Source: Spirochaetales bacterium
GTDB taxonomy: Bacteria; Spirochaetota; Spirochaetia; DSM-2461
Reading direction: 5' to 3'
Length of the DNA: 32,213 nucleotides
Assembly: GCA_016936555.1 (NCBI GenBank)
Contig: JAFGXR010000045.1
Coordinates: 1-32,213 of the forward strand
Part shown: piece by piece, positions 1 through 32,213 of the stretch
Layout: the number at the start of each line of letters is the position of its first letter
Position numbering within the stretch: position 1 is the stretch's first letter
The notes under the pieces: model-generated
Seen by the model: the letters and a program-made list of their open reading frames with translations, nothing else
The model's database searches: none
Told to the model about the DNA's origin: nothing
Made by a program: the position numbers and the translations under genes

Positions 1-384
1 TCCGCTGATCACTGCGACGAAGATGAGGGAAAGGATGATACCGTCCGTTGCGGTCCGCTTCATTTTTTTTCTGTCGCCGCTTCCCATGGCGCGGGACAGG
101 ACTGACCCGGACCCGAGACTTATACCCATTGCGGCCGCTCCAATGGCCATGACCACGGGAAAAGTGAACCCCATGGCCGCCAGAGCATCAGTACCCAGCC
201 GGGAAACGAAAAAAGTATCGGTGAGATTAAATATCATTATGGCGAGAGATCCCCCGATTCCCGGCCAGGTCAAAGCCAGGAGATGGCCGCGGACAGGACC
301 TACGAGCAGATTTCTCTTGTTTCTGTTTTTCATCACCTGGAGTATATCCTTATTGATCTTCCCGTATAAAGCGGTTTCTCTCAT
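1..384 (-). CDS. MATE-family multidrug/cation efflux transporter, N-terminal part
   Basis: The minus strand gives 128 uninterrupted codons running off the window edge, so the C-terminal two thirds are missing. A short charged N-terminus leads into LALTWPGIGGSLAIMIFNL, then LTDTFFVSRLGTDALAAMGF, a glycine-rich helix and GSGSVLSRAMGSGD. This is the typical first-helices pattern of MATE (NorM/DinF-like) antiporters, inner-membrane proteins that exchange drugs or cations for Na+ or H+. The ATG at 384 is preceded directly by AGGAG with no spacer, so the next in-frame ATG (333) may be used instead. A TGTGCATATGCA palindrome lies 4 nt upstream of the start, which suggests co-regulation with the metal/redox genes at 3.5-7 kb. 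The substrate cannot be told from the sequence. Confidence 0.9.
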   Translation of the reverse strand, partial: MRETALYGKINKDILQVMKNRNKRNLLVGPVRGHLLALTWPGIGGSLAIMIFNLTDTFFVSRLGTDALAAMGFTFPVVMAIGAAAMGISLGSGSVLSRAMGSGDRKKMKRTATDGIILSLIFVAVISG

Positions 385-388
385 CTCC

Positions 389-402
389 TGTGCATATGCA
401 TT
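389..402. promoter_or_regulatory. Palindromic operator copy 1 (TGTGCATATGCATT)
   Basis: The core TGCATATGCA (391-400) is a perfect 10-bp palindrome, and 12 of 14 positions match the perfect copy at 3480-3493. It lies between the divergent MATE and DUF1007 genes, just upstream of the MATE start and just upstream of the -35 box of the DUF1007 promoter. It could therefore act on both genes. Binding by a regulator is inferred. Confidence 0.65.
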
Positions 403-406
403 AAGA

Positions 407-435
407 TTGACATAAAAAGAACATACTGTTATCAA
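407..435 (+). promoter_or_regulatory. Probable sigma-70 promoter of the DUF1007-NicO operon
   Basis: A perfect -35 TTGACA (407-412) is followed after 17 nt by TATCAA (430-435), a 4/6 -10 box. The predicted transcription start falls on or next to the ATG at 442, and no Shine-Dalgarno sequence precedes that ATG. The mRNA may be leaderless or very short-leadered. Confidence 0.5.
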
Positions 436-441
436 TAAACC

Positions 442-1074
442 ATGAAAAAACGAATTCTCTACACTCTTTTCCTGTTTATTTCTTTTTCGCACCTGCAGGC
501 TCACCCTCACATGGCTATCTATTACAGCTGCGATTTTCATTTTGAAGAAAGCGAACTGAAAGGAGCCTGGATCAATTTCGCATTCGACAGGTTTTTCTCC
601 GTCGATATCACAAATACCTATGATCTGGACGGCAACGGAGTTTTCAGCCCTGAAGAGACTGAGGAAATCTACAACCACGCTTTTATCAATCTTGAACATT
701 ACGGCTTTTTTATCAGCATCCGCGATAGGGGCGGGAGAACCTCACCTGAAACCGTTTCGGATTTTTATGCCTATACCGATGATGAAGAGATCCTCAATTA
801 CCGGTTTTATATAAATCTGAAGGAGAACAGAGAACGGGAGTTCTACCTGTCGGTTTACGATCCTACCTTCTTCTGCGCCACCTATATGGCCGATGAAACC
901 CCCGTTTCCGTAACGGCGGATCCTCCGGTTCAAAGTTCCTACGCCATAGAGGAGAACACAGATTATCCGGTGTATTACGATCCCCTGGCTCCGGCTTCCG
1001 ACACGAGTACCTATGATGAATGGCGTCCCGGTCTGAATACCTATTTTCCCGAGGAAATCCACTTTGTCTATTAA
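442..1074 (+). CDS. DUF1007-family periplasmic protein, partner of NicO transporter
   Basis: This is a 210-residue protein with a Sec signal peptide (about residues 1-20, KRILYTLFLFISFSHLQA). The mature protein begins HPHMAIYYSC. The His-Pro-His motif right after the cleavage site is a hallmark of DUF1007 proteins, which are usually encoded next to RcnA/NicO-type nickel/cobalt transporters and are thought to handle metal in the periplasm. A DLDGNGVFSPEE stretch near residue 60 resembles an EF-hand loop, also common in this family. The 3' end overlaps the TTG start of the NicO gene by 11 nt, so translation is probably coupled. The start is fixed by the signal peptide although no ribosome-binding site is visible. 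Metal binding is inferred from the family and neighbour. Confidence 0.8.
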   Translation: MKKRILYTLFLFISFSHLQAHPHMAIYYSCDFHFEESELKGAWINFAFDRFFSVDITNTYDLDGNGVFSPEETEEIYNHAFINLEHYGFFISIRDRGGRTSPETVSDFYAYTDDEEILNYRFYINLKENREREFYLSVYDPTFFCATYMADETPVSVTADPPVQSSYAIEENTDYPVYYDPLAPASDTSTYDEWRPGLNTYFPEEIHFVY

Positions 1075-1942
1075 GCCGCTCACAATGATTCTTACACTTC
1101 TTTTACTGACAGTCCTGCCGTCATTTTATCTGACAGCCAATCCTTTTCTCGGAAATACGGAAAAAGAGCAGCCCGTCGTCCGCCCCCCTTCATCGGGAGG
1201 TTTTATGGTGGAGACGCAATTGAAATTCAGAGAGATTCTGGCAGACAAACTGGAAGGTTTTGAAGAAGGATCCAACCCCGCACTCTATTTCCCGCTCCTG
1301 GGAGCGGCTTTTCTCTACGGGATTCTCCACGCCGCAGGCCCGGGACACCGCAAGACTGTCATTTTCTCCCTTTTCCTCTCCCGGAAAACCCGATGGTACG
1401 AACCCCTTGCCGCGTCCTTTGTCTCGGCAGGAGTCCATGGAGGAACAGCCGTCATTCTCATACTCCTCTTCCAGCTCCTGTTCAACAGCATCCGCTCTGC
1501 CGATGTTCAGAATATCAGTTCATGGCTGGAGGGGATCAGTTATTCCCTTCTGATGCTTCTGGCCTTGTGGTTTCTCTTCCGGCGTCACAGTCATCGTCAT
1601 GACCGGGAGATCCATGGCAATATATACGGTACTCTGGCCGCCTCGAGCTTCTTCCCCTGTCCGGGCGTCATTATGATCATGACGTTTTCCGCCGCTCTCG
1701 GGGTACTGAAAACCGGCATTCTGGCTGTAATCAGTTTATCGGCCGGTATGGGGGCGACCATTTCCCTGGCAGCCTATCTGGCTTATTTCGGGCGGGAGAG
1801 CCTCTTTCTGCTCCTCAAGGAAAAAGAGCGGTTTGTGGAGAGAACAACCGCAATACTGGAAAAAGGGAGCTATCTTTTCCTCTTTATTTTCAGCCTCTGG
1901 ATGGCTTATCCTTTTTTCAGGACGATTCTCCTCCCGGACTGA
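1064..1942 (+). CDS. NicO/RcnA-like nickel/cobalt transporter
   Basis: A 292-residue polytopic membrane protein. Helix 1 of the core carries LYGILHAAGPGHRKTVIFS (about residues 84-102), matching the HAxGPGHxK signature of NicO/RcnA nickel-cobalt exporters. A histidine-rich cytoplasmic loop, RRHSHRHDREIHG (about 172-184), and ASSFFPCPGVIMIMTF (about 190-205) are the other family marks. The family exports Ni2+/Co2+ or delivers them across the inner membrane. The TTG at 1064 has GAGGA 8 nt upstream and overlaps the DUF1007 gene. An alternative ATG at 1085 lacks a ribosome-binding site. The gene ends 2 nt before the stop of the convergent kinase, leaving no room for a terminator. Confidence 0.87.
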   Translation: MSIKPLTMILTLLLLTVLPSFYLTANPFLGNTEKEQPVVRPPSSGGFMVETQLKFREILADKLEGFEEGSNPALYFPLLGAAFLYGILHAAGPGHRKTVIFSLFLSRKTRWYEPLAASFVSAGVHGGTAVILILLFQLLFNSIRSADVQNISSWLEGISYSLLMLLALWFLFRRHSHRHDREIHGNIYGTLAASSFFPCPGVIMIMTFSAALGVLKTGILAVISLSAGMGATISLAAYLAYFGRESLFLLLKEKERFVERTTAILEKGSYLFLFIFSLWMAYPFFRTILLPD

Positions 1943-1944
1943 TT

Positions 1945-3393
1945 TCATTGTTCCGCAGGGAGAGTAAAGCAGAACTCCGCCCCCTGTCCCGGTTCCGACT
2001 CCACCCAGATCCGCCCCCTGTGGAGCAGAACGATTTTCCGGCATATGGCCAGCCCTAGCCCTGTTGAGGTTTCCCCTCCCGTCGGTTTGGCCGACAGTTT
2101 CTGAAATTCCAGAAAAGCGTGCTCTTTATCATAGCGGTTCATACCGGGACCGCTATCCCAGATGCGGAAGACCACGCGCCCTTTTTTACTCTTGAGATTG
2201 ATGATGATCTCTCCCCCCGGCTCGGTAAACTTTACGGCGTTACTGATCAGGTTATCAACGACCTGGGAAATCCGGTCCGCGTCGAAACGTATGGGAGGCA
2301 GTTCTTCCGACTTCAGATTCAGTGAGATCTGTTTTTTTTCAGCCAGTTCATAGAAGATGGAATCAAGCCGCCCGGCTACCAGACCGGTAAGGGAATTCTC
2401 CTTGAGAAACAGTTTCCCCGTCCCTTTTTCAAGACTTGTAATATTGAGAAGATCATTGAGAAAAGCCATCATCTTTCCGGAAGACTGTGATATGGTTGAC
2501 AGGGCTTTGGCGATGTGATCGGAAAACTCATCTCTCGATTTATCGAGGAGCCTGTTGCAGATCATTTCGATATTGGCCAGCGGCACACGAATATCATGAG
2601 CCACCATCCCGATCAGATTGTTTTTCTGTTCATTGAGATTGCTCACTTTGGTAAAGGCTTCCAGCAGTTCAGCCTGGGTGATGATTCTGCAGTAGAATTC
2701 TTCCGGAGAATAGGGCTTGCTGATAAAATCATTGGCCCCCGATTTGAGAAATGTAGCTGATGAGGCTTTTGTTGAAGGATGGGATATCCCGATAATGGAG
2801 AGGTGCTGCTTGTCATACTGTTCCCGGAGAATTTTGACCAGTTCATAACCGTTCATATGGGGCATCTCGAAATCGCTGATGACGATCCTGATATCGGGAT
2901 TGGACTCGATAAGCCCCAGAGCTTCCATACCGTCTCCCGCTTCCATAACGGTAAACTTTGTCTGTTCCAGGATGTACCGGCTGATCTTTCTCGCCGAAGG
3001 GGAATCATCGACTATAAGAACTTTAATTTCCCTGTTCAGTTCCATTCTCCGGACAGCATAAAAAAGATCATCGTAACTCTGCTTGCGGTTTTTGGAGATA
3101 AACTCGAGAATATTCTTCTCCTGTAGCATTTCTCTCAGCTCAGCTGTATATTCCCTGTCTGAAAACAGGATGACAGGTATGGTACGGAAGGAAATCAGCC
3201 TGATCGTATTCTGCCATTCATCATTGTCGGGATCCATATCCACAATGGCGGCGAAATAATCTCCTTTCATGATTTCCAGAGAGGCTTCCTGATAATCGGC
3301 ACAGAGAACGGTTTTGAAATTCCCCTGCTCCAATATCTGCTGTATTTCACGAGAAACTGATTTATCGCTTTCAATAATCAGTAGGCGGTCCAT
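1945..3393 (-). CDS. Hybrid sensor: receiver-receiver-histidine kinase
   Basis: A 482-residue soluble protein with no membrane segment or sensor domain. Domain order: a degenerate receiver (residues 2-117, VDMD around 51-54, Lys about 101); a canonical receiver (123-240, acid pair Asp129/Asp130, phospho-acceptor Asp174 in ISDFEMPHMNGYELV, Lys226); HisKA with the H-box VAHDIRVPLANIE (His266); then HATPase with an N-box (DNLISNAVKFT), DSGPGM and GLGLAI. It probably autophosphorylates and integrates signals from other kinases through its receivers. I chose the ATG at 3393 because the receiver fold starts there; a TTG at 3429 would add 12 atypical residues. It is divergent from the DUF5320 operon and has no partner regulator next to it. 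Its targets are unknown. Confidence 0.9.
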   Translation of the reverse strand: MDRLLIIESDKSVSREIQQILEQGNFKTVLCADYQEASLEIMKGDYFAAIVDMDPDNDEWQNTIRLISFRTIPVILFSDREYTAELREMLQEKNILEFISKNRKQSYDDLFYAVRRMELNREIKVLIVDDSPSARKISRYILEQTKFTVMEAGDGMEALGLIESNPDIRIVISDFEMPHMNGYELVKILREQYDKQHLSIIGISHPSTKASSATFLKSGANDFISKPYSPEEFYCRIITQAELLEAFTKVSNLNEQKNNLIGMVAHDIRVPLANIEMICNRLLDKSRDEFSDHIAKALSTISQSSGKMMAFLNDLLNITSLEKGTGKLFLKENSLTGLVAGRLDSIFYELAEKKQISLNLKSEELPPIRFDADRISQVVDNLISNAVKFTEPGGEIIINLKSKKGRVVFRIWDSGPGMNRYDKEHAFLEFQKLSAKPTGGETSTGLGLAICRKIVLLHRGRIWVESEPGQGAEFCFTLPAEQ

Positions 3394-3451
3394 TAATTTA
3401 ATGATAAACGCCCTGCATTTACTTTTCAAATCATCAATTCATTCCAGACAC

Positions 3452-3493
3452 TTGACAATTCAGTTCACCGGGAGTATATTGTGCATATGCACA
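3452..3493 (+). promoter_or_regulatory. Promoter with perfect 14-bp palindromic operator (copy 2)
   Basis: The -35 TTGACA (3452-3457), a 17-nt spacer and the -10 TATATT (3475-3480) form a strong sigma-70 promoter. TGTGCATATGCACA (3480-3493) is a perfect 14-bp palindrome that starts on the last base of the -10 box and covers the predicted start site. This is classic repressor geometry. It drives the DUF5320 pair at 3524 and perhaps the DUF134 gene. Confidence 0.75.
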
Positions 3494-3523
3494 TTTGTGA
3501 TTTAAATTATCGGAGGTAATGAT

Positions 3524-3832
3524 ATGAGAGGAAACAGAAAAGGACCTGAAAACAGAGGTCCCCAAACAGGAAGAGGCCTGGGATACTGCAGCGGAAGCGA
3601 CAGGCCGGGCTTTGAAAGCAATGAAGCTCCCATGGGCCTGCGGCGGGGCGGCGGATACGGCAGAGGCGCCGGCCGCGGTCAGGGCAGAGCCATGGGAAGA
3701 GGAATGGGACGCGGCTTTGGAAGAGGATATTATGAAGCGGAGGGATTTGATAATTCGGTTCAGCAGAATATACTCGAGCGTCTGGAGAAAATTGAAAATC
3801 TCCTGAATAAAGGAGACGGTTCTGAATCATGA
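3524..3832 (+). CDS. DUF5320-like glycine/arginine-rich small protein
   Basis: A 102-residue protein in three parts. The N-terminus (GPENRGPQTGRGLGYCSG) resembles the GPMTGRGxGYC start of DUF5320 proteins. A Gly/Arg/Met repeat follows (about residues 40-68, repeated GRG and MGRG). The C-terminal helix (QQNILERLEKIENLLNK) looks like a short coiled coil. DUF5320 genes usually travel with NifX-family proteins and 4Fe-4S MinD ATPases, as here, but their function is unknown. GGAGG lies 7 nt before the ATG. The stop overlaps the next start by 4 nt. The single Cys in the GYC motif could be a metal ligand, which is speculation. Confidence 0.75.
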   Translation: MRGNRKGPENRGPQTGRGLGYCSGSDRPGFESNEAPMGLRRGGGYGRGAGRGQGRAMGRGMGRGFGRGYYEAEGFDNSVQQNILERLEKIENLLNKGDGSES

Positions 3833-4017
3833 AAGGGAACGGCAGAGGACCTGAAAACAAAGGTCCCGGAACAGGACGCAAAATGGGGTTCTGTTACGGA
3901 TGGGGCAGACCGGGGTATGAAAACGATGAAATCCCCGGAGCACCGTCGCGCCTCTCCGGTCACTTTGATAATGGAAACAGAAAGAAAATCCACAATCAGA
4001 GTGAACTAATGAATTAA
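3829..4017 (+). CDS. Second, shorter DUF5320-like protein
   Basis: A 62-residue product whose N-terminus (GPENKGPGTGRKMGFCYG) is clearly paralogous to that of the preceding gene, including GRPGYENDEIP against GRPGFESNEAP. It lacks the Gly/Arg repeat and the coiled-coil tail, so it looks like a duplicated N-terminal module followed by about 20 unrelated residues. Its ATG overlaps the upstream TGA (ATGA), indicating translational coupling. It may be a functional small partner or a decaying duplicate. Confidence 0.65.
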   Translation: MKGNGRGPENKGPGTGRKMGFCYGWGRPGYENDEIPGAPSRLSGHFDNGNRKKIHNQSELMN

Positions 4018-4040
4018 CAGAACGGGCAAAATGCTCTAAT

Positions 4041-4077
4041 ATGAAAAACATGCTGTACGTCACGGCATGTTTTTCAT
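4041..4077 (+). terminator. Strong hairpin with U-tract between DUF5320 pair and DUF134 gene
   Basis: ATGAAAAACATGC (4041-4053) and GCATGTTTTTCAT (4065-4077) pair perfectly over 13 bp. T-G-T against A-C-G extends the stem to 16 bp (one G-U) with a 5-nt loop. The inner CATGCTGT/ACGGCATG stem followed by TTTTT fits an intrinsic terminator. It ends 19 nt before the DUF134 ATG, so it either insulates that gene or attenuates read-through into it. Confidence 0.65.
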
Positions 4078-4096
4078 GAAAGCAAGGGAGTATTGG

Positions 4097-4420
4097 ATGC
4101 CCAGAAGATTTAAACATAGAAATTGCCGGCACCTCGACGGTGACAGGAATTTCAAACCATCAGGAATACCTTCCAGAGAACTGGAAAAGGTGGAAATGAA
4201 ACTCGACGAGTTCGAAGCGCTCCGTCTCTGCGATTACGATGGAATGAGCCAGATCGAAGCCGGAGAAGCGATGGGTGTCTCCCGGGGAACCGTACAGAGG
4301 CTACTCCTGTCGGGCCGCAAAAAAATCGTCGACGTTCTTCTCCATTCCAAAGAGCTGGTTGTTCATAATATAACGGCTAACCACGACAACACCAGCCTTC
4401 CCCGGAATGGGAATCAATAA
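4097..4420 (+). CDS. DUF134 (UPF0251) family HTH DNA-binding protein
   Basis: The ATG at 4097 has AGGGAG 6 nt upstream and gives 107 residues beginning MPRRFKHRNCRHLDGDRNFK, the typical UPF0251 start (MxRPxxxR...FKPxGIP). The middle holds the sigma-70 region-4-like helix-turn-helix: MKLDEFEALRLCDYDGMSQIE and then AMGVSRGTVQRLLLSGRKKI, where MSQIEAGEAMGVSRGTVQRLL is the HTH. Members are predicted transcription factors that co-occur with DUF5320, NifX-family and MinD-ferredoxin genes. An in-frame ATG at 4067 lies inside the upstream hairpin and is unlikely. It is the only regulator inside the palindrome-controlled cluster and so the prime candidate to bind TGTGCATATGCACA; this is inferred. Confidence 0.85.
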   Translation: MPRRFKHRNCRHLDGDRNFKPSGIPSRELEKVEMKLDEFEALRLCDYDGMSQIEAGEAMGVSRGTVQRLLLSGRKKIVDVLLHSKELVVHNITANHDNTSLPRNGNQ

Positions 4421-4432
4421 ACAGAATCAGTC

Positions 4433-4477
4433 TTGACTTCTTGTCTCCGGAAAGGTATCTTTAGCGTGCATATGCAC
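4433..4477 (+). promoter_or_regulatory. Promoter with palindromic operator (copy 3)
   Basis: The -35 TTGACT (4433-4438), a 17-nt spacer and the -10 TATCTT (4456-4461) are followed 4 nt later by the perfect 12-bp palindrome GTGCATATGCAC (4466-4477). That covers the expected transcription start. It drives the NifX-like gene and both ATPases. Confidence 0.72.
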
Positions 4478-4507
4478 TGAAAGAAATTAGAATTCCCGGA
4501 GGAACAA

Positions 4508-4873
4508 ATGAATATAGCATTCTGCAGCACAGGTTGTGAGCTTAAGTCCGAACTGGACGACAGATTCGGAAGGACAACATATTTTCTGATCTATAAAACG
4601 GAAACCAGCGAAATCATCTGTATTGAAAATGAGGCCCGCATGGCCAAGGGAGGAGCCGGATCCCAGGCTGTACAGCAACTTATAGACCATAACGTTTCCG
4701 TGGTAATCGCTCCCGAAGTAGGCCCTCAGGCCATGGATGCCTTGAAAAGATTCAACATCACACCATACAACCAGAAAGGGGCGAAAACAGTTGAAGAAGC
4801 CCTTGCTCTCTGGAAGGATGAAAAACTTCCCCTGATCGAAGAACCCGGCGCCAAAGGTCTTCACAAGGCGTAA
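4508..4873 (+). CDS. NifX/ORP-like dinitrogenase Fe-Mo cofactor-family protein
   Basis: A 121-residue single-domain protein with the Fe-Mo-cofactor-binding fold shared by NifX, NifY, the NifB C-terminus and the orange protein ORP. It has MNIAFCSTGCELKSELDDRF at the start, then FGRTTYFLIY, GGAGSQAVQQLIDHNVSVVI and IAPEVGPQAMDALKRFNI. Members bind metal-sulfur clusters without being nitrogenase subunits. No nif structural genes are present, so a nitrogenase role is unlikely. GGAGG lies 5 nt before the ATG. The gene ends 2 nt before the first 4Fe-4S ATPase, an arrangement like ORP loci in Desulfovibrio, where MinD-type ATPases partner a Mo/Cu-cluster protein. Confidence 0.85.
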   Translation: MNIAFCSTGCELKSELDDRFGRTTYFLIYKTETSEIICIENEARMAKGGAGSQAVQQLIDHNVSVVIAPEVGPQAMDALKRFNITPYNQKGAKTVEEALALWKDEKLPLIEEPGAKGLHKA

Positions 4874-4875
4874 CA

Positions 4876-5727
4876 ATGAAAATAGCCATTCTAAGCGGAA
4901 AAGGGGGAACGGGGAAAACGACCGTTTCCAATAATCTTGCGGCCCTGATCTCAGAGGCTGTTCTGATCGATTGTGATGTGGAAGAGCCGAACAGCCATAT
5001 TTTTATGGTTCCCCGGATTACCGGAGAGGAAGAGATTCAGACCGGTTATCCCGTTGTCGATGATGATAAATGCATCCATTGCCGCAAATGCGCCGATTTC
5101 TGCCATTACAACGCCATTATAGCAGGTGCTGCAGCGACAATGCCTCTGAAGGATCTATGCCACGACTGCGGTGGTTGCCGGCTCGTCTGTCCTGCCGGAG
5201 CGATCACATATGAGAAAAAGGGAATCGGCACCATATATACGGGAAAGAGCCGGTTCGGATCGGACTTCCTCTACGGGCAGCTTCACCTCGGAGAACTGTC
5301 CGGTGTAAAGATCATCAACAGGCTGAATGAAATGACCGCAGACAGGGACCTTGTTCTGGTAGACTCGCCTCCGGGAACCTCCTGCTCCACTGTAGCCGCC
5401 CTGGAAGACAGCGATTATGCTGTCATCGTCACCGAGCCGACTCCTTTCGGGGTCAGCGATATGAAAATGGTAGTCGAAATGCTCAGGGAAATGGAAATTC
5501 CCTTCTCCGTCGTTGTGAATAAAGCCGGTCTGGGCGATAAGGAAGTCTACGATTACTGCCGAGGGGAGAATCTTTCCATTTCAGGAGAAATACCCTTTGA
5601 CAGATCCGTGGCGGAAGCCTACGCGTCGGGAAAGCTCGCTGTGGAAATCAGCGATGAAAACAGAAGCCTCTACAATACATTGTGGCTGAATATTCGAAAG
5701 GAAGCGGAGAAAAGCCATGAAAATTAA
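4876..5727 (+). CDS. MinD/Mrp-type P-loop ATPase with 2x4Fe-4S ferredoxin insert (first copy)
   Basis: 283 residues. The deviant Walker A SGKGGTGKTT (7-16) and LIDCDVEEPN mark the MinD/Mrp/Nbp35 family. A ferredoxin domain is inserted with Cys66/69/72/76 (CIHCRKCADFC) and Cys95/98/101/105 (CHDCGGCRLVC), enough for two 4Fe-4S clusters. LVLVDSPPGTSC supplies the Walker B region, and TEPTPFGVSDM follows. Such paired ATPases are thought to load or transfer metal-sulfur clusters onto NifX/ORP-like clients. The stop overlaps the next start by 11 nt. Confidence 0.9.
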   Translation: MKIAILSGKGGTGKTTVSNNLAALISEAVLIDCDVEEPNSHIFMVPRITGEEEIQTGYPVVDDDKCIHCRKCADFCHYNAIIAGAAATMPLKDLCHDCGGCRLVCPAGAITYEKKGIGTIYTGKSRFGSDFLYGQLHLGELSGVKIINRLNEMTADRDLVLVDSPPGTSCSTVAALEDSDYAVIVTEPTPFGVSDMKMVVEMLREMEIPFSVVVNKAGLGDKEVYDYCRGENLSISGEIPFDRSVAEAYASGKLAVEISDENRSLYNTLWLNIRKEAEKSHEN

Positions 5728-6586
5728 GGAAATCGTTGTCATTTCAGGAAAAGGCGGAACGGGGAAAACAACTCTGACAGCCTCACTCGTTCCTTTTCTG
5801 GAGGATGCCGTTATTGCCGACTGCGATGTCGATGCTCCCGATCTTCACATACTTCTCAATCCCCGGAGCGAAGAAGAGGAAACATTCTCCGGTTCCGCTA
5901 AAGCGGTAATCAATGAAGATCTCTGTACCCATTGCAATCTATGTATTGATCACTGCCGGTTCGGCGCTATTGATGACACTCCCCGTATCAACCCCATGAA
6001 ATGTGAGGGCTGCGGTGTTTGTGAATACATCTGCCCCGTTGATGCGATTGCCCTGAACGATGTGACAACAGGTACTGTTTTCAAGGGAATGACCGGATAC
6101 GGCCCGATGGTTCATGCCAGGCTCGTACCGGGAGAGGAGACTTCGGGAAAACTCGTATCGCAGGTAAGAAACGAAGCGAAAAAAAGAGCCGAATCCGATG
6201 GAAAAAGATACGTCCTTATCGACGGTTCACCGGGAATAGGCTGTAATGTTATTTCCTCTATAACAGGAGCATCGACTGTTCTTATCGTAACGGAACCTAC
6301 TCTTTCGGGACTGCACGATATGAAGCGTGTGCTTGAAGTGGCGGCGCGGTTCTCCGGAAAGGTATTCGTCATAATTAATAAATATGATCTATCCGTGGAG
6401 ATGACGCGGAGAATTGAAAAAGAAGCTGAAGACAACAACGCCCCCGTACTGATGAAACTGCCTTTCGACAAAAAGATCGTGCAGGCTGTTACGGAGAAAA
6501 AAATCCCGTCGCTTGCTGAGCCTGACCTGTTTGAAATGGCAGGGTGGAAGAATCTTCTGCAAAGACTCAGGGATCCGGAGAGTTGA
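5717..6586 (+). CDS. MinD/Mrp-type P-loop ATPase with 2x4Fe-4S ferredoxin insert (second copy)
   Basis: A 289-residue paralogue of the preceding protein with the same architecture: Walker A SGKGGTGKTT (10-19), Cys70/73/76/80 (CTHCNLCIDHC) and Cys96/99/102/106 (CEGCGVCEYIC), then LIDGSPGIGCNV, TEPTLSGLHDM and VIINKYDLS. The second copy has SPGIGC where the first has SPPGTSC. The two probably form a heterodimer, as is usual for adjacent copies, acting on the NifX-like proteins either side. AAGGA before the overlapping ATG serves as ribosome-binding site. The stop codon lies inside the -35 box of the next promoter. Confidence 0.9.
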   Translation: MKIKEIVVISGKGGTGKTTLTASLVPFLEDAVIADCDVDAPDLHILLNPRSEEEETFSGSAKAVINEDLCTHCNLCIDHCRFGAIDDTPRINPMKCEGCGVCEYICPVDAIALNDVTTGTVFKGMTGYGPMVHARLVPGEETSGKLVSQVRNEAKKRAESDGKRYVLIDGSPGIGCNVISSITGASTVLIVTEPTLSGLHDMKRVLEVAARFSGKVFVIINKYDLSVEMTRRIEKEAEDNNAPVLMKLPFDKKIVQAVTEKKIPSLAEPDLFEMAGWKNLLQRLRDPES

Positions 6587-6622
6587 CTCTAAGGGCTTCA
6601 GCAGGTATATTGCATATGCACA
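6583..6622 (+). promoter_or_regulatory. Promoter with palindromic operator (copy 4)
   Basis: The -35 TTGACT (6583-6588) shares bases with the upstream stop codon. A 17-nt spacer leads to the -10 TATATT (6606-6611). The perfect palindrome TGCATATGCA (6611-6620), extended on the right to CA, begins on the last base of the -10, exactly as in copy 2. It drives the second NifX-family gene. Confidence 0.72.
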
Positions 6623-6646
6623 GCGTTAATTATCAGAGGTTAGAAA

Positions 6647-7006
6647 ATGAGTGATTATGACATGAGAGTGGCTTTTCCGACTAACGACAGAGCCAATGTT
6701 GAAGAGCATTTCGGACATGCAAGGGAATTTGCCTTTGCCAATGTAAAAGACGGACAGGTGGTTTCGACAGAATACCTGACTCCCCCTCCCCATGCACCCG
6801 GCGTGATTCCCGCTTTTGTGGGAGACAACGGCGCGACAGCCATCATTACCGGCGGTATGGGCGGAATGGCGATAGACCTGTTCAAACAGCGGGGAGTGGA
6901 AGTCATTCTGGGCGCGAGAGGCTCCATTGAAGAAACTCTCGCGGTTTATATCAGCGGAAATCTGGATTCGACCGGTTCCGCCTGCGAGCACGACCATCAC
7001 CATTGA
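6647..7006 (+). CDS. Second NifX/ORP-like protein with His-rich C-terminus
   Basis: A 119-residue protein of the dinitrogenase Fe-Mo-cofactor fold: MRVAFPTNDRANVEEHFGHA, REFAFANVKDGQVVS, then AFVGDNGATAIITGGMGGMA and FKQRGVEVILGARGS. The EEHFGHA signature and the C-terminal CEHDHHH tail offer metal ligands. The His tail is absent from the first copy and fits a nickel- or metal-handling role beside NicO. It has its own palindrome-controlled promoter, so it may be made in a different amount from the ATPases. AGAGG precedes the ATG by about 8 nt. A terminator follows. Confidence 0.85.
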   Translation: MSDYDMRVAFPTNDRANVEEHFGHAREFAFANVKDGQVVSTEYLTPPPHAPGVIPAFVGDNGATAIITGGMGGMAIDLFKQRGVEVILGARGSIEETLAVYISGNLDSTGSACEHDHHH

Positions 7007-7011
7007 TATAT

Positions 7012-7052
7012 AAGAAAAAGGAGCTGTTACATAGAAAAGGCTCCTTTTTCTT
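7012..7052 (+). terminator. Intrinsic terminator closing the metal/redox cluster
   Basis: AAGAAAAAGGAGC (7012-7024) and GCTCCTTTTTCTT (7040-7052) form a perfect 13-bp stem with a 15-nt loop. The GGAGC/GCTCC base is followed by a T-run. It starts 6 nt after the NifX stop. Confidence 0.8.
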
Positions 7053-7125
7053 CATAATTCCCATAAGTAAACCATATATACTTTTTCAGTTTACACAGTT
7101 TCCTTTTCGTTATATTCTTTTGTAT

Positions 7126-7683
7126 ATGGAATCAATAACTGAAGAACAGATAAGCGAAGCTGCTTTCCGGCTTTTCCTTAAAAGAGGATTGAACTTTACG
7201 ACTGACGATCTATCGGACGAGCTCGGCATAAGCAAAAGGACCCTGTATAAAAGGATTTCTTCCAAGAACGAAGTCATACGTCTCCTCATCGATAAAGAAC
7301 GGAACAGAATCAAAGAGATTCAGAAACAGATCCTGAACAACGACAGACTTTCCTCTCTGGACAAAATGAAAAGGCTTCTTACCGTTCAGCCCGAATCGGA
7401 ACCCCGGATCATGGTTAAGGATCTCCGTCTGCTCAAGAGAAAATATCCTGAGGAATTCAAATATCTGGAGAAACTGTACAGCGAAGACTGGGAAGATTTT
7501 TTCAGCTTAATGGATCAGGAGATATCCCAGGGCCGCATAAGGGAAATAAATCCACGGCTTTTCAGGGATATATACTTGAGCGCTGTAACCTCTCTCAGAT
7601 CCGACAAAGCCTTTCCCGATTCCATCGCCGAAATCACCGATATACTATTTCACGGAATAATAGCAGGAGACCGGATCAAATGA
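7126..7683 (+). CDS. TetR/AcrR-family transcriptional regulator
   Basis: 185 residues from the ATG at 7126. The N-terminal HTH reads ISEAAFRLFLKRGLNFTT, then DDLSDELGISKRTLYKRISS, the TetR recognition-helix pattern, followed by a helical ligand domain without a recognisable signature. An upstream GTG would add 41 unlikely residues across the terminator. The start has no clear ribosome-binding site, and TTTACA (7090-7095) / TATATT (7111-7116) with a short 15-nt spacer is the only visible promoter. The gene overlaps the GPH transporter (ATGA), so it probably senses the transporter's or hydrolase's substrate and regulates its own operon. Confidence 0.85.
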   Translation: MESITEEQISEAAFRLFLKRGLNFTTDDLSDELGISKRTLYKRISSKNEVIRLLIDKERNRIKEIQKQILNNDRLSSLDKMKRLLTVQPESEPRIMVKDLRLLKRKYPEEFKYLEKLYSEDWEDFFSLMDQEISQGRIREINPRLFRDIYLSAVTSLRSDKAFPDSIAEITDILFHGIIAGDRIK

Positions 7684-9017
7684 GCAACCTGACAGTTTCT
7701 TTAAAATGGAAATACGCAATGGGACAGCTGGGCTGGTCCATACTATCGGGAATTATCCAGGTATGGCTCGTCTGGTTCTACAATCCGCCTGAGGCAGTGG
7801 AACTGCCGGCCTATATACCGAGAAATCCCGTTTTCATGGTATTCACAGTCATCGGCCTGATTACCATGCTGGGCAGGCTGATGGACGGAATAACGGATCC
7901 CTGGATAGCCTCACTGAGCGACAGGAGCAGACATCGAAAGGGGAGACGGATCCCCTTTATGGAAAAAGCCGTGATACCTTTCACAGCCCTGACCATAATG
8001 GTTTTTATCATGCCCACAGAGGGCAATCAGCTGCTGAATTCTCTGTGGCTGGTTCTAACTCTGCTGGCTTATTATGTAGCCTACACAGCTTACGTCGCTC
8101 CCTACTTCGCCTTGACATCGGAATTGGGGCAGACAGAAAAGGAAAGGCTCGATCTTTCGACTTACATCGCCCTGACATGGTTTATCGGGTATATTATCGC
8201 AAGCGCCGCTTCATTTATCTGGCCGGTTTTCCAGAGCATGGGATACTCCCTAGTGACATCGATCCGTCTATCGATCGCTTTGCTGTCTCTGATGGGATTT
8301 GCTTTTATGCTCATACCCGTATTGACCATAGATGAAAAGAAATATGTGACATCGAAACCCAACCCCATGAGTTTTTCCACTGCGCTCAAATCGACATTGG
8401 GAAACAGGAATTTCCTACTTTTCGAAATCTTTTTTCTGGCTTACGGGATCGCAATCACCATTTTCCAGACCGGAAATGTTTATTATGTCACAGTTCTCCT
8501 TGGTATGGGAGAAACCTGGGTTACCGTCATTACAGCCATGACCGGCCTGATCGCCTTTACTCTTTATCCGGTTGTCAATTTCCTTGCAGGCCGGATAGGC
8601 AAAAAGCCTCTGTGCATCGGTGCCATGATCCTTCTGATATTAGCATATGTCTATTGCGGCTTTCTTGGATTGATTCCCCTTCCCCCCTCTCTGCAGGCCC
8701 TGATCTTCGCATGCATCGCCGGAATCGGTTTCGCCGTCTTCGGGATCCTCCCCAATGCCATCGTCGCGGATATCGCCCAGAAAGACGGAGAGCGGACCGG
8801 TATATACAAGGAAGCCATGTTCTTTTCCGTACAGACATTTATGAATAAACTGGGGCAGATGATTGCCATGGTATCCTTCAGCTCCATTCTTCTGCTCGGG
8901 AAAAATCCCGGCGATGATCTGGGAATAAGAATGACCGGTTTCGTAGCCGCTGTTACAGGATTCATTTCTCTGTTATTATTTACCAGGTTCAGAGAAGAAC
9001 GGGAGGACTCACGATGA
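7680..9017 (+). CDS. GPH-family (MFS_2) sugar:cation symporter
   Basis: A 445-residue, roughly 12-helix transporter. GRLMDGITDPWIASLSDRS and RHRKGRRIPFM form the conserved loop 2-3 motif of the glycoside-pentoside-hexuronide family. A second half begins near SKPNPMSFSTALKSTLGNRN. It likely imports a glycoside or related solute with Na+ or H+. Its ATG overlaps the TetR stop and its stop overlaps the hydrolase start (ATGA), making a three-gene operon. The substrate is not determined; the lipase-like neighbour leaves open a lipid or ester ligand. Confidence 0.87.
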   Translation: MSNLTVSLKWKYAMGQLGWSILSGIIQVWLVWFYNPPEAVELPAYIPRNPVFMVFTVIGLITMLGRLMDGITDPWIASLSDRSRHRKGRRIPFMEKAVIPFTALTIMVFIMPTEGNQLLNSLWLVLTLLAYYVAYTAYVAPYFALTSELGQTEKERLDLSTYIALTWFIGYIIASAASFIWPVFQSMGYSLVTSIRLSIALLSLMGFAFMLIPVLTIDEKKYVTSKPNPMSFSTALKSTLGNRNFLLFEIFFLAYGIAITIFQTGNVYYVTVLLGMGETWVTVITAMTGLIAFTLYPVVNFLAGRIGKKPLCIGAMILLILAYVYCGFLGLIPLPPSLQALIFACIAGIGFAVFGILPNAIVADIAQKDGERTGIYKEAMFFSVQTFMNKLGQMIAMVSFSSILLLGKNPGDDLGIRMTGFVAAVTGFISLLLFTRFREEREDSR

Positions 9018-9913
9018 TACTGATTTATATTGCCGCATTTATACTGATCGCAACCGGTGCCGCCGGATACATTCTCTCCAGAATATCCTTGAACCCGAAG
9101 ACCCATGATTACGAAGAATCATACCGGTCGGAAGTCGAAGCCGGTCAATTTGATGATAAGTGGTTCCGCTCTCTGGAAAGCGAGGATGTCTATATACAGT
9201 CGCGCGACGGCCTGAAACTCCACGGGCTATGGTATCCTGCGGAAGGTTCACAGAAGACAATTATCCTCAGCCACGGATACTCCTACACCCTCTACGGATC
9301 GGTCAAATACATGAAGATGTTTCACGACAGGGGATTCAATCTGCTGCTGATCGACCACCGGTACCACGGCTTGAGCGAGGGGAAGATCTGCACTATGGGC
9401 CACAGGGAGAAAATGGATCATGTCAGCTGGGTCAACTGGATCGAACACCGCGTGGGCAGAGATACACTTATAGGAACTCACGGTGAATCCATGGGAGCCA
9501 CGACAGCACTGCTTCACGGAGAAATAGATGACAGGGTCGGCTTTATCATTGCAGACTGCGCTTTTCAAAGTCTCTTTGACCAGTTCCGCTACAGGTTGAA
9601 AGCGGAGTTCAAAATGCCGGCGTTTCCCCTTCTCTATGCGGGAAACTTCTTTTCGAAGATCCGCGCCGGCTTGTTTTACGGTGAAGTATCGGCGCTTAAC
9701 GCCGTGAAGAAAATCAAGGCGCCTGTTCTTTTTATACACGGCCATGCCGACGATTACACGACGCCCTCCAATTCGGTCAATCTGAAAAAAGCCAAATCGG
9801 GATCGGCTTTCCTCTACCTGGTACCGGGTGCGGGACATGCCGAATCCTTTAAAACCGATCCGGAAAACTACCGGAAAGTGGTTTATCGCTTCCTCGATAA
9901 CGCCGGGGTTTAA
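9014..9913 (+). CDS. Membrane-anchored alpha/beta hydrolase
   Basis: 299 residues. An N-terminal helix (about 2-22, ILIYIAAFILIATGAAGYIL) anchors it in the inner membrane. The alpha/beta hydrolase core shows the oxyanion HGYSYT (about 87), the nucleophile elbow GESMG (Ser159), an acid in IHGHADDYT (Asp246 or 247) and His275 in GAGHAE. Family members are esterases, lipases or peptidases (DUF1749/YqkD-like serine hydrolases). GGGAGGA lies upstream of the overlapping ATG. The stop codon overlaps the stop of the convergent M20 gene, with no terminator between. Confidence 0.87.
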   Translation: MILIYIAAFILIATGAAGYILSRISLNPKTHDYEESYRSEVEAGQFDDKWFRSLESEDVYIQSRDGLKLHGLWYPAEGSQKTIILSHGYSYTLYGSVKYMKMFHDRGFNLLLIDHRYHGLSEGKICTMGHREKMDHVSWVNWIEHRVGRDTLIGTHGESMGATTALLHGEIDDRVGFIIADCAFQSLFDQFRYRLKAEFKMPAFPLLYAGNFFSKIRAGLFYGEVSALNAVKKIKAPVLFIHGHADDYTTPSNSVNLKKAKSGSAFLYLVPGAGHAESFKTDPENYRKVVYRFLDNAGV

Positions 9914-11007
9914 GAAGCACCGCCGGTCACCTCTTCGATCAAACTGAGAAAAATCTCCGATGCGGGAACGATGATATCATCGGGAAAATCGTACGTTTCA
10001 TCGTGGAGAGGCGGACAATTTTCACCCGCCCCGATTCCGAAAAGAGCTGAAGGACAGAGCGCTCCGAAACGGCCGAAATCCTCGGACCAGCGGAAGGGTT
10101 CTTCCAAAAAGCTGACACTTTTGCCGGTTACCGCTTTTTCCAACAGATCCATGGCTTCGTGACTGTTTTCCACAGCCGGGAAAATATCTTCATAGGAAAA
10201 CCCCACATCAAGAACTTCAGCACGGGCGCACTCAAAAGCCAGCTCCTCGGCCTTTTTCACAATATCCGCCATCTCCCGATCGGTCTCTGATCTGAGAGTG
10301 ACCCAGACCTCGCTGAGTCCCGGTGCCGTCCCGAAGGCTTTTTCCCCTAGTTTTGAACCGACTACGGTGCCTCCTTTCACATCGCCGATAAAACGGCACA
10401 TGGCCGCGGCGGGACTTCTCCCCTGCTCGGGATGGGCGGCATGGGTGGGAGCCCCTCTGAAACGGACGGTCATCCCCCGGGAGGCGCAGCTGAAAGTGCC
10501 TCTTTTGAGAATAAACTGTCCTATCGGAAAACCCGGTAGATTATGCAGGGCAAAAGCATAATCGGGTTTAAAAAACTCGAAACGGGGATCAGCCAGAACC
10601 GAAGCGGCGCCCAGCCCGTTCTCTTCCGCCGGCTGAAAAAGGAGAATGACCTGACCTGCCTCCGGAGGATTTTCAGAAAGCTCTGCCGCAACAGCCAGCA
10701 TGACAGCCATATGACCGTCATGACCGCATTGATGGGATATCCGCCGGTTTTCTGATTTATACGGACGGTCTATTGCTTCCGGAACGGGAACTGCATCCAT
10801 ATCGCAACGGAGCAAAATAGTCGGACCGGGAGCTTTTCCGTTGAAAAGAACAGCTATGCCGTAGCCGCCAATATCCGCCATGATCCTGTCCGGATTGAGT
10901 TTCGACAGAGCTTTCTGAAGATATCCGGCTGTTCGCATCTCTTTTCCCGAAGCTTCGGCGAGTCTGTGGAGTTCATGTCTGGATGAGATAAATGGGTCCT
11001 TTGTCAT
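9910..11007 (-). CDS. M20-family amidohydrolase (HipO/IAA-amino-acid hydrolase-like)
   Basis: 365 residues from the ATG at 11007. Family marks: a metal site in LLRCDMDAVPVPE, Cys94/His96 in HQCGHDGHMA, Glu128/Glu129 in PAEENGLGA, and HNLPGFPIGQF with a dimerisation domain containing GAPTHAAHPEQGRSP. Such enzymes hydrolyse N-acyl amino acids or similar amides using two metal ions. Upstream in-frame codons run into a methyltransferase remnant and are not protein-like, so the ATG at 11007 is preferred although it has no adjacent ribosome-binding site. A strong AAGGAGG lies 26 nt upstream and serves a three-codon ORF instead. Confidence 0.85.
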   Translation of the reverse strand: MTKDPFISSRHELHRLAEASGKEMRTAGYLQKALSKLNPDRIMADIGGYGIAVLFNGKAPGPTILLRCDMDAVPVPEAIDRPYKSENRRISHQCGHDGHMAVMLAVAAELSENPPEAGQVILLFQPAEENGLGAASVLADPRFEFFKPDYAFALHNLPGFPIGQFILKRGTFSCASRGMTVRFRGAPTHAAHPEQGRSPAAAMCRFIGDVKGGTVVGSKLGEKAFGTAPGLSEVWVTLRSETDREMADIVKKAEELAFECARAEVLDVGFSYEDIFPAVENSHEAMDLLEKAVTGKSVSFLEEPFRWSEDFGRFGALCPSALFGIGAGENCPPLHDETYDFPDDIIVPASEIFLSLIEEVTGGAS

Positions 11008-11017
11008 ATACTGGATA

Positions 11018-11039
11018 TTATATCGGCATAATCCTCCTT
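11018..11039 (-). other. Shine-Dalgarno plus minimal ORF (MPI-stop) upstream of the M20 gene
   Basis: On the minus strand AAGGAGG (11039-11033) is followed 3 nt later by ATG CCG ATA TAA (11029-11018). This stops 10 nt before the M20 start and is in a different frame. It is the only good ribosome-binding site for the gene, so either ribosomes reinitiate at 11007 or an indel has separated the original start from the gene. Confidence 0.4.
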
Positions 11040-11076
11040 GCAATCCCGTTTTTCCCAGGCTATAGTAAATCTGTTC

Positions 11077-11277
11077 CATAATGTAACTGGAGAGGATCTT
11101 TCCGCCAATTCTCTGGAGCATGCAAGAAAATCGGCACATAAAAAAGGACTGGAGATAAATTATCTCCATAGCAACTATCTGGACCTGGATCTGGAGGAGA
11201 ACTCCTTCGACCTCATTATAATGATTTATTGCGATTTCGGAGTGCTGATCCCCGAAGATTACAGGAAACTGCTCTAA
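11077..11277 (+). pseudogene. Internal fragment of a class I SAM-dependent methyltransferase
   Basis: About 66 codons read NVTGEDLSANSLEHARKSAH, then KKGLEINYLHSNYLDLDLEE and FDLIIMIYCDFGVLIPEDYR. These match motif I-beta2 through motif IV of a small-molecule methyltransferase family. The N-terminal glycine-rich motif I (LDLGCGxG) and the whole C-terminus are missing, and the frame ends in TAA, after which the +1 frame continues briefly. Its 5' side abuts the M20 leader and its 3' side the GPH terminator. This is a gene remnant, not a functional enzyme. Confidence 0.75.
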
Positions 11278-11290
11278 CAAAAATCATCAC

Positions 11291-11326
11291 AAAAAAAACC
11301 GGGATACGCTTCATAAAGCGTCCCGG
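11291..11326 (-). terminator. Intrinsic terminator of the second GPH symporter
   Basis: Read on the minus strand, CCGGGACGCTT pairs with AAGCG-TA-TCCCGG (2-nt bulge), followed by eight Ts (complement of A-run 11291-11298). It lies directly after the stop of the gene at 11333. Confidence 0.85.
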
Positions 11327-11332
11327 CTTTCC

Positions 11333-12712
11333 TTATAAATTCAACTCGCCCCTGGCTTTCAGATCGCCGAGGATTTTCTCGTACATGTCCTTATCGATTT
11401 TGTACTTGAAACGGTAAATGAAATAACTGATCAGGATAAGGACGGGAGGAAAAAGCAGCATGGCCGACTTCATCATCCAGAGTCCCTCGGGAGTTACATC
11501 AGCCGGTCCCTTCGCTTCGGCGATACCCGACAAAATAACGACCGCCCCGACGACGCCGCTTCCCACGGCGCCTCCGATTTTATTGATAAAGGGCTGAAGG
11601 GAAAAGGTGATGCTCTCATTGCGCCGCCCCAGTTTCCACTGGCCGTACTCAATCGTATCGGCGAGGAACATGAGAATGAGAAGCTGAATAAAAGCCTGGC
11701 CGAAGAAGAGCAGAATTCCGGAAATCCCGATATAGAGAATTTTCATGGGCGACAGAAAGAAGAGCAGGTAGCCGATCACAATAAATACAGTACCTCCCGT
11801 ATAGAGCTGCCGTCTTGTAAGATACTTGCTGAACAGGGGGAAGAGAGCCAGAGCCGCCAGCTGGGAAACGCCCAGAACGAGGGCGAATATCCCGTACATA
11901 TCCTCGTTCCCGTAGGCGTATTTAAAAAAGTAGAGCCCGAAGCTGGTGGTGGTGACATAGCCGATCATAAAGAGGCTCATGGACAGCGCCACGAACAGCA
12001 GCTGATCATTTTTCACAATGACACTGAAAAGTTCCTTAAGCGGTGTGGCCTGATCGCGGTTGAAGACATGTCTCGGCTCTCTGACGCCGAAGAGTGTAAT
12101 GCTCTGGCCGGCCCACATGATAACAACGCAAATCAGAACAAAGACGAAATAGGCCTTTGTCATACTCCCGAGCCGCTCTCCCAGAGCATTGGTTATGGGA
12201 ACGATTCCCGCAACAACCGAAAAGAGACCGATATTGGCGCAGATCCGGGCGAAAGCCCCCATCTTCTCCCGCTCTTTCTGATCGAGCGTCAGAGAGGGAA
12301 GCATGGACCAGTAAGCGATATCATTAGCCGTATAGGTCAGTCCCCATCCCAGATAGAGAAAGAAGAACAGTGCGATAAAAGCCGGCCCCTTAAGACCGAA
12401 ATCGGTAAAAAGAAGAAGGGTTAATAAGCCCGAGAGAAATGCTCCCCTGGCAATCCAGGGCTTAAATTTCCCGAACCGGTGTTCCGTATTGTCGACGATA
12501 ATCCCCATGACCGGGTCATTGAGGGCATCGAATATTCTGGCGAAAAGGATAATGCCGGTTATCCACCAGAGGGTCCCCGTCGATAGATCGAGAATATCGG
12601 TCAGAAAATACATAAGATACATGCTGATAAGGGCGTAGATCATATCCCGTCCGATCGTCCCCAAACCGTATGTGTAGTGATTGCGCCTGTAGTTGGAATC
12701 CAAAGTGTTCAT
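11333..12712 (-). CDS. GPH-family sugar:cation symporter (second)
   Basis: A 459-residue, 12-helix transporter of the glycoside-pentoside-hexuronide:cation symporter family. It opens YRRNHYTYGLGTIGRDMIYA, followed by ARIFDALNDPVMGIIVDNT and RFGKFKPWI, the signature loop of MelB/XylP/LacS relatives. The second half has DTIEYGQWKLGRRNES, also typical. It probably imports an oligosaccharide or hexuronide. GGGAG touches the ATG at 12712 with no spacer. A TTG three codons downstream sits at 8 nt spacing from the same GGGAG and may be the true start. It is monocistronic, with its own terminator and an inverted repeat over the promoter. It is only distantly similar to the GPH gene at 7680. Confidence 0.88.
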   Translation of the reverse strand: MNTLDSNYRRNHYTYGLGTIGRDMIYALISMYLMYFLTDILDLSTGTLWWITGIILFARIFDALNDPVMGIIVDNTEHRFGKFKPWIARGAFLSGLLTLLLFTDFGLKGPAFIALFFFLYLGWGLTYTANDIAYWSMLPSLTLDQKEREKMGAFARICANIGLFSVVAGIVPITNALGERLGSMTKAYFVFVLICVVIMWAGQSITLFGVREPRHVFNRDQATPLKELFSVIVKNDQLLFVALSMSLFMIGYVTTTSFGLYFFKYAYGNEDMYGIFALVLGVSQLAALALFPLFSKYLTRRQLYTGGTVFIVIGYLLFFLSPMKILYIGISGILLFFGQAFIQLLILMFLADTIEYGQWKLGRRNESITFSLQPFINKIGGAVGSGVVGAVVILSGIAEAKGPADVTPEGLWMMKSAMLLFPPVLILISYFIYRFKYKIDKDMYEKILGDLKARGELNL

Positions 12713-12715
12713 CTC

Positions 12716-12757
12716 CCGGTCTCTTTACTGTTATTACATTATAGGGACAGAGACCGG
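12716..12757 (-). promoter_or_regulatory. Inverted repeat flanking the -10 box of the GPH gene
   Basis: CCGGTCTCT (12716-12724) and AGAGACCGG (12749-12757) are perfect 9-bp arms 24 nt apart. Between them the minus strand carries a consensus TATAAT (12743-12738), with no good -35. The proximal arm runs into the GGGAG ribosome-binding site. It could be an operator for a sugar-responsive repressor or an RNA hairpin that masks the ribosome-binding site. Confidence 0.5.
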
Positions 12758-12777
12758 AGAAAAGATACTTTTTTTTA

Positions 12778-13119
12778 TTGTTCCTCCGGAAAGGGCATGG
12801 CTTAATCCTGCTGCTCTCCTGCACCATTCCGGCGTTCTTTATCAAAAGAGGCGCCTGGCTGCAGCACAGGGCTTCCACACTGGCGCTGTGGATTATGTTC
12901 GTTATGACGGTTCCCACCTTTGCCGACAGGATAGCCCCCGTACCGACAACTCATAACCCGAAAGCCTTTTTTGCTGTCAGCCTGATAGCCCTGCTGGCAA
13001 ACGCAGCACTGTTTATCTATCAGTTCAGAAAAATCGTGAAAAACAGGCTGAATCCCTTAAAAGCGGAAATCTACAGCGAAACGGCTTCATATCGCCATGT
13101 CCTGACTGATTCGCTTTGA
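12778..13119 (+). CDS. Doubtful small membrane protein or gene remnant
   Basis: A 113-codon frame with a TTG start and no ribosome-binding site; the frame is open from 12745. It encodes about three hydrophobic segments (LILLLSCTIPAFF, ASTLALWIMFVMTVPTF and FFAVSLIALLANAALFIYQF) and a basic C-terminus, which looks like genuine membrane protein. The first helix starts almost at the N-terminus and the frame begins inside the divergent GPH promoter region, so this may be the 3' part of a truncated gene. I recognise no family. Confidence 0.35.
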   Translation: MFLRKGHGLILLLSCTIPAFFIKRGAWLQHRASTLALWIMFVMTVPTFADRIAPVPTTHNPKAFFAVSLIALLANAALFIYQFRKIVKNRLNPLKAEIYSETASYRHVLTDSL

Positions 13120-13130
13120 GTTGAAATCGC

Positions 13131-13198
13131 GAACAGGATTTGAGAATGATTTACCCCTCCTCCCCGGGCAGGCCGGGGTAAAATCATTCAGCCTGTTC
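13131..13198. repeat. Large imperfect hairpin, possible bidirectional terminator
   Basis: GAACAGG (13131-13137) pairs with CCTGTTC (13192-13198). Inside, GAATGATTTACCCC (13144-13157) pairs with GGGGTAAAATCATTC (13175-13189) with one unpaired base. It lies between convergent frames (12778+ and 13240-). There is no T-run, so it is an unusual terminator or a REP-like element. Confidence 0.55.
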
Positions 13199-13239
13199 CC
13201 GTCATCCCTCTCTTAGCAGAGTATCAGGGCCGGTTCAGA

Positions 13240-14556
13240 TCATTTCAGAACATCAGCGATAGAGACACCGGAAGTCTCCCTTAAAACCAGCGAATCATTT
13301 TCATAAATGTTCAGAACATAGTCTCCGCCGTCTTTAACAACTTCCCAGCTGACGGAAGAAAGATCATTCCAGAATAATTGCACCTCAAGAAATCTGGAGT
13401 CCATTTTAATTGACGACATGAAATAGCCGCCTTTCTGCGCTGTATACTCCGCCATCCTGAGATTTGACCAGAGGGCAAACCGATCTCTATCATCTTCCGA
13501 AAACAGGGCTCCATTGACAACTGAACCATTCACCATGTAGGGGATATATCCGAAAATCCGCTCCAGTTCATCGGGAGAGTTAAATTCATCAGGTATTGTG
13601 ACTTCTGCATCGGGTTTTTTGAGTAGGAATGCCCCATCGCCGATTTCTGTAACAGACCCGGGGACAGATATGTTCCTGAATTCATTATAGGAAAAAGCGC
13701 CCGGTCCGATTTTTTTCAACCCCGCCGGAAGGACGAGATTTTCAATGGCGCAGTATGTAAAGGCAGAGCCCCCGATTGTTTCCAGACCCGGGGAAAATTG
13801 AACATCGGCAAGCTCAACGGCACCCCGGAATGAATTGAACTCAATAACTTTTATATTGGATGGAATGACCAGCTGCCTTATCCCGGACCCGTCGAAAGCC
13901 CCCCAGGGAATGCTTTCCAGAGATTGCCCCAGAACCAGAGACTGCAATTCCGTACCGGCAAAAATTCCCGGATCGAGCTCTGTCACACTATCGGGAATAA
14001 CAAGGGATTCTACAGAGGAATTCTCAAAAACAGCTCCCAACCGCGTCAGAGTATCGGGAAGGGACACGGTCCTGATTGTCCTGTTATCGTAAAAGCACGG
14101 CCAGTCGAGCTCTGTGACCTTCAAGCCTTTGAAGTGGGATGGCACGACCATCTCTTCAGCGATTTCCGGAAATCCGGTAATAGTTATTCCAGACGGATTA
14201 GGGGCATATTCCAGATTGTCGTCGTGAATGAAGACTGTTTCAGAAACTCTGGCATTCTCAAAAGTCAATTCCAGATCAGTCGGACCTGTTCCTGTGGTGT
14301 TGAATGCGGTAAAGTTCTCCGCGACAGGCCTTAAGTGTTCGATCCGTCCGTCCGGGAAGGTTCTCGTGACGGTGATTCTGTCCAGATGGTATTCGGGAAT
14401 ATCATTCCGGTAAAAAACCGTATTGTCGGCGAAACTGATTGCCAGTGTGCTATTTTCGGTTCCGCCGGTCTGGCCGGCTGGATTCCCGCAGGACATCAGT
14501 GCAGATGAGACCAGTAGAATAAGAAAGACAATCTTTCCGATATGTTTAAATTCCAT
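13240..14556 (-). CDS. LRR_5 (BspA-like) leucine-rich-repeat lipoprotein
   Basis: 438 residues. The signal peptide ends in a lipobox (LVSSALMSC, lipidated Cys23). The first 130 residues are a beta-rich region with CHU-C/Big-like spacing (RNDIPEYHLDRITVTRTFPDG). From about 145 to 310 there are BspA-type repeats of the form VxxLxIPxSVTxLxxGxFxGxxL, for example SLPDTLTRLGAVFENSSVES and LVIPSNIKVIEFNSF. The tail is a separate small domain ending SGVSIADVLK. It is likely an outer-membrane or surface lipoprotein for binding proteins or polymers. AAGG precedes the ATG by 8-9 nt. An AT-rich palindrome GATAAGCATTATC (14582-14594) lies in the promoter region and recalls a Fur-type box, unproven. Confidence 0.88.
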   Translation of the reverse strand: MEFKHIGKIVFLILLVSSALMSCGNPAGQTGGTENSTLAISFADNTVFYRNDIPEYHLDRITVTRTFPDGRIEHLRPVAENFTAFNTTGTGPTDLELTFENARVSETVFIHDDNLEYAPNPSGITITGFPEIAEEMVVPSHFKGLKVTELDWPCFYDNRTIRTVSLPDTLTRLGAVFENSSVESLVIPDSVTELDPGIFAGTELQSLVLGQSLESIPWGAFDGSGIRQLVIPSNIKVIEFNSFRGAVELADVQFSPGLETIGGSAFTYCAIENLVLPAGLKKIGPGAFSYNEFRNISVPGSVTEIGDGAFLLKKPDAEVTIPDEFNSPDELERIFGYIPYMVNGSVVNGALFSEDDRDRFALWSNLRMAEYTAQKGGYFMSSIKMDSRFLEVQLFWNDLSSVSWEVVKDGGDYVLNIYENDSLVLRETSGVSIADVLK

Positions 14557-14689
14557 AATGGCAACCTTCTTTATAATTATTGATAAGCATTATCGTTAAT
14601 TTATTGAAGCAAATTATTAGAAATTAAACAATATAAATTGATAATATTTATTGTTATTTTAACAATGGGGTTTTGATTCGGGGATTTCA

Positions 14690-14713
14690 GGTTCAAGTCC
14701 CCCTCGCAGGGCA
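14690..14713 (+). other. tRNA 3'-end-like remnant, possible attachment site
   Basis: GGTTCAAGTCCCCC followed by TCGCAGGGCA reads like a T-loop (TTCAAGT with G53-C61 in register), a T-stem 3' strand and a 7-nt acceptor 3' strand, then an A-run. The 5' partner strands are absent: the bases before GG do not pair with CCCCC, and no D-arm or anticodon arm is upstream. Such 3' fragments mark one end of elements integrated in tRNA genes. The position coincides with the change from core-like to island sequence. The implied acceptor 5' strand (CCTGCGA) is unusual for a tRNA, so this is uncertain. Confidence 0.35.
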
Positions 14714-14917
14714 TAAAAAAAGGTACAGTCGAGACTGAAGCTTTCCATAACGAAATAATCCGACGGGGTGAAACGGATTTCTTTAAACTTGAAAGAAAGC
14801 AGGATAAACCATCAAAACGCTGGACGTTGTTATCTTCTGGGAAATGATGGATTAGTGATACTTCATCCACTTTTTTTCCAATGATTAACAAATCCTTTAA
14901 GCTTTCTCCGTAAATTA

Positions 14918-14947
14918 TTTTGCATATATACAAATATATTTGCAAAA
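14918..14947. repeat. Inverted repeat TTTTGCA-N16-TGCAAAA
   Basis: Perfect 7-bp arms (14918-14924 and 14941-14947) lie about 40 bp upstream of the sigma-54-type promoter at 14986. Both the spacing and the palindromic form would suit an activator or operator site, but the whole region is AT-rich and chance is possible. Confidence 0.3.
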
Positions 14948-14985
14948 AATAGAATCTTGCAGTCCCTATATTGACTTATTCATAT

Positions 14986-15001
14986 TGGCACGGATTCTGC
15001 A
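14986..15001 (+). promoter_or_regulatory. Sigma-54 (RpoN)-type promoter 1
   Basis: TGGCACGGATTCTGCA matches the -24/-12 consensus TGGCACGNNNNTTGCW with one mismatch and the exact GG-to-GC spacing. It is preceded by CATAT, as is the second copy at 15421. It lies 26 nt upstream of the ATG at 15027. A TTGACT at 14971 has no matching -10. Confidence 0.65.
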
Positions 15002-15026
15002 ATAAACTAATTAAGAGGTTTGAAAT

Positions 15027-15265
15027 ATGTTGAAAATCAAAAGAACAGATGATGAAAAATTAATCTGAAAAAGGGATCCAGTCATATCTCTTCCTATGAT
15101 AAGGTTCCGGCAAAAACTTCAAATACTGATCAAAATAGTCGGGAGCCAACAGAGCAAAACTGTCATAGTTTACATAAATGTATATTGTGCGGAAATCCTA
15201 TACCTGAAGAAAAAATGCAACCAGTTCCCAATACATTGTTATGCATCAGTTGTCAAAAGAAATAA
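15027..15265 (+). pseudogene. Small DksA/TraR-type C4 zinc-finger protein, apparently frameshifted
   Basis: AGAGG 8 nt before the ATG at 15027 starts MLKIKRTDDEKLI-stop. The adjacent frame, open from 15056 to the TAA at 15265, continues INLKKGSSHISSYDKVPAKT and ends in CILCGNPIPEEKMQPVPNTL, then LCISCQKK. That is the CxxCGxxIPxxRxxAxPxTxxCxxC zinc finger of DksA/TraR proteins, which bind RNA polymerase or serve as small phage and plasmid regulators. One extra A in the AAAAA run at 15055-15059 would join both parts into about 79 residues. This is either a real single-base loss, a sequencing error in a homopolymer, or programmed slippage. It lacks the long DksA coiled coil, so it is TraR-sized at most. 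Confidence 0.6.
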
Positions 15266-15420
15266 GAACTGATACCCCCCAAACACTGAAAATGAAAGTT
15301 GATGGAATAGAAGGTAGTCGGGAAGATATTAATATAGCAAGACTACGACATTATTACAGGACAATTGAAAGAGAAGAAATCTACTCCTAAAGAAAGCCGG
15401 AAATGGCATCTCTTACATAT

Positions 15421-15436
15421 TGGCACAAATTATGCG
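15421..15436 (+). promoter_or_regulatory. Sigma-54 (RpoN)-type promoter 2
   Basis: TGGCACAAATTATGCG has the -24 TGGCAC and the -12 TGC at the correct spacing and the same CATAT prefix as promoter 1. It lies 31 nt upstream of the ATG at 15467, where a transcription start about 12 nt downstream leaves room for the GGAGG leader. Confidence 0.6.
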
Positions 15437-15466
15437 AGACCAAAGAGTATGGAAACTGGAGGATTA

Positions 15467-16030
15467 ATGATAGAAAAACTAAAGAGCATTATTCAACTAT
15501 CTATATGTGGCTACCTATTCTTTACCGGCCTCTATTGGATTGGTCAATACTTAATAAATCAGCAGCAGCCTACACAACCAAGTCCTCCCCTATCTTCTTT
15601 TCAGCAGCAAGTCATCAGAGAGCCGGAAAAATCACTGACAGAACGACCAATGCAAGATAGATATAAACTGCTTACCGGAAACTTCCGGGGAATAAACAGC
15701 CATGAAGATATTGCAAGGTACATAAAAGATAATGTTCGATATGAAATTGAGAATTTCGATGTATGGACTTCGCCAAGCGAAACTCTTAATCGCGGGTATG
15801 GGGATTGCGATGACTATGCGTTGCTATACATGAACCTGGCTTACTTGAATTTGGGTATTAAAATGGATTTTGTCGCTGTAAACGATATTGATAGAACGAT
15901 AAAAACCGGTGATCCTACTCACGCTGAAGTCCGCTACAGAGGGCAACATTATAATATTTATACTAGAGAAAAACTTGAAAAGACTGTTGTGTTTTATTCC
16001 TATGAATTTGATGAGCTTTTTGATCACTAA
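15467..16030 (+). CDS. Membrane-anchored transglutaminase-like cysteine protease-fold protein
   Basis: The ATG at 15467 has GGAGG 4 nt upstream and gives 187 residues; an upstream TTG (15365) would add 34 residues across the promoter. One membrane helix (about 7-30, IIQLSICGYLFFTGLYWIGQ) and a Gln/Pro-rich linker precede a transglutaminase-like domain. The domain shows WTSPSETLNRGYGDCDDYAL, with the catalytic Cys114 in GDCDDYA and His152 in THAEVRY. The usual third residue (Asp in a WxxxDP motif) is not evident. Related domains act as peptidases or cross-linkers in the periplasm. The orientation puts the enzyme outside the inner membrane. Its sigma-54-type promoter is shared in form with the zinc-finger gene upstream. 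Role unknown. Confidence 0.7.
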   Translation: MIEKLKSIIQLSICGYLFFTGLYWIGQYLINQQQPTQPSPPLSSFQQQVIREPEKSLTERPMQDRYKLLTGNFRGINSHEDIARYIKDNVRYEIENFDVWTSPSETLNRGYGDCDDYALLYMNLAYLNLGIKMDFVAVNDIDRTIKTGDPTHAEVRYRGQHYNIYTREKLEKTVVFYSYEFDELFDH

Positions 16031-16115
16031 AGCATCTTTTTCTAGGAATTTTCCCTATATAAGTATTCAGAAAGTTATTGGATAATACATATTGTAAAAA
16101 AAATAAGGAGAAATC

Positions 16116-17033
16116 ATGGGACTATTCAGTAAACCAATTAATTGTCCTCAGCCATTTATCGGGAAATGGGTGAATGAAAGCATTATAGCAAGTCTCAATT
16201 TTGATTCTGTTACGATTTATCAGCAAGGAAAAGAAATAGAGATTTACCGGAAGATACTTGGCCGCAATACACAGGGAAGTTTCGGATTGTTCAGCAAAGC
16301 TTCCGGGAAATTTTATTACACATCATTTTTCGCAATGGGTCCTAGAATTGGTTTTGACACACTCAGGCTAAAGATCCTAGAGAGCCCTTTTCCCTTTACT
16401 TCCGAAATGGGATTTATGAAAGCCAAGACTTTATTAGAAGAAGAATTACATGAATACACAACATATACAGCAAGTAACAAGGAGGAAATATCTGAAAGAG
16501 AAGAATCAGGTGAATCAGTATATATTGATCACTACTCAGAACCTCTATATGCAGAAAATGTTCAATCTAATTTTGAAGAGATGAAAAATAGAAGAAATAA
16601 ACAGTGCTCCCGTTGCGGTAGCCGACAGTCCGTACAGGTTCACCATCTTACCCCTGTACAATTTGGTGGAACTGATGAAAAAAGCAACCTGATTTATCTT
16701 TGCAAAGAATGTCATGAAAAAGAACATGGTTACGAATTTGGAAATGAGAAGAAAAATTTAACTAATAGAAAACCTCTTGAGAAACCAGCTATGATTAATC
16801 AGGCTATTAATGAAGGGAAAATGCTCAAAATTAAATATTACAGCCCCAAATATCGTGACAAACCAGCAGAGACAACAGAGAGGATTGTCAGACCAATAGA
16901 ATTATATAAAAAGGAATACCGATCAAACTATTCTTCTGGTTTTCATATGACTCTAAGGGCATTTTGTACTCTTCGTAATGGTGAGAGGAATTTCCAGATA
17001 CGTAGAATCGAAGAGATGCGTATCGTAGACTAA
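16116..17033 (+). CDS. HNH endonuclease-WYL domain fusion protein
   Basis: 305 residues. Residues 1-110 are of unknown fold. Residues 160-205 form an HNH nuclease: CSRC (164-167), VHHLTPVQFGG (HH 176-177), NLIYLCKECHEKEH (Asn191, Cys196/199, His200). Residues 225-305 fit a WYL domain: INQAINEGKMLKIKYYS, TTERIVRPIELY and a final RNFQIRRIEEMRI. WYL domains bind nucleic-acid ligands and often control or activate defence systems. AAGGAG lies 5 nt before the ATG. The gene sits alone between the transglutaminase-like gene and hsdM, with 145 nt to hsdM. It may be a regulated nuclease effector, which is inferred. Confidence 0.78.
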   Translation: MGLFSKPINCPQPFIGKWVNESIIASLNFDSVTIYQQGKEIEIYRKILGRNTQGSFGLFSKASGKFYYTSFFAMGPRIGFDTLRLKILESPFPFTSEMGFMKAKTLLEEELHEYTTYTASNKEEISEREESGESVYIDHYSEPLYAENVQSNFEEMKNRRNKQCSRCGSRQSVQVHHLTPVQFGGTDEKSNLIYLCKECHEKEHGYEFGNEKKNLTNRKPLEKPAMINQAINEGKMLKIKYYSPKYRDKPAETTERIVRPIELYKKEYRSNYSSGFHMTLRAFCTLRNGERNFQIRRIEEMRIVD

Positions 17034-17178
17034 TAATGGGGACAGATTCCAGAAAAATGTTAATGCTTCATTCCTGCAATCCAATATATACTGATCATAC
17101 TTCTAAAACTTTCACACTTGAGGCAACAATGACATCTTTTCCTTTCCATCAACAATTACCATCCTCCAGGGAGACCAA

Positions 17179-18633
17179 ATGATAACCGGCGAAATCAAAA
17201 ACAAAGTAGATAAAATATGGGAGATATTCTGGACAGGAGGAATCACCAACCCCCTCTCAGTCATCGAACAGATCACCTATCTCCTCTTCATCAAAAGCCT
17301 GGACGACAAGCAGAGCGATTCGGAAGCTAACGCATCCCTTCTGGGAACAGAAGTGGATAAAATCTTCCCCGATAACCAATCGGAACTGCGTTGGAAAAAC
17401 TTCAAGCAAATGGACGCGGTCACCATGTTTGAAACCATGCAGAAAAAGGTCTTCCCCTTTATCAAAAACATGGACAGCAACAAGCAGTCTGCTTTTTCCA
17501 AATATATGGCCGATGCCATCTATATGATTCCCACACCCCAGATGCTGGAAAAAATCATTACCAATGTGGACACTCTCCCCTTAAAAGAGAGGGATACCAA
17601 GGGAGATCTCTACGAGTACCTCCTGTCCAAGGTAGCCACAGCGGGAACCAACGGCCAATTCCGCACACCCCGTCATATAATCAAGATGATGGTGGAACTG
17701 ATGAAACCGACTCCCACCGACATCATTATTGACCCGGCAGCCGGTTCTGCAGGATTTCTGGTAGCGGCGGGAGAATATTTAGTCAGAAACAATGATGATC
17801 TTTTCTCTATCCAGCAGGTTAAAGATCACTACGGTAAAGATATGTTCCACGGTTACGATATGGACAGCACTATGCTCCGAATCGGCGCCATGAATATGAT
17901 GCTCCACGGTGTGGAGAGCCCCAATATTGAATATCGCGATTCCCTTTCGGAAGTGAACAAGGACAACGAAAAATTCACCCTCGTTCTGGCCAATCCTCCC
18001 TTCAAGGGATCATTGGACCATGAAGCCGTATCGGCTGATCTGCTCAAGGTGACCCAGACGAAAAAGACAGAACTGCTCTTCCTTTCCCTCTTTCTGCGCA
18101 TTCTGAAAAAAGGGGGCCGGGCGGCATCGATTGTTCCCGACGGGGTACTCTTCGGCAGTTCGGGGGCTCATAAAGCGATTCGTAAAGAGATTGTGGAGAA
18201 TCATCAGCTCCACGCCATTATCTCAATGCCCAGCGGTGTCTTCAAACCCTACGCGGGAGTTTCCACAGCCATCATGATTTTCACCAAAACCGGTGCCGGA
18301 GGAACAGACAAGGTCTGGTTTTACGATATGAAAGCTGATGGTTTGTCTCTCGATGATAAACGGCAGCCCATAGAAGAGAATGATATCCCCGATATTGTTT
18401 CCCGGTATCACAATCTTGATTCTGAAGAGAGCCGGAAAAGAACGGAACAGTCCTTTTTTGTACCCAAGGATGAGATAGTCGGGAACGATTATGACCTGTC
18501 GATCAATCGGTATAAGGAGATTGAGTATGATGAGGTTGAATATGAAGAACCGTTCAAAATACTTGAGAAGATAATTAACACTGAAAAAGAGATTACAAAT
18601 CTACTTTCTGAATTAAAGAGCGCTATTGTATGA
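17179..18633 (+). CDS. hsdM: Type I restriction-modification methyltransferase subunit
   Basis: 484 residues. An N-terminal helical HsdM_N domain (VDKIWEIFWTGGITNPLSV) precedes the N6-adenine methyltransferase. Motif I is DPAAGSAGFL (185-194) and the catalytic motif IV is NPPF (272-275, in LANPPFKGSLD); PRHIIKMMVELMKPTP is the usual pre-motif I segment. With HsdS it methylates the target adenine and with HsdR it restricts. AGGGAG stands 5 nt before the ATG. The gene is moderate in GC until about 18,560, where composition drops. Its stop overlaps hsdS by 4 nt. Confidence 0.95.
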   Translation: MITGEIKNKVDKIWEIFWTGGITNPLSVIEQITYLLFIKSLDDKQSDSEANASLLGTEVDKIFPDNQSELRWKNFKQMDAVTMFETMQKKVFPFIKNMDSNKQSAFSKYMADAIYMIPTPQMLEKIITNVDTLPLKERDTKGDLYEYLLSKVATAGTNGQFRTPRHIIKMMVELMKPTPTDIIIDPAAGSAGFLVAAGEYLVRNNDDLFSIQQVKDHYGKDMFHGYDMDSTMLRIGAMNMMLHGVESPNIEYRDSLSEVNKDNEKFTLVLANPPFKGSLDHEAVSADLLKVTQTKKTELLFLSLFLRILKKGGRAASIVPDGVLFGSSGAHKAIRKEIVENHQLHAIISMPSGVFKPYAGVSTAIMIFTKTGAGGTDKVWFYDMKADGLSLDDKRQPIEENDIPDIVSRYHNLDSEESRKRTEQSFFVPKDEIVGNDYDLSINRYKEIEYDEVEYEEPFKILEKIINTEKEITNLLSELKSAIV

Positions 18634-19790
18634 GTTTATTACCATATAAAAAATTGATCGAGGTTTCTGATTTAATAATGGGTCAATCTCCACCTTCATC
18701 TTCATACAATGAACTTTCAGATGGATATCCATTTTTACAAGGAAAAACTGAGTTCGGGAGTTTGTTTCCTACTGAAAGGATTTATTGTACAGACCCTAAA
18801 AAAATATCACAGCTAAATGACATCCTTATATCAGTAAGGGCTCCAGTTGGTGATGTAAACCTCTCAGATAAATCTTATTGTATCGGTAGAGGATTAGCTG
18901 CGATTAGAACTGGGGTTGAAATCGATTCTAAGTATTTGTTTTATTACTTTTTAAAGAATAAGCAACAAATCGCAGACATGGGAACTGGAAGTACATTTAA
19001 AGCTATTGGAAAATCCGTTCTTGCTGATCTTAAAATCCCTCTCCCCCCCCTCCCTATTCAGAAGAAAATTGTCCAGGTTCTGGACAAAGCACGGCAGCTC
19101 ATCGACTTGAGAGAAAAACAGATGCTCTATTTAGATGAACTAGTTCAAAGTTTTTTTTATGATATGTTTGGTGATCCTGTGACTAATCCGAAGGGGTGGG
19201 ACTATGATTCATTATCAAATTACGGTTCATTTAAGAATGGTTTGAATTTTGCGAAAGGAGAATCAGGAAATAAAATCAGATATCTGGGGGTTGGGGATTT
19301 TAAATCACATTCAAAAATTACTGATATCAATTCATTAACTCATGTCTATCTAAATGAAACACCCTCAGAAGGATATTTTCTAACTAACGGTGATATCGTA
19401 TTTGTTCGTTCTAATGGTAATAGAGAACTTGTCGGAAGATGCTTAGCTATTTACCCTGATATGGAAAAAGTGACTTTCAGCGGATTTTGTATAAGATTTC
19501 GAATAAATAACAATGAAATAGATCCTATATATCTAGTACATCTTTTTAGAATTAAATCATTCAAGAAAACAATGCTTCAGAATGGCCGTGGTGCAAATAT
19601 TCAGAACATCAATCAAAAGCTTTTAAGTGGTTTAGAAATACCAATGCCTCCCCAAAAACTCCAAAATGAGTTTGCCAATAAAGTACAAAAGATTGAAGCT
19701 CAAAAAGTCCTGATGCAGGAATCTCTTGAAGAAATGAAAAACAATTATAACAGCTTGATGCAGAGAGCCTTTAAAGGGAAACTGTTTTGA
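18630..19790 (+). CDS. hsdS: Type I restriction-modification specificity subunit
   Basis: 386 residues with two target-recognition domains (about 1-135 and 180-345). Each is followed by a helical conserved region: PLPPLPIQKKIVQVLDKARQ with a coiled coil near 136-175, and PMPPQKLQNEFANKVQKIEA at the C-terminus. It sets DNA specificity for HsdM and HsdR. The recognition domains are AT-rich (about 30-35% GC in the lines I counted), while the central conserved region at 19,030-19,130 is about 45% GC like hsdM. This fits exchange of recognition domains. It overlaps both neighbours (ATGA at hsdM, TTGA at the OLD gene). Confidence 0.93.
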   Translation: MSLLPYKKLIEVSDLIMGQSPPSSSYNELSDGYPFLQGKTEFGSLFPTERIYCTDPKKISQLNDILISVRAPVGDVNLSDKSYCIGRGLAAIRTGVEIDSKYLFYYFLKNKQQIADMGTGSTFKAIGKSVLADLKIPLPPLPIQKKIVQVLDKARQLIDLREKQMLYLDELVQSFFYDMFGDPVTNPKGWDYDSLSNYGSFKNGLNFAKGESGNKIRYLGVGDFKSHSKITDINSLTHVYLNETPSEGYFLTNGDIVFVRSNGNRELVGRCLAIYPDMEKVTFSGFCIRFRINNNEIDPIYLVHLFRIKSFKKTMLQNGRGANIQNINQKLLSGLEIPMPPQKLQNEFANKVQKIEAQKVLMQESLEEMKNNYNSLMQRAFKGKLF

Positions 19791-21592
19791 AATTACGAAG
19801 AATTGAAGTTGAAAATTTCAGAGGATATTTAAAACCATTTGCAATTGATTTTGATGATTTCACTGCAATAATTGGAAAAAATGACATCGGCAAATCAACA
19901 ATCCTGTCAGCCCTAACTATTTTTCTTGAGGGCGATGGATGTAAGATCGATTCTGGCGATGGCTGTATTCATGGTGATCCATCAAATGTCCGGATTTCTT
20001 GTGATTTTGATAACCCACCAGAATCTGTAATTATAGATACATCGTATTCTACATCATTAACTGATGAATGTTTGCTGCTTGAGAATGGGAGTATTAGATT
20101 AACAAAGATCTATGACTGTACAAAGAGTACAATAAAACCACAAGCATTCATTGACGCGGAACATCACCCTGTTTTTGGAGGTAATTCTTTACTCCCTTTA
20201 ACGATCTCAGACCTAAAAAAGGAAGCCCAAAAACTTAATATAGAATTAGAAACAGGTGAAGCTACTGCAAAAGCTAAAATCCGAAAGGCAATAATTGAAA
20301 GATCAACACCTGGTAGTTTTGAAAAAACTAACATCAGAATCCCAGCCGGAAAAAATGGAGCTAATGAAATCTGGGAACAGCTACTAAATTACTTACCTCA
20401 TTGTGCTCTTTTTATCTCAGATCGTTCTAGTACAGATAAAGATGATGAAGCTCAATCTCCACTTAAAATAGCTGTACAGAATGCTCTTGATGAAATACAA
20501 CCTCAACTTGATGAAATTGCCGAATTCATTGAAAACAAAGTTCAAAATGTAGCAAATCGTACTTTAGAAAAATTGAACGAAATGAATTCTAATTTAGCCT
20601 CAGAATTAAGCACATCATTAAGAGAAAAACCAAAATGGAAAGATATTTTTAAATATACTCTTCAGAGTGATTCCGGGATTCCATTGGATAAGAGAGGATC
20701 AGGAGTAAGAAGGATGGTTTTATTAAATTTTTTCAGAGCTGAAGCTGAGCGTAAAGCCTCAGAAGGCTCTTCTCGTCCAATTCTATACGCAATTGAAGAG
20801 CCAGAGACCTCACAACATCCTGAGCATCAAAAATTACTGATTAAAGCTTTACTTGAATTATCTGAAAACAATGACCAAGTTGTAATTACTTCTCATGCAC
20901 CTGGCTTAATAGGCGAAGTACCTGCTGAATGTGTTCGATTTATAGATGAAAACTCAGGAGAAAAGAAAATAAGAAGTCTTGAGACGGAGGAACATATTTC
21001 TCTTTTTCAGTCATTAGCAGAAAAAATGGGATTATTACCGGATAACCAAATCAAAGTAATAATTTGTGTTGAAGGTGTTAATGATGTGAGATTTCTAAAA
21101 CATGTTAGTAGGATTTTAAAAGGGTCTGGAGAAGATGTGCCGGATCTAAGTACAGACCACAGATTTGCTCTTCTGCCCCTTAACGGTTCAAATCTAATAG
21201 ATTTTGTAAACTTGAATCTCCTAAAACATTTTAATAGACCTGAATATCATATTTATGATCGAGATGATTTAAATACATATTCATATCAATCTGAAGATGT
21301 AAACAATCGTAATGATTGTTCGAAAGCAGTAGTCACAAAAAAGCGTTATATGGAAAGCTATATCCATCCAGAAGCTATTAAAAGAACATGTGGTTTTGAA
21401 ATCGAAATTGATGATGAAACGGATTATACAGCAAGATTTGCAACCCTTTTTGGCCAGAAGAAGTCTCGTGCAAAAGCCCATCTTGCAGATATAGTTGCTG
21501 CATCTATGAGCAAAGAAGAGATTCTTGAACGTGATAATCAAAGGGAAATTATCACTTGGCTCACAGAAATTAAAGAACTTGCAGCTTTATAG
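19787..21592 (+). CDS. OLD-family ATPase/TOPRIM endonuclease embedded in the R-M operon
   Basis: A 601-residue protein starting with TTG inside the hsdS stop (TTGA). An ABC-type ATPase comes first: VENFRGY, Walker A GKNDIGKST (30-38), a variable coiled segment, a signature-like GSGVRRMVLL, Walker B YAIEEPE (337-340 EEPE) and ITSHAP. A TOPRIM nuclease follows: ICVEGVNDVRFLKHV (Glu429) and IYDRDD (Asp491/493). This is the architecture of OLD nucleases such as GajA. No UvrD-like GajB gene follows, so it is not a plain Gabija system. Placement inside hsdM-hsdS-hsdR suggests an accessory effector triggered when restriction fails, as with RloC or PrrC; that is inferred. The gene is AT-rich. Confidence 0.85.
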   Translation: MKLRRIEVENFRGYLKPFAIDFDDFTAIIGKNDIGKSTILSALTIFLEGDGCKIDSGDGCIHGDPSNVRISCDFDNPPESVIIDTSYSTSLTDECLLLENGSIRLTKIYDCTKSTIKPQAFIDAEHHPVFGGNSLLPLTISDLKKEAQKLNIELETGEATAKAKIRKAIIERSTPGSFEKTNIRIPAGKNGANEIWEQLLNYLPHCALFISDRSSTDKDDEAQSPLKIAVQNALDEIQPQLDEIAEFIENKVQNVANRTLEKLNEMNSNLASELSTSLREKPKWKDIFKYTLQSDSGIPLDKRGSGVRRMVLLNFFRAEAERKASEGSSRPILYAIEEPETSQHPEHQKLLIKALLELSENNDQVVITSHAPGLIGEVPAECVRFIDENSGEKKIRSLETEEHISLFQSLAEKMGLLPDNQIKVIICVEGVNDVRFLKHVSRILKGSGEDVPDLSTDHRFALLPLNGSNLIDFVNLNLLKHFNRPEYHIYDRDDLNTYSYQSEDVNNRNDCSKAVVTKKRYMESYIHPEAIKRTCGFEIEIDDETDYTARFATLFGQKKSRAKAHLADIVAASMSKEEILERDNQREIITWLTEIKELAAL

Positions 21593-21612
21593 ATTCTGGT
21601 ATAGGGGGAACG

Positions 21613-21679
21613 ATGTGTAATTTTAGCTACTTAAAAAAACACGACTACTACAACACATTTTCTTCAGCCTGCGTGGAAG
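21613..21679 (+). repeat. 67-bp direct repeat, left copy (right copy 23042-23108)
   Basis: The two 67-bp segments differ at only three positions, each a third codon base with no amino-acid change (Phe, Ser, Ser). The repeats bracket the AlbA_2 gene. Confidence 0.9.
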
Positions 21680-21690
21680 GTTCCCCATGA
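21613..21690 (+). pseudogene. Truncated second copy of the hsdR start, now a 25-codon leader ORF
   Basis: GGGGG 4 nt upstream starts MCNFSYLKKHDYYNTFSSAC, then VEGSP and a stop. The first 22 residues are identical to the N-terminus of HsdR at 23042. The ORF ends in a TGA that overlaps the ATG of the AlbA_2 gene (ATGA), so it can couple translation to it. It appears to be the original hsdR start, cut off by insertion of the AlbA_2 gene. Confidence 0.8.
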
Positions 21691-23030
21691 CTGGAGAAGA
21701 ACTCGATTTCATCCTGAAAAAAGGTGAAGGATACCGCATAGAATTCAAGGAAAGACTCAATAACTCCCTTGCAAAAGAAATGTGCGCCTTCGCCAACGGA
21801 TCAGGCGGAAAAATCTTCCTCGGTGTTAAAGACAACGGCGAAATCAGAGGCTGCAAACTCGACAACGTCCTGAAATCCCAGATCCAGAATACCGCATCCA
21901 ACTGTCACCCCTCCATAGAAGCGCAAATAATCGAAAAATCGGGAACAGTCATAATCACTATCCCCGAAAGCGAGAGCAAGCCGGTCCAATGCTCCGATGG
22001 ATTCTTTCTCAGGCAGGGACCTAACAGCCAGAAACTCAACCGCGACCAGATAATTGCTTTTCTAGCCAAAGAAGGTCACATACACTGGGATGAACAAATA
22101 TTCAGCCGCTTCGATTTCACGGTACTTTATGATCCTACCTTGATCTTTTCCTTTCTTAAAAAGACTGGAATCCAGACGACATTATCCCATAAAGATATTT
22201 TTGTGAATTTGGGATTGATAAAGCAACGGGATGGAAGAGATTGGTTTACCAATGCGGGTTTTCTCTTTTTCGGTAAACTGCCCGAACTGGCTCCCAATTT
22301 TATGGAAATTACCTGCGCTCTATACAAGGGAACAGATAAAGTCTACATCCTCGACCGGAAAGATTTTAATGATGATCTGATCAGCAATATTGAAAATACC
22401 GTGCAATTCGTAATGAGAAACACCCGCATGAGAGCGGAAATAAAAGGTCTTCTCCGAAAGGATATCCCCGAGGTACCGGAAGTAGCTCTCAGAGAATCCA
22501 TTGTCAATGCTGTTCTCCATCGGGACTACAGCATTCAGGGAGCCCGGGTCATGGTTGAAATCTATGATGACAGAATTGAAATCAGCAATCCCGGAGGGCT
22601 GCCACCGTCCATGACACCGGAAGAGTTCGGACGGCGCAGTGTTATCCGAAACCCCAATATCGCCAATATGCTCCAGAGATTCGGCTACATAGAACGGATG
22701 GGAACGGGAATCGGACGCATTAATGAACTGTGCGATGCCAACGGGACCGCTCGACCCGCCTACGATTTCGAGGGATTCTTTTCTGTAGTCTATTCGAGAG
22801 TGATTTTGGACTCTATTTCGGAGAAAAGTTCGGAGAAAAGTTCGGAGAAAAGTTCGGAGAAAATACTGGAATTGCTATCGGAGAATGAAAACCTCACCAT
22901 TACCGAACTATCAGATATTCTGGGATTATCAACAAGAGCCGTGGAAAAAAACCTGAAAAAACTGCAGGAAGAAAACAAACTGACACGCGTAGGACCGGCC
23001 AGAGGCGGCCACTGGAAGATACTGACATAA
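21687..23030 (+). CDS. AlbA_2 (Schlafen AAA_4)/HATPase-type regulator inserted before hsdR
   Basis: 447 residues. The N-terminal AlbA_2 domain shows YRIEFKERLNNSLAKEMCAF and ANGSGGKIFLGVKDNGEI (about 15-55). A central GHKL-like ATP-binding domain has ALRESIVNAVLHRDYSIQGA and IEISNPGGLPPSM, then RNPNIANMLQRFGYIERMGTG. A Ser-Glu-Lys-Ser linker repeat (about 378-391) leads to a winged helix (LTITELSDILGLSTRAVEKN). Such proteins are common beside or inside type I R-M loci and are thought to be nucleic-acid-binding regulators. The start overlaps the stop of the truncated hsdR leader. GC is moderate, unlike the OLD gene before it and like hsdR after it. Confidence 0.88.
   Translation: MTGEELDFILKKGEGYRIEFKERLNNSLAKEMCAFANGSGGKIFLGVKDNGEIRGCKLDNVLKSQIQNTASNCHPSIEAQIIEKSGTVIITIPESESKPVQCSDGFFLRQGPNSQKLNRDQIIAFLAKEGHIHWDEQIFSRFDFTVLYDPTLIFSFLKKTGIQTTLSHKDIFVNLGLIKQRDGRDWFTNAGFLFFGKLPELAPNFMEITCALYKGTDKVYILDRKDFNDDLISNIENTVQFVMRNTRMRAEIKGLLRKDIPEVPEVALRESIVNAVLHRDYSIQGARVMVEIYDDRIEISNPGGLPPSMTPEEFGRRSVIRNPNIANMLQRFGYIERMGTGIGRINELCDANGTARPAYDFEGFFSVVYSRVILDSISEKSSEKSSEKSSEKILELLSENENLTITELSDILGLSTRAVEKNLKKLQEENKLTRVGPARGGHWKILT
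22818..22865 (+). repeat. Tandem 12-bp repeat coding Ser-Glu-Lys-Ser units
   Basis: TCGGAGAAAAGT occurs three times in perfect tandem plus a fourth unit with two changed end bases. It encodes SEKS repeats in the linker before the winged helix of the AlbA_2 protein. The frame-neutral 12-bp unit allows linker-length variation by slippage. Confidence 0.9.
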
Positions 23031-23041
23031 GGGATTAATGC

Positions 23042-26000
23042 ATGTGTAATTTCAGCTACTTAAAAAAACACGACTACTACAACACATTTTCATCGGCCTG
23101 CGTGGAAGCGGAAAAAAGCCTGGTTGTTTCCTATGCCTCAACAGCCATACTTTCCCGGAGAGCCCTCGAACTATCCATCAAATGGCTCTACAGCTACGAC
23201 AGCGATCTCACTCTCCCCTATCAGGATAATCTCTCATCGCTGATGTATAACTACTCCTTCAAAGACCTTATTGATATGAGGCTCTTCAATGGACTCAAAT
23301 ACATCAAAGACCTGGGCAATAAAGCGGTACACACAACATCACCCATCAAAAAAGAACAGGCAGTCTACTCGCTCAAATGCCTCTATGAGTTCACCTCCTG
23401 GATCGATTACTGCTATTCCGATCAGTTCCACAATGTTCCCTTCGACGAATCGCTGCTCCATGACAGCGAAGAGAGAAAGAAAACACGGCAGGAACTGCAG
23501 GATCTCTATGACCGGCTCGGTTCCAAAGACAGAAAACTGGAAGAGGTTCGAAAGGAGAATGAAGAACTTCGCAGCCGGATCACGGCCAAGAGGACAGAGA
23601 ACGAAAAGGCAAGAGAAAATTTCCCTGTTGATGATATAAGCGAATACCAGACCCGGAAGATGTTTATCGATCTGGAACTGGAGATTGCCGGATGGACCAT
23701 AGGCTCTGACTGCATCATCGAAGAAGAAGTGACGGGAATGCCTAATTCTAGCGGCACAGGTTTTGTTGATTATGTCCTCTATGGTGATGATGGGAAACCT
23801 CTGGCTCTGATTGAAGCCAAACGGACCAGTATCGATCCCCGTCAGGGAAAAGATCAGGCCAAACTCTACGCTGACTGCCTGGAACAGAAATACAATCACC
23901 GCCCCATCATCTTCTACACCAATGGATTTGAATATTATATCTGGGATGATCTGATCTATCCCGAAAGACGGGTTTCCGGGATCTACACCAAAGCAGATCT
24001 GGAATGGACCACCTACAAAAGAACCAACAAGAAATCTCTCAATACAGTAGAGATCAACGATGATATCACCAACCGAACCTATCAGAAACTGGCCATTCAA
24101 GCGGTCTGCGATACTTTTGAGAAACGGCACCGCAAAGCCCTGCTGGTTATGGCTACAGGATCGGGAAAAACGAGAACCGCCATCTCTCTGGTTGATGTTC
24201 TATTAAAAAAGGGATGGATCAAAAACATCCTCTTCCTGGCCGACCGGATCACCCTGGTCAAACAGGCCAAGAACAACTTCAGCAATCTGCTGCCCGACCT
24301 GTCGCTGTGCAACCTTCTTAATGAAAAAGATTCCCCCGAAAGCAAGATGATCTTCTCCACCTACCCCACCATGATGAACGCCATAGACGACACCAAGGGG
24401 AAAGACGGATCGAAGCTCTTCACACCGGGACATTTCGACCTGATTATCATCGATGAATCACACCGAAGCATCTACAAGAAATATCAGGCCATCTTCGACT
24501 ATTTCGATGCCGCACTGGTGGGACTGACGGCAACACCTAAAAACGATATCGATATCAACACCTATTCCATCTTCGATCTGGAAAACGATGTGCCCACCTT
24601 CGCCTATGAACTGGGAGAGGCAATCGAAGAGGGTTATCTGGTCCCCTACAACACCATTGAAACGCGAATGAAACTACCCGAAGAGGGACTCCACTACGAC
24701 GAACTGGATGAGGAAGACAAAGCCCAATACGAAGAAACCTTCGACGAAGAGGAAGACTTTTCTGGCGATGATATCAACAAATTCCTCTTCAATAAGCAGA
24801 CTGTCGACATTGTGATCGAAGATCTGATGGAGAAAGGGATCAAAGTGGAAGGCGGCGATAAACTGGGCAAAACCATTGTCTTCGCCAAAAATAAAAATCA
24901 CGCAAAGTTTATCATAGAGCGATTTGATGCCAGATATCCCAATTACAGCGGACATTTTGCCAAACCGATTTACACGGATATCAAATACGTAGACAAGACC
25001 TATGAGGATTTTACCGAAAAAGATAAACTGCCTCAGATCGCCGTATCAGTGGATATGCTCGATACGGGAGTCGATGTCCCGGAAATCGTCAACCTGGTCT
25101 TCTTCAAGAAAGTCCGGTCCAAATCAAAGTTCTGGCAGATGATCGGACGGGGAACCCGGCTCTGTGAAGATCTATTCGGTATAGGACTGGATAAAGAAAA
25201 CTTTGTCATCTTTGACTACTGTTCCAATTTCGAGTTCTTCCGGGAAAACAAGAACGGTAAAGAGAGCACCCTCTCCAAATCACTGACGGAAAACCTCTTC
25301 AATATCCGCGTCGATATTGTCAAAGAACTTCAGAGACTCGATTATCAGGATGAAGAACACACCGCCCACAGGCTCTCGATGGCTGATGAGCTCTACAAAG
25401 CCGTCACACAGATTGATGAGACCCGGTTTAATGCCAGAAATAAGCTGAAGTATATCCATAGATACAACAAGAAAGAAAAATGGGAGAATCTCACCGATTC
25501 CGATCCCAGGGAATTGAGCGAACACATCGCTCCCCTTGTATCTCCTATCGATGATGATGAACTAGCCAAACGGTTTGATTATCTGCTCTATACGATTGAA
25601 TATGCCCAGCTGACTGGTAAGATCGCCAATAAGCCCAGAATGCGGGTGATATCTACGGCTGATGAGCTCTCCAAGAAAGGTAATATTGCCATGGTGAAAA
25701 AGCAGGAGGAGATTATCCGACAGGTCCAGACTGATGAGTACTGGCAGGATGCTACTATCTTTGACCATGAGAAGGTCCGTATTGCCTTGAGGGATCTGTT
25801 GAAGTTTATCGATAGTGAGCCGAGACGGACTTATTACACCAACTTTAAAGATGAAGTGCTGGATGTACAGGAAAAACCCGGAGAGTTTTCTGTTAATGAG
25901 TTTAAAGACTACCGGAAGAAGGTGAACCATTACCTGAAGAGTCATGAGGATGATACGGCTATCTACAAGCTGAAGCATAACAGGAAGCTGTCGGAGCACG

Positions 26001-26362
26001 AGATAAAGCATCTGGAGGAGATTCTCTGGCAGGAACTGGGCTCGAAAGAGGATTATAACAGGGCGTTTGGTGACAAGCCGATGCTGGAGCTGGTCTGCAG
26101 TATTGTCGGGCTTGAGGCGAAAGCTGCAAATGAACAGTTTTCCCGGTTTCTGTCTGACGAGAGTTTGAATAAAAATCAGATGGAGTTTGTGAAGATGATT
26201 GTCCGCCATGTAATTCAGAACGGGTTGATTGAGAAGAAGATATTGAATGAGCAGCCGTTTAACAAGTTCGGGAGCATTGTGGATCTGTTTTCAGACAGGA
26301 TGGATGTGGCGAAGGAAATTGTGGCTGAGATTGACCGGTTGAATGGCCGGGTTGTGGGGTGA
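23042..26362 (+). CDS. hsdR: Type I restriction enzyme, endonuclease/translocase subunit
   Basis: 1106 residues. Order: a DUF4145-like N-terminal helical domain (1-130); a coiled coil (about 145-195, RQELQDLYDRLGSKDRKLEE); a PD-(D/E)xK nuclease with Asp243 in FVDYVL and Glu258-x-Lys260 in ALIEAKR; a superfamily 2 translocase with Walker A ATGSGKT (371-377), DESH (471-474), GLTATP and a later MIGRGTRLCED motif VI; and an EcoEI-type C-terminal domain. It translocates and cuts unmodified DNA. The start carries AAGGG 8 nt upstream. It is separated from hsdS by two genes, an expanded layout. Eleven nt separate its stop from zorA. Confidence 0.94.
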   Translation: MCNFSYLKKHDYYNTFSSACVEAEKSLVVSYASTAILSRRALELSIKWLYSYDSDLTLPYQDNLSSLMYNYSFKDLIDMRLFNGLKYIKDLGNKAVHTTSPIKKEQAVYSLKCLYEFTSWIDYCYSDQFHNVPFDESLLHDSEERKKTRQELQDLYDRLGSKDRKLEEVRKENEELRSRITAKRTENEKARENFPVDDISEYQTRKMFIDLELEIAGWTIGSDCIIEEEVTGMPNSSGTGFVDYVLYGDDGKPLALIEAKRTSIDPRQGKDQAKLYADCLEQKYNHRPIIFYTNGFEYYIWDDLIYPERRVSGIYTKADLEWTTYKRTNKKSLNTVEINDDITNRTYQKLAIQAVCDTFEKRHRKALLVMATGSGKTRTAISLVDVLLKKGWIKNILFLADRITLVKQAKNNFSNLLPDLSLCNLLNEKDSPESKMIFSTYPTMMNAIDDTKGKDGSKLFTPGHFDLIIIDESHRSIYKKYQAIFDYFDAALVGLTATPKNDIDINTYSIFDLENDVPTFAYELGEAIEEGYLVPYNTIETRMKLPEEGLHYDELDEEDKAQYEETFDEEEDFSGDDINKFLFNKQTVDIVIEDLMEKGIKVEGGDKLGKTIVFAKNKNHAKFIIERFDARYPNYSGHFAKPIYTDIKYVDKTYEDFTEKDKLPQIAVSVDMLDTGVDVPEIVNLVFFKKVRSKSKFWQMIGRGTRLCEDLFGIGLDKENFVIFDYCSNFEFFRENKNGKESTLSKSLTENLFNIRVDIVKELQRLDYQDEEHTAHRLSMADELYKAVTQIDETRFNARNKLKYIHRYNKKEKWENLTDSDPRELSEHIAPLVSPIDDDELAKRFDYLLYTIEYAQLTGKIANKPRMRVISTADELSKKGNIAMVKKQEEIIRQVQTDEYWQDATIFDHEKVRIALRDLLKFIDSEPRRTYYTNFKDEVLDVQEKPGEFSVNEFKDYRKKVNHYLKSHEDDTAIYKLKHNRKLSEHEIKHLEEILWQELGSKEDYNRAFGDKPMLELVCSIVGLEAKAANEQFSRFLSDESLNKNQMEFVKMIVRHVIQNGLIEKKILNEQPFNKFGSIVDLFSDRMDVAKEIVAEIDRLNGRVVG

Positions 26363-26373
26363 GAGGAAAAAGT

Positions 26374-27915
26374 ATGAGTAATTATGTTTCTATTCTATTT
26401 ATTTTTATTATTGGTCTCATTGTTATGATCTTGTATTTTAACATGCGGGGAAAACTAATGCGTCTTCAGAATTCTTTAAAAATTTTTTTCAGTACAATGA
26501 GAAATGATTTTAATTTAGATTACTCACCTCAAGGGTTTAATATTGTTAATTACCGTGATGAAAGTCATCCTTGTCTAACGAGATTTAACAATTCAGTCAA
26601 ACCTCTTTTAGGGAAATATATACTTATTGAAAAACCATCAGAATTATTAAAAGCCTCGTCACTATTTCCAACAGATTATCAGAATTTTATAAGAGTATTA
26701 AACTTCCCTTCTATCTTTTTAGGATTAGGAATTCTTGGAACTTTTATAGGATTAACATTCGGTCTATCACAATTAACAGATTTCACAAATAATGATTCAT
26801 TACTAACTCAGGTCCAGGGATTAATATCTGGAATGAGACTTGCTTTTATTACATCAATAATCGGGATGTCATTTTCAATTTTAGGTTCATTTACATTAAA
26901 TAAATCTAAAAAAAATATTGCTTACATAATGAATACAATTATTGGATATATATCAACACAGTTTGAATACATTGATAAATTGGAATACCTCTTATCATCA
27001 ACATACACACTGAAGGGAGAAGAGACTCCTTTATATCTTAGAACTATTGATATTTTACACAGAAATATGGAGTTCAATGAAAGTACGTCTAAAGCTACAG
27101 TTTCTATGAACAATGATCTGGCAACCAGTATATCTAATGGCATCTCACATAATATAGAACCGACATTGAATAATCTAAACAGAACAATAGAAGGTTTTGT
27201 TATTGATAATAAAAATGGAGCACAAGATACAATTTCAAAAGTTATCGAAAGTCTTGAATCATCAATGAAAGAGATGGTGACTCAATTCAAAGACATGATT
27301 TCAGAAGACACAAAAAACGAATTGGATTCCATGGCTAAAATGCTGAAAGAATCTGGTGAATACTTTATTAAAATACCTACCGTTCTTGAGGAAATTCTTG
27401 TGATGATTGAAGATCAGCAAAAGGAACAACTGAAACACTACCAGGCAATAAATCAGGAGGTTGATACTTCAATTGTATCTTTTAATGCTGAAGTGAACAG
27501 ATATCAGGATTCAATAGCAAAATTTGAAAATACCTACGGAAGATTTACCGGGACACTGAAACAACTCGAATCATTCTTTGATAGAGAGCGAGACAGTCAT
27601 ATAAAAATCGGAAGCTTTATGGATGGTTTCGTAACATCAATGAATCATCAAAATCAATCTATGTCAGAAACGCTCAGGTCAATGAGCCAGTATCTTTCAG
27701 AAATCAGATCTACCGGACAGGAAATAGACGGAGTCTTTAGAACAGTTAACTCAAATATCAACCAGTATGAAAATGAAGTCGGCAACTCTTTGAATAGATA
27801 TCTGGAAAGTTATTCCGGTGCTGTTGAACAATTTACCGACAAACTGGAAACTGCGGTTAATAGTCTTCAGGGATTACTCGGAGATATTGATGACAAAAGA
27901 CTTGTGAGAAGCTAG
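26374..27915 (+). CDS. zorA: Zorya motor stator-like subunit ZorA (MotA/ExbB family)
   Basis: 513 residues from the ATG at 26374 (AGAGGA 6 nt upstream; a GTG at 26359 is less likely). Membrane helices lie at about 4-22, 111-132 (FLGLGILGTFIGLTFGLSQL) and 153-176 (MRLAFITSIIGMSFSILGSF), the MotA/TolQ/ExbB channel pattern. The rest is a long cytoplasmic coiled-coil tail (about 230-510). In Zorya, ZorA and ZorB form a proton-driven inner-membrane motor that senses phage entry, and the ZorA tail carries the signal inward. The tail looks shorter than in the well-known E. coli type I protein (about 730 residues, from memory). AT-rich, unlike hsdR. Confidence 0.9.
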   Translation: MSNYVSILFIFIIGLIVMILYFNMRGKLMRLQNSLKIFFSTMRNDFNLDYSPQGFNIVNYRDESHPCLTRFNNSVKPLLGKYILIEKPSELLKASSLFPTDYQNFIRVLNFPSIFLGLGILGTFIGLTFGLSQLTDFTNNDSLLTQVQGLISGMRLAFITSIIGMSFSILGSFTLNKSKKNIAYIMNTIIGYISTQFEYIDKLEYLLSSTYTLKGEETPLYLRTIDILHRNMEFNESTSKATVSMNNDLATSISNGISHNIEPTLNNLNRTIEGFVIDNKNGAQDTISKVIESLESSMKEMVTQFKDMISEDTKNELDSMAKMLKESGEYFIKIPTVLEEILVMIEDQQKEQLKHYQAINQEVDTSIVSFNAEVNRYQDSIAKFENTYGRFTGTLKQLESFFDRERDSHIKIGSFMDGFVTSMNHQNQSMSETLRSMSQYLSEIRSTGQEIDGVFRTVNSNINQYENEVGNSLNRYLESYSGAVEQFTDKLETAVNSLQGLLGDIDDKRLVRS

Positions 27916-27917
27916 TT

Positions 27918-28637
27918 ATGGCAGATACTTTTGATGAAGATACTTTTGATGAAGATATTTTCCAGGAATCTGATTTATCATTTGATCAGTCCATATCAGA
28001 TTTGATGTCAGCCCTCCTAATGATTTTCATTCTCATTTTAATGGTCGCTCTCATGAAACTGACTTCCATATTCGAAGAAAAGACAAATATTGCAGAGAGG
28101 TATCAGTCCCTTCAAACCGATCTCTATCAGGATCTTTACGAAGAATTTAAAGAAAATCTGGAACAATGGGGAGCTGAAATCGAAAAAGAAACATTAACTA
28201 TCCGATTTAAAGAACCGGATGTTTTGTTTGAACCTAACAGTGCTCAATTGAGGAATAAATTCCGCACAATCCTCAAAGATTTTTTTCCCCGCTATTTATC
28301 AATTCTTTATAAAGAGAAATACAAAAACAGTATTGCTGAAATCCGAATCGAAGGACATACAGCCAATCCAGGAGATCAATATCCATTCATGAACGGTATG
28401 CTCTTGTCCCAGGACAGGACAAACAGCGTTCTAGATTATGTATTGAGCGGTTATGTTCTAAAAGAAAAAGAATTAAAAGACTGGTGCGAAAAATACCTGA
28501 TATCAATAGGGAAGAGCCATAGTCAGCCAATTCTGAATGATGATGGAACACCCAATTGGTCAATCAGCAGAAGAGTTGAATTTCAAATAAGAACAGACGC
28601 TGAAAATGAATTGAAAAAATTACTAGAGGTTAAATGA
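27918..28637 (+). CDS. zorB: Zorya motor subunit ZorB (MotB/OmpA-like)
   Basis: 239 residues. An acidic N-terminus with a DTFDED repeat precedes one membrane helix (about 29-48, MSALLMIFILILMVALMKL). Asp28 in SISDLMSALL sits where MotB and ZorB carry the proton-binding Asp. A periplasmic OmpA-type peptidoglycan-binding domain follows: VLFEPNSAQLRNKFRTIL, IRIEGHTANPGD and LLSQDRTNSVLDYVL. It starts 2 nt after zorA, which has the same order and spacing in known Zorya loci. Confidence 0.92.
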   Translation: MADTFDEDTFDEDIFQESDLSFDQSISDLMSALLMIFILILMVALMKLTSIFEEKTNIAERYQSLQTDLYQDLYEEFKENLEQWGAEIEKETLTIRFKEPDVLFEPNSAQLRNKFRTILKDFFPRYLSILYKEKYKNSIAEIRIEGHTANPGDQYPFMNGMLLSQDRTNSVLDYVLSGYVLKEKELKDWCEKYLISIGKSHSQPILNDDGTPNWSISRRVEFQIRTDAENELKKLLEVK

Positions 28638-28647
28638 TTTAAATACA

Positions 28648-30012
28648 ATGAATTATATTGAAGCACTAAAGTCTCATAGACCTAAAAAGCCAGATATCTC
28701 AAAAAGGACTGATATCTTGGATCGAAGGCTGAAAAAAATCAGATCCAAACTTAACCAGTATGATAAATGGGCTACAGGTAGAACACCTGAACAATACTGG
28801 GGAGATTTTGTAAGCTTCACTCAAAGCCGCAATATTATAAATAGAAGATCTCGGTTTTGTACGAATGATCTTGAGATAAAAAAACTGATAGAGTGTCTTC
28901 ACCTGTGCGACCAATCAATTATCTTAAATAGCTTGCCCAAGTGCTATAATTATTTTATTTCTGAAATTCAGATAAATCTAAAAAGCTCTTCCATGATTTC
29001 CATCCTCAGATTTTTCTTTGAACACTTTTCATTTTTCAGAAAGAATGAACTCCTTATAGAACCCTGGAAGAACCTACTGATTAAAAGTATTCATCAAGTT
29101 CAGCATGAACATATAGGTCCTCTTCTTCTCAAAAATCTTGAGGATCTTGTTGATAAATCAGGTCATAGGAACTTCTATCAATACTTTATTACGAATCGGG
29201 AAACAGATATAAAGCGCTTTATCCAAAAGGAAATCACCAGTTTACACTGGTTCTATAACTCTCAATTTGTATATGCTTCTTTTCTTCAAAAAGCATATGA
29301 TCTCTATAATAACAAAAGTTCTCTAGAATCTATACACTCTTTTATCACAGTCAATGAAGGAATTACTAATAAGAAAACTCAACTAATTTGTTTTTCTTAT
29401 ATTATCCTAGCTGTTAAAAATGCAGATGTAGAAGATTTTCAAATAAAAGACTCTCTCAGATCCAAAATTCTCGTTCATATCGGAGATCCTCATGACAAGC
29501 AAAAATGGTATATTTCTGAAGAAAAGTACAAAGATATAATAGAAAAAGCCAGGATCGAAATAATAAAGTGGCAAAATGAAAAAGTTGCCATTCAGTTTTT
29601 TGAAGCAATGGCTTTTAACGTGGAAAGAAAAAGATTCTGGCTTTCCCATATCAGGGATATGGATGAAGTTAAAATCGTTATTTACAAGCCACATATTAAA
29701 AACGACTCGAAGCTTTTACATCTTTATAAAGAAAATAAACGAACTTTTATCATTTCTGAAAAAAGCAGTACATCGGCAATTCTAATGAAACATAAACAAT
29801 ATATGTTTGTAGAATACTCTGAACATGGGAATGCTCTCTATATCTTCAGAAATGATACAGAGGAATATAATCAATTCTCTAAAGATTATATATCAAGAAG
29901 TACCGACTTCAAAAGGTATACCTTTAAGTTTTCCCCAGGCAGAGCAGCAGGTACACTTAGGCATATCAGAGGATGGGAGTATACTGTTCGAACACTATTA
30001 AGGAGAATCTAG
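28648..30012 (+). CDS. zorC: Zorya subunit ZorC (EH-signature protein)
   Basis: 454 residues, basic, soluble, largely helical. The C-terminal half has the EH-signature pattern: IGDPHDKQKWYI (Gly279-Asp280-Pro281), WQNEKVAIQFFEA and ERKRFWL, then TSAILMKHKQYMFVEYSEHG and a final GWEYTVRTLLRRI. ZorC of type I systems binds DNA and works with ZorD after the motor fires. The ATG has only a distant AGAGG as ribosome-binding site, so coupling from zorB is likely. Presence of ZorC and ZorD rather than ZorE assigns this to type I. Confidence 0.85.
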   Translation: MNYIEALKSHRPKKPDISKRTDILDRRLKKIRSKLNQYDKWATGRTPEQYWGDFVSFTQSRNIINRRSRFCTNDLEIKKLIECLHLCDQSIILNSLPKCYNYFISEIQINLKSSSMISILRFFFEHFSFFRKNELLIEPWKNLLIKSIHQVQHEHIGPLLLKNLEDLVDKSGHRNFYQYFITNRETDIKRFIQKEITSLHWFYNSQFVYASFLQKAYDLYNNKSSLESIHSFITVNEGITNKKTQLICFSYIILAVKNADVEDFQIKDSLRSKILVHIGDPHDKQKWYISEEKYKDIIEKARIEIIKWQNEKVAIQFFEAMAFNVERKRFWLSHIRDMDEVKIVIYKPHIKNDSKLLHLYKENKRTFIISEKSSTSAILMKHKQYMFVEYSEHGNALYIFRNDTEEYNQFSKDYISRSTDFKRYTFKFSPGRAAGTLRHIRGWEYTVRTLLRRI

Positions 30013-32213
30013 GTGAAAAACGAAATAAACTGGAATCTTGAATCACAAAATTTACTTTTCTACCTTAATAATAAACCAGTAAGTTTCTATAAATGGAATA
30101 AATATCTGGATCTCAGTAGTTCAATTAAATATACAGTGTTACAAGACTTAATTGATAATGACTATGCAGTACTGAAGCATGATGAAACAAATGTTTCGGT
30201 TGAACCAGAAGGTATTTATTATCTTATAGAAAATATTGGATTAGAAACGACAAGAAAACTATTCAATTTCCCGGAATATTCAGATTTTTATACTGTTGTA
30301 GAATCTACTTCAACTGATATATCTTCGAAAGATTTCACTCTATCGTATCGACATTTTTCCAACATTGACCCTTTTCCTATAAATCCCCAGAGATATTTCC
30401 CAAATTCTGTTTTCTGGACATCCGATTCAAAAAATATAGCCTTAATGAGAAAGGAAGAGTTTGAACTGATAGATAAACTTGAGAAGTTTAATAATAGAGG
30501 GAACTGTACTCTTTCTGAACAATATCAACGATATGGGGATATTCAAAAGCTAATAAAATCAAGCAGCCACCTGGCAATAGAAACACCGCTTCAGGGTCAG
30601 AGTGTATTTATTCCGGAAAAAATGGAATTGGATCTCAATACAGAACAAGATCAGATTCAAATTCAGGTAAATATTACTGATAGTAATCCTGAGAAAGATT
30701 ATATACAGCAGAATTTCAATGAACGGCTCGATGCAACAAACGATACTCAACTGGTTTATACGATACCAACAAAAAAGGGTGGTACGGACAGAATCCATAT
30801 CCCTTTCACAGAAGCACAACGGGAACAATTGCATAAAGTCAGATCTCACAATTTTGAAGCTCGCAATGGTAAAAATATTGGAGATGTACTATCTCACCCT
30901 GAAAAATATTTTGATTTATCGGAAATCGATATCAGTTCCACATTCAGTGAAAGAGTTATAGGTTTAGGAGAATACCAACCGAAAACGAAATCTTTTTCCG
31001 TCCAGATTAATAATGAGTGGTTTCCGGGAATAGAAATTGATGACCCTGTAGAAGGTACCCAAAATATTGTATTTGAGAATGAGCAGGAATTGAATCAATT
31101 TTCAGAAGATATCAAAAGAGCAAAAGAGAGCAATAAACAGACAGTTCCCTATAAAAATTATCAGATTCCTCTGGAAGAAGCGATTCAAATACAGCAGATT
31201 TCTGAAGATCAATTTCGAACACCAGACAGACCTGTATCCCCCAAAAAGCAAGTTTTGCTTATTTCAGAGAACCTGGACGAGCTTGAATATTCTGAAGAAA
31301 AACAACTTAATGATGTCGGGGATAATTTCTGGGCAATACCAAATCTCTCTTCGGAATACGATCTAAAGAGCCATCAAAAAGTTGGAATTGGCTGGATGCA
31401 GGAATTATTCCGGCAGGACGCACCAGGTTGTTTGCTAGCCGATGATATGGGTTTAGGTAAAACACTACAGGTAATGTCCTTCCTTGAATGGGCTGTCTCC
31501 GAGTTGGATAAACCTTGTAAAGCACTTATTCTTGCACCTAAAAGCCTTTTACAAAACTGGGAGAATGAGTACTTCAGGTTTTTCCCCACAGGCAATTACA
31601 GGACAATTAGACTCGGATCTGACGAGAAAGAATATTCAAAAAAAATATCCTATCATGCTGAAACATGGGGACAAAATACCCTTGTAATTACGAATTATGA
31701 AACACTAAGATTTAATCAAATTGAATTTGGAAAAATCAAATGGGATATAGTCGTTGCAGATGAAGCTCAAAAGATAAAAACACCGGGGACACTTGTTACC
31801 AATGCATCAAAAGCACTGAATACAGATTTCAGAATTGCGCTTACGGGAACACCTGTTGAAAACACATTTCAGGATCTATGGTGTTTAATGGACTTCTGCC
31901 TTCCCGGCCTGCTGGGTAGCCGTAAGGATTTCAATAAACATTTCTCAGAATCAAAAAATGCCACAGATGAGGACTTAATAGAAATAGGGAAAAAAATCCG
32001 TGAAAAAATAGGGCCTTATATTTTACGACGTAATAAATCCATCCTCGGTAATGAACTCCCGTCCAAATATATATCGAATATTGAAGAACATCATGACCAT
32101 TTTCCAATTGATTGTTCTACACTGCAAAGATTGATGCCTATCACTCAAAAAAGAGCCTATGATGAGGTTATTGAAATGATGCAGGCTTCCAAAGATAAGA
32201 GAATGACCCTAAA
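30013..32213 (+). CDS. zorD: Zorya subunit ZorD (SNF2-family helicase), 3' end beyond the window
   Basis: The GTG at 30013 has AGGAG 7 nt upstream and follows the zorC stop directly. 733 codons are open to the window end. Residues 1 to about 450 form a variable N-terminal domain without a motif I recognise. The SNF2 motor begins near 455: DLKSHQKVGIGWMQELF, Walker A DDMGLGKT (477-484), LILAPKSLLQNWENE, Walker B DEAQ (583-586) and LTGTPVEN (from 610). The second RecA-like lobe and any C-terminal nuclease part are off the window. ZorD degrades or unwinds invading DNA in Zorya. Confidence 0.9.
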   Translation, partial: MKNEINWNLESQNLLFYLNNKPVSFYKWNKYLDLSSSIKYTVLQDLIDNDYAVLKHDETNVSVEPEGIYYLIENIGLETTRKLFNFPEYSDFYTVVESTSTDISSKDFTLSYRHFSNIDPFPINPQRYFPNSVFWTSDSKNIALMRKEEFELIDKLEKFNNRGNCTLSEQYQRYGDIQKLIKSSSHLAIETPLQGQSVFIPEKMELDLNTEQDQIQIQVNITDSNPEKDYIQQNFNERLDATNDTQLVYTIPTKKGGTDRIHIPFTEAQREQLHKVRSHNFEARNGKNIGDVLSHPEKYFDLSEIDISSTFSERVIGLGEYQPKTKSFSVQINNEWFPGIEIDDPVEGTQNIVFENEQELNQFSEDIKRAKESNKQTVPYKNYQIPLEEAIQIQQISEDQFRTPDRPVSPKKQVLLISENLDELEYSEEKQLNDVGDNFWAIPNLSSEYDLKSHQKVGIGWMQELFRQDAPGCLLADDMGLGKTLQVMSFLEWAVSELDKPCKALILAPKSLLQNWENEYFRFFPTGNYRTIRLGSDEKEYSKKISYHAETWGQNTLVITNYETLRFNQIEFGKIKWDIVVADEAQKIKTPGTLVTNASKALNTDFRIALTGTPVENTFQDLWCLMDFCLPGLLGSRKDFNKHFSESKNATDEDLIEIGKKIREKIGPYILRRNKSILGNELPSKYISNIEEHHDHFPIDCSTLQRLMPITQKRAYDEVIEMMQASKDKRMTL

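Follow-up and report, generated by a model that had tools for sequence, protein, structure and literature searches.

Four copies of a short palindrome lie between positions 389 and 6622 of a contig from a Spirochaetales bacterium, which raises the question of what these copies control and which protein reads them. We analysed the whole stretch of DNA (32,213 nt, hereafter the window); genes, promoters and a hairpin given below with start and end coordinates are on the plus strand.

Palindromes at promoters of iron-sulfur and redox genes

The initial annotation had placed the copies at 389–402, 3480–3493, 4465–4478 and 6609–6622 and reported no other in the window. All were recovered at those places, exact copies of the core TGCATATGCA starting at 391, 3482, 4467 and 6611, and the rest of the window holds no fifth core. 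Chance would supply 0.04 cores, and none of the dinucleotide-preserving shuffles reached four. The full 14-mer TGTGCATATGCACA, a perfect palindrome, is exact only at 3480–3493 (operator 2), operators 1 (TGTGCATATGCATT, 389–402), 3 (CGTGCATATGCACT, 4465–4478) and 4 (ATTGCATATGCACA, 6609–6622) differing from it at two positions in the outer dinucleotides.

A promoter scan confirmed the further claim that three copies sit on, or within 4 nt of, the −10 box of promoters with a 17-nt spacer: the sites at 3480, 4465 and 6609 lie on the −10 box or 3–4 nt past it, in TTGACA/T-17 nt-TATATT/TATCTT promoters starting at 3452, 4433 and 6583. Operator 2 overlaps the first of these (TTGACA-17-TATATT, 3452–3480), ahead of genes for a small glycine-rich DUF5320 protein (3524–3832; PF17253, E 4e-10) and a second DUF5320 protein (3829–4017; PF17253, E 2e-7). 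A strong hairpin (4040–4078; RNA fold z −5.1), also kept in the congener G002, separates these from the gene for a DUF134 (UPF0251) protein, the proposed regulator (4097–4420; PF02001, E 4e-20). Operator 3 lies just downstream of TTGACT-17-TATCTT (4433–4461), followed by genes for a NifX-like (Nitro_FeMo-Co) protein (4508–4873; PF02579, E 5e-22) and two P-loop ATPases (4876–5727, which is Orp3/Orp4-like, and 5717–6586), each matching Pfam CbiA/ParA and Fer4 and carrying two 4Fe-4S motifs. Operator 4 overlaps TTGACT-17-TATATT (6583–6611) ahead of the gene for a second NifX-like protein (6647–7006; PF02579, E 4e-19), which resembles the ORP domain of MrpORP (E 1e-27 against the C-terminal region of that protein); a TetR gene follows at 7003.

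The fourth copy, operator 1, was indeed found between the MATE and DUF1007 genes. It abuts the −35 box of a candidate DUF1007 promoter (TTGACA-17-TATCAA, 407–435), which was read from the sequence and falls below the threshold of the promoter scan. This promoter starts 4 nt downstream of the operator and ends 6 nt before the start codon, so that the transcript is possibly leaderless. The DUF1007 gene (442–1074; PF06226, E 7e-33) is the probable first target of operator 1 and is followed by that of a NicO-type nickel/cobalt transporter (1064–1942; PF03824, E 5e-13).

Absence of the motif from orthologous promoters would have spoken against an operator. It is conserved there: G002 keeps all four window sites at nearly the same spacing, and a second congener, G001, has sites ahead of DUF1007, NifX and DUF5320, with DUF134 the last gene of the DUF5320 operon. 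Operator 1 is at the same place in both, and its arrangement with TTGACA-17-TATCAA ahead of DUF1007 is the same in three congeners, these two among them. DUF1007-NicO is a conserved target. The MATE gene was considered as a target and rejected, as it is absent from both neighbourhoods, where cupin or MBL-fold genes are found instead. Across the family, the 12-mer TGTGCATATGCA occurs in 20 of 26 genomes and a control 12-mer in none of the 26.

Scattering of copies without relation to promoters, the other outcome that would have been damaging, was not seen either. The whole genome (4.7 Mb) contains nine core copies, compared with one for a reversed control, and eight of the nine are promoter sites upstream of iron-sulfur or redox genes. 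Those outside the window are found next to a NifX-like gene that is divergent to a thioredoxin-like/TrxB pair, between genes for a CoA-disulfide-reductase-like flavoprotein and formate-THF ligase, ahead of a 4Fe-4S ferredoxin-SLAC1 pair, and ahead of a second CoA-disulfide-reductase-like flavoprotein gene. The ninth copy (L001, C14:31312) is embedded in a longer GCAAGCG-type palindrome, a different operator type. Among matches with up to two mismatches in the same genome, eight were read in context (those on C106 and C110 were left out) and six of these two-mismatch matches are inside genes. An additional good site, TGTGCATTTGCACA (C27:149029; core CATTTG), falls within the TTGACA spacer of the Trx-TrxB promoter. 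Another two-mismatch match (L231, C103:29489) falls across the probable start codon of an XdhC-like gene; divergent to this gene is one for a tungstate/molybdate-type binding protein. The match is probably due to chance, though a molybdenum link would be interesting.

The predicted regulon extends beyond the window to Trx/TrxB, CoA-disulfide-reductase-like and ferredoxin-SLAC1 operons. The proposal that one control unites the exporter, the DUF5320 pair, the NifX-like proteins and the 4Fe-4S ATPases largely holds: it is supported for DUF1007-NicO, DUF5320, NifX and the ATPases and fails for MATE, which is not a conserved target. The label 'metal/redox' agrees with the gene content and remains an inference from it.

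Association of the palindrome with DUF134 genes

The exact 14-mer is present in only 7 of 393 spirochaete genomes, and six of the seven copies are near a DUF134 gene, at 9, 22, 25, 116, about 600 and about 850 bp (range to about 1.2 kb); the seventh is inside an open reading frame, and its genome has no DUF134 match. We next assembled a set of 131 DUF134 genes and scored how often each of the 64 palindromic hexamers forms the middle of a longer palindrome within 200 bp upstream. CATATG-centred palindromes occur in 38 of 130 DUF134 upstream regions and the next-best hexamer in 3; after removal of relatives more than 65% identical, the counts were 17 of 58 and 3. Other genes of the same loci gave 34 of 609, a conservative control that blunts the contrast because it includes neighbouring regulon genes which themselves carry sites. 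About two thirds of DUF134 upstream regions lack a CATATG palindrome; many of the genes concerned are in operons, with a promoter that may be further up, which was not checked case by case. Together with the window shuffles and the genome and spirochaete counts, the hexamer test leads us to reject a chance origin of the copies.

Several autoregulated promoters carry paired sites 29–35 bp apart that straddle the −10 region. At three loci (L013, L028 and L030) two operators 15 bp apart overlap between divergent NifX and DUF134 genes (TGTGCATATGCCCAAnGWGCATATGCACA), an arrangement that suggests cooperative binding.

The window protein is a clear member of the family DUF134/UPF0251 (PF02001, COG1342), scoring 72.7 bits against a curated cut-off of 27. 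It also matches Sigma70_r4_2 (E 9e-8), and its structural model, of good confidence (pLDDT 85), is a helix-turn-helix like sigma region 4 (Z up to 7.3, a moderate value), with SRGTVQRLL (residues 62–70) as the recognition helix. We found no solved DUF134 structure, only weak matches to the sigma factor SigE. Of the 131 proteins, 28 have at least 200 residues and a NifX-like second part, confirmed by Pfam in all three that were scanned; the window instead has separate genes for DUF134 and the NifX-like proteins. On gene arrangement alone, this suggests a metal-sulfur cluster as the signal.

Cross-phylum evidence comes from plasmid records only. Plasmid-borne DUF134 genes of Bacillota, Gammaproteobacteria and Bacteroidota have variants of a CAWWTG-centred site upstream, giving CAWWTG as the general operator centre. 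The site overlaps the −35 box in Roseburia (TATTGACATATGTCAATA), is present twice, 29 bp apart, in Klebsiella and Aeromonas, and in Phocaeicola (TGAACATTTGTTCA; helix SRPTLSRIY) has the same arms as in spirochaete proteins with SRPTLSRII. A plasmid of Peptoclostridium (Clostridia) carries DUF134-NifX-ATPase-ATPase-MrpORP in a row, the same module as in the window. About 190 plasmids, the majority from Klebsiella, Citrobacter and E. coli, encode DUF134; in these records and at L053, L054 and L059, DUF134-NifX is often followed by genes for a PaaI thioesterase, Dps, ArsR and an FAD oxidoreductase. The family is found in bacteria and archaea, Methanocaldococcus and Methanosarcina being among the control matches; there are no relatives in phage records.

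Recognition helix and operator flanks

The triplet flanking CATATG varies with the recognition helix of the DUF134 protein encoded at the locus. Helices of the window type, SR[GA]T-x-QR, go with GTG in 21 of 26 loci as opposed to 1 of 102 others. SRQT-x-GR helices have GAG or GGG, the GN, GK and AN types TGG or TAG, the types ending in Y TGA, SRPTLSR GAA and the SRS-F types GCA. A TGRG flank is found in 16 of 34 loci of its own helix class and 2 of 94 others, a TGA flank in 8 of 12 and 2 of 116. Of 29 genes whose protein has Arg68, 27 show G at −3 of both half-sites; of 11 without it, none does.

In a DUF134 tree built without the helix columns, all 54 rows with a typed operator agree on the pairing of QR helix and GTG. 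GTG arises at two places, one being the window clade and the other a distant pair (L074 and L096) whose proteins are only 34–36% identical to that of the window, yet have the helix SRGT-F-QR and the exact 14-mer. Independent changes on the tree are nevertheless few (two for GTG, about three for Arg68), so shared ancestry contributes to the match, and independent-pairs tests had too few changes to reach significance. A helix-operator code is therefore suggestive at the level of sequence and not statistically proven.

These flanks bear on the alternative that the palindrome is bound by another protein, of CRP/FNR or Rex type or encoded by the TetR gene at 7003, and that DUF134 is merely a co-regulated target. 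CRP and Rex consensus sites read TGTG-N8-CACA, which the TGTG/CACA half-sites here resemble, and a TetR gene occurs both shortly downstream in the window and, in some relatives, divergent to DUF134. A CRP or Rex site was rejected, however, since TGTG and CACA are 6 rather than 8 nt apart in the window sites, and no TetR gene is annotated beside DUF134 in the annotated plasmid loci of other phyla. Variation of the flanks with the DUF134 helix is not what a different binding protein would produce, and we regard this explanation as improbable. Still harder to sustain is the idea that the CATATG palindromes play a structural part in DNA or RNA, for instance as hairpins or methylation sites, and are not operators. 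A perfect palindrome is able to fold into a cruciform or hairpin, and one copy was flagged as terminator-like, but the flank sequence is conserved and class-specific beyond what symmetry needs, and the copies are upstream of or within promoters, not at gene ends.

We conclude that the palindrome is a genuine and conserved operator belonging to a regulator family not characterised before, direct binding being inferred. Co-location and helix-operator matching strongly support DUF134 as the regulator; binding by DUF134 is very likely in the absence of binding data, and repression likely in the absence of expression data.

A model for DUF134 regulation

The computed evidence covers the sites and how they are conserved, their association with DUF134 and the match of helix to operator. 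From this we propose, with good but incomplete confidence, that the palindrome is the operator of the window DUF134 protein, which would most likely be an autorepressor governing a NifX/Mrp iron-sulfur and thiol-redox regulon; direct binding, dimerization, repression and signal are all inferred. A pair of DUF134 subunits would bind N3-CATATG-N3, one recognition helix of sigma-region-4 type entering each half-site. Helix residues, notably Arg68, would read the flanking triplet, and the common centre would be CATATG (more widely CAWWTG). Bound to the −35, spacer, −10 or +1 region, DUF134 would most likely repress its own operon and a small regulon of NifX-like proteins, 4Fe-4S P-loop ATPases, DUF5320, DUF1007-NicO, thioredoxin reductase, CoA-disulfide-reductase-like flavoproteins and the ferredoxin-SLAC1 operon. 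Release would probably follow from metal-sulfur cluster or thiol/redox status, sensed through a NifX-like domain, which many relatives carry as a fusion with DUF134 and for which the window has a neighbouring gene.

The direction of control is less secure. Repressor-type control, as originally suggested, fits three window sites, but operator 1 abuts a −35 box, which leaves the sign of regulation at position 389 open and would also suit activation. That DUF134 activates, or activates and represses according to position, is a minority possibility that we do not dismiss: operator 1 is directly upstream of the −35 box, at about −46, in three congeners, and sigma-region-4-like domains, the type found in DUF134, can contact RNA polymerase. 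Most sites, however, overlap −10, spacer or +1, positions typical of repression, and operators of the TGA class contain the −35 hexamer, again a repression-type position. Autorepression, which we favour, carries its own caveat in the window, where the hairpin at 4040–4078 is a possible attenuator or terminator controlling DUF134 and, with a possible promoter of the gene's own, makes control by operator 2 uncertain.

The window clusters two 4Fe-4S P-loop ATPases with NifX/ORP-like proteins, as do the ORP operons of Desulfovibrio vulgaris (Orp3, Orp4, Orp8, MrpORP; PMC6345978, PMC3897727). Those operons are under sigma-54, the enhancer-binding protein DVU2106 and IHF (PMC3897727), whereas the window promoters are sigma-70-like with DUF134-type operators. 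Sigma-54 control was rejected here, there being no TGGC-N7-TTGC near the operators and a sole exact window match at 20789. No MrpORP fusion was found among ten window proteins scanned, the rest of the window and the genome having been left out. With one-component repressors of the LacI, CRP/FNR, Rex and TetR types the proposed system shares an autoregulated short palindrome overlapping promoter elements; it differs in having a DUF134 helix-turn-helix that is sigma-70 region-4-like and, as candidate sensor, a NifX-like metal-cluster domain that is either fused or supplied in trans.

DUF134 is annotated merely as predicted DNA-binding, to which the present analysis adds a candidate operator with a regulon, and a match between helix and operator. 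The literature searched, from which subscription journals were mostly absent, contains no description of the motif or of a DUF134 operator or function. A tentative extension, for which the odds are somewhat against, is that the family comprises multi-phylum metal-cluster-responsive repressors whose sigma-region-4-like helix reads N3-CAWWTG-N3 by a simple code (for example Arg68 to G at −3) and which use NifX/ORP-like domains, fused or separate, to sense metal-sulfur cluster status. The predicted operator and helix-to-base code make the family directly testable: if the DUF134 model is true, the window protein would bind TGTGCATATGCACA and not TTGACATATGTCAA. The operator also lets regulons be predicted wherever a genome encodes DUF134, and gives a way into the control, in anaerobes, of the NifX/ORP iron-sulfur proteins, which are poorly understood.
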